From Nitrospira sp. (GTDB lineage Bacteria; Nitrospirota; Nitrospiria; Nitrospirales; Nitrospiraceae): DNA of 53,072 nt. Both the position numbers and the translations under genes were made by a program. Of this stretch, positions 1 to 53,072 are shown piece after piece (the first letter of the stretch is position 1; the number at the start of each line of letters is the position of its first letter). The DNA is taken from contig JAOUMR010000013.1 in assembly GCA_029881435.1 (NCBI GenBank), positions 1-53,072 of the forward strand. The letters run 5' to 3'. Below the pieces are notes generated by a model. The model saw only the letters and a program-made list of their open reading frames with translations. It ran no database searches and was not told the DNA's origin.

Positions 1-78
1 GCGTCCGAAAACACAAAACGCCCTCATACGGCACAGAGAATCCACTCACCCTCGAAACAATAACGCGTAGTTATCTCG

Positions 79-97
79 AAAAACGGAAACTTCCGTC
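79..97 (-). terminator. Intrinsic terminator after the STAS operon
   Basis: Read on the minus strand, a short ACGGA/TCCGT stem is followed directly by a run of T residues. It begins about 27 bases beyond the stop codon of the STAS gene. It would end the transcript that starts at the sigma-54 promoter at 1531-1545. The stem is short, so termination strength is uncertain. Confidence 0.6.
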
Positions 98-123
98 ATG
101 AAAGATGGTTTTTCAGCAGACTG

Positions 124-441
124 CTAGGCAAGCTTGTCGCAATCCTTGCTTGATGAATCGAGTTTGCTGACTCCGGTGATCTCCTCAACAACACATCTGG
201 TCAAACAGCCGGATGCCTGCAAGTTCGCCCCCTGCCGCCACAGACGAGCCAAGAGCGCCTTGCCGTCGGCATCGATGAACGTCACCCCGGACAGGTCGAT
301 GACGGCGCAACGCTGACGACGGACAGGCATCTGACGACAAACGGCATTCAGCTCCTCAACCCATGGACCGGTTAGTCGTCCCTCGAGTACGAGGGACACC
401 GAGTCTTGCTCTGGACCTCGTTGTTCGGTGATCTTTAGCAT
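124..441 (-). CDS. STAS-domain protein (anti-sigma factor antagonist-like)
   Basis: A 105-residue single-domain protein of the STAS/SpoIIAA fold, with an N-terminal beta strand, a central VIDLSGVTFID strand and a following helix. Family members bind anti-sigma kinases and are switched by phosphorylation of a serine in a DSSG-like loop. Here that loop reads DADG (residues 57-60), so the usual phosphoserine position is an aspartate. The protein may be locked in one state or may be a non-signalling STAS scaffold. It overlaps the upstream methyltransferase gene by 7 bases, implying translational coupling, and is the last gene before a terminator. No anti-sigma kinase is visible nearby, so the partner is unknown. 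Confidence 0.8.
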   Translation of the reverse strand: MLKITEQRGPEQDSVSLVLEGRLTGPWVEELNAVCRQMPVRRQRCAVIDLSGVTFIDADGKALLARLWRQGANLQASGCLTRCVVEEITGVSKLDSSSKDCDKLA

Positions 442-1151
442 CTTCGAAAGATGGCGTAGAAGGCCGGCACCTTCACCACTTCACCAGTCGGGAGCGTGTG
501 GACCGTCCGAATATGACTTGGGCCGGTACCAAGAAGAGTAAAGCGATCCGATGGGAACAATGATTCCATGTTATTTTCATGTAACAAACCTGGTGTAATC
601 TGATACTGAAAGACCCGCGCAAGGCCGGGAGGCGTCCCATGCTGCTGAATGAGTCGTTCGAAGAACGGTTCTGCCTCGGAGGAGAGCTCGACCAGATAGA
701 GAATTCCCTTCTTCCCCAGCAACCGCTCGATGGAGTGAACCGCCGTCGCGTGATCAGCAGACGACAGTTGATGCAGTACCGCCCGCATATACACATTGGC
801 ATCGCCTATTTCTGCGTGAAGGGCGTCCGCATCCTGCGGGTTCAAGACATCTAGTACCCGATATGAAGCGTTGGGGGCTGCATTGTTCTTCCGAGCAATC
901 TCAACGGCGGCGGGCGCAATTTCAGTACCGATCACCCTGGAAAAATGTTTTGCCAGAAAACGCGTTTGTGTGCCGTTGCCACAGCCCAGATCAATCAACG
1001 GGAGTTGCGGATCGGCCTCGCCTTTGAACAGCGCCAAATCTTGCTGGGCTGCATAAGCAGGATCCGCATCCCAAAAGATTTCGCCAGGGGCTCCGGTTGT
1101 CGTACTCCAAAAACTCTCCCACGATGTCAGATACCGATTCGCTGATGTCAT
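435..1151 (-). CDS. Class I SAM-dependent methyltransferase
   Basis: A 238-residue cytoplasmic protein with a Rossmann-type methyltransferase core. Motif I is LIDLGCGNGTQ at roughly residues 51-61, followed by the acidic strand-2 end GTEIAP and a later GILYLVELS strand. The start is supported by a GGAGGAG ribosome-binding site. The substrate cannot be read from sequence. The gene sits between a zinc-ribbon gene (70-base gap) and a STAS gene (7-base overlap), and probably belongs to the operon driven by the sigma-54 promoter at 1531-1545. A role in methylating a toxic small molecule is possible, but this is inference from the neighbouring regulon. Confidence 0.85.
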   Translation of the reverse strand: MTSANRYLTSWESFWSTTTGAPGEIFWDADPAYAAQQDLALFKGEADPQLPLIDLGCGNGTQTRFLAKHFSRVIGTEIAPAAVEIARKNNAAPNASYRVLDVLNPQDADALHAEIGDANVYMRAVLHQLSSADHATAVHSIERLLGKKGILYLVELSSEAEPFFERLIQQHGTPPGLARVFQYQITPGLLHENNMESLFPSDRFTLLGTGPSHIRTVHTLPTGEVVKVPAFYAIFRRC

Positions 1152-1220
1152 TAGGACACTCCTCCTGTTATGAGCTCACGCAAGAAATCTACGCGACTCG
1201 TTTAAAATGGACTCGATTTC

Positions 1221-1490
1221 CTAACCTGCTGACCTTTGAGTTCGACTCAGGTCATGTCCGACCTGCAATCGACGATTCTGCAGAATAACCGGATCGATGA
1301 CTTCGCCGCATTGCACACATCGTCGTAGCAAAGCCTCAGCCTCACTGGTGCCGATCAGAGAATCGAAACTCTGTTCGATGACCATGAGTCCTTTGCATCT
1401 GGAACAATGAATGGACCCAGTGATGGGCTCTCGCCCTATTCGATCGTTTGCGTGTAGTCTTTTCTCTGGTAACTCTAACATCGTCGCCAT
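1221..1490 (-). CDS. Small zinc-ribbon protein, first gene of a sigma-54 operon
   Basis: An 89-residue protein with two CxxC knuckles, CSRC near residue 30 and CVQC near residue 58, about 26 residues apart. This is the layout of a single zinc ribbon. The remainder is charged and I recognise no enzyme family. A GGGAGGG ribosome-binding site precedes the ATG. It is the first gene downstream of a -24/-12 promoter (1531-1545) with tandem dyads further upstream, so it should be under direct control of the activator encoded at 1734-3293. It could be a small DNA- or protein-binding accessory factor; its function is unknown. Confidence 0.75.
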   Translation of the reverse strand: MATMLELPEKRLHANDRIGREPITGSIHCSRCKGLMVIEQSFDSLIGTSEAEALLRRCVQCGEVIDPVILQNRRLQVGHDLSRTQRSAG

Positions 1491-1530
1491 GGGTGCCCTC
1501 CCTTGTTGAAGAGTTCATCCATCTCACTCC

Positions 1531-1545
1531 GCAACTTATGTTCCA
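1531..1545 (-). promoter_or_regulatory. Sigma-54 (-24/-12) promoter of the zinc-ribbon operon
   Basis: On the minus strand the sequence TGGAACATAAGTTGC contains GG and GC separated by exactly ten bases, with the TTGC -12 box intact. It differs at three positions from the promoter at 9069-9083 (TGGAATGTAAGTTGC). The predicted start lies about 30 bases before the zinc-ribbon ATG. Tandem dyads sit about 100-130 bases upstream, the normal distance for enhancer-binding proteins. Confidence 0.82.
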
Positions 1546-1641
1546 GCCCTGGTTGATTAGACCGACTGCATCGAAGCTATTGAATTCAAACGTAGAGGTT
1601 TCCATCTAAGAGAACAATGACTCGAATAAATTGCAGTCATC

Positions 1642-1676
1642 TGCCGAGCGTACGGCACCATGCCGAAGGATCGGCA
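1642..1676. promoter_or_regulatory. Tandem enhancer dyads (TGCCG-N6-CGGCA) for the sigma-54 activator
   Basis: Two dyads, TGCCG-N6-CGGCA at 1642-1657 and again at 1661-1676, lie 19 bases apart, so on nearly the same face of the helix. The same arrangement with the same 19-base period occurs at 9185-9219. They lie between the activator gene and the promoter at 1531-1545. The likely ligand is the Fis-type helix-turn-helix of the protein encoded at 1734-3293. The binding assignment is inference. Confidence 0.78.
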
Positions 1677-1733
1677 CAATGTTCAAGTGATACAGTTCGG
1701 CAACCTCTTTTCTGAAATGCTTGTGTGAGTGCG

Positions 1734-3293
1734 CTATGAAGAGGCGTGGTCGAGACCCGATGAGCGGGTAATGCCGAGCTTCTGCATCTTAGACTGGAGA
1801 GTTGTGCGCTTGAGCCCTAACTGAGCCGCCGCGCCCCCAGGGCCACCAATCACCCACTTGGCATCACGCAAGGCGCGCAAGATTTGCGCACGCTCGGCAT
1901 CTTCCAGTGTTGTCGTCATGGAGGCTGTACGGTGGTTCGCGGTGCGGAGTTCCCCAATGGGCACCTGCAGATCAGTCCCGTTCGTCAGAATGACGGAACG
2001 TTCCACCAAATTCTCCAATTCGCGAATGTTGCCCGGCCACGCATACCGGGAGAGGACGTCCAGCGTCTTGGCGGGGACAGTTTGGATATTCTTTTTCATC
2101 CGAGCCGCATAGCGTTGGGTGAAATAACGTACCAAGATGGGAATGTCCTCTCGGCGTTCGTGCAGCGGCGGCACGGTGACCGGAAAGACATTCAGCCGAT
2201 AGTACAAGTCGCTCCGAAACTGCTTGGCCTCTACCAAAGCTTTGAGATCCCGATTGGTGGCGGCGATGAAGCGCACATCCACGCGAAGGGTTTTCGTGCT
2301 GCCCAACCGCTCGAATTCCTGCTCCTGCAAGACACGAAGCAGCTTAGACTGCAGCTCCAACGGAATTTCTCCTACTTCGTCGAGGAAGATCGTGCCTTTA
2401 TCGGCCAGTTCAAACCGACCAGCCTTCTGAGAGATCGCACCCGTAAACGCCCCTCGTTCGTGCCCAAATAGTTCACTTTCTAATAGCCCGGTTGGGATCG
2501 CGGCACAGTTCAGCTTGACGAACGTCCGCTCCCCGCGGCTACTGAGTCGGTGGATGGCTCGGGCAATGAGTTCCTTCCCAGTGCCCGTTTCTCCTTGAAC
2601 TAATACAGTCGAATCGGTCGGAGCCACAACCTCGACTTGCTTCAGCACATTCCTCAACGCATCACTGTCCCCGATCATATCGTCAAACCCATGCTCAAGA
2701 CGAAGCTCCTCTTCAAGATAGAGCTTCTCTTTCGCCAACTTATCCTTGAGTTCAGCAATCTGCTGAAAAGCCAACGCGTTTTCGACCGCGACCGCCACCG
2801 GTTGAGCCACTTGTTGGAGAAACTCAATATCCGCGTCGCTATAGGCCTCCTGATGCAAACTCATAAACCCCATGGCGCCCAACTGACCTCGCGCCGTCGT
2901 GAGAGGAACAAAGCAAAATGACTCCGTCCCATCTTCTCTCATATGGCCAATGACTTTTGGCCAACGACGCTCCTCCGTCAACTTCGGCACAAGGAGCGGC
3001 TGCTGCTCCTGCCACACCAATCCAGCAGGACAATCCTCGATCGCGACCTCGTGCCCCCCCACAAGGTCCGCCGGAACATTGGCCTGAATAGTATGCAAGC
3101 GCATCGCTTTCTTGATGGGATCATGCAGGGAGAGGTCGACGAAATTCACCTGCACGACCCGAGGTAAGCGGTGGGCGAGGTCACGAAAGAGCTGATCGAG
3201 GTCCCGCTGCGCGGAAATTGCGTGGGCGACTTCCAGAAGCGCCTGGTACCGCTCCGCAAGATCCTCACAGGGAGAGACCCCAAGTCTGTCCAT
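1734..3293 (-). CDS. Sigma-54-dependent activator, GAF-AAA+-Fis
   Basis: A 519-residue enhancer-binding protein. Residues about 20-175 form a GAF sensory domain, followed by a charged coiled-coil linker. The AAA+ domain (about 210-440) carries Walker A GETGTGKE, the sigma-54-contacting loop GAFTGA and Walker B TIFLDE. The C-terminus ends in a Fis-type helix-turn-helix (AAQLGLKRTTLQSKMQKLG). There is no receiver domain, so the signal is probably a ligand sensed by the GAF domain, as in NorR or FhlA relatives; its identity is unknown. The gene is flanked by two operons with matching sigma-54 promoters and dyads and probably controls both. No good ribosome-binding site precedes the ATG, where an inverted repeat lies instead. 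Confidence 0.92.
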   Translation of the reverse strand: MDRLGVSPCEDLAERYQALLEVAHAISAQRDLDQLFRDLAHRLPRVVQVNFVDLSLHDPIKKAMRLHTIQANVPADLVGGHEVAIEDCPAGLVWQEQQPLLVPKLTEERRWPKVIGHMREDGTESFCFVPLTTARGQLGAMGFMSLHQEAYSDADIEFLQQVAQPVAVAVENALAFQQIAELKDKLAKEKLYLEEELRLEHGFDDMIGDSDALRNVLKQVEVVAPTDSTVLVQGETGTGKELIARAIHRLSSRGERTFVKLNCAAIPTGLLESELFGHERGAFTGAISQKAGRFELADKGTIFLDEVGEIPLELQSKLLRVLQEQEFERLGSTKTLRVDVRFIAATNRDLKALVEAKQFRSDLYYRLNVFPVTVPPLHERREDIPILVRYFTQRYAARMKKNIQTVPAKTLDVLSRYAWPGNIRELENLVERSVILTNGTDLQVPIGELRTANHRTASMTTTLEDAERAQILRALRDAKWVIGGPGGAAAQLGLKRTTLQSKMQKLGITRSSGLDHASS

Positions 3294-3295
3294 AG

Positions 3296-3320
3296 CCGGT
3301 CAGTATGGACCATTGACCGG
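3296..3320. promoter_or_regulatory. Inverted repeat abutting the activator start codon
   Basis: A perfect 7-base arm pair, CCGGTCA-N11-TGACCGG, ends three bases from the activator ATG and occupies the place of its ribosome-binding site. As RNA it could hide the start; as DNA it could be an operator for autoregulation. It does not match the TGCCG-N6-CGGCA dyads, so a different factor or an RNA effect is more likely. Confidence 0.5.
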
Positions 3321-3377
3321 CAACAGCTCAAGATGTCGCGACAGACGAGCCGACGACCTGTGAAGCAAATCCTGTCG

Positions 3378-3614
3378 TCAGAGCGTCTGGTGCGTCCCGT
3401 CACAAAAGGGCGGGGTCTTTGTGTGCTTGCACTGGCACAAGGCAACTTCTTTCTTTTCATCCACTGTAAATTCAACAGGCTCGAACCCGGTTCCTTGATG
3501 AGACCCGTCACAAAAGGGCTGATCTCGTGATCGTCCGCACGAACACCAGTAGTACGTTCCCGGCTCCAGCGACATCACCGACGGTTCCTTGGCTGCAATG
3601 CGTGGCTGTGCCAT
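3378..3614 (-). CDS. Double CDGSH iron-sulfur protein
   Basis: A 78-residue protein with two complete CDGSH-type cluster motifs: CSC...FCDGSH (ligands C24, C26, C35, H39) and CQC...FCDGTH (C60, C62, C71, H75). Each should bind a redox-active, pH-labile [2Fe-2S] cluster through three cysteines and one histidine, as in mitoNEET-like proteins; tandem bacterial forms are known. It is soluble, with no membrane anchor. A strong AAGGAG site precedes the ATG. It lies 22 bases from the VOC gene, near the end of the long sigma-54-driven operon and just before the activator gene. Electron transfer or cluster-based sensing for the redox enzymes upstream is a reasonable inference. Confidence 0.9.
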   Translation of the reverse strand: MAQPRIAAKEPSVMSLEPGTYYWCSCGRSRDQPFCDGSHQGTGFEPVEFTVDEKKEVALCQCKHTKTPPFCDGTHQTL

Positions 3615-3635
3615 GAATAGATCTCCTTTCCTGGG

Positions 3636-4091
3636 TTATAACTGTAGCGGCTTGATGGGCGCCACAACCGCTGAGGGATTGTGCTTCCACACCGACTCGT
3701 CTGCATCCACATAAAGCTCCACTTCGTTCCCGTCGGGATCTTTCAGATAGAGGCTCTGGCTGACCGTGTGATCACTCATGCCATCGATCGGGATCCCGAT
3801 TTGCTCCAACTCTCGCTTTGCCTGACGCAGCTCATCGAGGCTGTCCCCGACTTTGATCCCGATGTGATAGAGCCCTCGGCGCCGCCCGGCCGAGGGTCCC
3901 GGGACATCACCGACCTGGATCAATAGCAATTCGTGATGCGTTCGGCCGGATGTCAAGGCAGCGGCAGCCCCGTTAAAGATACGCCCGACTTCTGTGAACC
4001 CTAACAAGTCTCGGTAGAAACCGAGCGACTGTTCAAGATCCTTCACGTAAAACACGACGTGACCGAGGTAATGGGCTTTCATCCGGCTCAC
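3636..4091 (-). CDS. VOC-family (glyoxalase/dioxygenase fold) protein
   Basis: A 151-residue protein with the paired beta-alpha-beta-beta-beta modules of the vicinal oxygen chelate superfamily. It opens with HVVFYVKDLEQSLGFYRDLLGF and ends with YLKDPDGNEVELYVD. Candidate metal ligands are His near residue 10, His near 76 and Glu near 127. Members include glyoxalase I, extradiol dioxygenases and FosA-type resistance enzymes; the substrate here cannot be assigned. The GTG start overlaps the upstream stop as GTGA, showing coupling to the 137-residue gene. An ATG three codons downstream is an alternative start. Its position in a redox operon with a second VOC gene favours detoxification. Confidence 0.85.
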   Translation of the reverse strand: MSRMKAHYLGHVVFYVKDLEQSLGFYRDLLGFTEVGRIFNGAAAALTSGRTHHELLLIQVGDVPGPSAGRRRGLYHIGIKVGDSLDELRQAKRELEQIGIPIDGMSDHTVSQSLYLKDPDGNEVELYVDADESVWKHNPSAVVAPIKPLQL

Positions 4092-4501
4092 CCCTTGTTG
4101 GGAACAGACTGCATGAGTAATGCTCTGACCGCTGCATGTGCCAGCACCACATCAGGGCTTCGTTGCAAGGCGTCGTGATATTGCCGACCGAATCCCTCGC
4201 CCGCTTCTGTTGGTATCAGGAGCATCTGCACAGACGCCAGCAGAACGGGAATTCCCTCGCGGGGCGCCGGGTCATTCGATTCACTGAGTTCATCAAGCTT
4301 GGCTATAAATTGAGACAGCGGGCGCAACCAAGCAAACCAGGCATCGTTCAGCACTAGCTGCAAAAATGCTCCGTTGGACGGGATCCGTCCGTGTACACGC
4401 TCATAGGCCACTCGCTCATCGTCGAGCAACGCTTTGTGCAGACCGAGGAGAGCCTGAAAAAGATGATCCAGAGAGCTCTCTTTAAAGCTGTGCTCCGGCA
4501 T
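4088..4501 (-). CDS. Helical protein of unknown function in the redox operon
   Basis: A 137-residue, predicted all-helical cytoplasmic protein with no cysteine cluster, signal peptide or membrane segment. A tryptophan-rich stretch (DAWFAWLRPLSQFIAKLDEL) lies near the middle. I have a loose memory of similar uncharacterised proteins in proteobacteria but know no function. GAGGAAG precedes the ATG. Its stop overlaps the VOC start, and it follows the Rieske-flavodoxin gene by 30 bases, so it is firmly inside the operon. It may be an accessory or assembly factor for the neighbouring iron-sulfur or flavin enzyme; this is a guess from context only. Confidence 0.7.
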   Translation of the reverse strand: MPEHSFKESSLDHLFQALLGLHKALLDDERVAYERVHGRIPSNGAFLQLVLNDAWFAWLRPLSQFIAKLDELSESNDPAPREGIPVLLASVQMLLIPTEAGEGFGRQYHDALQRSPDVVLAHAAVRALLMQSVPNKG

Positions 4502-4531
4502 GGTCTGGCTTCCTCGTAGGGACCGTACTCG

Positions 4532-5638
4532 TTATCCGGTCGATTCACGATCAAGCTGATGCGCTTTGCGCCCACCTCGAGCCAGTGGGTGCTCAGGCAA
4601 CTGACCGCAGACCATCAACTTTGCCATATCCGCGGCGCGTGCAACGAGTTCCTGCGCTCCTTCGCGCAGCTCTCGGCTGTTCTGAACCTCAACAATGTTC
4701 CGTTCCATGTCCTCCGCACTCCAGCCTCTCGAGTGCGCAATGAACGGGAACTGCGGGAACTGGCAGCCGACTTCTGAAAAAAAGGTCATGAGTTGCCCTA
4801 CGACACCCTGTACATTGTCCTGTCCGCCCATGATGATGAACGCCGCCACTTTATTCTTGAGCAGATGTTTGTTTGCGATGGTCTCCTGATTCTGGATGCA
4901 GTTCATCCGCTCAACCATCTTGTAATACAGGCTGCTGGCATTGCCCCATCGAATCGGTGTGGCAATCAGGATCACATCAGCCCAATGCACGATGGCTTCG
5001 TACACGCGATCGAGCTGATCTGTGGGATCCATTTGGGTGATCGAGCAGGGCCAGGTGCAGGCTTGCGCGGACTTCGAATAGAACCCTTCGCAAGGACGAA
5101 AGTTCAGCTCCCGCAGCTTGATGCATTGAGCCTCTAGTTGCAACTTGCTTGTCGCATGTTCCAACGCCGCTTCGAGCAACGCATCCGATCCGCTGTAGCG
5201 GGGATGGTCGAGCGTCATGGCGGTGGTGGAGAGGCCCACAACCCGGATCGGCCCCGGCTGGCGGATGACGGGACGAGCTAAGGGGTGCGGCTTGTGGGCC
5301 TGCTTCTTGCGCTTTGTTGCGGATGACAGGTCGATATATAAGCGACCATTCGCAATCTTGGTCGTGTAGGACGGAGCCTGGTCTTGTTCGTAGCCGGATT
5401 CCCCGTGGCCGGTTCGATGATGGAACTTCCAATAGTGCCATGGACAGACGATATAGTCGCCATCGAGTGTGCCTTCACCCAGCGGACCACCCACATGATT
5501 GCAGACTCCCGAGATCGCGGCGAACGAACCATCTCTATACGTCAGTGCGACTTTTGTCTTCCCGACTGAGACTTCTCGTAAAGGCTTCTTCTTCAGATCT
5601 TCGACACGTCCTACCTCAGTCCACCGTGTGTCCGGCAT
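4532..5638 (-). CDS. Rieske ferredoxin fused to NADPH-FMN-reductase/flavodoxin-like domain
   Basis: A 368-residue two-domain redox protein. Residues 1-105 are a Rieske domain with the [2Fe-2S] ligands C46-x-H48 and C65-x2-H68. Residues about 128-320 form a flavodoxin-like NAD(P)H-dependent FMN reductase fold: an initial strand RVVGLSTTA, a WADVILIATPIRWG segment near the flavin site, and FIIMGGQDNVQG. The fusion suggests internal electron flow between NAD(P)H/FMN and the Rieske cluster. No oxygenase subunit is encoded nearby, so it could be a self-contained quinone or nitro reductase, or a reductase for another partner. It lies in the sigma-54-driven operon downstream of the SnoaL gene. I do not recall this architecture as a standard named enzyme. 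Confidence 0.85.
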   Translation of the reverse strand: MPDTRWTEVGRVEDLKKKPLREVSVGKTKVALTYRDGSFAAISGVCNHVGGPLGEGTLDGDYIVCPWHYWKFHHRTGHGESGYEQDQAPSYTTKIANGRLYIDLSSATKRKKQAHKPHPLARPVIRQPGPIRVVGLSTTAMTLDHPRYSGSDALLEAALEHATSKLQLEAQCIKLRELNFRPCEGFYSKSAQACTWPCSITQMDPTDQLDRVYEAIVHWADVILIATPIRWGNASSLYYKMVERMNCIQNQETIANKHLLKNKVAAFIIMGGQDNVQGVVGQLMTFFSEVGCQFPQFPFIAHSRGWSAEDMERNIVEVQNSRELREGAQELVARAADMAKLMVCGQLPEHPLARGGRKAHQLDRESTG

Positions 5639-5695
5639 GGTTCACCCCTTCGACGATGAGGAACATGCTTATCCAGTTCGTCGGCTCTCAGAACC

Positions 5696-6067
5696 TCATG
5701 ATTTCGCACCTGAGTCATAGTAAAACCTCTCATGAACGATCTTCCCGTTGTTCCACTTGGATACCACTACCTGTTCCATGTGCACCGCCTGTCCGCCAGT
5801 GGCGACAAAGTCCAGACTGCATTCGTAGAATGTCACGTTGTCGCCCACGGCCGAGGCCGCCACATTGAATCCCTTCCATTCCTTGACCCCGCTCATGAAC
5901 TGCTTTTCCCGCTCAATATTGGCAGCCTGGCCGACGGTCGGAGGATTGGCGTTCTCTTGCATGGCCGCATCCTTATCATAGAACTCGGTCATCGCTTCAA
6001 TAATTTTTCCCTCACGGATGTAGCCGAATAAATCGTTCAAGCGCTGTTGCAGATTGGTTGTGCTCAT
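5696..6067 (-). CDS. SnoaL-like (NTF2-fold) protein
   Basis: A 123-residue protein of the NTF2/SnoaL cone fold: an N-terminal helix (LQQRLNDLFGYIREGKIIEAMTEFY), then beta strands ending in VVSKWNNGKIVHERFYYD. The family includes polyketide cyclases, ketosteroid-isomerase relatives and ligand-binding proteins; no catalytic set can be assigned securely. I chose the ATG at 6067, preceded by AAGGAG and overlapping the upstream VOC stop as ATGA; longer readings would run into the VOC gene. It probably binds or isomerises a small hydrophobic molecule handled by the operon's redox enzymes, which is inference. Confidence 0.82.
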   Translation of the reverse strand: MSTTNLQQRLNDLFGYIREGKIIEAMTEFYDKDAAMQENANPPTVGQAANIEREKQFMSGVKEWKGFNVAASAVGDNVTFYECSLDFVATGGQAVHMEQVVVSKWNNGKIVHERFYYDSGAKS

Positions 6068-6498
6068 GCCTGCTTCTCCTTTTGAGATTTGTGAGTGAAT
6101 GTAATCCCAGCTTTCTGCACTTCCTGATAGGGGAGGAGCCACACCAGCGATTCATCGCTGAGATCGCCGACCTGAATGCGATTCCCCCATGGATCACGAA
6201 AGTCGCAGCGAAAGCCAGGGCGAAGCTTCAATTTATACGTCTTCGTCAGTTTCTTGCGAACTTCCTGAATCTGTTTCGCGTCGCGGACCATCAACCCAAA
6301 ATGCTTCGTGCGGTCAGGCTGAAGCTGGTCTACCTCGAAGATAGCCATAAACTGATGCTCGCCGAGCTTGCACCAGACAGCTCCTTCCCCACCACGTAAC
6401 ATCTTCAGCCCAAATACATCTTGATAGAACCTCGCGGCCTTCTTAGCATCGGTGACTTCTATCACGACGTGATTGCATCCGTACACCTGAACCGACAC
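6064..6498 (-). CDS. VOC-family protein, second copy in the operon
   Basis: A 144-residue vicinal oxygen chelate protein: N-terminal GCNHVVIEVTDAKKAARFYQ, a central HFGLMV strand and C-terminal FRDPWGNRIQVGD. Candidate metal ligands are the histidine near residue 10, the HFG histidine and a late acidic residue. It is only distantly similar to the VOC protein at 3636-4091, so the pair are not recent duplicates. It starts with GTG behind an AGGAGGT site and its stop overlaps the SnoaL start. Reaction unknown; thiol conjugation, isomerisation or ring cleavage are all possible in this superfamily. Confidence 0.85.
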   Translation of the reverse strand: MSVQVYGCNHVVIEVTDAKKAARFYQDVFGLKMLRGGEGAVWCKLGEHQFMAIFEVDQLQPDRTKHFGLMVRDAKQIQEVRKKLTKTYKLKLRPGFRCDFRDPWGNRIQVGDLSDESLVWLLPYQEVQKAGITFTHKSQKEKQA

Positions 6499-6519
6499 GG
6501 GGTACCTCCTGCCTAGCCT

Positions 6520-7176
6520 TCAAGATCTTTTGGCTGTGATTGGGGTGGTTCGAGCCTTTTCCATAGCAGAGACAAACGCGTCAACCGGTTGCGCACCGGA
6601 AATTCCGTAGCTCTTCTGGAAGACAAAGTACGGCACTCCTCGAATGCCCAACTCGCGACCCACTGATTCCTCTGCTGTGATTTCAGCGGCTCCCTCTTCG
6701 CTCTTGAGAAACTGATCCGCGTGCACACCTGCTCGATCGGCCAATTCGACAAGCACCGGTACGGAACCGATATCGAGACCATTTTCGAAATAGCCTTGAA
6801 ACAGCAACTCGACAATCGCATCTTGGTGACCCTGGGACCCGGCATACCAAATCAATCGATGTGCCAGAAAGGTATTCGGCGTTCGTAATATCTTCTCGAA
6901 GGCAAACGAGATGCGCTCGGTGCCTCCCGCCTCGACCAAACGATGTTCCATGTCTCGATAGGTATCGAGACTCCCGAACTTGGTTTCGAGATAGACCGTT
7001 CGATCCATCCCGTCCGTCGGCATCGTCGGATTCAACTGAAACGGTCGCCATACGACATGGGCTCTCCCGGCATCCCCTATCTGATGCAGCGCCCGTTCAA
7101 GCCGCCGCTTGCCCACGTAGCACCAGGGACAGACGACATCGGAATAGACCTCGATCTGAAGGCTCTGATCGGTCAT
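6520..7176 (-). CDS. DsbA/FrnE-family thiol oxidoreductase
   Basis: A 218-residue cytoplasmic protein (no signal peptide) of the DsbA-like FrnE/HCCA isomerase family. The N-terminus has the active-site CPWC (C16, C19) in VYSDVVCPWCYVGKRRLE, followed by the helical insertion, and the fold closes with RGVPYFVFQKSYGISGAQP containing the cis-proline. FrnE relatives act in polyketide tailoring or as cytosolic disulfide isomerases in oxidative stress. Its ATG overlaps the pirin stop as ATGA, tying it to the operon. A redox-stress role fits the neighbouring pirin and Rieske-flavin genes. Confidence 0.9.
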   Translation of the reverse strand: MTDQSLQIEVYSDVVCPWCYVGKRRLERALHQIGDAGRAHVVWRPFQLNPTMPTDGMDRTVYLETKFGSLDTYRDMEHRLVEAGGTERISFAFEKILRTPNTFLAHRLIWYAGSQGHQDAIVELLFQGYFENGLDIGSVPVLVELADRAGVHADQFLKSEEGAAEITAEESVGRELGIRGVPYFVFQKSYGISGAQPVDAFVSAMEKARTTPITAKRS

Positions 7177-8057
7177 GACAAGTGTCCCATCCGTCCAGCC
7201 TGATAATCCTCAACGGCCTGGATGAGTTCGGCCTTGGTATTCATCACAAACGGGCCGTAGCGCGCGATCGGTTCTTCGAGAGGCTTCCCGCTCATGACCA
7301 AGAGTCGACTCTCGACCTGCGCGTTGATCGTGATCAGAGACCCCTTGCGCGTGCACACAATCAAGTCTGCCTCTCCGGCCTCGTGCGATCCGTTGACGGC
7401 GACTCGGCCTCGCACAGCGAAGATCGACGTATTGTACCCATCCGGCAGGCGCACCTCGACAGGGCGATCGGCCAAAAGCTCCAGATCGTAGAGCTCAATC
7501 GGTGTCACAGTACGAGCCGGCCCGCTCCGTCCCTGAAATGCCCCTGCGATCACCCGAAGACGGCCAATCCCACCATCCAATTCCACAGTCGGGATATCCG
7601 CATTCAGAAGGGTCTGATAACCAGGCGACAACATTTTTTTCGCTTGGGGCAAATTGACCCAGAGTTGGATCGCCTGAAATGTGCCGCCATGCGTGGCCCA
7701 ATTCGGTTCATGCATTTCTTCATGAACTATGCCGGAAGCCGCCGTCATCCACTGCACATCACCCGGCCCAATCACGCCGGCGTTGCCAGCTGAATCCCGA
7801 TGAGCCACGGCACCTTGATACATAATGGTCACCGTTTCAAACCCACGATGCGGATGCTCCCCGACACCTCGCGGTTGATCGGTGCCGGGAAACTGATGCG
7901 GTCCGGCATAGTCCAGCAACAGAAAGGGATCGACCTGTCGGTCAAGATCGTTGCTCGGGAACAGGTTACGAACAGGAAACCCGTCACCGACCATATGTGC
8001 TGATCCGGGCCTGTAGATGCCCGCCACGTCCTTGATCACGGCCGCCTCTCTTGCCAT
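7173..8057 (-). CDS. Pirin-family bicupin protein
   Basis: A 294-residue cupin-superfamily protein. The N-terminal metal site is visible as GEHPHRGFETVTIMYQGAVAHRD with a later EEMHEP glutamate, the His/His/His/Glu set typical of pirins. Bacterial pirins such as YhhW have quercetinase-type dioxygenase activity or act as iron-dependent redox-sensing partners. I start it at the ATG at 8057, which has a well-placed GGAGGAC; an ATG four codons earlier overlaps the NmrA stop as TAATG and is also possible. Its place in the sigma-54 operon supports a role in oxidising or sensing aromatic or electrophilic compounds. Confidence 0.9.
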   Translation of the reverse strand: MAREAAVIKDVAGIYRPGSAHMVGDGFPVRNLFPSNDLDRQVDPFLLLDYAGPHQFPGTDQPRGVGEHPHRGFETVTIMYQGAVAHRDSAGNAGVIGPGDVQWMTAASGIVHEEMHEPNWATHGGTFQAIQLWVNLPQAKKMLSPGYQTLLNADIPTVELDGGIGRLRVIAGAFQGRSGPARTVTPIELYDLELLADRPVEVRLPDGYNTSIFAVRGRVAVNGSHEAGEADLIVCTRKGSLITINAQVESRLLVMSGKPLEEPIARYGPFVMNTKAELIQAVEDYQAGRMGHLS

Positions 8058-8068
8058 GATGTCCTCCA

Positions 8069-8926
8069 TTACACCATCGCCCGTAACGCGTCGGTTAAGG
8101 TCACGTGGCCGCGCACCAGTGACGAGGGATGTTCATACCCAATGGCGTTCCGAGAAAACCCGGTATACATCTCTTCAAACAGGTGAGCGACCTCATCGGA
8201 AAATCCAAAGGTCTTGTAAGTCGGCACAACGACGCTTAATGGGGCATGTTGCGCAATGACCTTCTTACCGAGGATGGTGCTCAGTGCTTCCGCAGCCTGA
8301 TCTGCACTATATTCCTCCGGTCCTGCAAGTTCGACGACTTTCCTCCCTTGTCCCCCGCTCAACAGCTGTTCCGCTCCGATCCGACCGATGTCTCTCGTGG
8401 AGATTGTCGGAATCTTCACCTGAGGAGCGACGAACGTCGGAAGCACCTCCTGCGATTTCGCCGTTCCGATCACCGGCGCCCAGTTCTCCATGAATGAGGG
8501 TGGACGAAGGATGGTGACATGCTTGACAGCACCCGCCAGTTTCCCTTCTCCATAGTGGAGGGCACGAATCGGGCCCGTACCGCCGGACAGCTGACCGCCG
8601 ATGGAAGAGAGAAAAACCACATGGCTGACCCCACTCTTGTTGACCGCCTCCGCAGCCCGATCCATCCGCGTTCGTTGATCCGCCAACCAGGCTTCAGCTC
8701 CGTAATTTGGCGGGACTAACACATACACCCCGTTCGCCCCTTCAAAGGCCTTGGTTAACGCCGGCACATCGTCGAGCGAGGCAACAGCCACCTCCGCCCC
8801 TTTGGATTTCCAGGCCACCCCTTTCTCCTGCGAACGAACGACAACCCTCACTGATTGTTTTTTACCGAGTAAAGTTTCTGCGACAACCGCGCCAGTATTC
8901 CCTGTAGCACCAAGAACAACAAACAT
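8069..8926 (-). CDS. NmrA-like NAD(P)-binding protein
   Basis: A 285-residue atypical short-chain dehydrogenase of the NmrA/QOR2 type. It has the Rossmann motif GATGNTG at residues 6-12, FLSSIGG in the middle and no obvious YxxxK pair. Relatives include the quinone oxidoreductase QorB and NADP-sensing regulators. An AAAGGAGGAC ribosome-binding site precedes the ATG. It is the first gene of the long leftward operon, about 140 bases downstream of the -24/-12 promoter at 9069-9083. Either quinone reduction or redox-ratio sensing would fit the operon. Confidence 0.9.
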   Translation of the reverse strand: MFVVLGATGNTGAVVAETLLGKKQSVRVVVRSQEKGVAWKSKGAEVAVASLDDVPALTKAFEGANGVYVLVPPNYGAEAWLADQRTRMDRAAEAVNKSGVSHVVFLSSIGGQLSGGTGPIRALHYGEGKLAGAVKHVTILRPPSFMENWAPVIGTAKSQEVLPTFVAPQVKIPTISTRDIGRIGAEQLLSGGQGRKVVELAGPEEYSADQAAEALSTILGKKVIAQHAPLSVVVPTYKTFGFSDEVAHLFEEMYTGFSRNAIGYEHPSSLVRGHVTLTDALRAMV

Positions 8927-9068
8927 GATGCGTCCTCCTTTCCTTCTTGAAGGCCAGCTTCAAGGCCAGTACTTTTTGGCCACTCGGCATGATGGCGTCA
9001 CGCTTCCTGATTGTAAAGGAACCACCTCTCCTTCCAGCTAAGAGACTGCACGCACGAATATACTCTTC

Positions 9069-9083
9069 GCAACTTACATTCCA
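9069..9083 (-). promoter_or_regulatory. Sigma-54 (-24/-12) promoter of the redox operon
   Basis: The minus strand reads TGGAATGTAAGTTGC, with GG and GC ten bases apart and an intact TTGC box. It is nearly the same as the promoter at 1531-1545, including flanking bases (GCTGG before, GTTGCG after). The predicted leader to the NmrA ATG is about 130 bases and contains a CTTGAAG-N5-CTTCAAG hairpin. The paired dyads at 9185-9219 lie upstream at enhancer distance. Confidence 0.82.
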
Positions 9084-9184
9084 GCTCAGCTTCTGTAGCA
9101 TGGAAACTCCAATTCTTCTGAAATGAGGAGAGCTTGGGTAGGAAAGGTCTGCAGATTCAAGGAGACGACCAGACTCAGGGCAGG

Positions 9185-9219
9185 TGGCGATGTAGCGGCA
9201 CGGTGCCGAATGGTCGGCA
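9185..9219. promoter_or_regulatory. Tandem enhancer dyads upstream of the redox operon
   Basis: A full dyad TGCCG-N6-CGGCA lies at 9204-9219 and a one-mismatch copy, TGGCG-N6-CGGCA, at 9185-9200. The 19-base spacing matches the pair at 1642-1676. The centre lies about 125 bases upstream of the promoter at 9069-9083. The same site is also 42 bases before the divergent plus-strand gene at 9261, which it could affect. Confidence 0.75.
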
Positions 9220-9260
9220 CCTCTATTTAGAGCCTATGGTACCCTTGAGACGAGATACCT

Positions 9261-9752
9261 ATGCACATTCTTCGCAGTCGAATCGTTCTGCTGACCACGC
9301 TGTTCGTGGCCATAGGCTTCACCTGCTTTCCACCCGAAGCAGCGACCGATGAGCTTCCCCGATCATCTCGCGTCGGCCCGCTGAGAATACCATTGGCTTC
9401 CTACGAGCGGATTCCCATCAGTACCGTCCAAGCCCATCCGGATCGCTATCAGATGCGGGAAATCCGGCTGGCCGGACTCGTCACGTCGATTCGAACAGAG
9501 CTCATCACGAATCGGCTGATCTGTGGACGAGCGCACGAACGAACGAAGCTCACGCTGGAAGATGATACTGGAGAAATCGTGATCGTCGATCAAGGGGCAT
9601 GCGGGAGGAATCAGAGCCGGCTGAAGGCGCCGATGCTACAGATGGGTCAACACATCGATCTGTTGGTCCTGATTAACACTCCGACCAGCCCGGGCGCTCT
9701 CGGCTCAACTCTGGAGGCGACCATCCGCTTTCTCGACCTGGTGCGGGACTAA
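9261..9752 (+). CDS. Exported protein with a predicted OB-fold-like domain
   Basis: A 163-residue protein with an N-terminal signal peptide: basic start, then the hydrophobic stretch IVLLTTLFVAIGFTCF, with cleavage expected near residue 28. The mature part has strands IRLAGLVTSIRTE and TKLTLEDDTGEIVIVDQ, the pattern of a small OB-fold barrel. Two cysteines near residues 92 and 115 could form a disulfide. It is transcribed divergently from the sigma-54 redox operon, with the enhancer dyads 42 bases upstream. Its stop overlaps the remains of a PIN toxin gene on the other strand. Function unknown. Confidence 0.7.
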   Translation: MHILRSRIVLLTTLFVAIGFTCFPPEAATDELPRSSRVGPLRIPLASYERIPISTVQAHPDRYQMREIRLAGLVTSIRTELITNRLICGRAHERTKLTLEDDTGEIVIVDQGACGRNQSRLKAPMLQMGQHIDLLVLINTPTSPGALGSTLEATIRFLDLVRD

Positions 9753-9862
9753 ACTAGGTCCTCGACAAGGATACACTCAATCTCTTTGACGCGCCGCAGA
9801 CCCCGATCATTTCCGTAAAAGCACTCGGAGTTGGACTGGAAGACCGTGCGACAGGAAAAGCC
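9749..9862 (-). pseudogene. Remnant of a PIN-domain toxin (C-terminal tail only)
   Basis: Immediately after the AbrB antitoxin stop codon, and in the same frame, the minus strand encodes about 37 residues ending at the stop at 9749-9751. The segment YGNDRGLRRVKEIECILVED closely resembles the last strand, helix and strand of PIN/VapC-type ribonucleases, whose final acidic residue sits in a NDxG-like motif. The rest of the toxin, about 100 residues including the metal-binding N-terminus, is missing. There is no start codon of its own. The toxin therefore appears deleted while the antitoxin was kept. Confidence 0.6.
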
Positions 9863-10081
9863 CTACCACGACCGGCGTTCTCGCTTCAGGTAATCGGTGG
9901 GATAGGTCCCCTTCGCAAGCCCCTGTAATACCTTGGCATACCGTTTGGGCTTTGGCATGATCAGCGTCAGGTCGTCCTTCACGACCACCAGCAACTCATC
10001 GCCACCCTTGACGCCCATCGCTTGCCGGGCTTCTCTTGTAATGACAATTTGGTTCTTACTACTGAGCCTCTGAATAGCCAT
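9863..10081 (-). CDS. AbrB/MazE-type antitoxin (swapped-hairpin DNA-binding)
   Basis: A 72-residue protein. Its N-terminal half is the SpoVT/AbrB/MazE fold: LSSKNQIVITREARQAMGVKGGDELLVVV, with a C-terminal toxin-binding tail ending KRERRSW. Family members dimerise to bind their own promoter and neutralise a PIN or MazF toxin encoded downstream. Only the last fragment of a PIN toxin follows here, so this antitoxin is an orphan. It may persist as an autorepressor, as protection against related toxins, or simply as residue of decay. Confidence 0.85.
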   Translation of the reverse strand: MAIQRLSSKNQIVITREARQAMGVKGGDELLVVVKDDLTLIMPKPKRYAKVLQGLAKGTYPTDYLKRERRSW

Positions 10082-10238
10082 GGAACACCTCTTTCGCCAG
10101 GCTTTGCATCACCACAGAAAGTGAAGGGCTGCAATACGCCAGCCATACAACCACACTCGATCATCTCCTCGCGTTACATGAGCAGACAACTTGAGAGCAC
10201 TATCAATTTTACTCGATTCGCGCAAGACTTGCGTTTCG

Positions 10239-10267
10239 TTGAATTGACCGAAGATCCTGCCTATACT
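10239..10267 (+). promoter_or_regulatory. Sigma-70-type promoter predicting a leaderless HEPN mRNA
   Basis: TTGAAT and TATACT are separated by exactly 17 bases. Transcription would start about seven bases after the -10 box, at or next to the ATG of the HEPN gene at 10274. No ribosome-binding site precedes that ATG, in keeping with leaderless translation. Confidence 0.55.
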
Positions 10268-10273
10268 GCCGTC

Positions 10274-10633
10274 ATGAATCCTGATGCCGAACGATGGCGG
10301 GAGCTCGCGGCATATGACCTTGGGACGGCTGATGCGATGCTTGCGGCAGGCCGATATCTCTACGTCCTATTCTGCTGCCAACAAGCAATCGAGAAACATC
10401 TGAAAGGGCTTATCGTTGAACGCTGCGACATGTTCCCACCCCGAACCCATGATCTTACCAAGCTGGCCCATGTGGCCAAGATCGCGCCAGACAACGACCA
10501 GGACATGTTTCTCAGAACGTTAACAAAATACTATATTGGGACGCGGTATCCGGAAGAAGTGCGCACACTGGCAGATGAAGCGACAAGAGAACTGGCCGCA
10601 CGGCTACTGACAGAAACCAAAGGGCTCCTCTAA
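10274..10633 (+). CDS. HEPN-domain protein (partner of MNT nucleotidyltransferase)
   Basis: A 119-residue helical HEPN-domain protein of the class with AERWRELAAYDLGTADAML, FCCQQAIEKHLKGLI and PPRTHDLTKL. HEPN proteins are RNases or toxins, usually paired with a minimal nucleotidyltransferase that AMPylates or neutralises them. A canonical Rx4-6H active site is not obvious, so activity is uncertain. I start it at the ATG at 10274, because homologous N-termini begin about there and the promoter overlaps the preceding bases. Its stop overlaps the MNT start (TAATG), so the pair is co-translated. Confidence 0.85.
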   Translation: MNPDAERWRELAAYDLGTADAMLAAGRYLYVLFCCQQAIEKHLKGLIVERCDMFPPRTHDLTKLAHVAKIAPDNDQDMFLRTLTKYYIGTRYPEEVRTLADEATRELAARLLTETKGLL

Positions 10634-10956
10634 TGGCTCGAAACCTTGCAGAGATAGAAACCGTCGCAAACCGAACACTGTCGCTCTTACGCGAGCGAAT
10701 CCCTGTCACACAGGCCTACCTTTTCGGCTCGCAGGTGGAAGGCATTCCCGATGAAAACAGCGATATCGACATTGCAGCCGTGAGTCCGGCTGCCGACACC
10801 ATGGATGCCGCGACGAGGGTGGCGCTGGTTGTGGAGGTGGAACGGCAAGTCGGTGAGTTGGTCGAACTTCACTTGTACGGGGCTAACCAATTCGCCGAAG
10901 CCCGACCCACCAATTTCTTTGGGTATCTGCTCACCCACGGAAAACCGATTCACTAG
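10633..10956 (+). CDS. Minimal nucleotidyltransferase (MNT antitoxin type)
   Basis: A 107-residue protein of the polymerase-beta nucleotidyltransferase superfamily. The signature GSx10DxD is present: G32-S33, then D44 and D46 (GSQVEGIPDENSDIDIA). A later acidic residue near 82 could complete the metal site. MNT proteins paired with HEPN proteins act as antitoxins by binding or by adding AMP to the toxin. The start codon overlaps the HEPN stop. This is the only toxin-antitoxin pair in the 9.7-12.3 kb cluster that looks whole. Confidence 0.88.
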   Translation: MARNLAEIETVANRTLSLLRERIPVTQAYLFGSQVEGIPDENSDIDIAAVSPAADTMDAATRVALVVEVERQVGELVELHLYGANQFAEARPTNFFGYLLTHGKPIH

Positions 10957-11055
10957 ATATCATTGTAAAACTCTCCGTTTCCCCTGAACCTGCTGAAGGA
11001 CGCACGTGCTATATGGGTGTGCGCCCTCTTTATTCCTCTATCGCGAGGTTCAGTC

Positions 11056-11271
11056 ATGACTGATACACCGCCTGACATCGACGAGCGGTATCGCGCCATG
11101 CTCATGCAACGAACCGGGGAAGAACGCCTGAAGATGGGATGCGCCATGCGTGACACAGCGCGCGCCAATACCGCCGTTCGCTTTCCGGTCCGCTCTCTTG
11201 GGGAGATGGATCCCCGGCCAGCAGCGGAGCCGAGGCATCGGCCGGCTGATGCCAGAACTTGGCATGGATGA
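11056..11271 (+). pseudogene. Truncated gene, N-terminal fragment of a small helical protein
   Basis: The first 30-odd residues (starting MTDTPPDIDERYRAMLMQR, then GEERLKMGCAMRDTARA) look like the N-terminus of a small uncharacterised bacterial family that I recall as about 80-110 residues beginning MTDTSPE. After about 11155 the frame continues into unrelated Arg/Pro-rich residues that are antisense to the TIR gene, so the original 3' half is lost. A GAGG lies upstream of the ATG. The fragment abuts a TIR gene broken at the same point, indicating one deletion that joined the two 3' ends. Confidence 0.5.
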
Positions 11272-11680
11272 GCCACTTGCGAAGATTCTAAATATTGGCG
11301 GGGACCTTCGCGAGCGTGTCGAATGGAAACAGTTCAACCACAAAGACATCGGTCGGCTTCTCGGGATCGTTGGCGTGCGTGCGGATGAAATGATCCAGTT
11401 CCTTCCCGCACCACGTCGAGTCGACGTAGTTCTGCGAGAGAAGCAGCAGAAGCAGGGTGCTGCCCTGAACCTTCGCCACAAGATCGTCGCTAAACGCATC
11501 GCCCGACTTGAGTCGGTGGTCGATGAAGAGGTTCTTACGGTAGTGGCCTGGCCCGGTGTTCAGGTTGTGGGCGAGCGTCGTGACCCAGCTGTATTCCGCG
11601 GCCGAGCCGAGCGGTTTTACGTTATCCGCGTGGGCATAGCTGACGAAGACATCGTAGGTATGCGAAGACCCGTCCGGCAC
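11102..11680 (-). pseudogene. TIR-domain protein, interrupted by an in-frame stop and truncated
   Basis: The intact part (11288-11680, 130 residues from a GTG start) is a TIR domain: YDVFVSYAHADN, NLFIDHRLKSGDAF, LLLLSQNYVDSTWCGKELDHF. The Glu after WCGK is the usual NADase-type catalytic position. Translation meets TAG at 11288-11290. Beyond that stop the same frame continues with plausible coding sequence (NLRKWLIHAKFWHQPADA, later GDPSPQESGPESERRYW) that matches what I remember of longer TIR proteins. The continuation ends near 11160, where it runs antisense into another truncated gene. Most likely a TIR effector inactivated by a CAG-to-TAG change plus deletion; a functional short TIR cannot be excluded. 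Confidence 0.7.
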
Positions 11681-11812
11681 GCCACCCTCACAGGACGTTC
11701 CTTAGGGTGCCTAACGTATCATGGCGTTGAACCCGATGCAAAGTGGCTGGTCTGCTCGACAGGCGTCAATCAGGTAAGGTGTGGGCTGCGTAGCGACTAT
11801 TAGTGGAGTTCG

Positions 11813-12025
11813 TTACGCAGAGACTTCGACGTATTCTACTTGGCTATTCGGTGGGGGAATGGGCAGACTGTCGGCACGAAGGCCTTCCAGATGGAATTCT
11901 ATGGCCTCACGGATCATGACTTCAGTTTCCTGAATCGTTGCACCGGTCGCGACACACCCGGGCAGGTCCGGCACATAGGCAGCATAGTTCGTGGCGGCCT
12001 TCTCGATCACGATCGCATAGCGCAT
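11813..12025 (-). CDS. hicB: HicB-family antitoxin
   Basis: A 70-residue HicB protein with the partial RNase-H-like fold: RYAIVIEKAATNYAAYVPDLPGCVATGAT, then a helix EVMIREAIEFHLEGL. HicB neutralises HicA, a small double-stranded-RNA-binding ribonuclease. No extra DNA-binding domain is present. It lies 10 bases downstream of the hicA reading frame on the same strand, in the usual hicA-hicB order. Since hicA carries a stop, HicB here is probably an orphan antitoxin. Confidence 0.9.
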   Translation of the reverse strand: MRYAIVIEKAATNYAAYVPDLPGCVATGATIQETEVMIREAIEFHLEGLRADSLPIPPPNSQVEYVEVSA

Positions 12026-12035
12026 GATGGACCCT

Positions 12036-12233
12036 CTACTTCTTCCACCCAGCCTGTTTGAAGATACTGTTCAGCGTCCCAGGCGGTAAATCGTCGCTCG
12101 GTTTGCCTGCGACCGTCACTCGACCAGGTTTTGTGGGGTGCTTAAACTGTCGATGACTTCCCTTTGTAGCAACCAGATACCACCTATACTACCTATCTTC
12201 TCGCAATCGATCGAGAACCTGGCTGACTTTCAC
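12036..12233 (-). pseudogene. hicA: hicA toxin gene disrupted by a 9-bp tandem duplication with a stop
   Basis: Reading from a GTG at 12233, the frame gives VKVSQVLDRLREDR, then TAG at 12189-12191, then YRWYLVATKGSHRQ and on through the conserved HPTKPGRVTVAGKPSDDLPPGTLNSIFKQAGW segment to a stop at 12036. The catalytic-histidine region (GSHRQF) is intact. The interruption consists of two 9-base units, AGGTAGTAT and AGGTGGTAT, in tandem at 12177-12194. HicA proteins normally read straight through this point (ED-GWYLV). So a 9-bp duplication with one base change placed a stop after residue 14. No suitable internal start follows. The toxin is very likely dead unless the stop is suppressed. Confidence 0.82.
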
Positions 12234-12381
12234 AAGGCCAGCATACCTCAGGAGGCATCAGAATCCAAGCACATGAGGGAGAAGATACGAGAGTTCCGTC
12301 ACGCTACGTAGGGCCAGACATGAGTTTTGAACTTTCGGCCAGTACCGCCATCAGCCTGTGGACACTCAGCGATTCTTGCCC

Positions 12382-12816
12382 TTACTCCCACCCACCGACT
12401 TCATACCCCTTATCCTTCAGACAGCTCGTCACGGCATCAGCATAGGGCGGGGCCGGTTCCAGCGGCTTGAACGTGCCTCCGAGTACACCAATGATCAGTC
12501 CCAGGCCACTCCCGGCGGCAGCCCCGATCGTCATTCCGGGCAGTCCCCCGATCACCCCAGCCGACGCGCCCATGGCACCGCCGAGCAGAAGACCGAGCAC
12601 TGCGCCGGACCCCGCGTTGGCACTTTGGTGAACCCCTGGACGCAGCCCAGTTCCTTCAACTTTTTTCTGGCAGGAGTCAATCTCTTGTTGAGCGACTTGC
12701 TTGCCAGACACGTGGAGGTGCTTATTGGACCGCAAAATCGGCTGAGGTCCCGAGCAGGCAACGAGAGTGAGAAGCAGCACGATGCCGATCAGCCGCTGCC
12801 ATAAGTGAGTGACCAC
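12382..12816 (-). CDS. Glycine-zipper lipoprotein (paralogue A)
   Basis: A 144-residue predicted lipoprotein: hydrophobic signal LIGIVLLLTLVAC with the lipobox cysteine near residue 21. A glycine/alanine-rich zipper follows (GAVLGLLLGGAMGASAGVIGG and onward), then a C-terminal CLKDKGYEVGGWE. Glycine-zipper lipoproteins often sit in the outer membrane and interact with lipid or envelope partners. The start is GTG at 12816. The gene is clearly paralogous to 13247-13690: both share the N-terminal N-x-H-L motif, two cysteines expected to pair, the zipper and the GYEV-GW tail. Confidence 0.8.
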   Translation of the reverse strand: MVTHLWQRLIGIVLLLTLVACSGPQPILRSNKHLHVSGKQVAQQEIDSCQKKVEGTGLRPGVHQSANAGSGAVLGLLLGGAMGASAGVIGGLPGMTIGAAAGSGLGLIIGVLGGTFKPLEPAPPYADAVTSCLKDKGYEVGGWE

Positions 12817-12921
12817 GGAAGTCTCCCAGGGTGCGTTCTTGTATTTGCTTCACTTCTCACCCTTTGGAGTAAATGTCGAGGATTTTTGAATTGCGTACAT
12901 CTTCTCGTTCCTTCTCTCTCG

Positions 12922-12968
12922 CAGACCGGACAGGAGGACACTCACCTGCGCATTGTCCAACCACATTC
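12922..12968 (+). repeat. Imperfect direct repeat, copy 1
   Basis: This stretch (AGACCGGACAGGAGGACACTC, interrupted here at 20 bases for brevity after AGACCGGACAGGAGGACACT, then CGCATTGTCC and ACATTCC blocks) recurs in diverged form at 13140-13190. It lies between two paralogous lipoprotein genes and has no gene in it. Copy 1 lacks the right arm that makes copy 2 a palindrome. The rest of 12817-13246 contains no gene that I can support. Confidence 0.55.
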
Positions 12969-13138
12969 CTCCATGCCCTCATCCTCACTTCGATTGGGCA
13001 TCGAGGTTGTTTCCCTTGCGCGCATCCAACGAGGGCTATTTCTATTCTCACCCACCCGCCCTTGCGGCGCCGCGGCACCTCAAGTTCCCTCTGGCCGCGC
13101 AGGCACTTATTCTTTTACGTTCTCCCTTCTTCTATCCG

Positions 13139-13237
13139 CATAGACCGGATGGGTGGACACTCCACTGCGCGCATTGTCCGAGCACATTCCGATCGTGCGC
13201 GGACAGCGAGCACGAGTGTTCATCCATCCGGTCTATG
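13139..13237 (+). repeat. Long imperfect palindrome (REP/BIME-like hairpin)
   Basis: The left arm at 13139-13162 (CATAGACCGGATGGGTGGAC onward) pairs with the right arm at 13214-13237 over 24 bases. The only two exceptions become G-U pairs in a plus-strand transcript. Inside, TGTCCGAGCAC (13175-13185) pairs with GTGCGCGGACA (13195-13205), leaving a 9-base loop. The structure starts ten bases past the stop of lipoprotein B and is partly repeated at 12922-12968. It could be a REP-like element, an mRNA 3' stabiliser or a structured RNA. Confidence 0.65.
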
Positions 13238-13246
13238 TCGCCCCCC

Positions 13247-13690
13247 TCACTGCCACCCTGTCACTTCATAACCTTTCTCTTGCAGACATCGATTGACGTA
13301 ATTCGTGTAGGCCTGGTTGGGCTGACTGGACGGGCCGACAACAGCGGAAAACAATCCAGTCAGGAGGCCCCAGACCGCTCCACTGGCCGCACCGATCATC
13401 GACCCTAACCCGGCGGATGCCCCAGCAATCACGCTTCCGATGGCTCCACTGGCAGCCCCAGCGCCGGCACCAACGGCCGTCCCGGTTGCAACACGCCCGA
13501 CCTTGCTATTGCCGCCTTCCTTTGCGCCAGCCGACTCGGCGGACTGCTTACACGCCTCAATGTCTTGTTCCGATCCTTCCTTCCCTACCGATTCTAAATG
13601 GGCATTAGGATAGAGCACCGGTCGCGCACTCGAACAAGCTGAGAGCAGGAACACCGCCAAGAAGGCGCTGCCTATTCGTATTCCGTTCAT
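13247..13690 (-). CDS. Glycine-zipper lipoprotein (paralogue B)
   Basis: A 147-residue lipoprotein from an ATG giving MNGIRIGSAFLAVFLLSAC, with a lipobox (LSAC) near residue 19. The mature protein has NAHLESVGKEGSEQDIEACK, a long Gly/Ala zipper (VGAGAGAASGAIGSVIAGAS and more) and a tail CLQEKGYEVTGWQ. I prefer this start to longer readings because it yields a proper signal peptide. It is a diverged paralogue of 12382-12816 in the same orientation. It follows DUF167 by 17 bases and may share its transcript. Confidence 0.82.
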   Translation of the reverse strand: MNGIRIGSAFLAVFLLSACSSARPVLYPNAHLESVGKEGSEQDIEACKQSAESAGAKEGGNSKVGRVATGTAVGAGAGAASGAIGSVIAGASAGLGSMIGAASGAVWGLLTGLFSAVVGPSSQPNQAYTNYVNRCLQEKGYEVTGWQ

Positions 13691-13707
13691 ATCAACACCA
13701 TTTCCTT

Positions 13708-14064
13708 TCACCGTCGCGGTAGTAATCGTGCCAACAGCACCTGCGTCGAGACCCCTTGTACACAAAGTCGCTTGCGCCGAGCTCCGGCTCCAGCCTGGAG
13801 CTGCACATTCGCGCGCGGAACCACACATTGTTCTGCGAGAAATCTGATCAATTCATCATTGGCAGCCCCGTCAACCGGGCGAGCCGCCAGCCGAATCTTC
13901 AGAGCATCTCCATGCACTCCGACACATTCGGTCCGCGATGCGTTGGGTTGGACATGGACGGTCAGAATCGCCCCACGTTCACTGTCACGCACAAACACAG
14001 GCAGGGAGTCCACAAGACGTGATAGATCTAAAAGATCGCTTTGACCAATTCCAGTATGGCGCAC
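13708..14064 (-). CDS. DUF167 (YggU/UPF0235) family protein
   Basis: Up to 118 residues with the DUF167 core: [39 protein letters not shown] and a C-terminal strand. These small alpha/beta proteins are widespread but of unknown function. The longest reading starts at GTG 14064 and overlaps the ATPase gene by 37 bases. A GTG about 16 codons downstream would give a more typical length; neither has a clear ribosome-binding site. The overlap indicates one transcript with the CbbQ-like ATPase. Confidence 0.82.
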
Positions 14065-14846
14065 TGCATGTCCGCATCGTCCGTGATCGGACGAGCGATC
14101 GCCACATCACAGGCTCGTTCCGGCGGGATGCCCTGCTTGATCAATGTACCGGCATAGATCAAGAGTCTGGTGCTGACGCCTTCTTCCAGCCCATGATTTC
14201 TGAGATTGCGGACTTTTTGGCCGAGCTTGACGAGATTCGCTGCGATTCCGAGCTCCACGCCCGCTTCACGTTGAATCACTCTTGTTTCGATATCGGAACT
14301 GGGGTAGTCGAATTCAATCGCTATGAACCGCTGCTTAGTGCTCTGCTTGAGATCTTTTAGGACACTTTGATAGCCAGGGTTGTAGGAGATCACCAGCATG
14401 AACTCGTCGGCAGCTTCAACGATTTGGCCTTTTTTTTCGATCGGCAGCACTCGCCGGTCATCACTCAGCGGATGGATGATGACGGTGGTGTCTTTTCGGG
14501 CTTCCACCACCTCATCGAGATACACAATGGCCCCGTGTTTCACACCCAAGGTCAGCGGGCCATCCATCCAAACCGTCTCGTCCCCCTTCAGAAGATACCG
14601 GCCGACCAGGTCGGATGCGGTGAGGTCTTCATGACATGCGACGGTGATCAGCGGCCGGCCGAGCTTGTAGGCCATGTATTGAACAAATCGTGTTTTCCCG
14701 CACCCGGTCGGTCCCTTGAGCATGACCGGCAGCTTCCGGTCCGCGGCAATGGTAAATAGGCCGGTTTCTCCACAGACCTCCTCATAAAACGGCTCACGGA
14801 GGATGCGGTACTGTGCCACGTCGATTTCGCGCACCGATTGCATCAA
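14028..14846 (-). CDS. CbbQ/NirQ/NorQ-type MoxR AAA+ ATPase
   Basis: A 272-residue AAA+ protein. Walker A is [10 protein letters not shown] near residues 45-54, Walker B is [14 protein letters not shown] near 106, then sensor-1 ISYNPGY near 154 and an arginine-finger region QRFIAIEF. The C-terminal CbbQ domain follows. Relatives (CbbQ, NorQ, GvpN) remodel and activate metalloenzymes such as Rubisco or NO reductase, always together with a VWA-domain partner (CbbO/NorD). No such partner lies within this window, so the client is unknown. The gene sits downstream of the hybrid kinase on the same strand and overlaps DUF167. Confidence 0.9.
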
Positions 14847-14956
14847 CTTCTCACGCTCGGTTGGGTCATGACCGTAGGCTTCCTCTCGAACAGTGCCCCG
14901 TCACAATAAACACAAGAACCTGCGAAGATCAAGCGATGGACCGGCAGGAAATTCCC

Positions 14957-17269
14957 CTACCCCATCTTCTTCCCATCGAGGACTTCACGAACCTTTTGGG
15001 TCAGCACGTTCGGTGTGAAAGGCTTCTGGAGAAACGCCGTGTCCCGTTTAAACCCACCCTGCTCGAACACTGGATGGTCGGGGTAGCCCGACATATACAA
15101 CACTTTGACGCCCGGCCGCACACCTGTCAGTTTCTCGGCGACCTCCGGTCCACTCATTTGCGGCATCGCCACGTCGGTGAGTAATAAATGAATGGGGCCC
15201 AGGTGTTTCGCGCCAGTCACGAGCGCCTCGATCCCGTGACGAGCCACCAACACCTCGTAGCCGCTCAGGCGAAGGGCTTCTTGCACGAGGCCACGCACCG
15301 AGGGATCATCCTCAACCAATAAAATGGTTTCCCGCCCAATCGCCTTGCCGAGGCTCCCATTGACGACCGGCACAGGCTGGGACGTCTCATCCACCTTCGG
15401 GAAAAAGATCTTGCAAGTGGTTCCTTGCCCCAAGGTGCTCTCGATCCCGATCGTCCCTCCAGATTGCTTGACGATACCATACACGGTGGAGAGCCCAAGC
15501 CCTGTCCCCTTCCCCTTTTCTTTTGTCGTAAAGAACGGTTCAAACAAATGAGCTTGGGTTTCTTCGCTCATGCCCTGTCCCGTATCTCTGATCGCCAAGA
15601 GCACGTAGGATCCCTCCTTGAGCATCAGGATGTCACGCGGAGGACCCGTCTCGACCACGGCGTTTCGCGTCTCAATCGTCAATTGCCCTCCCATCGGCAT
15701 CGCGTCCCGGGCGTTCACAGCCAGGTTCATGATCACCTGTTCAATCTGGCCAGGATCGGCCTTGATCGATGCCAATTGTGGATCGAGGTCGACACTGAGG
15801 TCGACGATATCCTCACCCAACAATCGCCGTAACATTCCATCCATATTCATGATCACCGCATTCAGATCGACGATCTTGGTTGTCACGAACTGGCGGCGAC
15901 TGAATGCCAGCAGTTGGCTCGTGAGCCCGGCAGCCCGATCGGCTGCCTTTTTCACCTCTTCAATCTCACGACGCGAAGGATCCTCCGTCGTCAACCGGCT
16001 GAGAATCAACTCGCTGTACCCACGGATCACCGTCAGCAGATTATTGAAGTCGTGTGCGACACCGCCGGCCAGCCGGCCCACAGCCTCCATCTTCTGTGCT
16101 TGGCGGAGTTGTGCCTCCGTCTGATGCAATGCCTCTTCCGCCCTGGCGCGCTCGCCAAATTGCCCGATTCTCAGGGCGAGATCGGCGATCATGCTCAGCA
16201 GGTCGCTATCCGGTTCACGCACCTGCCGGCTCAAGAACTCGATGACTCCTTCGATTTCTCCGTGTATGCGTATCGGGAACCCAAATCTGCCACGAAGGCC
16301 AACCTCAGAGGCTGCCATTTGTATGGTGAAATCGTCATCGTGTATCCCATCTCTAACCCAAAGCGGCTGCCCGCTTTTCAAAATCTGACCCGGCAATCCT
16401 ATTCCTGGCTTGAAGGTCAACCGCTGATTCTTTGCGATAAACGCATCGGCGGAAAGTGTCGGCACTTGCCAGTGATGGAGATGACGCAAGATTCCCGATT
16501 GCTTGTCTACCCGCCAAAAGACCCCCAGATCCCATTCGAGACTCTCTCCGACCGCCTGAATGATTTTCGGCACCGCTTCTTCAAGCGTCACCGCTTCGGA
16601 CAAGACGCGTGTCACCGCGTATTGGGAAGCCAACCGACGTTCATCTCGGCGACGGTCGGTAATATCCCGAACAAACGCACTGAAAATGTAGGTCTCGCCG
16701 ATGCGAGCCGGCGACACGGCAAGCTCCACCGGAAACTCATGCCCGTCTCTGTGGCGGGCCGCAATCTCGATACGACGGTTCAGCACAGGGCCGACGCCGG
16801 CCTTGAGATACTCACGAATCCCTTGGGCATGCGCCTCCCGATCGCGTTCAGGGATAATCGTCTCAGATAGCGGTTTCCCCATCGCCTCTTCGCGAGTCCA
16901 TCCAAAAATTTTGGTCGCTTGAGCATTCCACTCGGTCACGATTCCGGCCGCATCAATGGTGATCACCCCATCAAGCGCCGTATCGACAATGGCGCGGTTT
17001 CGCTCCTGACTTTGCAGCAACGCCGCTTCAGCAGCTCGTGCCCATGCGCTTTCCTGTTGCGCCTGACGGTATACAGTGCGCAAGCGCGAGGTAGACCAGA
17101 GCACCAATACCAAGAGTGGAAGCCAGACCGCCGCCACGATGCTCCGCTCGACATGACCGAGCAGATAGGTGCCCACCCCTAGAGAAAACAAGGTGATCAG
17201 GACCATGACGAACGTCAACCACTCGTATCGTCTCGCCGCTGAAGCACGGCGCTCATCCGATTGGGTCAT
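14957..17269 (-). CDS. Membrane hybrid sensor histidine kinase (PAS-GAF-HisKA-HATPase-REC)
   Basis: A 770-residue protein. Two transmembrane helices (about 17-38 and 39-58) are followed by PAS (about 95-215), GAF (about 225-385), a dimerisation domain with the phospho-acceptor His in GGVAHDFNNLLTV, an ATPase domain with GTGLGLSTVYGIV, and a C-terminal receiver (about 650-765) with the acceptor Asp in LLLTDVAMP. The very short loop between the helices suggests sensing within the membrane or the cytosol. No output regulator is adjacent, so phosphate probably passes to a remote partner. Its ATG overlaps the stop of the upstream gene (ATGA), linking it to the cysteine-cluster/DUF2156 fusion. Confidence 0.92.
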   Translation of the reverse strand: MTQSDERRASAARRYEWLTFVMVLITLFSLGVGTYLLGHVERSIVAAVWLPLLVLVLWSTSRLRTVYRQAQQESAWARAAEAALLQSQERNRAIVDTALDGVITIDAAGIVTEWNAQATKIFGWTREEAMGKPLSETIIPERDREAHAQGIREYLKAGVGPVLNRRIEIAARHRDGHEFPVELAVSPARIGETYIFSAFVRDITDRRRDERRLASQYAVTRVLSEAVTLEEAVPKIIQAVGESLEWDLGVFWRVDKQSGILRHLHHWQVPTLSADAFIAKNQRLTFKPGIGLPGQILKSGQPLWVRDGIHDDDFTIQMAASEVGLRGRFGFPIRIHGEIEGVIEFLSRQVREPDSDLLSMIADLALRIGQFGERARAEEALHQTEAQLRQAQKMEAVGRLAGGVAHDFNNLLTVIRGYSELILSRLTTEDPSRREIEEVKKAADRAAGLTSQLLAFSRRQFVTTKIVDLNAVIMNMDGMLRRLLGEDIVDLSVDLDPQLASIKADPGQIEQVIMNLAVNARDAMPMGGQLTIETRNAVVETGPPRDILMLKEGSYVLLAIRDTGQGMSEETQAHLFEPFFTTKEKGKGTGLGLSTVYGIVKQSGGTIGIESTLGQGTTCKIFFPKVDETSQPVPVVNGSLGKAIGRETILLVEDDPSVRGLVQEALRLSGYEVLVARHGIEALVTGAKHLGPIHLLLTDVAMPQMSGPEVAEKLTGVRPGVKVLYMSGYPDHPVFEQGGFKRDTAFLQKPFTPNVLTQKVREVLDGKKMG

Positions 17270-18756
17270 CTCGTCACCCTTGTGATCGTCCAGGTATCGA
17301 GGATCGCGGTCGGGCGATAGGCCAACTTAGTTGCGCGCAATCCCGGAAGCCCGGCATCTTCCATCGCATTGATAGAGACAGCCCCTTGCGCCATGGCTAT
17401 CCGACACGTATCTCGAAACACCCACTGTGCCAGACCGGGAATGGAACGGTCCGCGACCTCCAATAAGACGCACCAGGTTTGCGGGGTCAACCAGTAGCCG
17501 AAGGTATAGGCCACGAGGACATTGTCGACACGGATGACGGTCCCTGACAAGCCAATCTGTTCATGCTCTTGAAGGACGCGCATATGAGCAAGTTCCGCAT
17601 CCTCCAGCAGTAACTTCCCCATGGCATCGATGTTCCCTTGACGCTTGTGGCCTGCCCAGCGTCGATGTAAGGCCATGCAGTCGTTTTGATGTTCAGAACG
17701 ATAGGGTTCGCTCGTGATTCTGTGCTCCCGCTCTACGCGATTACAGAGTGCCCGTTGCGATTTATAGTGGTCTCCTGCCAAGGCAGCCAAGGCTGCGACA
17801 GAATAGAGATAGTCTCCATCATTCCTCTGAAACTGGTACCCGTCGACTGGCAAGAGTCCTCTCTGCGAGTTCATTACATGTTCGATTCGACTCACCGGCG
17901 AGGGCCCATTCCACTGATGCATCAGGGCGAACGCGTGATCGACTGCCCTCTCCAGAGGACCAGGTCCAAGCGGGGGCAGCGGCATGAACCACCCGTCCGG
18001 AGATTTTGCGAACAGAAACACCGTGTCATGGATCTCCATCCACCAATACGGAAGCAGCGAAGTCCACATGTAATGATACGGAAAGGCAAAGGCGGCCGGT
18101 GTGTTAGGAGAACGCCTATGCGATTGCTCAATCGCCTGCCCAAAATAGGGCGCGTCCGAGGCCGCGAGAGGCCGGAGCCGAGGATCGCCTCGCCGCGGGG
18201 CAAGACGAGCCGTCAGCTGAGGGAGCGTCTTGAGCACGATGACATCGTCCTGAAAGCGGCCGATGAGGCGTGGGTGAGCCACAATCTTCTCGACCAGAGC
18301 CTCGCTCCCCAGGATATTTGCAACATGATCGGCATACGCACGAATCGTACTGGGAGGCGCTTCTCGCATGAAGGGACACTTGGTGTCCCAACCCAGGAGC
18401 ACCTCTTCTCCTGACGCGTCCCACATCAACGCCAGTGGGTACAGTTGACAATCCAACGGGCGCACGTCGTAGATCCCACACCGGCCGGATGTTGAATCAA
18501 ATGCCGGACACACGTACCCCTCACCGATCGGATTCTCGACTACATTCACTTGCGAACCGGACTTGTCCAGGAAGAAAGACTCCGCGACTCCATGCGCCAC
18601 GGCATCGGCAATTTCGTGGTCTGTAAAGTACGGACGCAGAAAACTGTCCGCTTCCGGGAAACGGCAGCAGACGTCACAACGAACACACGCCGAGTCGGGT
18701 ACCAGCTGAGGCAACGCCCTCATCATTGGTTCGGAATCCACCGTAACGAGGTCCAT
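17266..18756 (-). CDS. YkgJ-type cysteine-cluster protein fused to DUF2156-like domain
   Basis: A 496-residue fusion. Residues about 20-125 form a YkgJ-family zinc/iron-binding cluster: C24-x2-C27-x2-C30-C31 (CVRCDVCC), then CPAF...RCGIYDVRPLDCQLYPL. Residues about 190-490 look like the DUF2156/LPG-synthetase C-terminal GNAT-like fold (FPYHYMWTSLLPYWW, GDYLYSVAALAALAGDHYKSQRA, LGLSGTVIRV-type strand, AGLPGLRATKLAYRPTAILDTW). That fold uses aminoacyl donors in phosphatidylglycerol lysinylation relatives. The combination suggests a metal-dependent acyl or aminoacyl transferase or a modification enzyme. It is coupled to the kinase gene by a 4-base overlap and diverges from the ATP-grasp operon. 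Confidence 0.8.
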   Translation of the reverse strand: MDLVTVDSEPMMRALPQLVPDSACVRCDVCCRFPEADSFLRPYFTDHEIADAVAHGVAESFFLDKSGSQVNVVENPIGEGYVCPAFDSTSGRCGIYDVRPLDCQLYPLALMWDASGEEVLLGWDTKCPFMREAPPSTIRAYADHVANILGSEALVEKIVAHPRLIGRFQDDVIVLKTLPQLTARLAPRRGDPRLRPLAASDAPYFGQAIEQSHRRSPNTPAAFAFPYHYMWTSLLPYWWMEIHDTVFLFAKSPDGWFMPLPPLGPGPLERAVDHAFALMHQWNGPSPVSRIEHVMNSQRGLLPVDGYQFQRNDGDYLYSVAALAALAGDHYKSQRALCNRVEREHRITSEPYRSEHQNDCMALHRRWAGHKRQGNIDAMGKLLLEDAELAHMRVLQEHEQIGLSGTVIRVDNVLVAYTFGYWLTPQTWCVLLEVADRSIPGLAQWVFRDTCRIAMAQGAVSINAMEDAGLPGLRATKLAYRPTAILDTWTITRVTR

Positions 18757-18867
18757 CGGGTCCCAATCATACGACGCATGGTGAAAGGTAGCAAGAAAGC
18801 CTCCACTATCTCGACGGACTCATACCGACTCATGTAGGTTCAGGGCCCTTGTCGCTCCAGGCTCTGC

Positions 18868-20370
18868 ATGCTAGCATCCGACGTCTTGCAGGCTCGCACG
18901 CCTTATGGTGCTGCCTGCAGCAACGATGGTAAGGGATACGTCTCCTTGACACACACGCACACCCTCTGCCCGACACTTTCAACGGAAGCCGCGCATAATC
19001 GCTGTACGGCCATTCAAGCACGCTTGGGCCGTACCGATCTATTTGGAGCATCCTGGCGCATCAGTCCGTGCCCGCTGTTCCTCTCGTCCAACCAACTCCA
19101 GTTCTTCATGACGCTAGGGCCGCACCTCCTGTCGTTTTATCGAGGGCTGAATCGTCTCTACAGCGAGAGCCTCAAAGGCCTCCAGCCGGCTTGGGTGGCG
19201 GGCTACCTCGATCAAGGCAAACCGGAATCGTTACGACAGTACAGCCGCATGAAACGGTTTCGAGACGAGGTCCCGGCTGTCATCAGGCCGGATATCATTC
19301 CGACACAAGACGGCATGGTCATCACTGAGCTGGATTCTGTTCCCGGAGGCATTGGGCTGACGGCCTGCTTGTCTCACATTTATCACGACCTCGATGATGG
19401 TCATGCACAGATCATTGGGGGACGGAATGGGATGGTTCGAGGCTTTGCCCGCACGCTGCGGTCCTACCAAGTCCAGCGTACAGGATGTGTGGCTATCCTC
19501 GTTTCAGAAGAATCCAAGGACTATCGGCCGGAGATGTCTTGGCTCGCCGAACAACTCCGTGAGGAGGGACTATCCGCTTGGTGTGTCGAGCCTCGCGAGA
19601 TTCGATTTACAGAGGAAGGGCTTCGACTCGAAGTCGAAGGTAGCGAACAGGCCGTTGCTGTGGTCTACCGTTTTTATGAGCTGTTCGACCTATTGAACAT
19701 TCCAAAGGCCGAGCTTACGCAATATGCTGCCAAGAAAGGGTGGGTGTCGGTTACCCCTCCCTACAAACCGGCGCTCGAAGAAAAATCGGCCTTTGCCTTG
19801 TTCCACCATCCCGTGCTACTCCCTTTTTGGGAAAAAGAACTCGGAGTTGAGTGCATGCTCGAATTGAGGAGAGTCATACCGAAAACATGGGTGCTTGACC
19901 CAGCACCGCTTCCTGCCATCGCTACGATTCCCGACCTCCACGTCGGTACCCGCGCAGTTGCACGCTGGGGAGATCTCGAGAGAGCCACGCAGAAGGAACG
20001 ACAGTTCGTCATTAAGCCGTCTGGATTTTCAGCCTTGGCGTGGGGAAGCCGAGGCGTCTCCGTCGGACATGACATGCCGCAAGCAGAATGGGTGGACGCG
20101 CTGCACAACGCACTGGTATCGTTTTCAACCACACCCTACATCTTGCAAGAGTTTCATAAGGGCCGCTTGTTCGACATGGACTTCATGGACGAGGGCACCG
20201 GTGCGGTGGTCCGAATGTCTGGCCGCGCGCGGCTCTCTCCTTATTATTTCGTGTCGGAAGGAACGGTAGAGCTCGCCGGCATCCTCGCGACCATCTGCCC
20301 CGCCGACAAGAAGATTCTCCATGGCATGAAGGACGCGATACTGGTCCCCTGTGCCGTTCACCCGCGCTGA
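18868..20370 (+). CDS. ATP-grasp-like protein of unknown function, first in the KamA operon
   Basis: Up to 500 residues. The middle and C-terminal parts carry ATP-grasp-like features: IRPDIIPTQDGMVITELDSVPGGIGLTA, later QFVIKPSGFSALAWGSRGV (lysine and glycine-rich loop) and a final YILQEFHKGRLFDMDFMD. The order recalls circularly permuted ATP-grasp proteins such as glutathionylspermidine-synthase relatives, which form amide bonds. I cannot assign a substrate. The first 60 or so residues (through the THTHT stretch) are atypical, so the true start may lie downstream. It heads a nine-gene operon with the thioredoxin-fold and KamA genes, suggesting peptide or amino-acid ligation. Confidence 0.7.
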   Translation: MLASDVLQARTPYGAACSNDGKGYVSLTHTHTLCPTLSTEAAHNRCTAIQARLGRTDLFGASWRISPCPLFLSSNQLQFFMTLGPHLLSFYRGLNRLYSESLKGLQPAWVAGYLDQGKPESLRQYSRMKRFRDEVPAVIRPDIIPTQDGMVITELDSVPGGIGLTACLSHIYHDLDDGHAQIIGGRNGMVRGFARTLRSYQVQRTGCVAILVSEESKDYRPEMSWLAEQLREEGLSAWCVEPREIRFTEEGLRLEVEGSEQAVAVVYRFYELFDLLNIPKAELTQYAAKKGWVSVTPPYKPALEEKSAFALFHHPVLLPFWEKELGVECMLELRRVIPKTWVLDPAPLPAIATIPDLHVGTRAVARWGDLERATQKERQFVIKPSGFSALAWGSRGVSVGHDMPQAEWVDALHNALVSFSTTPYILQEFHKGRLFDMDFMDEGTGAVVRMSGRARLSPYYFVSEGTVELAGILATICPADKKILHGMKDAILVPCAVHPR

Positions 20371-20441
20371 GACACACCTGTCGCAGGGGACGTAAAATGG
20401 GCGTATCACTTTCTCCATTTTCCTGGTAGCCTTATATCACT

Positions 20442-20780
20442 GTGGCGCTGACTCTCTTCCATGTCGACTGGTGTCCTGACTGTCACGTGGTCCGACAAAA
20501 ACTGAGCGACTTACGGATGTCCTACCAGGATGTCATCGTGCCTGACAGCAGACGCATGCGGGCGCAAGTCTACGACGTCTCCGGCCAATATTATGTACCG
20601 GTCCTCAAAGACGGCGATCTCGTGCTGACGGAAACCGAGGACATTCTTGAGTATCTGGATAAGCGCTACGGAACCGATAACGTGGGCGGCGCAGCAGCGA
20701 CACCATTTGAGTCTCAAGCCCGTGCGACGCCGGACATGCTGGACGAAGACGACGACCACCCCTCCTGCCGGATCAACTAA
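20442..20780 (+). CDS. Glutaredoxin/GST-N-like thioredoxin-fold protein
   Basis: A 112-residue protein from a GTG start. The N-terminal thioredoxin fold has a CPDC redox site (C11, C14), the cis-proline strand VPVLKDGDLVLTETEDILEYLDKRYG and an acidic tail with one further cysteine. It resembles the N-terminal domain of glutathione S-transferases and NrdH/Grx proteins, but with two active-site cysteines. It lies 71 bases after the ATP-grasp gene and 18 bases before kamA. A role as thiol reductant for its operon partners is plausible but unproven. Confidence 0.85.
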   Translation: MALTLFHVDWCPDCHVVRQKLSDLRMSYQDVIVPDSRRMRAQVYDVSGQYYVPVLKDGDLVLTETEDILEYLDKRYGTDNVGGAAATPFESQARATPDMLDEDDDHPSCRIN

Positions 20781-20798
20781 TTTAACGAAGGACCATTC

Positions 20799-21995
20799 AT
20801 GGAAGACTGGAGACAAGTCCTGGCACAAAGCCTCGTAAGGCCCAAAGACCTGGCGGAACGGTTTGGGCTCGACGAGAAAGAGGTTGAAGCGATCGTCGGC
20901 CCATACCCCGTGCGGATCACGCCGACCGTACTCGAAACCATCAAATCTCCGGGAGATGCGATTTGGAAACAGGTCGTTCCTGACAGGGCGGAGCTAGACG
21001 ATATTGCGGCCGACGACGATCCGCTGGAAGAAGATCTGATGAGCCCGGTGCCGCACCTGGTTCACCGGTATCCGGACAGAGTTCTCCTGATGGTAACCAA
21101 TCAATGTCCGATCTACTGTCGTTTCTGCACCAGAAAACGACTGGTCGGCAAGCCTGGGTTCCTCAAGAAAGGCGAATTGGACCGCGCCATCCAGTATCTT
21201 CGAGAGCACCAGGAGGTGCGCGATGTCATTCTCTCGGGAGGTGACCCACTGCTGCTCCCCGACCACCTCCTCGAACGGATATTCAAGGCACTTCGGACGA
21301 TCCCGCACTTGGAACTGATCCGGATCGGCTCACGCGTCCCGGGATCGTTACCTGAACGCATCACCCCCAAGCTTTGTGAGATGGTGAAAAAGTACCACCC
21401 AATCTACATGAACCTGCATTTCAATCATCCGGATGAACTGACCCCCAAAGTCAAAGCCGCCTGCGGCATGCTGGCGGATGCGGGCATTCCCTTGGGCGCC
21501 CAAACCGTGCTTCTGAAGGATGTGAATGACGATCCTGAAATCATGAAACGCCTCGTCCATCAACTGCTCCTCGCACGTGTGAAGCCCTATTATCTGTACC
21601 AAGCAGATCTGACGAAGGGGACGAATCATTTCCGGACGACCGTCGAAACCGGCTTGAATATCATCAAGGCCCTCCAAGGCTACACCAGTGGAATGGCCGT
21701 GCCTCATTTCGTGATCGATGCGCCTGGTGGCGGAGGCAAGATCCCCTTGTTACCGGATAATTACTTGGTGCACCTGGACGAAGACGGCGCACTCCTCCGC
21801 AATTACGAGAACAAAACGTTCCACTATCCTCAGCCTAAGGTTGAGTCCGGACGTGAACTACCGATGGTCGTGGCCAGATCCTCGCGTGATGCTTCAGAGG
21901 AAGAAGCCTATGCGGCCTGCAGTGACAGCTATCCTGATCGCGATGGCTTCACCTCGTGGGGAAACAGCTGTGGCGGAGACTCGGACAACCTGTGA
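20799..21995 (+). CDS. kamA: KamA-family radical SAM aminomutase (lysine 2,3-aminomutase-like)
   Basis: A 398-residue radical-SAM, PLP-dependent enzyme. The [4Fe-4S] motif is C103-x3-C107-x2-C110 (CPIYCRFC), followed by ILSGGDPLLL. The PLP-lysine motif is DAPGGGGK near residue 313. KamA converts L-lysine to beta-lysine; close relatives act on glutamate or on elongation factor P. The length, with an N-terminal extension and a zinc-dimer-type tail, fits KamA better than EpmB, but substrate cannot be settled from sequence. No beta-lysine acetyltransferase is present in the operon. Its stop overlaps the dCTP-deaminase start as GTGA. Confidence 0.88.
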   Translation: MEDWRQVLAQSLVRPKDLAERFGLDEKEVEAIVGPYPVRITPTVLETIKSPGDAIWKQVVPDRAELDDIAADDDPLEEDLMSPVPHLVHRYPDRVLLMVTNQCPIYCRFCTRKRLVGKPGFLKKGELDRAIQYLREHQEVRDVILSGGDPLLLPDHLLERIFKALRTIPHLELIRIGSRVPGSLPERITPKLCEMVKKYHPIYMNLHFNHPDELTPKVKAACGMLADAGIPLGAQTVLLKDVNDDPEIMKRLVHQLLLARVKPYYLYQADLTKGTNHFRTTVETGLNIIKALQGYTSGMAVPHFVIDAPGGGGKIPLLPDNYLVHLDEDGALLRNYENKTFHYPQPKVESGRELPMVVARSSRDASEEEAYAACSDSYPDRDGFTSWGNSCGGDSDNL

Positions 21996-23149
21996 CAACA
22001 CGATCGCGCCGGTCCGGTATTCTCCCCTATCAGGACATCAAACAGCTGATCGCAAGCCACGCCATTACGTCTTCTCCCGCGATCGAAGAACGACAAATTC
22101 AACCGGCCAGCCTTGACCTTCGCCTGGGCCACAAAGCCTATCGGCTGATCAGCAGTTTCTTGCCCGAGTTGTCGGCCATTTCTTCCCGACTCAACGTGCT
22201 GGATTTTTATCAGTCCGATCTGGTCATGTACGAGATGGATCTGACCGCCGGTGCCATTCTGGAAAAGGGCCACGTGTACCTGGTGCCGCTCTTGGAACAA
22301 CTGGTCCTGCCAAAGACCATCCGCGCACGCGCGAACCCCAAAAGTACCACCGGCCGTCTGGACGTCTTCACCCGCGTCGTCACGGATCTCACCGCCGGAT
22401 TCGATGAAATCCGCACCGGCTATCGGGGGCAGTTGTTCCTAGAGATCGTCCCACGTTCCTTTGCCATCAAGGTTCGCATGGGGCAATCACTGAATCAAAT
22501 CCGATTCGTATCCGGTGAAGCCGCGGTATCAGACCGAGCGCTCCACTCGCTTCATCGAGAGACTCCGCTGCTGTATCACAACGCGGCCGTCAGCAAGCCG
22601 GTAGGGAGCCGGGACTTTCGTGCTGAACGAGGCCTGTTCCTTCGCATCGATCTTGCCGGCTCAGATCGGGGAGATACGAGCGTGATCGGATACCGAGCGA
22701 AGAAGAACAGTCATGTCATTGATCTTGCGAAAATCGGTCACTATGCCGCATCTGATTTTTGGGAACCGCTTCGCCGTCATCGACATGACAGCTTGCTATT
22801 GGAGCCGGAAGAGTTTTATATCCTAGCCTCCAAGGAGCGTATCCGTGTTCCTGCCGGCTATGCAGCTGAAATGGTGGCCTACGAAGCGGCCTGTGGTGAG
22901 CTCCGAACACATTATGCCGGTTTTTTCGACCCTGGGTTTGGTTATGGATCCAAGGGGGAGATCAAAGGAACACAAGTCGTACTGGAAGTTCGTCCTCATG
23001 ACGTGCCATTCTTAATCCATGATGGACAGACCTTTTTCAAAGTCGTCTATGACAAGATGCTGGGAATTCCAACGCAACTCTATGGATCGCGGTTGGGATC
23101 ATCCTACCAACAACAAACCCTGACACTGAGCAAACATTTCAAAGTCTAA
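21992..23149 (+). CDS. 2'-deoxycytidine 5'-triphosphate deaminase (two-domain Dcd)
   Basis: A 385-residue protein of the tandem dCTP-deaminase family. The first half has IQPASLDLRLG, ARANPKSTTGRLDVFTRVV and DEIRTGYRGQLFLEIVP; the second repeats the fold with YAAEMVAYEAACGELRTHYAGFFDPGFG and VVLEVRPHDVPFLI. It deaminates dCTP to dUTP for thymidylate synthesis. I use the GTG at 21992, preceded by GGAG and overlapping the kamA stop; a longer reading would overlap kamA by 40 bases. Coupling a pyrimidine-nucleotide enzyme to KamA is unusual and may reflect shared growth regulation only. Confidence 0.88.
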   Translation: MTTRSRRSGILPYQDIKQLIASHAITSSPAIEERQIQPASLDLRLGHKAYRLISSFLPELSAISSRLNVLDFYQSDLVMYEMDLTAGAILEKGHVYLVPLLEQLVLPKTIRARANPKSTTGRLDVFTRVVTDLTAGFDEIRTGYRGQLFLEIVPRSFAIKVRMGQSLNQIRFVSGEAAVSDRALHSLHRETPLLYHNAAVSKPVGSRDFRAERGLFLRIDLAGSDRGDTSVIGYRAKKNSHVIDLAKIGHYAASDFWEPLRRHRHDSLLLEPEEFYILASKERIRVPAGYAAEMVAYEAACGELRTHYAGFFDPGFGYGSKGEIKGTQVVLEVRPHDVPFLIHDGQTFFKVVYDKMLGIPTQLYGSRLGSSYQQQTLTLSKHFKV

Positions 23150-23151
23150 CT

Positions 23152-23565
23152 ATGGCTGCATCTGATCTGCCACCTCCTCACAACGACCCGTTGCGCCCTG
23201 CGCCTCCATCCAAACAGACAGAGCACGAAGGCGGAAATGAGCACCAGGTCCACGTCATCGGCCTGATGATCGGGACCGCGCTGATGTTCATCGGCTTCTT
23301 GAATATCTTCCTCTCCATCAGCGGCGGGTTTGAAATTAATGAGGTCCCGTTTCTCATCTATTTCGGAGGTCTGACAATCTGGGCCAATGCAGCCATTGAA
23401 ACTCCAAGCATCCGGTACGGAGTCATGGGCATTGCGATCACCTTAGCCTTAGTCCTCTTTCAGTATGGGGAAGTCCTGTTCTGGCACAAGCAGATACTCT
23501 TTTGGGGTACAATCATCATCGTTATGTACTTCATGTTCGTCGAACCGAAGAAACCCACAGCATGA
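23152..23565 (+). CDS. Four-helix membrane protein of unknown function
   Basis: A 137-residue protein with a hydrophilic proline- and charge-rich N-terminus (about 35 residues) and four hydrophobic helices: HVIGLMIGTALMFIGFLNIF, VPFLIYFGGLTIWANAAI, YGVMGIAITLALVLFQYG and QILFWGTIIIVMYFMFV. I do not recognise the family. It follows the dCTP deaminase by two bases and overlaps the glycosyltransferase start (ATGA at 23562-23565), so it is firmly in the operon. It could be a membrane anchor or scaffold for the following sugar-transferase pair. Confidence 0.75.
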   Translation: MAASDLPPPHNDPLRPAPPSKQTEHEGGNEHQVHVIGLMIGTALMFIGFLNIFLSISGGFEINEVPFLIYFGGLTIWANAAIETPSIRYGVMGIAITLALVLFQYGEVLFWHKQILFWGTIIIVMYFMFVEPKKPTA

Positions 23566-24266
23566 CCTCCATGGTGACGATCTCCGTCATCATCCCAACG
23601 TTTAATGAAGAACGGAGTCTACCCCGGACCCTTGCGTGTCTTTCAGCCTCTGCTCCCGCCGAGATCCTTGTCGTTGACGGAGGCAGCACCGATGGCACGC
23701 TCGCCCTTGCTCAAGAATTTTGCGCCCGCACGGCGAACGCCCGTGTCATCACGTCACCTCGGGGGCGCGCATGCCAAATGAATGAAGGGGCGATGGCCAG
23801 TCAGGGTGAGGTCCTCCTCTTCCTGCATGCCGACACTCAACTTCCGCCACAAACCGAACGGATCATTGGATCGGCCTTAACCAGTTCATCCGCTGTGGGG
23901 GGACGTTTCGACGTCCGATTCGATAGCTCTTCGCCGTGGAGCCAAGTTGTCAGTTCCTTTATGAATCGCCGCTCGCGCCTGACGAGGATTGCAACCGGCG
24001 ATCAAGCCCTCTTTGTGCGCCGTGACGTATTCGAGATGCTCGGCGGGTTCAGTGAGATTCCGCTGATGGAAGACATCGAATTCAGCAGACGCTTACAGCA
24101 AGCCGGTGGCATTGTGGCGCTCCGGGACACCGTCGTGACCTCGTTTAGACGATGGGACACACAAGGCCCGCTGAGAACCATTCTCCTTATGTGGACGCTG
24201 CGCTTTCTGTACTGGACAGGAGTGAGTCCCCATCAACTTGCTCGTGTCTACTACGCGGTGCGATAG
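23562..24266 (+). CDS. Family-2 glycosyltransferase, TIGR04283 type
   Basis: A 234-residue GT-A enzyme: VIIPTFNEERSLPRTLA, ILVVDGGSTDGTL, a DxD-like LFLHADTQLPP, and GGRFDVRFDS with DIEFSRRLQQAGG. These match the TIGR04283 subfamily, named for arsenosugar-cluster association. I start it at the ATG overlapping the upstream stop. It is followed by its usual companion TIGR04282. No arsenic methyltransferase or arsenosugar gene is visible here, so the arsenosugar label should not be taken as function. The product could be a small glycolipid or osmolyte. Confidence 0.85.
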   Translation: MTSMVTISVIIPTFNEERSLPRTLACLSASAPAEILVVDGGSTDGTLALAQEFCARTANARVITSPRGRACQMNEGAMASQGEVLLFLHADTQLPPQTERIIGSALTSSSAVGGRFDVRFDSSSPWSQVVSSFMNRRSRLTRIATGDQALFVRRDVFEMLGGFSEIPLMEDIEFSRRLQQAGGIVALRDTVVTSFRRWDTQGPLRTILLMWTLRFLYWTGVSPHQLARVYYAVR

Positions 24267-24269
24267 CAC

Positions 24270-25022
24270 ATGTCGACTTCTCATTCCGGCAGGCAGGACT
24301 CAGCTCTCCGCACCGCCTTCGTCATCTTCGCCAAAGCCCCCATTCCTGGGCATGTAAAGACGCGTCTCTGCCCACCGCTGACTCCCGACGAAGCGGCCAC
24401 ACTCCATGGCAGCTTTGTGCTCGATACGCTTGAACGGACCAAGGCCGCTGTCGGAAGGCTAAAATTGCCGATGGATCGCTACCTCGCCTGCACACCATCT
24501 ACCAGCCATGTGTTTTTCAAGATCATGGAAGAACGGCAAGGGGTCACGTTGATCGATCAAGTCGGAGATGACCTCGGCGCAAGCATGCATCAGGCTGTTG
24601 AAACGATGTTGTCGCGTGGTTATCACCGCACTATCCTCATCGGAACAGACGTGCCGACTGTTCCGCTTGAATATTTCAAACAGACACTCACTCTGCTGGA
24701 CAACCACGATCTTGCCCTCGGCCCAGCCTTGGATGGAGGCTATTATCTGATTGGAATGAACCGAACGATCCCAGAACTCTTCACCGATATACCCTGGTCA
24801 ACCGAGCAGGTCCTGAGACTTACACAAGACCGAGCAGCCCAGCTCGGACTTAAGACTGCCTTGCTTCAACCATGGCGCGACGTCGATACCCGTGCAGATC
24901 TTGAAGCGCTTATTGAAGCGTGCACCGCTGAGACCAAAAAACCGAAGAACGAGCGGGTGTTTTCAGATCGTACGACCGGTGTGCTACAGACACTCGCCAA
25001 ACGACTTCGTTCGAGAGCATAA
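24270..25022 (+). CDS. TIGR04282-family glycosyltransferase/nucleotidyltransferase-like protein
   Basis: A 250-residue protein with the CofC/GT-A-like core: TAFVIFAKAPIPGHVKTRLCPPLT (nucleotide-binding loop with Lys/Arg), TILIGTDVPTVP and LGPALDGGYYLIGM. This set is diagnostic of TIGR04282. It begins three bases after the TIGR04283 gene, the standard pairing of the two families. The reaction is unproven; the fold suggests sugar-nucleotide or phosphoenolpyruvate-type transfer. A short C-terminal extension rich in basic residues follows the domain. Confidence 0.85.
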   Translation: MSTSHSGRQDSALRTAFVIFAKAPIPGHVKTRLCPPLTPDEAATLHGSFVLDTLERTKAAVGRLKLPMDRYLACTPSTSHVFFKIMEERQGVTLIDQVGDDLGASMHQAVETMLSRGYHRTILIGTDVPTVPLEYFKQTLTLLDNHDLALGPALDGGYYLIGMNRTIPELFTDIPWSTEQVLRLTQDRAAQLGLKTALLQPWRDVDTRADLEALIEACTAETKKPKNERVFSDRTTGVLQTLAKRLRSRA

Positions 25023-25053
25023 TACCTCACCAACTGGTCAGACGAGGAACCAC

Positions 25054-25788
25054 ATGAGCCAACACGTTGCACTCATCACTGGAGGGGCCAAAGGTATCGG
25101 TCGAGGTATCGCCCTCGACCTTGCCGCCAGACAGTGGAAAATTGCCTTTTGTTATCGAACCAGCGAGGCAGAGGCACAACAAACCGCTCAGGAGATCACG
25201 GCTCGAGGGGGGCAGGCGTTGGCGCTCCGTTGTGATGTGTCTGACCCAGTGGCAGCCAAGAACATGGCCAAGCAAGTCGAACAAGAATGGGGTCGGATCG
25301 ATGTCTTGATCAATGGAGCCGGACCATATCACCGAGTCAACCTCTTCGACGAAACTGTTCAGGGCTGGAATGAGATGTTCACCGGCAACCTCCATCCCAT
25401 TTTCTATCTCGCGCAAGCCGTCGCGCCAAGTATGAAGGCCCGCAAAGCCGGCCATATCATCAGTTTCAGTATGGCCAATGCCGATCAGATGGAAGCACAG
25501 CCAGATGTGACTGCCCATTACATCGCCAAGGCCGGCGTGCTCATCCTCACCCGAACGTTGGCCAAACTCTTGGCGCCCTACGGTATTACCGTCAATGCCA
25601 TCTCGCCCGGTTTCATCGATTCGGGCAGCGCTCCACCCCAAGAACTTGCCGCCATGACCAAACGTATTCCCGCCGGCTACATCGGCACTGTGGATGATAC
25701 CGTCGCAGCCGTCCGTTATTTACTCAGTGAAGAGGCACGCTACGTCAATGGTGCCAATATCCAAATTAGCGGTGGTTGGGGAATTTAG
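25054..25788 (+). CDS. Short-chain dehydrogenase/reductase (SDR)
   Basis: A 244-residue classical SDR. TGGAKGIGRG (residues 9-18) is the cofactor-binding glycine motif; an Arg after the second strand (CYRTSEAE) suggests NADP preference. The catalytic Tyr156 and Lys160 lie in HYIAKAG, with a serine in IISFSMANA. The start is the ATG at 25054 behind AGACGAGGAA. It lies 31 bases downstream of TIGR04282. It resembles FabG-like 3-oxoacyl-ACP reductases, but the substrate cannot be read; as part of this operon it may reduce a sugar or keto intermediate. Confidence 0.88.
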   Translation: MSQHVALITGGAKGIGRGIALDLAARQWKIAFCYRTSEAEAQQTAQEITARGGQALALRCDVSDPVAAKNMAKQVEQEWGRIDVLINGAGPYHRVNLFDETVQGWNEMFTGNLHPIFYLAQAVAPSMKARKAGHIISFSMANADQMEAQPDVTAHYIAKAGVLILTRTLAKLLAPYGITVNAISPGFIDSGSAPPQELAAMTKRIPAGYIGTVDDTVAAVRYLLSEEARYVNGANIQISGGWGI

Positions 25789-25801
25789 GAAAGGAAGGAC
25801 T

Positions 25802-26206
25802 ATGCGATCTGAGCAGGAACGTGAAGCCCATCGACGATTCGTCCAAGCCCTCCAGCATGAGCATGTCACCTGCGCCAAGCCCGGCTGTGGCGGGCCAATG
25901 GACGTCGCCGATCATACCCTGCACAGCGCTCGCATCAAGAGCTACGAAGCCACCTGTGAACGTTGCCACATGGTCGAGAAGATCACCGGCAAGGAAGAAC
26001 ACCTTCCGTCCTGGGATGTCGCCTCCATCACGTTGATGGCGGAAACCCATCTCCTCCACGAACAGCCGACCTGCCCATTCGATGAAACCCCCATTACCTT
26101 CGTTTCCTTGCCCAATCCCCGCCGCAAAGCACGGTACCGTCTCTTATGCTACTACTGCGGGCGGCACACTGAAATGAACTGGCCGCCGCCGGAAGCGAAA
26201 CGGTAA
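25802..26206 (+). CDS. Cysteine-rich, probably zinc-binding protein
   Basis: A 134-residue protein from the ATG at 25802, behind GGAAAGGAAGG and 13 bases after the SDR stop. Cysteine pairs occur as CAKPGCGG, CERCH, a single CPFDE and CYYCGRH, so two zinc-ribbon-like modules are likely. No known family is recognised. The first 25 residues are charged and helical (SEQEREAHRRFVQALQHEH). It is the last gene of the plus-strand KamA operon; convergent genes follow. It could be a nucleic-acid or protein-binding adaptor. Confidence 0.75.
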   Translation: MRSEQEREAHRRFVQALQHEHVTCAKPGCGGPMDVADHTLHSARIKSYEATCERCHMVEKITGKEEHLPSWDVASITLMAETHLLHEQPTCPFDETPITFVSLPNPRRKARYRLLCYYCGRHTEMNWPPPEAKR

Positions 26207-26242
26207 CCCAACGCCATTCCTCTCAATCAAAGACGATGCCCC

Positions 26243-27009
26243 TCAGTAGACAACAAGTGCTTTTCGGATGAACTCTGCAAGTCGACGAAAGTAGGCTATC
26301 CCACCCACCGCATACGTATCGTTATGATTGGCACCTGGAACACCAAACCATTCCTTGGGTGGTTTCGCCACATCGTAGACCTGGCGCCCCAACTCAACGG
26401 GGATGATATCGTCTTGGTCCCCGTGAATAATCAGTTTCGGCAGCGAAAGATGTGGCAGACGATCAACTAATCGAAACTCTGCCCCAAGGAACCAGTGGGC
26501 AGGGAATCCGCCGTAATGCACTTTGGCAACCGTTTCAATGGAGGGGAACGACGACTCGAGGATCAAGGCAGCCGCAGGCCGTTGGGCCGCGAGTTCCCCT
26601 GCCACTGAGGCCCCAAGCGATCGCCCAAACAGGACGATGCGTTCGGGACGAATCTTCCTGATTCGTGCAAGGTAGTCGTACGCCGCATAGGCATCGTTGT
26701 AGAGTCCTTTTTCCGTGGGACGGATATTCTGACTCTTCCCATATCCACGGTAGTCGAACAAAAAAATCGACAGTCCCATCTGTACAGGAGTCTTAGGTTG
26801 TCAAGGCGATCGATGATGTTTCCGGCATTCCCATGGCACCAGAGCATGACCGGACGGTCGGCTGCGGCCTCGACATACCAACCGAACAATCGGACGCCGT
26901 CAGACGTCTGAAACCATACATCTTCAAGCGGCAATCCGCTTTCTCGTGCCCACTCTCGATCTTGCCATGGCTCGGGATAATAGACGAAGAATTGGTCAAG
27001 GAAGCTCAC
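26243..27009 (-). pseudogene. Alpha/beta hydrolase with a single-base frameshift
   Basis: The N-terminal part (26780-27009: MSFLDQFFVYYPEPWQDREW to LDNLRLLYR) and the C-terminal part (26243-26779: MGLSIFLFDYRGYGKS onward) are adjacent halves of one serine hydrolase in different frames. The join reads TAC-AGA-TGG-GA, where one extra base would give a continuous YR-MGLS. The nucleophile elbow GRSLGAS, the acid loop HGDQDDIIP and the catalytic His in GANHND are all intact in the second half. Together about 255 residues, matching lipase/dienelactone-type hydrolases (YfhR-like). Either a real frameshift or a sequencing error near 26778. Confidence 0.8.
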
Positions 27010-27084
27010 GGGATGAGCATAACGGAATCAACCTCAGAGAAGAAAGAGTCGGCTCTTTGCACTCACTCTGCCAAAATCAATAAA

Positions 27085-28992
27085 TCAGAAGAATGCCTGC
27101 ACACTGAAGAGAACGTCATTGTCGTGGCCGCGATGGTTGTACTCCAGTCGAACGGTCCAATTTCTCGCCACTGTAAAACGTGACCCAACATACCACCGGA
27201 AATCGTCGGACTTGTCACCCAATGGAAATTTTAAATAGGATCCCGTCGCCATCATCTTCCAACGCTCGGTGATATCGGCCAGCATCCCGATAGTTCCACC
27301 ACCACCGATTCGGTGCAGTTCATCATACGCCCCACTGACATTGGCCTCTGCTTCTGCGAAAGCGAACAGAACCTCACGTTTCAACAACCTCAATTCCTTC
27401 GCACCGCCGATCCCACTGTTGAAGAAGCCGTTGCTGCAGAGCTGACAATCGTTATGCCGAATGGTGTTCATCCCAATGTTAAGCTTCCAGGAGGGAGCGT
27501 GAAATACAGCATCGATAGGGGAAAGCGACACCAGGTTTAGAAGTGTCGCGCGCTCCACGCGTGTCTGATCCGCTCTATTGTAGTGCCGTACCGTGATCGA
27601 GGCCATCTCGATCTGAGCATCAGGCGTGTACCCAATCTCCGGATCGAGTAAGTCATGATATCCTCCCCGAAAAGTCGCCTCCTCAAAGGTATCGTTGTTT
27701 CGCCAGCCTCCACCAAGGGCAGCCCTGAACATTTTATGGCCAAGCTCAGGCTGTTTGGCAAAGGGGCGTACGGTAAACTCCTCAGATGGAATCCGGAGTT
27801 GACTCCGAGTCTTCAGCACTTCACGGTTTCGTTCTTTCCACTCCGGCTTCGGAGAATTGGTCGTGTCGATTCGGTACCGCAGATAATCGGATGCGAGATC
27901 GAGGACAAAGGCTTGCCGTGGAGGATTCAGTCCAGCGAACAACGGCGCGTTGAGCTCCGTAAGATCTTGCGTGATTCGATGGGCCAAGTCCCGTTCTTCA
28001 CCAGATAAGAATTCTCGCTTGCGCTTGATAACGGTACTTCGGGAAGGACGATAGGTAATGTTCGATACCAGGTCCGGTTTTGACACAATCAATCGGACAG
28101 TATCAGCCGGAACGGTCCACAACAGAAACTCATCCGTCAAATGCAGGTTGGGATCGGCATAATCGAGCAATGCCAAAATGTGGTAAGAGCAGTTCTCCTT
28201 GAAGAAAAAATAGTCAAAGTAGGCATTCCCCAGCTCCCACGCATGCATCAGAAACCGTCGCAATTGGGTTTCCGTGAGGTTCAGACGATATTCCCAAATA
28301 TCACGATTTTCGATATCGCGGTATTTCTGCACATTCAAGTAATAGGGAATCGTCGAGAAATACCCTTTATAGCTTCCAAAAATGCCACGTATGGGATAGG
28401 CCAGGCCGGCGCCAGGAGGAACATCGGCGGCAAAGTTGATGGTATAGGCAAGGATCCTGGTCTGTTCTGTCTGGCCTTTTTGATCGACACGAAACAGCGT
28501 ATGCCCAAACATCGATGCCGGATTGTTGAGGAACGCCGACGGGAAAATGAGAGAAATAGAATCGGCCTCAAAATCGTTATACCACCGATCAAACCGTTCG
28601 CAGGCAAGCGGAGGCAAGCGGATCGGGTCAAACTTCAGTTGCTCCTTGAGCCACTGATACCGCGCAATAAAGGCACACTGAGCCGGCTGTCGTGACCGGC
28701 CAACTAATTCAGCAGAGAAGAATTGTGCAAGAGTCTCGGCCAGCTCAGCTGCCGGATCCGTCTTTCCGGTCGTAGACATAAAAAACCCGGGATCGTCTTG
28801 TTCACTCTCATACCCTCCAAAGATGCCCTTCTGATAGTGCAGTAACAGATGCCATTCACGCTGGTCCGCGAGTTTCTCTTGCTTCGCTTGATCGATGAGT
28901 TGCGTGAGGTACGGGTCACGATCCGATTGCTGCGCGCTGGAAGAGAGTGGGACGAGCAACGAAACAAGGAAGGCAAGGAGGGAAAGTACCAC
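27085..28992 (-). CDS. DUF4105 outer-envelope protein with predicted C-terminal barrel
   Basis: A 635-residue exported protein: signal peptide LLAFLVSLLVPLSSSAQ, then a DUF4105 (Lnb-like) domain with NNPASMFGHTLFRVD and KENCSYHILALLD, candidate Cys/His catalytic residues. The last 250 residues have alternating strands and a terminal aromatic FSVQAFF, as in outer-membrane beta-barrels. In Lactobacillales an Lnb relative is linked to lipoprotein N-acylation; function in Gram-negatives is not established. The GTG start lacks a clear ribosome-binding site and follows a terminator-like hairpin, so it may have its own promoter. Confidence 0.82.
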   Translation of the reverse strand: MVLSLLAFLVSLLVPLSSSAQQSDRDPYLTQLIDQAKQEKLADQREWHLLLHYQKGIFGGYESEQDDPGFFMSTTGKTDPAAELAETLAQFFSAELVGRSRQPAQCAFIARYQWLKEQLKFDPIRLPPLACERFDRWYNDFEADSISLIFPSAFLNNPASMFGHTLFRVDQKGQTEQTRILAYTINFAADVPPGAGLAYPIRGIFGSYKGYFSTIPYYLNVQKYRDIENRDIWEYRLNLTETQLRRFLMHAWELGNAYFDYFFFKENCSYHILALLDYADPNLHLTDEFLLWTVPADTVRLIVSKPDLVSNITYRPSRSTVIKRKREFLSGEERDLAHRITQDLTELNAPLFAGLNPPRQAFVLDLASDYLRYRIDTTNSPKPEWKERNREVLKTRSQLRIPSEEFTVRPFAKQPELGHKMFRAALGGGWRNNDTFEEATFRGGYHDLLDPEIGYTPDAQIEMASITVRHYNRADQTRVERATLLNLVSLSPIDAVFHAPSWKLNIGMNTIRHNDCQLCSNGFFNSGIGGAKELRLLKREVLFAFAEAEANVSGAYDELHRIGGGGTIGMLADITERWKMMATGSYLKFPLGDKSDDFRWYVGSRFTVARNWTVRLEYNHRGHDNDVLFSVQAFF

Positions 28993-29009
28993 GGTGTCAA
29001 TCGCGACAA

Positions 29010-29041
29010 CAAGGGCCCTGACATTTCTGCCAGGGCCCTTG
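29010..29041 (-). terminator. Perfect 11-bp hairpin after the DUF3015 gene
   Basis: CAAGGGCCCTG, a 10-base loop, then CAGGGCCCTTG form a perfect inverted repeat beginning eight bases past the DUF3015 stop and just before the DUF4105 start. A strong T-run is lacking on either strand, so it may be a weak terminator or an mRNA-stabilising hairpin that separates expression of the two genes. Confidence 0.6.
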
Positions 29042-29048
29042 GAATGGC

Positions 29049-29558
29049 TTAGCGTACCGACGCTTGCGCGAGGACGGGATGGCCCGCGATCGCATCATTG
29101 AGGGACTTCACCAATGCGACTGGAGAAGCTTCCCCAGCCTGAACCAGTGAGGTATAACGCTCCTGGGTCATGGCAAAGAACTCTGCGTGGCGATCTGCCG
29201 GAACTCCCATCAGCGTGGCAAGGGAGGTCAAGTGTTCGCCCTGTCCCTGAGCCATCTCTGCAGAGAGAGCCTCGAAGTTCAACGATGCAAACATCGTGGT
29301 CTTGTGCTCACCCATGATCTTACCATCGTGGGTGCAACCGGAGGTTCCAGAGCTAATGCCGAACGTCTGGCTCCCAAAGGTGCCGTTCGTGGTCGCCTGA
29401 AACACTTGGGGGGCGATTTCCTTTTGGCCCTTATATTCACCCCACGCCAACTTCCCTAAGCCACAGCCCGGTCCCGTGTCTGGATTGGATGCCATTGCCA
29501 GACCAGCCTGGGCACCGAACAGGACAGCGATAGAAAATACAAGCGCTTTCTTTGACAT
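29049..29558 (-). CDS. DUF3015-family periplasmic protein
   Basis: A 169-residue exported protein. The signal peptide is KKALVFSIAVLFGAQAGLAMA; mature DUF3015 features include GPGCGLGKLAWG, FGISSGTSGCTHDG and a helical C-terminus. The two cysteines probably form a disulfide. The ATG at 29558 is preceded by GGAGGAGGAC; an upstream in-frame start gives an unlikely N-terminus and was rejected. Function unknown. Downstream is a hairpin and then the DUF4105 gene on the same strand. Confidence 0.85.
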   Translation of the reverse strand: MSKKALVFSIAVLFGAQAGLAMASNPDTGPGCGLGKLAWGEYKGQKEIAPQVFQATTNGTFGSQTFGISSGTSGCTHDGKIMGEHKTTMFASLNFEALSAEMAQGQGEHLTSLATLMGVPADRHAEFFAMTQERYTSLVQAGEASPVALVKSLNDAIAGHPVLAQASVR

Positions 29559-29822
29559 AAGTCCTCCTCCATTAGATTGAATATAAATACCCACTACTCA
29601 TTGCAAAAACACCGACCCGAAGTATAGCCGAATTCACTAGGGATGTTGATAAAAACTTCTAGTTAGATGAATTATCTGCTTCGACCAAGTGAGGCCGATG
29701 ATTATAGAGAAATCACAGATGAGCGCAACAACTTTTTCTTGAGTCCGGAGTCGATGCCTCATACTGATGAAAACGAAGTTCACCCCTCCGCCGACACTGT
29801 CCGACCGTTTGCTGACATTTTA

Positions 29823-30404
29823 TCACTGAACCGTCAGTACAGCCGAGCGCTGTACCATGGAATGAAGCTGCTCTTCGCTCCAGCGATTGATCAGTCGACC
29901 ACTGCCGTCTCGAAGTTGAACACTTCCGTCTGTGTCGTACTCGATCTCAGACAAGACCCTATTGTTCTCATCGATGAGACGGTACCCGGCCTCACTGGCC
30001 ACAATTTTTGCACGGCGCTCGACAACACCCCAACGCTCATAGACAACCCTTGCTCCATCATCCAAAGGAGTCCATCGAATCGTGGTCTCACCTACAGTGG
30101 TTACCCGTGTGCCATCACTACCCATATTAGACGCCTTGATCGGGCTTTCGCCGGTCCAGAAATGCATTGAGTTGAAGATAAACGTGTCTAACAGCGCCGA
30201 AAACATATATGCCGGAACGATCAGCATGCCGAAAAACACGATTTCCTTCATCCATTTGTCGTTGACCTCACCACTGCCCTTGATGTTGCTGTTCCACTGA
30301 TAGACATTTTTCGTGAGGGTAAACGGACCATAGCAGGCAGTACTCACCGTCACGAAACACATCAATACGACTGCGATCACCATACGACGAACTAGATTAG
30401 CCAT
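29823..30404 (-). CDS. DUF3332-family lipoprotein/membrane protein
   Basis: A 193-residue protein from the ATG at 30404, behind GGAGGAG. Its N-terminal hydrophobic helix ends in TVSTAC, a possible lipobox, with CYGPFTLTKNVYQWN following, as in DUF3332 proteins. A second helix is MKEIVFFGMLIVPAYMFSALLDTFIF. The C-terminal half is beta-rich and hydrophilic (TTIRWTPLDDGARVVYE, YRLIDENNRVLSEIEYDTDG). It is a monocistronic-looking gene with about 200 bases on each side. Function unknown; the family is found in diverse Gram-negative envelopes. Confidence 0.8.
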   Translation of the reverse strand: MANLVRRMVIAVVLMCFVTVSTACYGPFTLTKNVYQWNSNIKGSGEVNDKWMKEIVFFGMLIVPAYMFSALLDTFIFNSMHFWTGESPIKASNMGSDGTRVTTVGETTIRWTPLDDGARVVYERWGVVERRAKIVASEAGYRLIDENNRVLSEIEYDTDGSVQLRDGSGRLINRWSEEQLHSMVQRSAVLTVQ

Positions 30405-30666
30405 GATCTCCTCCTTGTTCGAAGCACCTAGGTATAATTGAGCGGTCGCACCTATCATGCCCCCACTCGTCTAGCACAACAACGAAGGGAGACACAACCT
30501 GCTCCGAACAAAGTCCAATGAGCGGGCTCATTCAGTACAGAACGACCTTGAGATACGTTCTACCCAAAAGGGAACGATCGATGTGACGAAAACGTTTTGG
30601 AATTACCGGATCGAAGAAACCATGCGGTATAGTCAATGACTCCGATACGGACCGAGCAGAGACGAC

Positions 30667-31830
30667 TCATGAGCCTGTACTGGTCGAAACGCCAAGTGAC
30701 GTTCTAATTTTGTCCCATTCGAACACGAAAGGTTCAGGGGTTACTGTTGGCATGGCTGCGAGCTCGGCTTTCAACTGCTCAGCTCTCGAGCTGCTCATCG
30801 GATGCGTGGACAGCAATTCGACCCGCCCCTCATCCTTTTCCGCCAGCCGCTCGAAGAAGGTAATCATACCGGAGGGATCAATTTTGGCTCGGTACAGCAG
30901 TTGAAGGCCGGTCAGATCGGCTTCGGTTTCCTGTGCTCGGCCGAACTTCAGCGTCATCAATTCCACGCCGAGTTGTTTCATCATCTGCCCCAAGCCTTGC
31001 TGGTTCCCAAAAATAATCGAAGCCACAGCAACGAAACCTAGTTGCTTGACGATCCGCTCAAGTCCATGTCGCTGCAAGACATGATTCAACTCATGCGCCA
31101 AGACCCCCGCCACCTCTTCCGGACGTTCCGCTTTTTTCATCATTCCGGTAAAGACCACGACAGAGCCGCCTGGCAGAGCAAAGGCATTCACGACATCACT
31201 CTTCACGACGGTGACATCGAATCGATAGGGGTTATCCGGAATCTGGTTGGCCAGACGACGGGTCATCTCCTCAACTGCCGCCACGACTGGACCTTCTTCC
31301 ATCACCTCTTGCCCGCCAAGGAAGTCTCGATAGGCCGATTCGCCGAGTTTCTGTTCCCACTCGATTGGAATGCGATCGACTGCCAGTTCGACCAGCAGGT
31401 CGCTTCCAAACCATAACCCCAGCACCAGCGCCAGGAGACTCCCACCGACGACACCCCAGACGAGGCGGTGCCGCTTCCGCACCTGACGGACTTGTTCCGC
31501 TGCCCGTTCAAGCGGGCTGCTCAAATGCGACGGGGCCGCTTGTCGGAACGCCCGAATCAGGTCAGGGTTTTTGAGATACAGGGTCCGCTGTTCCGTCGGG
31601 CTATTCCATTTCACCACGAGTTGATCGTGATCCAACCCACCCGCAGACACGGTCATATCCGAAAACGGCACAGAATCGGAACCGTTCTCGGTTCCGTGAA
31701 CGTTATGGAGAAAGGCCATCGTAAGTCCATGCCCTTCGACATGAACGACGCAGGGCACACCGGTGGCAGGGAATCCATCGCCGAAACAGAGCGCGTTAGG
31801 TGCAGTATCAACCATGGAGTGACAAGCCAC
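30667..31830 (-). CDS. M48-family membrane metalloprotease
   Basis: A 387-residue protein. A cytoplasmic or beta-rich N-terminal region of about 125 residues precedes one membrane helix (LVWGVVGGSLLALVLGLWFG). The M48 peptidase domain has the zinc motif HELNH at residues 246-250 and the third-ligand helix AQETEADLTGLQLL. The rest resembles HtpX/YcaL/BepA-type quality-control proteases. The N-terminal module is unusual for M48 and may be a substrate-binding domain. The gene lies 43 bases downstream of the AIM24 gene, probably the same transcript. Confidence 0.88.
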   Translation of the reverse strand: MACHSMVDTAPNALCFGDGFPATGVPCVVHVEGHGLTMAFLHNVHGTENGSDSVPFSDMTVSAGGLDHDQLVVKWNSPTEQRTLYLKNPDLIRAFRQAAPSHLSSPLERAAEQVRQVRKRHRLVWGVVGGSLLALVLGLWFGSDLLVELAVDRIPIEWEQKLGESAYRDFLGGQEVMEEGPVVAAVEEMTRRLANQIPDNPYRFDVTVVKSDVVNAFALPGGSVVVFTGMMKKAERPEEVAGVLAHELNHVLQRHGLERIVKQLGFVAVASIIFGNQQGLGQMMKQLGVELMTLKFGRAQETEADLTGLQLLYRAKIDPSGMITFFERLAEKDEGRVELLSTHPMSSSRAEQLKAELAAMPTVTPEPFVFEWDKIRTSLGVSTSTGS

Positions 31831-31873
31831 TGATCAAAAAGACAGCGAACATGGCGGCCATTGTGAGCAGCCG

Positions 31874-32557
31874 TTACTCGGAGGCTGGAAGGAACTGCCT
31901 GACCCATGAGCCAAAGCCGCGAGGATTGCGGCTCTGGATATACACCACTCCCGGCCCTCGAAACCGACAGACAAAGCCCTCTCCAGAGGTAAAACTGGCC
32001 ACCCAGCCAGAGGTCGCTTTTTCGATGTTGTAGGAGGTTGTGGTCGACCAGGCCACCAGATGACTATTATCGACGATATACTCTTGACTCGGTTTCAATT
32101 CAATCTTGTGAATGGCTCCGAAGCTGTTCAGAACCAGCATCCCTTTTCCACTCATTTTCAGAATGAAGAACCCCTCGCCGCCCAACAATCCGCGACTCAT
32201 GCTCTGCATTTGGCTGTCAATGGCAATCCCGTCCGCGCCTGCCAAGAATCCATCTTTCTGCACCATATACTCATTCACACCATCGAGCTCCAGCACGACG
32301 ATTTCGCCCGGCACAGTCGGAGCGAGCAGCGCCTCGCCAGCGCCTCGACTGGCGCGTAAGGTCTGGAAGAAAAACTTCTCTCCTGTCAGAAACTTTCTCG
32401 ACAGGGCTCCCAGAAACCCTCCCTCCATTTTGCTTTCAATGTCGATAGTCGGCGAGCAGGCCACCATCGCACCTGATTCCGCCTTGATGTGTTCGCCCTC
32501 CCCGAATTCCACACGCACCATTGGAAACGCACCGGGATATAAGATCTCGCTTTTCAT
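31874..32557 (-). CDS. AIM24/TIGR00266-family protein
   Basis: A 227-residue beta-helix-like protein: MVRVEFGEGEHIKAESGAMV, GGEGFFILKMSGKGMLVLNS, QEYIVDNSHLVAWS and TSGEGFVCRFRGPGVVYIQS are hallmark AIM24 repeats. I start it at the ATG at 32557 behind GGAAGGG; the longer reading begins inside a palindrome and was rejected. The family forms trimers and is required for mitochondrial organisation in yeast; its bacterial function is unknown. It precedes the M48 protease gene, a pairing that suggests a membrane-quality-control unit. Confidence 0.88.
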   Translation of the reverse strand: MKSEILYPGAFPMVRVEFGEGEHIKAESGAMVACSPTIDIESKMEGGFLGALSRKFLTGEKFFFQTLRASRGAGEALLAPTVPGEIVVLELDGVNEYMVQKDGFLAGADGIAIDSQMQSMSRGLLGGEGFFILKMSGKGMLVLNSFGAIHKIELKPSQEYIVDNSHLVAWSTTTSYNIEKATSGWVASFTSGEGFVCRFRGPGVVYIQSRNPRGFGSWVRQFLPASE

Positions 32558-32585
32558 TATTTTTCCCTTCCTCTCCTTTTCTCTT

Positions 32586-32688
32586 GATGCGGGTGGCAAT
32601 GAGCAGGGCCCCACCCGCCCGCAGCGGAGTCCCCACACCGGGCGGGGTGCGAGGACGGGTGGGAACGCTCATTGACAGGACCCGCATC
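32586..32688. repeat. Long palindrome directly after the amidohydrolase stop
   Basis: GATGCGGGT...CAATGAGC (32586-32604) pairs with GCTCATTG...ACCCGCATC (32667-32688), and inside it CACCCGCCC pairs with GGGCGGGGTG. The element fills the gap between the amidohydrolase stop (32690-32692) and the AIM24 leader. There is no T-run, so it is more like a REP/BIME element or an mRNA 3' stabiliser than a classic terminator. Confidence 0.7.
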
Positions 32689-32689
32689 A

Positions 32690-34174
32690 TTACCTCGCCA
32701 CCCATCCATACACTCGCTGACTCGGCTCCGGTCCCTCCTCCACGTAGCTCATTCTGAGTCGACCAAGGGCATCGCCAGGCAGCGCCTTCCGCTTCGCTTC
32801 GACATCAATTTCAAAAACCTTGGCGGCATTCAGCCCGAAAATCCGTTCTTTGGTCCGCCTGGTCAGGGGCTGATAGTGGTGTTTCTCGATCAGGTGATCG
32901 GGCATTTGGAATCGCCGGAACGCTTCGATCTGCCACTGCGGCGTCCCATACCAGATGGAATCTGTTCCCCAGAGGACATGATCGACCCCAAACGAACGAA
33001 TGATCTGGCCCAGCAAATGCGCACAGATCAATGGATAGGTGGTCACCAGTTGCGCAAACGTCGAACCCAGCTCCATATAGATGTTTGAGATCCCCGGCTC
33101 CTTCTCCTTCATCCGACAGAATTCCGTAGTCCAAGGGATTTCACCGGTCTTCGCAAATATCTGATCGATTGAGGCTACTCCGCGGAGTCCGGAGTGATAC
33201 ACCAAAAAGGTCAGATCAGGAAAGTCTTTAGCTGCCTTGATCAGATCTCTCGGATGGTTGTAGTCCGGCACGGGGCCAAGGGGAAGGCCTTTGTGGACAC
33301 AGACCCGTTTCACCCCAAGCTTTTGAGCCTGTTCCAACATCGGATAGGCGATCTGCTCATCATCCATAGACCAGCCTCTGCCGAATCCCTTCGGGCAAGA
33401 TCCGGTATAGCACTTCCATGCATCGACGTTGAGTGTTTCAGCCTGCATGGCCATAAAGTCCAGATCAGCCGAACCAAGTTGAGGTGTCACGAGACCGTGT
33501 GCCAGCATTCGCTGTGAACCGGCCAACCGATTGATCTCATCGCGGATGTGCGCCATTTCTTTCGGGGGAACGACGGCTTCTTGTGGGTAAGGCCCCGGCG
33601 GTGTGCTGATCAAACCGATGCTGGTTTCGCTATCAAAAAACACCTCCTTCACAAAGTTCTTCCACGAGAGATCGTCGATGGAACCCTGATCCCCTGCGAG
33701 CTTGGGATTCAAGCCTGCCTCGCGAATGTGTTTTCTGAGCGAGAGCAGGGCCTGTTTTGACACCGCTCCCTTGCGATTGCCTTCGGCATCGGACGGATCG
33801 TAACCGGAGCTGACATAGTGCGTTTGCACATCGAAAATAAAATACGGGGCTCCCTGTTGCTCGGCAAACGCCGCCGACTCGAACAATTCAACGCCATCGA
33901 TATTGAAGAATCGCCCGAACAACGCATTCATGGCCAAGAACCCGGCCGCCATTGTGCCCGTCGTCTGTAAGAATTCGCGACGAGAGACACCTCGCCGACC
34001 GGTCGCTTTTTCCACCATCGTGGCAGCCAGCTGCTCGACAGCTCTCTGCCGATCCGTCTGTCCAATAGGCTGAAACTCCTCGTTCGAGACGATCTGCGTC
34101 GGAATGGGCGTGGGAAATGTCTTACCCTTTTTCATTGAGGGACGGCCATTGGACAGGTTTTTGGAATATCCCAT
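32690..34174 (-). CDS. Tat-exported amidohydrolase (TIM-barrel, Amidohydro_2-like)
   Basis: A 494-residue protein. A twin-arginine signal SRREFLQTTGTMAAGFLAMN has its RR at residues 65-66, after an unusually long hydrophilic leader. The catalytic domain resembles Amidohydrolase_2: DVQTHYV near the first metal histidine, RVCVHKGLP, FLVYHSGL and a late GTDSIWYG aspartate. Relatives hydrolyse or decarboxylate aromatic and other organic acids; substrate unknown. I chose the ATG at 34174 (GAGGAGGAC upstream), because a promoter at 34205-34233 excludes the longer reading. The Tat route implies cofactor loading before export. Confidence 0.87.
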   Translation of the reverse strand: MGYSKNLSNGRPSMKKGKTFPTPIPTQIVSNEEFQPIGQTDRQRAVEQLAATMVEKATGRRGVSRREFLQTTGTMAAGFLAMNALFGRFFNIDGVELFESAAFAEQQGAPYFIFDVQTHYVSSGYDPSDAEGNRKGAVSKQALLSLRKHIREAGLNPKLAGDQGSIDDLSWKNFVKEVFFDSETSIGLISTPPGPYPQEAVVPPKEMAHIRDEINRLAGSQRMLAHGLVTPQLGSADLDFMAMQAETLNVDAWKCYTGSCPKGFGRGWSMDDEQIAYPMLEQAQKLGVKRVCVHKGLPLGPVPDYNHPRDLIKAAKDFPDLTFLVYHSGLRGVASIDQIFAKTGEIPWTTEFCRMKEKEPGISNIYMELGSTFAQLVTTYPLICAHLLGQIIRSFGVDHVLWGTDSIWYGTPQWQIEAFRRFQMPDHLIEKHHYQPLTRRTKERIFGLNAAKVFEIDVEAKRKALPGDALGRLRMSYVEEGPEPSQRVYGWVAR

Positions 34175-34204
34175 GAGTCCTCCTCGGCTCACGATCGGAT
34201 GGTG

Positions 34205-34233
34205 ATTGTGTGGAATGGCACGTGCGCTGTCAA
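34205..34233 (-). promoter_or_regulatory. Sigma-70-type promoter of the amidohydrolase gene
   Basis: On the minus strand a perfect TTGACA (34228-34233) and CACAAT (34205-34210) lie 17 bases apart. Transcription would begin near 34198, giving a leader of about 24 bases that includes the GAGGAGG site. This supports the ATG at 34174 as the true start. Confidence 0.6.
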
Positions 34234-34281
34234 GCCGAGGGTTGCAGGGCAGATTCAGAGGGGTGCGCAAATCGTGAAGAC

Positions 34282-37200
34282 TTATTTGACCTTGGATGAC
34301 CCAGTTGCCGATTTCGTTGAAGTGGTCGTGGTATATCCGATGGGAATCTCCGCCACCACATCCAGCTTAGGATCACCATCTTGGTCCTTACCATCGTGCC
34401 CAACACTGTAGAAGACACCTTTGTTCATATTGACCAACATCGGCAACCCCGTGTAGGGGTCATAGAAATTCTGCCCTGCTTTTGCGATACGAGCAAGAAG
34501 ATCGCTATCTGCGGGACCACGCCGCAGCCAAGCTTGTAGACTTGCCAACCGAAGATGGGCATCGGTATCCACCACTAACCCATTGTAAAGATCCCACGGT
34601 GGAAGTGGGTCAAGACCCACAATATTCTCGATTGGATTGATGAGGTAATCCATGAAGCTGGATGCGGGAAAGTGCAGATAGTTCTTCCACTTGGGCAGCG
34701 AGCCATATTGCCCTTCACCGGTTGCTTTGTAAGAGGCTTCATAATACTTCGCATAATCATTGAGCCGGCGCTGCTTGGGCAATGGGAGGTTAGATGCCAC
34801 CGTTATAGAAACCGCCTGTTCTTCCGTTTGCGCTGCCTTCAACTGTTCTTCGTATGTTTTTGAGGCCGTCACAAGCTCGCTTTGCATGGGCCAGCGTAGT
34901 GAAAGTTCTCCTTGGTCGAGCGGTCGAAGAAGCTTGGTCACTCGTCCGAGATGTGTGCCATCGAAGTCTGACTGGACAAGCAGGCCCGAGGCGACGGCGA
35001 TATCGTCATTGATCGCTTGTAGGGCCAACATTTTCACCGGAAGGGTTCTTGCCTGACTCAATACGATTCGCCAGGCTTCCATATCTGTCTCAAGTCGATC
35101 GACTCCAAGATCCAGGCTCTGCACAAATCCATCTGCCACGTGCAGTTGATGCGCAAATGCCATCGCGACACAGGGCGGACTACTGGGCTGACCATAGCCC
35201 CAATCTTCAAACGGCAGTTTTTCCCACTGCCCATACCGATTCAGTGTGAGCTGATGCTCGCGAACCCATTCTTTGACGGTCGCCTGACGAGATATGAATT
35301 GACCGGTCGGGTTTGATCCACGGAACCATCCCCGCATGACATCGGCCGATGCATTCGATTGGTCAACCGTCCCAGACCCCACACCTCCAAAACAGGTTAA
35401 CGCTGCTTTCGCATTTTTGGTATCAGAATTCCGCTCATAGTCCGCCTGTACCGGATCTTGTCCTTCCGCTGCTTCAATCCCGAGCAATAACAGATACCCG
35501 TTGTTCTTGGGCTCCGACAAGGTTCGCTGAGGAGTCGTCGTGAGACTTTGAAAAGCCGGGGACGACGGCTCCTCCATAATGATCCATACCAGCCCGATCG
35601 CTCCAATACCCAAGGCGACAGCCACCACAGATAACACCGCCAGTCCGATGCATGTTGCCACGATCGCACGAGTGGTAGAAAAACACGTGCGGAGAAAGCC
35701 TGCCATCGCAGTGTGGATTGGGCTGAAGAGAGAGCCAAGTTTGCGGTGTGATGTTGCTTCTGCTGCACGTTGCCTGGTCTCCGTCTTTCTGAGATCCAGG
35801 GTCGGCTCAAAGAGAACTTCGACCGCCCTGGCTGCTACACACAGAGGCCGATTCATTTCTTGTGGCTCCGAAACCGGAGGCGCAACCTTGACCATTGGAG
35901 CAGCTTGAGGCTCCTCAACAAATCGAATCTCTTCCCCTACTTTCGGCCATTCCTCTTGATGAGGCACCGGCTCAGGCATCGGCGCTCGCGCCTCAATAAG
36001 AGCCTCTTTCGGCAACTCACTTTTCAGGGGTCGAGTCTCAACCACGTCCGTGTCGACTGATGGTGATACAGAACTTTCAGGCTCTGTCTCCCAGATGTCC
36101 TGTTTCGTGTGCACCGTAGAAGACGGTAACGAGGAAGGAGAAAGAGAGGAGAGTTCACCAGTCGTCTCGCTGGTCACTCCATCAGTAGGTTGAGTAGCAT
36201 TCCAGGGTGTTTCTATAGGACTGTTCTGCGCTGAGGGTTGAAGGTCTGCCAGGATAGGTTCAGCTTCTAATATTAAGAGAGAGTCGATACTCGTGATATG
36301 AACCTCGTCTTGAACCATCGCCTGATCATCGGGGGTAGGTCCTTCACTAGGATGTGACGACGCAACTTCTGTCGTCGGATTCTCCGGTGTCGGCGCCCCC
36401 TCCATTACGGAAGAAGTCGCACGGGAGTCTTGCTGCTCTGGCTCTAAAACGGTTGACTCCTCTTGCGTTGCCGAGGAAGCTTGTCCTAGCTCGGCACCTG
36501 TACGATCGACCTCAAGCAAGATTGGCGTGTCTTGCGGGTGAGGCACTTCAGAATCTTGAACAATCGAAAAGGAATCTGCTTCTTGTGAAGTTGTATTCCA
36601 CTGAGGTGGCATTGGGGGTCGAATTTCACCGACATCAGCGGTATGGTCAACCACAAGCGATAGTGACGCGTCTGGCGATTGAAGCGCTTCGGAATCTTGA
36701 ACAATCGAGAAGGAATCCCTTTCTTGAGAATCCGTAGTGAGCTGAGGCGGAGTTGCGCTCTGGATTGCACCCCTCTCAGCAGCAGTACGATCGTCCTCAG
36801 GAAGATTTGGCGATTCAGGTAGCAGAGACGCTTCAGAATCTCGAACGACCGAGAAGGAATCTGCTTCAGAAGACGTTGTACCGAACGGCGGCGCTTGGTC
36901 ATCGATTACATCAGCTCTTGGCGTCCAGTCTAACGTCGCTTCGTCAACTGATCGATCGACCGTCAAGTCCGTGGATTCCTCAACAGGAGACTCCAATGGC
37001 GCCGGAAGGATCGAGATATCGGACTCCTCCACCTGATCCCATGGCATAGGCGCGATTGAATGTCTGGAAGAAGATTTATCTTTGTGTGTGGGTTGCTGAT
37101 CGCCTTCTCGACTGTCTAGGGATGGGTTTCCTGACGACGACTCCTGGGAAGCGAAAACCGACGGTGCTTCAGGGACGAGTTCCTCAACGCAAGGTGGGTG

Positions 37201-38679
37201 TTCCTCAGGCTGAGCAGCGTTCCCGGAATCGTGACTCTCACGTTTCCATGGACCGGCAAACACAGACTTCCATGAGAATCCTGATTGCGGCGGAGGCTCA
37301 GCGGTTTCATTCAACACTGGGTCTTCTGTTGATGAGTCGCTGGAGCCCGATGGCTGTGCTGGAATCAACTCCCGAGAGTCCACTTCGATAGGTCGCGAAA
37401 AGGACGTCGTCGTGTCTTGTGCCTCCGTTAGCTCGGTGGGCACCGGCTCCGCTAGCGGCAATGTGGAGGAAGAGTCTTCTTCCATCTGAGAGGAAGGTAT
37501 GACCTCGCTATCAGAAGCATGCACTGCCGCACCACCCGGTGGTTCTAGATCCTTCGTTGAGTCCGTAAGTGCCGAAGTCTCTGATGCACCAAGAGCATCT
37601 ATGAGAACCTCTTGCCGAGTCTCTCCCGACACACTCCCCTGGTCCTGGGTTGCAGCTGCATCGCCTCGTGGCACAATCGGATCGGTCTCTCCTTGTGTCA
37701 CAGAGACCTCTCCAACAGCGTCTGGTTGCAATACTTCTGACAGGGCACCTCCAGATGCAATCTGCTCGAAAGGTGTTGTGGCAATTTCCAGCGTGCGAAT
37801 CTCTTCCGACATTTCATCTTTTACATCGCTGATCGCGTCTTTCGTCTGCCGTGGACCATGTGAGTCCATAGGCAGTACATGTTCTTCAGGGGACAGGTCT
37901 TCCTTACTGGAAACATCAGCGGACGCACCTGGAGAGGGAGAAGGTGAAGAGTGAGATAACGTGGTTACGTCATGAGGATTTGTTAGCTCCCATGGCATCG
38001 CCCCATTTGTTGGTTCAGAATGAGCTTGGCCCTCTGAACCCACTGCCGTTTCGTCAGCTGTGGAAGTGTAGATCGATTCTGTGTTTTCACTCGATTGACG
38101 GGCCAGTAGTTCGCCGGTCTGCGCATCAAAGAATGAGGCCAGCCGGAAGGCCACAGGACTCGCCGGAGCGAGATCTCGAATTTTCGCGTAGAGCTGAGCG
38201 GCACGCTGAGGGTTCTCAGCGTCTGGATCCTCGATCAAGATATCGATGGCCTTGCCGTATTCGGCTGCGGCTTCAAGAGCATCTCCCTTCTCCTGATAGA
38301 TCGATCCAAGTTTTTCCAAGAATGGAACACACCGCTGGGCAGTTGCTAAGTATTCACGGAGTAAAGATTCCGCAAGCCAATAGTCTTGACGCTGAAAGGC
38401 TTCGTCGATAAGCGAGTCAAACGCATGCTTTGCTGGGAGGAGACTCCCAAGACGAAGGTGTAATGTGGCGAACAACCTCCGTGCTTCCATGTTATTGGGG
38501 TCAAGCGCGAGTAATTCCTTGAGCGCGGCTGATGATCGCCCATACTTGCCCGCATTCATCTGTGTGATGGCTTCCTCAAGCAGAGCAGTCTTCCTGCTGT
38601 AGCCAACCACACCACGCTTGTGACTACGGATAGTCTGAGTTTTATCTGATTTTACGGGGGGTTTCTTATTCCAGCGCAC
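34282..38679 (-). CDS. Giant TPR/disordered/transmembrane protein with EF-hand-like C-terminus
   Basis: A 1465-residue protein. Residues about 25-200 contain tetratricopeptide-like helices (AITQMNAGKYGRSSAALKEL, DALEAAAEYGKAIDIL). Residues about 205-995 are acidic, Ser/Pro/Glu-rich and disordered, with three 47-48-residue repeats. One membrane helix lies about 1000-1033 (IVATCIGLAVLSVVAVALGI). The last 430 residues look folded and end with YSVGHDGKDQDGDPKLD, a calcium-loop-like motif reminiscent of GspG-type pseudopilin ends. This gives a cytoplasmic TPR domain, a long linker and a periplasmic domain. FimV-like pilus hub proteins share the style but not the order. The next genes are a small protein and a secretin, so an envelope-assembly role is inferred. 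Confidence 0.8.
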   Translation of the reverse strand: MRWNKKPPVKSDKTQTIRSHKRGVVGYSRKTALLEEAITQMNAGKYGRSSAALKELLALDPNNMEARRLFATLHLRLGSLLPAKHAFDSLIDEAFQRQDYWLAESLLREYLATAQRCVPFLEKLGSIYQEKGDALEAAAEYGKAIDILIEDPDAENPQRAAQLYAKIRDLAPASPVAFRLASFFDAQTGELLARQSSENTESIYTSTADETAVGSEGQAHSEPTNGAMPWELTNPHDVTTLSHSSPSPSPGASADVSSKEDLSPEEHVLPMDSHGPRQTKDAISDVKDEMSEEIRTLEIATTPFEQIASGGALSEVLQPDAVGEVSVTQGETDPIVPRGDAAATQDQGSVSGETRQEVLIDALGASETSALTDSTKDLEPPGGAAVHASDSEVIPSSQMEEDSSSTLPLAEPVPTELTEAQDTTTSFSRPIEVDSRELIPAQPSGSSDSSTEDPVLNETAEPPPQSGFSWKSVFAGPWKRESHDSGNAAQPEEHPPCVEELVPEAPSVFASQESSSGNPSLDSREGDQQPTHKDKSSSRHSIAPMPWDQVEESDISILPAPLESPVEESTDLTVDRSVDEATLDWTPRADVIDDQAPPFGTTSSEADSFSVVRDSEASLLPESPNLPEDDRTAAERGAIQSATPPQLTTDSQERDSFSIVQDSEALQSPDASLSLVVDHTADVGEIRPPMPPQWNTTSQEADSFSIVQDSEVPHPQDTPILLEVDRTGAELGQASSATQEESTVLEPEQQDSRATSSVMEGAPTPENPTTEVASSHPSEGPTPDDQAMVQDEVHITSIDSLLILEAEPILADLQPSAQNSPIETPWNATQPTDGVTSETTGELSSLSPSSLPSSTVHTKQDIWETEPESSVSPSVDTDVVETRPLKSELPKEALIEARAPMPEPVPHQEEWPKVGEEIRFVEEPQAAPMVKVAPPVSEPQEMNRPLCVAARAVEVLFEPTLDLRKTETRQRAAEATSHRKLGSLFSPIHTAMAGFLRTCFSTTRAIVATCIGLAVLSVVAVALGIGAIGLVWIIMEEPSSPAFQSLTTTPQRTLSEPKNNGYLLLLGIEAAEGQDPVQADYERNSDTKNAKAALTCFGGVGSGTVDQSNASADVMRGWFRGSNPTGQFISRQATVKEWVREHQLTLNRYGQWEKLPFEDWGYGQPSSPPCVAMAFAHQLHVADGFVQSLDLGVDRLETDMEAWRIVLSQARTLPVKMLALQAINDDIAVASGLLVQSDFDGTHLGRVTKLLRPLDQGELSLRWPMQSELVTASKTYEEQLKAAQTEEQAVSITVASNLPLPKQRRLNDYAKYYEASYKATGEGQYGSLPKWKNYLHFPASSFMDYLINPIENIVGLDPLPPWDLYNGLVVDTDAHLRLASLQAWLRRGPADSDLLARIAKAGQNFYDPYTGLPMLVNMNKGVFYSVGHDGKDQDGDPKLDVVAEIPIGYTTTTSTKSATGSSKVK
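36490..36900 (-). repeat. Three ~47-residue tandem repeats within the giant protein gene
   Basis: The motif DSFS(V/I)V(R/Q)DSE recurs at about 36551, 36692 and 36836, spaced 141 and 144 bases. The DNA is conserved best in GAATC-TGAACAATCGA blocks. Each unit contains an acidic DR-T-A segment and a Pro-Pro-Q/M stretch. The period is in frame, so copy number could change length without breaking the protein. Confidence 0.75.
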
Positions 38680-39030
38680 GCTTCAACCTTAGCAGATCTC
38701 TACTCAGTGGAGCCTCGGACTATGAACCACTCAGCAATCCTCGCCTCCCCCATTGATCACCCGCATGGAGGCGAAACTTGTGAAGAGACTGCAATCTGAA
38801 TGCCGCCATCGCATATCGGATATTGCAACGAAGCCTTTTACAATCAATAAGTTGTATAATCGGCCTCGATAGAAAATCTCTTCTTCATCCATTTTTGGAC
38901 GACACGTGACTCGTCCCGACAGCCCAGGTGAAGGTCTGCTGGCTAGGTGATCTACAAGTCACCCTGGCTCTCGTGGAACCATGCCGCTCCCAAGCGAGAT
39001 AAGAAGCCCGACCGGACAGTCGCCAGGTTT
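38680..39030. other. Intergenic region upstream of the giant protein, no gene seen
   Basis: About 350 bases between the small protein gene (ending 39031) and the giant-protein start (38679). I see no gene, tRNA or convincing riboswitch. A small AGGTGA/TCACCC hairpin lies near 38947-38971, and an AT-rich stretch with a TATAAT sequence on the plus strand lies near 38854. A sigma-70 promoter for the giant gene could lie here but no clear pair was found. Confidence 0.5.
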
Positions 39031-39414
39031 CTACAAACAGACTCGGTAGTGTTCACACTGCTCAGACGTCAAACGTGAACCGATTTCAAACACATACCCA
39101 GGGAGAAGCGATTCCTCAGACCCATGAAGCGGCTTCATCAAGATTCTTCCACAACGAAGGCAATGTTGCTCCCCTTCCCATGAGGCATCACCGACAAGGT
39201 GCTGAATGGGTATGGGAGATTCATCAGGCAGATCAGGCATGAGGACACGACGCACCTCACCTAGAAGGCGCCAGGCATGATCTGGTGAGAGTATCTCTGG
39301 GCCATCCAACACGAGGACAAGCAAGCCTAGGGCCCGCATGGGATCTCCCTTCGCCTCAGTGAGCAGTTGTTGAGAGAAAACCAGAACCTTATCTTGTATG
39401 AGCTTGGGATCCAT
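39031..39414 (-). CDS. Small protein of unknown function next to the secretin gene
   Basis: A 127-residue soluble protein. The N-terminal half is helical (LIQDKVLVFSQQLLTEAKGD, HAWRLLGEVRRVL). The second half has a CxxC (CLRCGR near residue 86) and two late cysteines (QCEHYRVC), which could bind one zinc. No family recognised. It is divergent from the secretin gene, sharing the 246-base region at 39415-39660. Its codon use looks ordinary for the window. It may be regulated together with the secretin. Confidence 0.6.
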   Translation of the reverse strand: MDPKLIQDKVLVFSQQLLTEAKGDPMRALGLLVLVLDGPEILSPDHAWRLLGEVRRVLMPDLPDESPIPIQHLVGDASWEGEQHCLRCGRILMKPLHGSEESLLPGYVFEIGSRLTSEQCEHYRVCL

Positions 39415-39521
39415 TCCGTGAGTTCTCCCTCACATCTCCTTCTCTTATCGGTCTTTTTGCGAGAGTATTAAGCGGGTACGGGGAGCCCAGTGGGTGTCGA
39501 ATACTCGGTAGGCCAACTAGA

Positions 39522-39540
39522 TTGAAACAACTGGTTTCAA
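39522..39540. promoter_or_regulatory. Perfect inverted repeat in the divergent region before the secretin
   Basis: TTGAAAC-AACTG-GTTTCAA is a 7-base perfect dyad with a 5-base centre, midway between the divergent genes starting at 39414 (minus) and 39661 (plus). A second pair, AGTATT and AATACT, flanks 39465-39505. These could be operator sites for a repressor or small hairpins; no match to the TGCCG dyads. Confidence 0.4.
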
Positions 39541-39660
39541 GCGCACTGGTTTCCGATCCTCTTCGAAAAACCTCATCCTGGTTGTGTCTTTCGATATGCC
39601 TATGATACGGTCGAATGTCAGTATCAAGATGAGCTGATATCACGGAATTACGAATCCATC

Positions 39661-41244
39661 GTGCAAAACCCCTCAGGCTTCAGATCCTCATCGAAAACCC
39701 ACAGACGCCTCCGAGCCTGCTTAGCTTGGCTATTCATACTCACGTTCGCCTTGTCTTCTAACGGTTTGTCACAGGTCTCGGCAGCTCAACCAGCTAAAGT
39801 GGCACTCGATTTCAACGACGTCGAGATCCCCGTTTTCGTACGCTTTATTAGCGAGCTTACCGGGAAAAATTTCGTCTTGGATGAAACGATTAAGAAACAA
39901 GGTGGGAAGATCTCGGTCTTCTCTCCGAGCAAGGTTTCGTCGGAGCAGGCTTTCAAGATGTTCGTGGCCGCATTAGAAGCAGCTCGGATGGCCGTGGTCC
40001 CAAAAGGAGATAATCTTTACCAAGTCGTACCGATGGGTGATCTTCCTCCTGAGCGTGGCGTATTTGTCTATAAACTCAAGCACGCTAATGCGACGGATCT
40101 GGCCGCCGTACTGACCAATCTGGTGGCGCGTTCACAAACCGTGGCACAGATCACTCCTGGCACTCGTCCTCCGATCAGACCGTTGACGGAATTTGAAGCG
40201 CCGGTTCAGGTATTTGCCGATAAGGCAACCAACTCTATCGTCATCAGTTCGACCAAAGTCGCCTGGAACCACCTCCGATCAGTGATTCATGATCTAGATA
40301 TCCGGCGCAAGCAGGTCTTTGTGGAAGCCGTCATCCTGGAAGTTCAAGTTGACCGCTTGCGACAAATCGGCACTGACCCCACTCAGGTTCTTGGTGCAGG
40401 AAAGTCTGGATTTTTGCAGGTGCTCGGCGGATTCAACAGAGCGCCGGAAGATCTCGCCACTGTAGCGCAGGCGATCAGTGGCGTCGCTGCGGGTGGAGCA
40501 ACCGGTGGGGCCGTCACCGTCTTGAACACAGTCAACGTTCGTGCCTTTATGAACTTACTGATGAACCTCACCGATACGAACGTCCTTTCTACGCCCCAGG
40601 TCCTTGCTGCAGACAATCAAAAGGCCAAAATCGTCGTCGGTGAAAATCGACCATTCCCAACTGGACAAGCTCAAGGGATCACTGGTGGAACGCTGGTCAC
40701 GATCGAACGGAAAGACGTCGGAGTCACATTAGAGTTAACCCCCCAGGTCCTTGAAGATGACTTGATTCGCCTCGAGATCAAGCAAGAGATCACGGCCATC
40801 GCAGAAAATGTGGCACAAACCATTGGATCCGGGACTGCAAGCATCCCGGTCGGCCCCACAACCACGAAGCGATCGATGGAAACAACCACAGTTGCGCAAG
40901 ACAAACAGACCCTCGTGGTTGGAGGGTTAGTCCGCGACAATATCACCATCAGCGAGAGAAAGGTTCCTCTTCTGGGAGATATTCCGTGGCTCGGGTGGTT
41001 GTTCAAAACTCAGAACCGTCAGATTGAGAAGCTAAACCTTCTTGTGTTTCTCACTCCACATCTCGTTCGAGACGATGCAGATATGATCGAGTTGAACGCC
41101 AGAAAAGCAAGAGATGTCAATTCGCTACAGCGAGACAATCGCATCGAGGAACCTACAAAACTTAAACAGGATGTGCTCGAGCGGTTAGAACTCCCCTCGA
41201 CCGTTCCTCCTTCTTTATCTGAAGAAACCATCGTCAAGCCGTAA
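39661..41244 (+). CDS. Short secretin of the type II secretion/type IV pilus family
   Basis: A 527-residue secretin from a GTG start, with a signal peptide (LRACLAWLFILTFALSSNGLS). After it comes an N0-like domain (LDFNDVEIPVFVRFISELTGKNFVLD), one N1-type ring-building domain (VYKLKHANATDLAAVL, TNSIVISSTKVAWNHLRSVI), and the secretin barrel with VEAVILEVQ and the closing VVGGLVRDN, PLLGDIPWLGWLF. It forms the outer-membrane pore for pili or secreted proteins. It has fewer N-domains than a full GspD, closer to a minimal secretin. PilC, PilS and PilR are encoded 9 kb away, so pilus use is likely. Plus orientation, isolated from other secretion genes. Confidence 0.88.
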   Translation: MQNPSGFRSSSKTHRRLRACLAWLFILTFALSSNGLSQVSAAQPAKVALDFNDVEIPVFVRFISELTGKNFVLDETIKKQGGKISVFSPSKVSSEQAFKMFVAALEAARMAVVPKGDNLYQVVPMGDLPPERGVFVYKLKHANATDLAAVLTNLVARSQTVAQITPGTRPPIRPLTEFEAPVQVFADKATNSIVISSTKVAWNHLRSVIHDLDIRRKQVFVEAVILEVQVDRLRQIGTDPTQVLGAGKSGFLQVLGGFNRAPEDLATVAQAISGVAAGGATGGAVTVLNTVNVRAFMNLLMNLTDTNVLSTPQVLAADNQKAKIVVGENRPFPTGQAQGITGGTLVTIERKDVGVTLELTPQVLEDDLIRLEIKQEITAIAENVAQTIGSGTASIPVGPTTTKRSMETTTVAQDKQTLVVGGLVRDNITISERKVPLLGDIPWLGWLFKTQNRQIEKLNLLVFLTPHLVRDDADMIELNARKARDVNSLQRDNRIEEPTKLKQDVLERLELPSTVPPSLSEETIVKP

Positions 41245-41465
41245 GGATAGTGATCCTCGCCCCCCGGCTGATGTACTAGATCGTTTCTCCGCAGCCCCCT
41301 CAACTACGGAATCCAGAAATACCCCGGTCAGAATCTCCCAAGGCCTCTAATTTCCATCCGTAATTCATCAAACTGACAAGATTTGGTATATCGCTGGCCC
41401 CTCCTCTGAGGAATGGCCCTATGCTCGTCACCTGGATACACTGCGGGTCCATGGAGGGCCTAAGA

Positions 41466-41819
41466 ATGGTAGACACAACGGTAAACTGGCGGATCCATCA
41501 TCGGCTTTCGGTTGCCTATCCAGTAATATTTGGAGGTGCCCCGTTTGTAGGTGAAGGGGTGGTCTCTAATCTTTCCCTTTCCGGCTGCTCCGTCACCTGC
41601 GAGCGAACAGTCCTCACAGGAAGTTATGTTAAACTGAGCGTCCTGCTGCCTGATCCCACCTCTTCTCTATTCATCGAGTTGGCGAAAATCCGTTGGGTTT
41701 GCAAAAACACGTTCGGCGTTGAGTTCATTCGCCTACCGACGATCACCCGGCACCGGCTGGACCGAGTAGTGTCTCAGGAGCTGGCTCAGGATTTAGAGCT
41801 CATCCCAGCGTTGATCTGA
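41466..41819 (+). CDS. PilZ-domain protein (probable c-di-GMP receptor)
   Basis: A 117-residue single PilZ domain: RIHHRLSVAYPVIFGG (the position of the RxxxR motif, here RIHHR), then NLSLSGCSVTCER (D/NxSxxG), and a GVEFIRL strand. PilZ domains bind cyclic di-GMP and often control pili, motility or secretion. I choose the ATG at 41466 because of the closely placed GGAGGG; an upstream ATG at 41421 gives 15 extra residues. It follows the secretin gene, supporting a role in pilus or secretion control. Confidence 0.82.
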   Translation: MVDTTVNWRIHHRLSVAYPVIFGGAPFVGEGVVSNLSLSGCSVTCERTVLTGSYVKLSVLLPDPTSSLFIELAKIRWVCKNTFGVEFIRLPTITRHRLDRVVSQELAQDLELIPALI

Positions 41820-41866
41820 GCATCACATCACTCCTCAGATCTCCGCTCACACATTACCATCATCAC

Positions 41867-41907
41867 AAAGAAAAACCGCCGTATCCCCCTGAATTTACGA
41901 CTGCGGT
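41867..41907 (-). terminator. Rho-independent terminator after ychF
   Basis: Read leftward, ACCGC-AGT-CGTA, a loop, then TACG-GCGGT form a stem with one bulge, followed by a T-rich run. It begins about 45 bases past the ychF stop and would end the long leftward operon. The PilZ gene converges from the other side. Confidence 0.68.
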
Positions 41908-41951
41908 ATAACGAGGAGTGCTTCGCGGTGGGTAGAACCTGCGGCTGGCGA

Positions 41952-43043
41952 CTAGACGTTAAACCTAAAATACACGATATCCGCTTCTTTGATGACGTAA
42001 TCCTTACCTTCCAGCCGGAATAAGCCCTTCTCCTTCACCTTCGCCTCTGATCCACAACCCAGCAGGTCATCGTAGTGATAGACCTCGGCGCGGATGAAGC
42101 CTCGCTCCATATCGGAGTGGATCTTACCCGCTGCTTGGGGCGCCTTCATGCTTTTCGGAATCGGCCAGGCTCGAGATTCGGTCTCTCCGGCGGTAAAGAA
42201 GGTGATCAGGTCCAGCAGGGTATAGGCTTCGCGCGTCAGTCTGACCAGCCCCGATTCAGTCAGCCCCACTTCTTGCAGGAAATCCGTTCGTTCGCTCTCC
42301 GGCAACGACGACAGTTCTGCTTCGAACTGGCCACAGATCGTCACAACCCGAGCGCCGCGCTTCGCCGCAAATTCACGTACAGTCTGGACCATGACTTCGT
42401 CGGCATGCTTCCCTTCGGACACGTTCGCGACAAAGAGCACCGGCTTGGCAGAAAGCAGTTGACACTCGCTGAGAATCGCCCGTTCTTCCGATGAGTAGTC
42501 TCGATTACCCAGCCACTCGCCTTTGTCGAGCAATCCAATGAGCGTGGCAAGAAACTCAACTTCGAATGCGGCTTTCTTGTCGCCGGCCCGAACCTTCTTC
42601 TCAGTTTTCTGCTTCCGCCGATCGAGCGTCTCCAGATCAGACAGCATGAGCTCGGTTTCGATGACGCCGATGTCGCGGAGCGGGTCGATCCCACCGCTGA
42701 CATGCACAACATCCGTTCCCTGAAAACAGCGAACCACGTGCAGCAACGCATCTACCTCTCGGATGTGGCCGAGAAATTGATTACCGAGCCCTTCGCCTTT
42801 GCTGGCCCCTTCGACAAGCCCAGCAATATCTCGCACTTCAAGGGTGCTGTAGGTGGTTTTCTTCGAGGCGAAGATCTCGGTCAGCTTGATCAGACGAGGG
42901 TCCGGCACCAGAGCGATGCCCGTGTTCGGGTCAACGGTGGCGAATGGATAGTTAGCCGCCAAGGCGCCACCACCGGTCAACGCATTAAAGACTGTCGTCT
43001 TGCCAACGTTTGGGAGACCAATCATACCGCAACACAGGCCCAT
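41952..43043 (-). CDS. ychF: Redox-regulated/ribosome-associated ATPase-GTPase YchF (OLA1)
   Basis: A 363-residue OBG-family P-loop protein: G1 GLPNVGKTTVFNALTGG at residues 8-24, G3 VRDIAG, a coiled-coil hairpin in the middle and a C-terminal TGS domain (LLDLITFFTAGETESRAW, HSDMERGFIRAEVYHYDDL). YchF prefers ATP, binds ribosomes and is linked to stress adaptation. It is one base from pth (the stop and start share a base), a very common gene pair. Last gene before the terminator. Confidence 0.97.
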   Translation of the reverse strand: MGLCCGMIGLPNVGKTTVFNALTGGGALAANYPFATVDPNTGIALVPDPRLIKLTEIFASKKTTYSTLEVRDIAGLVEGASKGEGLGNQFLGHIREVDALLHVVRCFQGTDVVHVSGGIDPLRDIGVIETELMLSDLETLDRRKQKTEKKVRAGDKKAAFEVEFLATLIGLLDKGEWLGNRDYSSEERAILSECQLLSAKPVLFVANVSEGKHADEVMVQTVREFAAKRGARVVTICGQFEAELSSLPESERTDFLQEVGLTESGLVRLTREAYTLLDLITFFTAGETESRAWPIPKSMKAPQAAGKIHSDMERGFIRAEVYHYDDLLGCGSEAKVKEKGLFRLEGKDYVIKEADIVYFRFNV

Positions 43044-43636
43044 TAGTTCTTGCCCTCTCCTTCGTCAACAGCCTTTTCACGGACATTAAACTGATTCATG
43101 GCCGCTTCTGGGCCCCGATGAATCAGACATTCCAATGCATCGACGACCCGTTCCAGACAGGGATCAAAGACGGCCACCTCGCCCTTCGTAACCGCCTCTA
43201 GAACATAGTCAGCCGAATTCTGGCCCGGCGCGGGCCGGCCGACTCCAATCTTCAGCCTCACGAATTGCGGAGTCCGAAGTGCCTCGATGATCGATTTGAT
43301 CCCGTTATGTCCCCCGTCGCCACCGGTCGACTTGATACGAAGCCGACCAGGCTCCAAGTCCAAATCGTCATGTATCACAATAAGTTCACTTGGGGTAAGC
43401 GAGAATTCTCGCAGGAGGCCTTTCAGTGGAGGGCCGGTGATATTCATCCAATCGAGCAGGCCGGCCAGCTCAACCAATTCTCTTCCTAATCGCCCGGACC
43501 CTCGTAGAGCAGTCCCACGCGGTGAGAGTCGGATCGACCATCGAGCGGCGGCCCGCTCGATGGCCCACATGCCGACATTGTGACGGGTCTGGGCGCATGC
43601 TCTTCCTGGATTGCCCAGTCCAACGAGAAGATGCAA
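43043..43636 (-). CDS. pth: Peptidyl-tRNA hydrolase
   Basis: A 197-residue enzyme that releases tRNA from prematurely dropped peptidyl-tRNA. Signature LVGLGNPGRACAQTRHNVGM contains the Asn and the catalytic His; the conserved aspartate and second motif are in HDDLDLEPGRLRIKSTGGDGGHNG. The residue usually Tyr after GNPG is not conserved (ACAQ), a small oddity. It sits between rplY (two bases upstream) and ychF, as in many bacteria. Confidence 0.96.
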   Translation of the reverse strand: MHLLVGLGNPGRACAQTRHNVGMWAIERAAARWSIRLSPRGTALRGSGRLGRELVELAGLLDWMNITGPPLKGLLREFSLTPSELIVIHDDLDLEPGRLRIKSTGGDGGHNGIKSIIEALRTPQFVRLKIGVGRPAPGQNSADYVLEAVTKGEVAVFDPCLERVVDALECLIHRGPEAAMNQFNVREKAVDEGEGKN

Positions 43637-43638
43637 CG

Positions 43639-44424
43639 TTACTTCTTCTTTTCAGCTTCTTTCTTGTCGGCCTTGGGAGCCGTAGCCTCTTTCTTGTCAC
43701 CGCCCTTCGCATCACCGGCAGGCGCAGCGGCTCCAGCTTTAGCCGCCGCCCCAGCTTTGGCTGGTTCAGCCCCTTCAACTGCTTCCTTACCCTTCGCTAG
43801 AACCTCAGGCTCACCCGCAGCGCCCGGGGTGCTCGAGAGCAAGGCTTCAAGTTTGGCATCCGTCATCGGCGCGGCCACGCTGACGATCATTTGATCAGGC
43901 TCGTCCAAGAAGCGGACGCCTTCGCGCGCACCGAGCTCCTTCACATGGATGCCACTACCGATAGTCAAAGATGAGGCATCCACCTCGATCTGGTCAGGCA
44001 GGACGGCGGGAAGACATTCAACATGCACATCACGCATGTTGTGGTGCAGAACACCACCTTCTTTGACGCCGGCAGGAATGCTGCCGACGACTTTAATCGG
44101 CACTTTCACCCGGATTGGCTTCGCCATGGAAATTTCAAAGAGATCTGCGTGCAGCAACGCCCCGGTCACCGGGTCTACCTGATAATCACGCAAGAGAGCC
44201 GTACGATTCGGCTTAGATTTCTCCCCTTCGACGGTGAGTGAAATCAGTGCGGTACTGCCCGCGTGCGACTTGAGGATCTTGACTAAATGGTCGGGATTGA
44301 GGGTCAACAAAAGACAGTCTCCCTGTCCGTAGAGCACCGACGGGATCTTCCCCGCTCGTCGCATAGACCGCGCGGCCCCTTTTCCTGCTTGTTCTCTCAC
44401 TGCCACTGTCAAATCGAATTTCAT
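43639..44424 (-). CDS. rplY: Large ribosomal subunit protein bL25 (CTC/TL5 form)
   Basis: A 261-residue general-stress form of L25. The N-terminal 5S-rRNA-binding domain begins FDLTVAVREQAGKGAARSMRRAGKIPSVLYG, and the C-terminal TL5 domain ends near residue 215 (FLDEPDQMIVSVAAP). A 45-residue Ala/Lys/Glu-rich tail follows (AKAGAAAKAGAAAPAGDAKG and onward), typical of the longer versions but unusually long here. It lies in the usual prs-rplY-pth-ychF order. Confidence 0.96.
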   Translation of the reverse strand: MKFDLTVAVREQAGKGAARSMRRAGKIPSVLYGQGDCLLLTLNPDHLVKILKSHAGSTALISLTVEGEKSKPNRTALLRDYQVDPVTGALLHADLFEISMAKPIRVKVPIKVVGSIPAGVKEGGVLHHNMRDVHVECLPAVLPDQIEVDASSLTIGSGIHVKELGAREGVRFLDEPDQMIVSVAAPMTDAKLEALLSSTPGAAGEPEVLAKGKEAVEGAEPAKAGAAAKAGAAAPAGDAKGGDKKEATAPKADKKEAEKKK

Positions 44425-44475
44425 GATCTCCCTCCGTCTCCTCGACTTCTGGCACGATGCCCCATTTGGACAGGC

Positions 44476-45417
44476 CTAGGCAAATAGTGAACTCACGGAC
44501 TCATCTTCATGAATGCGTCTGATGGCTTCGCCCAGCAGCGGCGCTACCGACAATTGATGCAGTTTCGGACAAACCAGCTCTTTCCCTCGCAACGGGATTG
44601 TGTTGGTAATGACCACCTGTGAAAGACACGACGCCTGCAATCGTTCCAGAGCCGGACCTGACAGCACCGCATGCGTGCAGGCCGTAATCACCTCTCTGGC
44701 TCCGTGATCGAGACAGGCCTGAGCCCCTTGAACAATCGTCCCTCCTGTATCGATCATGTCATCCAGGAGCAACACGCTTTTCCCCTGCACATCGCCGATG
44801 ATATTCATGATTTGGGCTTGGTTTGGACCTTCACGCCGTTTATCAATGATCGCTAAGTTTGCCTGTAGACGCTTGGCAAATGCCCTCGCCCGCTCCACAC
44901 CACCTGCGTCGGGCGAGACAACGACCAAGTCCTCGACTTGTTTCTTCACAACATAGTCCAGCAAGACCGGGAGCGCGTACAAGTGATCGACCGGGACATT
45001 AAAAAACCCTTGGATTTGTCCGGCATGAAGATCCATCGACAACACACGATCAGCGCCGGCAGTGGTGATCAAATCTGCGACTAACTTCGCAGTGATCGGA
45101 ACTCGGGGTTGATCTTTTCGGTCCTGACGAGCGTATCCGAAATAGGGGACAACAGCGGTGATACGGTTCGCTGATGAACGTTTCAATGCATCGACGATGA
45201 TCAACAACTCCATCAACGAGTCGTTCACCGGCTGACAACAGGACTGCACCACGAAGACATCGGCCCCGCGCACATTTTCATCGATCTTGACGCGGACCTC
45301 GCCATCGCTGAAGGAAGAGACGGTCGCCTCACCCAATTTCTGTCCCAGATAGGCGCAAATCTCATGGGCAAGCGCAAGGTTTGCGTTACCAGAGAAGATT
45401 TTCAGCTCTCTGTTCAT
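44476..45417 (-). CDS. prs: Ribose-phosphate pyrophosphokinase
   Basis: A 313-residue class I PRPP synthase. It has the ATP-binding flexible loop region, [23 protein letters not shown], the [11 protein letters not shown] motif, the [19 protein letters not shown] segment and the PRPP-binding loop DDMIDTGGT. It supplies PRPP for nucleotides, histidine and cofactors. Transcription probably starts from the promoter at 45565-45594, giving a long leader of about 140 bases that could carry control. Confidence 0.97.
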
Positions 45418-45564
45418 TTAAAACTTTCATGAACTGCGCACATCGTCTTGCGTATCGATGGACTGAATTCTCGCGTGGTTCCTGTGTGGCAAGCGACGTG
45501 GGTTTTCATGCCACCTCTCTCGCGTGCTGCACAGATCTACCGGGGAAGCCAATCAAAGTTTGAA

Positions 45565-45594
45565 AATGTATCGGAAACTCTGGGCTCCTGTCAA
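45565..45594 (-). promoter_or_regulatory. Sigma-70-type promoter upstream of prs
   Basis: A perfect TTGACA (45589-45594) and a TACATT (45565-45570) are 18 bases apart on the minus strand, within the 210-base gap between ispE and prs. The predicted leader (about 45418-45558) contains a GTGGCA/TGCCAC stem but has no good ribosome-binding site near the prs ATG. Together these suggest independent expression of prs and possible leader control. Confidence 0.6.
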
Positions 45595-45627
45595 CAAACG
45601 GGCAGCCGATATTTCGTCACTGATGGG

Positions 45628-46536
45628 CTATAAATACGAGCAGGTTTCCGCGACGAAGACCTTGAACGGCTGCTCATTCAGAAAGGATGCCTGGGCGTGA
45701 CGAGCACTCGTCTCATCACGAAACACACCAAATACAGTTGCCCCACTGCCGGAGAGTAACGCAACCTCAGCCCCATTGACTGTGAGCTGCTGTTTGATGT
45801 GACGCAGCAAAGGATACGCGCTAAACACCGGTGTTTCAAAGTCGTTCTCGGCTGCCTCCAGTACCTGTTTCCAGCTCAGCTCAGACTCTGTCTCCAGCGC
45901 CGCATGGGAAGGGGAAACGGGGACCACCCCTGTTCGACTTTCGGAGAGCTGCTGATAGGCCCATTTTGTTTCGACCGGAAAGCTCGGATTGACCAACACG
46001 ATCCATCGGCTCCCTGTCATTCGCACTGGCATCACCGTTTCACCCCGGCCGGCCACCGTCGCTGAAGGAGCAAAAAAGAAAAACGAGACATCGCTTCCTA
46101 GCGTTTGACCAACTTGGGCCATCTCCTCGGGCGACCAGCCTAGGTTCAGGATCCGATTCAGCCCAATGATCGTGGCAGCCGCATCACTGCTCCCTCCACC
46201 AAGTCCGGCTCCCATCGGGATTTGTTTAGTGAGGGCGATGTCCACCCCCACGGTTTGTCTGCTCCGTTCAAGAACCGCTACCGCAGCACGATACACCAGA
46301 TTCGAATGATCCGTTTTCAAGGATGGATCGTCGCAGCGCAAGGTGATGGCCGAGTGGGTGTGATTGATGGACATCGAGAGCTCGTCTTCCAGTCGTACGG
46401 TCTGCATCAGAGACCACAGGTTGTGATAGCCGTCAGGTCGACGGTCGAGAATACGGAGGACGAGATTGATCTTGGCGGGTGCGCAAACTGTAATCGTGGC
46501 AGGGAGATCGCTTGCTTCAGGAGAAGGGCTAGTCAC
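45628..46536 (-). CDS. ispE: 4-diphosphocytidyl-2-C-methyl-D-erythritol kinase (MEP pathway)
   Basis: A 302-residue GHMP kinase: N-terminal APAKINLVLRIL with the catalytic lysine, the ATP-binding PMGAGLGGGSSDAAATI and a C-terminal LLSGSGATVFGVF. It phosphorylates CDP-ME in isoprenoid synthesis. It overlaps pilR by eight bases, so it is on the same transcript as the two-component genes. Gene order ispE-prs matches many bacteria, but a tRNA-Gln often found between them is absent here. Confidence 0.97.
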   Translation of the reverse strand: MTSPSPEASDLPATITVCAPAKINLVLRILDRRPDGYHNLWSLMQTVRLEDELSMSINHTHSAITLRCDDPSLKTDHSNLVYRAAVAVLERSRQTVGVDIALTKQIPMGAGLGGGSSDAAATIIGLNRILNLGWSPEEMAQVGQTLGSDVSFFFFAPSATVAGRGETVMPVRMTGSRWIVLVNPSFPVETKWAYQQLSESRTGVVPVSPSHAALETESELSWKQVLEAAENDFETPVFSAYPLLRHIKQQLTVNGAEVALLSGSGATVFGVFRDETSARHAQASFLNEQPFKVFVAETCSYL

Positions 46537-47914
46537 GACCTCCTTTTATAGCATACTTCTCCAATCGATACCGAAATGATCTGGTGTTGAGGCGGAGCAT
46601 TCGGGCAGCCTTCTTTTTAACCCATTTCGATCGCTCAAGCGCCTTCAGCAACAGATCTTTTTCGATGCCGTTGATCAGCCCTTCAAGGTCCAATCCTTCG
46701 TCGGTCAGATCCAGCGGCATGGTCGACTGTTGTGACTGTGTCGTCGGCCGATGGAGCCATCCACGCACGTCAGCGTCAGTGACCAGCCCTTCCGCTGAGA
46801 AGGCGACAACTCGCTCGATCAGATTCTCCAACTCGCGAACGTTACCGCGCCATTCATGCCCCAAGAGCACATGCATGGCCTCGGAGCTGATCACAGGCTT
46901 GGGCTTCCCGCTCTCTTTCGAAAACCGCTCCAGAAAATGATTGACCAACAACGGAATATCTCCAGTTCGCATGCGTAACGGCGGGAGCCGGATTGGGATC
47001 ACATCCAATCGATAGTACAGATCCTCACGAAACGAACCGTCCGCGACGGCCTTCTCCAGATCTTTATTCGTAGCAGCGACGATGCGGACATCCACTTTGA
47101 TATCTTGACTGCCACCTACTCGTCGAAATTCGCGTTCTTGGATGACCCGCAGCAACTTCACTTGAATCGTCGGCGTGGTGTCACCGATCTCATCGAGAAA
47201 GATGGTTCCTCCGTTCGCAATCTCAAACAATCCGGCTTTATTGCAGATCGCCCCTGTGAACGACCCTTTCATGTGGCCGAACAACTCGCTTTCCAGCAGA
47301 GTTTCCGGCACTGCGCTGCAGTTGACGGCCACAAACGGATGGCTACTCCTGGCACTGTTGTAATGAATCGCACGCGCGACTAACTCTTTTCCTGTGCCAC
47401 TTTCTCCGCAGATGAGCACGTTACTTTTTGAATCAGCGACTTTCCGCACCACATCGAATACCTTTTGCATGGCCTCGCTTTGACCGACCAACTGCGCGAA
47501 TGAGGATTGACTCGCCATCTCACGCTTGAGCAACATATTTTCGGTTGTGAGACGTCGTTTTTCCAATGCGTTCCGAATAATCAGTTGAACTTCGTCCACC
47601 TGGAACGGCTTCGTCAGATAGTCGTAGGCACCCTGCTTCATGGCTTCGACGGCGGAATCAGCGGTCGCAAAGGCCGTGATGATCAGCACGACGGTCTCCG
47701 GTGAGGCAGACTTCACTGCCTTGAGAACCTCCAGACCATCGATTTTTGGCATCCGAAGGTCGGTGATCACCAAATCGAAGATTTCTTTGTGGATGAGCTC
47801 GATCGCGTCTTCGCCATCTGTGGCGCTGATCACAGTATAGCCCGCCCGCCTGAGCATGATGCTCAAGACTTCGCGTAAGCTTTGTTCGTCATCAACGACT
47901 AGGATCTTTTCCAC
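46529..47914 (-). CDS. pilR: Sigma-54-dependent response regulator, PilR type
   Basis: A 461-residue activator. The receiver domain has the acceptor Asp in LVITDLRMP (about 53) and Lys in YLTKPF; the AAA+ domain has GESGTGKE and the sigma-54 loop GSFTGA; a Fis-type helix-turn-helix (KKKAARMLRLNTRSFRYRLEK) ends the protein. It is encoded 16 bases inside the end of the kinase gene, so they are a cognate pair. In pilus-bearing bacteria PilR drives pilA; no pilA or sigma-54 promoter for it was found in the window. Confidence 0.9.
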   Translation of the reverse strand: MEKILVVDDEQSLREVLSIMLRRAGYTVISATDGEDAIELIHKEIFDLVITDLRMPKIDGLEVLKAVKSASPETVVLIITAFATADSAVEAMKQGAYDYLTKPFQVDEVQLIIRNALEKRRLTTENMLLKREMASQSSFAQLVGQSEAMQKVFDVVRKVADSKSNVLICGESGTGKELVARAIHYNSARSSHPFVAVNCSAVPETLLESELFGHMKGSFTGAICNKAGLFEIANGGTIFLDEIGDTTPTIQVKLLRVIQEREFRRVGGSQDIKVDVRIVAATNKDLEKAVADGSFREDLYYRLDVIPIRLPPLRMRTGDIPLLVNHFLERFSKESGKPKPVISSEAMHVLLGHEWRGNVRELENLIERVVAFSAEGLVTDADVRGWLHRPTTQSQQSTMPLDLTDEGLDLEGLINGIEKDLLLKALERSKWVKKKAARMLRLNTRSFRYRLEKYAIKGGRD

Positions 47915-49593
47915 GGTTCCCTACCTTCATGCCACAGTCGGATCCCAGAATCTGCCGTGCGAGGGAGACAGACTCCAAACCTCGTGCCTTGGCCTTCCTG
48001 ACTGTCCACTTTAATCCACCCTCCGTGAAGATCCACGATACGGTGGACAGCGGCTAACCCCAACCCAGACCCTCGCTTTTTGGTAGTAAAGAATGGAAGA
48101 AAAATGTTATCGAGATTGTGCTTCGGGATGCCTTCGCCGGCATCATGAAACGAGACTTCAACCACGTCAGCCTTTCGCCCCGCGATATCTACCTTTCGAC
48201 ATCCCGTCGAAATAGTCAGCTGGCCGCCATGAGGCATGGCATCGAAGGCATTCACGGCCAGGTTCCAGAACACTTGTTTCATCTGATCCTGATCGACTTG
48301 TGCCCACAATGCCTCTGCACAGGGAACCGCCCTAATAGAAATCCCCTTTCGGATTCGTGCTTCATGTTGTACTAGATCAAGGGTCTCAGCAAGGACTTTG
48401 TTTAAATCGCACTCCGCCAGGTTCAGGGCTGGCGGCCTCGCATACTGCAGAAATTCCGTGATGATCGCGTCCAACCTCGTTGCCTCCCGAACCGCAATCT
48501 CCATCAATCGTTGACTGGTTTCATCGGCCTGCAGATCCTTCCGAAGCATTTGCATTGCACCAGCCAGCGCACCCAATGGATTTCTAATTTCGTGGGCCAT
48601 GCCCGCCGACATTTCTCCGAGGCTGGCAAGCCACTGTTTGCGCCTCATCTCTTCCTCAAGATCCCGTATTTGTGTGAGGTCCTTAAACACTCCGACCAGC
48701 CCTTTTTGTTCCCCTCGCTCGTGCAACGGTGAAAGCGTCATCCCGAGAATCAATCGATTGCCATCTGACCGTTTGCATTCGACATCAAATCGCATGTTGG
48801 CAGAGACATCCTGCGTCCGATCATCGTCTAGCTGGCTAGGGTGCCAGTTGAACACCTCACGCCAAGGACACCCCTGGACTTGCTCGAAGCTGTAACCTGT
48901 GGCCTCCTGCGCCGCAGGATTGAATGAGGTGATCCGGTCATTATCGTCCGTTGTAAACACGCCGCTGCTGATGCTGTGGACGATGTTTTCATGGAACGCC
49001 CGCAAGTGGCTCAATCCCAACTCCTTTTCACGAAGCGATAGATCGGCCTGTCCAAGCTGATCTGCGAGCGCACCGCTTAAAAACCCAACCACCAAAAATG
49101 CAAGACTGTAGACACCGAACGCATGAAGTGTCTCAGCAGCGCTGAGTCGAGTGTGTGGCAACCATCCCCACACCTCCGCTAGCCCATAGAGCTGTACATT
49201 GGTGAGAATGCCAAGCAAGATGATGCAGAGACTGGCGGTCAGCAGGCCCACGCGCCGACGTGGAACGAGACTTGCCACCGTCACGCTGATGACATACAAC
49301 ACCGCGAACGGACTTTCTATTCCACCCGTCCGTGCAATCAAAATTGTCTCGAGCAAGAAATCAACCACGATCTGAGCCCAAGCAAATTTGACGAGCAACT
49401 CGGAATCGGTTAGCTTCCTAATCAGCAATGCGTAGATGATGGTAACCGCATAGGTGAACACGATCAGGGCGTAGAAGGTCTCGACCCGCTCACCTTTGGT
49501 AACCTGGAAGGCGAGGGAGAGTCCCAGCAACAGGGTCACGATGACGACTCGCCACCCCATCAACCAATAAATTCTGGCTTTGATATCCCCCAC
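47899..49593 (-). CDS. pilS: Membrane sensor histidine kinase, PilS type
   Basis: A 564-residue protein from a GTG start. Five or six transmembrane helices fill residues about 10-185 (VVIVTLLLGLSLAFQV, FYALIVFTYAVTIIYALLI and others). A PAS domain (about 215-330) precedes the HisKA domain with the His in GMAHEIRNPLGALAGAM and an ATPase domain with GSGLGLAAVHRIV. The polytopic sensor matches PilS, which senses pilin in the membrane. Cognate PilR follows with a short overlap. Pilin identity unknown. Confidence 0.9.
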   Translation of the reverse strand: MGDIKARIYWLMGWRVVIVTLLLGLSLAFQVTKGERVETFYALIVFTYAVTIIYALLIRKLTDSELLVKFAWAQIVVDFLLETILIARTGGIESPFAVLYVISVTVASLVPRRRVGLLTASLCIILLGILTNVQLYGLAEVWGWLPHTRLSAAETLHAFGVYSLAFLVVGFLSGALADQLGQADLSLREKELGLSHLRAFHENIVHSISSGVFTTDDNDRITSFNPAAQEATGYSFEQVQGCPWREVFNWHPSQLDDDRTQDVSANMRFDVECKRSDGNRLILGMTLSPLHERGEQKGLVGVFKDLTQIRDLEEEMRRKQWLASLGEMSAGMAHEIRNPLGALAGAMQMLRKDLQADETSQRLMEIAVREATRLDAIITEFLQYARPPALNLAECDLNKVLAETLDLVQHEARIRKGISIRAVPCAEALWAQVDQDQMKQVFWNLAVNAFDAMPHGGQLTISTGCRKVDIAGRKADVVEVSFHDAGEGIPKHNLDNIFLPFFTTKKRGSGLGLAAVHRIVDLHGGWIKVDSQEGQGTRFGVCLPRTADSGIRLWHEGREPWKRS

Positions 49594-49793
49594 GACATGC
49601 GACTCCAGCTAGAAGCGAGGTTCGATCCTTGTCACCGCTGCTGAGGCTTTCAGTGGTTCCATAGAGGGAAGTATGTCGGGGAAGCAGGCCGACTAATTCT
49701 GAATAGATGCAGGAATCATTGCGAAGTGGATAGCTTGGCCATCCTGGTCAGGGAGATCGCCAAGCTGCCTCTCAGACGTGAATCCACAATCGG

Positions 49794-51008
49794 CTACCCG
49801 ATTGCGTTTGCCATCGAAAAAATCGGCAGATACATCGCGACGACGATGAAGCCGACCGTTGTCCCCAAAAACACCATCATCATAGGCTCCAAGAGCGCGG
49901 TGAGATTCCCGACGGCCTCATCGACCTCATCTTCGTAGAAATCGGCGATTTTCCCAAGCATCGTGTCCAACGCACCCGTCGACTCTCCGACCGAGATCAT
50001 GTGCGTGACCATCTTGGGGAAGGTCCCGCTCTTGGCGAGCGGTTCAGAAATTGTTTTCCCCCCACTGATACTGACTTTGGCATCGAGCAGCGCCCCTTCC
50101 ACGACCTTGTTCCCAGAGGTCTTCGCGCAAATGGTCAAGGCTTCCAATAACGGCACACCGCTCGCCAAGAGCGTTCCCAATGTCCGCGTGAATTTGGCCA
50201 CGGAGGCTTTTCGAACAAGGTCTCCAAACACCGGTAACTTTAGAACGAATTTGTCAATCGCCAATCGACCTTGAGGCGTTGCGTAGTATTTCTTGATCCC
50301 TACCACGGTTCCAATGATGACGCCCAGGATGATGTACCAGTTTCCTTGCACGAAATTACTCATATCGATGACCATCTGCGTCGGTGCTGGCAACGCCATC
50401 TTTCCGTTTGACAATTCCTTGAACATCTTCTCGAAGACCGGGATCACCCAAATCATCAAGACCGTGATCACGATAGCCGCAATTCCTACGATAGAAGCTG
50501 GGTAGACCATCGCGCTCTTGATTTGCGCCTTGAGCTTCATCGCTTTTTCAATATGCTTGGACAGTCGAGCAAGAATGGTATCGAGCAACCCGCCGACTTC
50601 GCCGGCATGGACCATATTGACGTACAAATCGTCGAAGATTTTGGGATGTTTGCGGAGCGCATCCGAAAAGGTTGCGCCTCCCTCGACATGGACTCGAATC
50701 TCACCCACAGATTTCCTTAACGCCGCATTTTCCGATTGCGTAGAAAGAATTTCTAGACACTGAATCAGCGGTAGTCCGGCATTGATCATAGTTCCGAATT
50801 GTCGCGTAAACACGACCAGGTCTTTTTCACTCACGCCGCTTCCAAAACTTAAGCTGAATCCAGCTTTGGCGGCCTTTTCTTCGAGGCTGGTCACCACGAC
50901 GCTTTGCTTGCGCAACTGCTCTACAGCTTCATCGCGAGACTTGGCGACAAGTTCGCCCTTCTTTACGGCACCCGATCTACTTCGTCCAACGTATGCAAAC
51001 ATAGCCAT
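49794..51008 (-). CDS. pilC: Type IV pilus inner-membrane platform protein PilC
   Basis: A 404-residue T2SS F/PilC family protein with two repeated cytoplasmic domains (FTRQFGTMINAGLPLIQCLEIL and FTRTLGTLLASGVPLLEALTIC) and three membrane helices (SIVGIAAIVITVLMIWVIPVF, WYIILGVIIGTVVG, MMMVFLGTTVGFIVVAMYLPIF). It anchors the pilus assembly ATPases. It starts about 56 bases after the predicted transcription start at 51071-51099. No pilB or pilT lies in the window. Confidence 0.94.
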   Translation of the reverse strand: MAMFAYVGRSRSGAVKKGELVAKSRDEAVEQLRKQSVVVTSLEEKAAKAGFSLSFGSGVSEKDLVVFTRQFGTMINAGLPLIQCLEILSTQSENAALRKSVGEIRVHVEGGATFSDALRKHPKIFDDLYVNMVHAGEVGGLLDTILARLSKHIEKAMKLKAQIKSAMVYPASIVGIAAIVITVLMIWVIPVFEKMFKELSNGKMALPAPTQMVIDMSNFVQGNWYIILGVIIGTVVGIKKYYATPQGRLAIDKFVLKLPVFGDLVRKASVAKFTRTLGTLLASGVPLLEALTICAKTSGNKVVEGALLDAKVSISGGKTISEPLAKSGTFPKMVTHMISVGESTGALDTMLGKIADFYEDEVDEAVGNLTALLEPMMMVFLGTTVGFIVVAMYLPIFSMANAIG

Positions 51009-51070
51009 AGCTTTTCGTCCTGTTGTGGCTCACCGAGCCGGTGGTAGAGGATGACTAGAACTATGAAGGG

Positions 51071-51099
51071 AGTCTACTGGGGGGTCGAAAACCTGTCAA
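51071..51099 (-). promoter_or_regulatory. Sigma-70-type promoter of the pilC operon
   Basis: A perfect TTGACA (51094-51099) and TAGACT (51071-51076) lie 17 bases apart on the minus strand, in the gap between the RHS mini-gene stop (51119) and pilC. Transcription would start near 51064, giving a leader of about 56 bases to the pilC ATG. Confidence 0.65.
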
Positions 51100-51118
51100 A
51101 AACTATCGCATTTTTTAC

Positions 51119-51571
51119 TCAGTGGGCGTAGGCCGATACATTGGCGACGGGAAAGGCCGTCATGGCCGAGTCGTTGGTCGTGGTCACGGTGACGGTCGCC
51201 GCGCCAGGAGCAGCGGTAAAGGCAATCTGGAAGGTGGCGGCGATGGTGGTCACCAGCGAGGCGCCGGTCAGATTCGTGCCGGTCAAGGAGACATTGACGG
51301 AGGCTCCAGCATTACCCGTGTTCGGGGTGAAGGCAGTAATCGTCGGCGCGCCGACCCCACCGGTGTTGCGCGTGATGGAGAGCAGATTGCCGACGGCATC
51401 GTAGGTGTACGTCGTTACATTCCCCTGCCCGTCGGTCACTTGCGACAGCCGGCCCAGGTCGTCGTAGATGTATTGGACCTGATCGGCGATTGCCGACATC
51501 GGCGTCAACACACCGAGCAGCAGCACACAGATCAGGACCGACCGCACTTTTGAGATCGCCATCTGCATCAT
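51119..51571 (-). CDS. Secreted mini-RHS/YD-repeat protein with IPT/TIG-like domain
   Basis: A 150-residue exported protein. The signal peptide is VRSVLICVLLLGVLTPMSAIA. Two YD-type repeats follow (YIYDDLGRLSQVTDGQGN and YTYDAVGNLLSITRN), then an IPT/TIG-like stretch (APTITAFTPNTGNAGASVNV). RHS proteins are usually over 1000 residues and surround toxins or adhesins; this is a stub with one IPT-like module. It could be the remains of an RHS gene or a genuine short surface protein. It ends 20 bases from the pilC promoter. Confidence 0.75.
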   Translation of the reverse strand: MMQMAISKVRSVLICVLLLGVLTPMSAIADQVQYIYDDLGRLSQVTDGQGNVTTYTYDAVGNLLSITRNTGGVGAPTITAFTPNTGNAGASVNVSLTGTNLTGASLVTTIAATFQIAFTAAPGAATVTVTTTNDSAMTAFPVANVSAYAH

Positions 51572-51658
51572 CCCCGGTCTTTCGTCATGGATGAGGTCTC
51601 ACTCGTTCTGTCTCCTCAGAAAAGAATCCCGATCTCTGGAAGTTCTTCTATTCTTTGT

Positions 51659-52402
51659 CTATTGTCCCTTTGCCTTTTCTAAGATCGCGTTCATGAGTTC
51701 CAACACCGCTCCAGTCTCATAGGCCGGATATGGGACGAAATAATCAATCAGTTCGTGTCTCTGACCCAGACTATTTTCAATCAAGCTGATCTCAGTTTCC
51801 GTAACCAATCGTGAGCTGCCGGAAGTCTTAAATGGCCACAGTAGCCCCATATGATCGCGCGCCCATTCTCGAGAAAAGTCGGCTCGCTCCACGACGACGA
51901 TTGTCCATGGCTTTCCAAGGATTTCTCTACCGTCGGCAACTCTCCATCTTGACACGGAGTGCCCGTCTACTTTGTCGATGCGATTGTATTGCTTAGAAAC
52001 GATAGCGTACTCGCGGGTACTTTTCATGCTCGGAACAAGGTGACGAAATCCCCCAAAACCACGGCCAAACAAAGGATCCTTTGGTATGTTCATATCAATG
52101 GCCTTAAACTCATCAGCATTGGTTATCGCTTCGTGTACTTCCTCTACTCCAAAGTCCTTTTGCACAGCCTCTTCGAGATACGTCCGCGCAACCTCATAAT
52201 CCAGACGAAGAAGCGCCACCACCCACGGTGAGACAACACCCTTTGTCACAATCACGACTCGTTCTCCAGCATAAAACGGGATGGAGTCATTCACCATGTT
52301 CCTGAACCACTTGGAGTGGTCTTTGTCTTTGGTATCGAGATAGGTTAACGCATTCCCGCTATTCACGCTGAGAAGCAGCAAGAGGACTACCAAACACGGC
52401 AT
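51659..52402 (-). CDS. Exported protein of unknown function
   Basis: A 247-residue protein with an N-terminal signal (LVVLLLLLSVNSGNA). The mature part has mixed helices and strands (YAGERVVIVTKGVVSPWVVALLRLDYEVARTYLE, SRLVTETEISLIENSLGQRHE) and no cysteines or recognised catalytic motif. Family not recognised. It lies 88 bases upstream of the RHS mini-gene on the same strand. Base composition is slightly lower in GC than the neighbouring pil genes, but not clearly foreign. Confidence 0.65.
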   Translation of the reverse strand: MPCLVVLLLLLSVNSGNALTYLDTKDKDHSKWFRNMVNDSIPFYAGERVVIVTKGVVSPWVVALLRLDYEVARTYLEEAVQKDFGVEEVHEAITNADEFKAIDMNIPKDPLFGRGFGGFRHLVPSMKSTREYAIVSKQYNRIDKVDGHSVSRWRVADGREILGKPWTIVVVERADFSREWARDHMGLLWPFKTSGSSRLVTETEISLIENSLGQRHELIDYFVPYPAYETGAVLELMNAILEKAKGQ

Positions 52403-52584
52403 CCGGATTATCGGGAGAATCCGTTGTTACCTCCCGGCTTTCGCCCATTCATGTCATGGAGATACACGGGATACGGCAAGACGTTCGCTCGCCACTCAGT
52501 AGCATACGAGCTTCGCACCGCACCTCTTACTTCTTTTTCATTTACAACAGTCATCAGCAATTCTGCTGTACCCCTCTTTCTTCT

Positions 52585-52878
52585 TCAACAGAACGGACAA
52601 CGATCGAGCGATATAAGGGTTTTGAACCACTTGCTCGCGTCTTCAGTGCTCAATACATGCCATCCCACATTCTTCCTGCAGACTGGACAGCGAATTACCA
52701 TGGAGAGAAAGACGAACCCTACGGCACCCACTCCGGCGAAAACCATGCCAAGCACCACCTGATCAAGGTACCAGGCAGGATGCGCATAAGACTCCGGAGA
52801 ATTTATGCTCCCCAGAAAAGCTCCGCAAATAAGCACATTAATTAGTGTTACCGCAAGAAACACGAATATCTTCCACAT
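52585..52878 (-). CDS. Small two-helix membrane protein with a CxxC pair
   Basis: A 97-residue protein with two membrane helices (IFVFLAVTLINVLICGAFLG and VVLGMVFAGVGAVGFVFLSMVI), followed by a cytoplasmic tail with CPVC and CPFC about 27 residues apart. The protein ends exactly at the second CxxC. The tail looks like a zinc-ribbon. Family not recognised. It is 183 bases upstream of the 247-residue exported protein. It is near the window edge, and nothing upstream (52879-53072) contains a gene I can support. Confidence 0.6.
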   Translation of the reverse strand: MWKIFVFLAVTLINVLICGAFLGSINSPESYAHPAWYLDQVVLGMVFAGVGAVGFVFLSMVIRCPVCRKNVGWHVLSTEDASKWFKTLISLDRCPFC

Positions 52879-53072
52879 TTATTTCGTCCGCCATATCCAG
52901 ATTCGATCGTTCATTAGAAGATCGTGGCAAGGCCTGCCGCACAACCTAATGTCTGGATCCCTGCATTACTCAGCAGTCAGTAAGTTAGACAACACATGTT
53001 GAGTGTGTCATAATCCGTTCCGCCATGACGCGAGACGGACGAACCCTGGATCACGGCACCCTGGAAACCATC

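Follow-up and report, generated by a model that had tools for sequence, protein, structure and literature searches.

The window, a stretch of 53,072 nucleotides, corresponds to contig C30 in a genome that is 99.85% complete and has Nitrospira as its named relatives, including N. moscoviensis and Ca. N. defluvii. ORF reading of the window gives one unbroken frame of 1465 codons for the gene studied here, which is divergent from a secretin gene and lies near a gene for a PilZ-domain protein (Table 1); an Rfam scan of the window gave no match. Across 46 aligned orthologues the start site is agreed (column occupancy of 0.94 at residues 1-20), and two conserved ends surround a variable middle. Identity per 20 residues is 61-93% for residues 21-200 and mostly 40-85% in the C-terminal domain, whereas it is mostly 16-30% in the linker between them (about 20-25% overall), with a few bright spots. 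These results bear out the description in the first-pass annotation of a 1465-residue protein with TPR, acidic and membrane parts.

Several Pfam TPR models match residues 32-147 with E values of 6e-4 to 4e-3, each under its own gathering score, and the high identity of residues 21-200 among the orthologues indicates that the TPR block is a real conserved domain. Hydropathy reaches its maximum over residues 1005-1023 (score of 2.68). Lysine and arginine are commoner on the N-terminal side of this helix, a charge bias that suggests an N-in/C-out topology, and the TPR block would then sit in the cytoplasm. The part that follows the helix was modelled with AlphaFold2 and gave a pLDDT of 80.6 and a pTM of 0.85; the single membrane helix and folded C-terminal domain that the first-pass annotation described are both upheld.

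The linker (785 residues) consists of 19% D/E and 5% K/R and has a net charge of -108. About 800 disordered acidic residues had been proposed here; the acidic stretch is confirmed, and its composition and variability suggest that it is disordered. The in-frame repeats that had been reported in it were located as three copies of about 106 nt each, at spacings of 141 and 144 nt (47 and 48 codons). Most orthologues lack most of this segment, which marks the repeats as a recent expansion rather than a defining feature. The conserved motif of the linker is APMPW[DE]Q[VI]xE, which forms two bright spots in the protein from the window and has extra copies in other species. Its core, [PGAS]MPW[DE], occurs 77 times in the 46 orthologue linkers compared to 0.065 expected by shuffling. 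Because the orthologues share kinship, the strongest evidence for the motif is its repetition inside single proteins, where a linker carries up to four copies. Another motif class, FSW[EK]S[VIL]F, was found in 38 of the 46 orthologues. The DNA pattern of APMPWDQVEE had its sole match in its own genome in the gene itself and only a few scattered matches in 23 relatives; thus, no second motif-bearing protein was found.

Table 1. Features of the gene, its neighbours and a TPR relative encoded in the same genome (positions are those of the window unless a locus is given)
Feature	Residues	Position	Strand	Basis or remark
Whole gene: TPR, acidic linker, membrane helix, C-terminal domain	1-1465	34282..38679	(-)	1465 aa, GTG start
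TPR block	27-200	38080..38601	(-)	Sub-threshold Pfam TPR; 61-93% column identity
Acidic linker of low conservation	201-985	35725..38079	(-)	Composition, alignment
Linker motif copy GAMPWELTNP	226-235	37975..38004	(-)	Linker motif analysis
Linker motif GFSWKSVF	467-474	37258..37281	(-)	FSW[EK]S[VIL]F class
Linker motif APMPWDQVEE	543-552	37024..37053	(-)	Linker motif analysis
Three in-frame linker repeats of 47-48 codons		36490..36880	(-)	DNA repeat comparison
Membrane helix	~1005-1031	35587..35667	(-)	Hydropathy; charge bias
C-terminal domain, mostly helical	1041-1452	34324..35559	(-)	Profiles, alignment, AlphaFold2
GspG-like end module (predicted), two helices and three short strands	1356-1447	34339..34614	(-)	Models, VIA-align
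Loop DGKDQDGDPKLD	1429-1440	34360..34395	(-)	S-[LV]-G-x-D-x10-D spacing
Divergent neighbour, T2SS-type secretin (GspD-like)		39661..41244	(+)	NCBIfam/Pfam, linkage
PilZ-domain protein		41421..41819	(+)	Pfam
595-aa TPR protein, SgmX-like N-terminus, next to lptF/lptG		L147:6906-8693 (contig C173)		Same genome

Searches of the whole protein with Pfam and NCBIfam, and of the C-terminal domain alone with Pfam, returned just weak TPR matches, and a PDB sequence search with the C-terminal domain profile returned no match. With the whole-domain model, Foldseek found nothing at E <= 0.001, and the best VIA-align row (Z of 6.6) was to helical repeats, with no row standing out. Neither Pfam nor NCBIfam has a name for the family that the C-terminal domain forms, and the protein is undescribed, in agreement with the earlier statement that no known family is recognised.

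The tail of this domain (about 92 folded residues), modelled alone, forms two helices followed by three short strands (pLDDT of 74), which agrees with the whole-domain model. VIA-align of the tail model placed GspG structures in all of its top three rows (3g20, Z of 7.2, 3.3 Å over 84 residues; 3fu1, Z of 6.5, 2.4 Å over 75 residues; 4lw9, Z of 6.1) and the next row at 4.6, with Z values of 6-7 being in the range that the tool itself calls common. By Foldseek the best pseudopilin had an E value of 3.4, comparison of the tail with 18 Nitrospira GspG sequences by hhalign aligned the correct loop at a probability of 0.5%, and a PDB search with the tail profile gave chance matches only. Nitrospira GspG has the spacing S-L-G-x-D-x10-D, as does the tail loop. 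PulG has the same order of elements and a calcium site around the b1/b2 and b2/b3 loops (PMC6692295); the predicted tail runs helix-helix-b1-b2-loop-b3, with the Asp loop where the major pseudopilin has its calcium loop. The first-pass annotation had the protein ending in DGKDQDGDPKLD, as a calcium-loop-like tail. However, 25 residues come after this loop, and it is not an EF-hand, since DxDxDG is not conserved among the orthologues (which carry, for example, DGKDQDADPQSD and DLKDNEAQDRFD) and only D1429, D1432 and D1440, at positions 1, 4 and 12, are invariant in 42 sequences. GspG-like describes the loop better, and it may bind calcium. In contrast to GspG, PulG and EpsG, the protein has no prepilin signal and no N-terminal pilin helix, its module stands at the end of a 425-residue domain, and the sequence similarity is not significant. 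Membership among the pseudopilins was rejected because over 300 residues separate the membrane helix from the tail module that follows it, and the N-terminus is a TPR block. Taken together, these results suggest that the tail likely resembles GspG in shape, while the resemblance is unproven as a sign of common ancestry or function. Separately, a T2SSG-like match of 45-67 bits was obtained for open frames of 880-1093 aa in some Nitrospiraceae genomes (G006:C9:52065, G304:C1:2615973, G381:C30:16509 and G231:C1:403171), possibly another pseudopilin-like domain within a big protein.

The neighbouring secretin reaches 344 bits with the GspD model (cut-off of 351) and 159 bits with the PilQ model (cut-off of 284), and by these scores it is a T2SS-type GspD and not a pilus PilQ. 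Four secretins are encoded in the source genome. Its AMIN-domain PilQ lies on contig C121, and its T2SS operon, on contig C57, shows no gspD before the contig end. Where the secretin orthologue is not beside the target gene, it was found 3.5-9 kb from gspG in six genomes; this secretin gene is an orphan, apparently displaced from the T2SS operon in several genera, and lies by gspG in others. Linkage within 10 kb of the target was found in 43 of 47 genomes in genus g1, 20 of 23 in g14, 5 of 6 in g17 and the single genome in g19 (69/77 in total), but in none of 26 in g12, the genus of N. defluvii, and it is also absent in several other genera, which argues that the secretin is not an obligate partner. 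The secretin and PilZ genes had been read as a pilus or secretion context: the envelope-machine context stands, the pilus-type secretin does not. Neither consistently unrelated contexts nor a known enzymatic domain, which the first-pass annotation had named as counter-evidence, was found. Beside the secretin, a 127-aa protein without a Pfam or NCBIfam match (39031-39414) is conserved in many Nitrospira; a periplasmic Lnb_N-domain protein with DUF7840 and DUF7843 (27085-28992) lies downstream of the target family-wide; and a short ORF with an RHS-repeat match (51119-51571) lies near a pilC gene.

We sampled 147 Nitrospiraceae genomes, 109 of them of good quality, and the form of the protein with TPR block and linker (long form) is present in 94 of these 109. 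Among the good genomes, gspG occurs in 85 of the 94 with the long form compared to 3 of the 15 without it, and AMIN-PilQ in 93 of 94 compared to 7 of 15; common descent, together with small genomes lacking all three genes, inflates both contrasts. This co-occurrence therefore makes both the type IV pilus (T4P) and the T2SS candidates and does not choose between them. One explanation is a dedicated T2SS factor, with a tail that binds pseudopilus or secretin parts and a TPR block that reaches the cytoplasmic platform, acting in T2SS assembly or regulation only. The adjoining gspD-type secretin in g1, g14, g17 and g19, the GspG-like tail and the frequency of gspG in long-form genomes speak for it. 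However, nine good genomes carry the long form without gspG, including G134 and G258 at 99-100% completeness, and the secretin linkage is missing in g12, so that we consider such a restricted role unlikely.

The C-terminal domain is present in 12 of 135 genera of a phylum-wide sample (295 genomes), all but one in Nitrospiraceae. Relatives beyond the phylum were covered by a single scan of genome contigs, whose reach extends to close relatives only. The domain occurs in two architectures, the long form and a short form of 470-540 aa with a single N-terminal membrane helix but neither TPR block nor linker. The short form is homologous across the whole domain (profile E values of 1e-92 to 1e-144 in Nitrospiraceae), and hhalign aligned a distant short relative from another family of the phylum at a probability of 96.8%, with 358 columns covered; a plasmid search for this relative found none. 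In a tree of 22 domains, a single branch (99/99; 200/200 bootstrap trees) separated all long forms from the short forms and distant relatives. If the root is placed among the short forms, one fusion to the TPR-linker part, early in the family, gave rise to the long form.

At the Nitrospiraceae loci examined, the short form is divergent to the B12-uptake genes btuF, btuC, btuD and a TonB receptor gene, whose domains were verified in one locus. Two cobalamin riboswitches of 79-105 bits were found in each of the eight short-form loci scanned (L085:9503-9706, also L107, L109, L113, L138, L139, L142 and L144), and the short paralogue keeps a conserved place beside them. A further explanation is a signalling or sensing protein, in which the periplasmic domain binds a ligand and thereby alters what the TPR block and linker bind, the PilZ neighbour and the GGDEF and HDOD proteins found as neighbours in other lineages being the output. 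The place of the short paralogue by the B12-uptake genes and these neighbours speak for it. The invariant polar and aromatic residues of the domain, which include FEDWGYG, RWP and DPxT, suggest a binding site as well. However, the riboswitches precede the uptake genes and face away from the gene of the paralogue, no B12 genes lie near the long form, and Foldseek and VIA-align of the whole-domain model found no known ligand-binding fold; we regard a sensing role as doubtful. A peptidoglycan or envelope-biogenesis scaffold with no tie to secretion or pili would fit the AIM24, M48 peptidase and Lnb-like genes, which stay linked to the target even where the secretin is not. However, these genes lie past other genes and have mostly general or unknown roles, and the analysis gave no domain link; this reading is improbable.

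Nitrospira, with the comammox strains among them, are major nitrite oxidisers that live in biofilms and flocs. In our literature search, no paper dealt with the organisation of secretion or pili in these bacteria. Since the long form is near-universal in good Nitrospiraceae genomes and keeps its TPR block and C-terminal domain while the linker varies, the protein is a strong candidate for a core organiser of the envelope. We propose, at a probability of about 40%, that it is an inner-membrane scaffold or hub that resembles FimV/HubP in mirror topology without belonging to the FimV family. Such a hub would couple the cytoplasm with the periplasm: the N-terminal TPR block would dock a cytoplasmic client, the acidic linker would provide reach, the APMPW[DE]Q[VI]xE motifs and one FSWxSVF motif may serve as further docking sites, and the single helix would anchor it in the membrane. 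The linker motifs are thereby candidate binding sites that can be tested directly, and the machine served would be the T2SS or the T4P. The GGDEF and HDOD neighbours in other lineages also count in favour of the hub. Counted against it are the secretin linkage missing in g12 and several other genera, the nine good genomes that carry the long form without gspG, and the short paralogue beside the B12-uptake genes, which a T2SS or T4P role leaves unaccounted for. It is a long shot that the tail acts as a tethered, non-polymerising pseudopilin mimic at the periplasmic tip of the TPR hub and so connects the T2SS or T4P with clients in the cytoplasm; if true, this coupling would be a device not known in other bacteria.

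Among known TPR proteins, a PrsT/PEP-CTERM lipoprotein was rejected (TIGR02917, 21.3 bits compared to a cut-off of 312.2). The TPR block recurs in a 595-aa protein encoded in the same genome (residues 248-403 of that protein, 34% identity over 156 residues), and the N-terminus of this relative matches the SgmX model at 120 bits (cut-off of 1800). Most Nitrospiraceae genomes searched contain TPR relatives of about 565-840 aa. SgmX is a TPR protein of Myxococcus xanthus that promotes T4P formation and is cytoplasmic, without a membrane helix (PMC7519303), unlike the protein described here, which had no match to NF052243 (NCBIfam) at E <= 0.1 and is not an SgmX member. The 595-aa relative is thus a weak pointer to pili.

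In FimV/HubP proteins, a LysM part lies in the periplasm and is joined by one helix to a long acidic stretch in the cytoplasm, after which a TPR at the C-terminus binds clients; the TPR and acidic stretch gather clients and the periplasmic domain anchors, and the acidic stretch of HubP contains repeats (PMC12918733). The protein likewise has a long, acidic and poorly conserved stretch, which the charge bias at the helix suggests to be cytoplasmic, with the TPR block at its distal end and, on the other side, one helix and a folded periplasmic part, so that helix, acidic stretch and TPR come in the same order outward from the membrane. In contrast, its chain is reversed, with the TPR block N-terminal and the periplasmic part C-terminal, and the periplasmic domain is a different one. 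No LysM match at E <= 0.1 (Pfam and NCBIfam, whole protein) and no match to a FimV model was found, and together with the N-terminal TPR block this rejects FimV/HubP membership. The FimV-like hub of new type in the first-pass annotation therefore survives in its ingredients and their mirrored order and not as a FimV member. If the protein proves to be a hub, FimV/HubP would have a counterpart of mirror topology outside the Proteobacteria.
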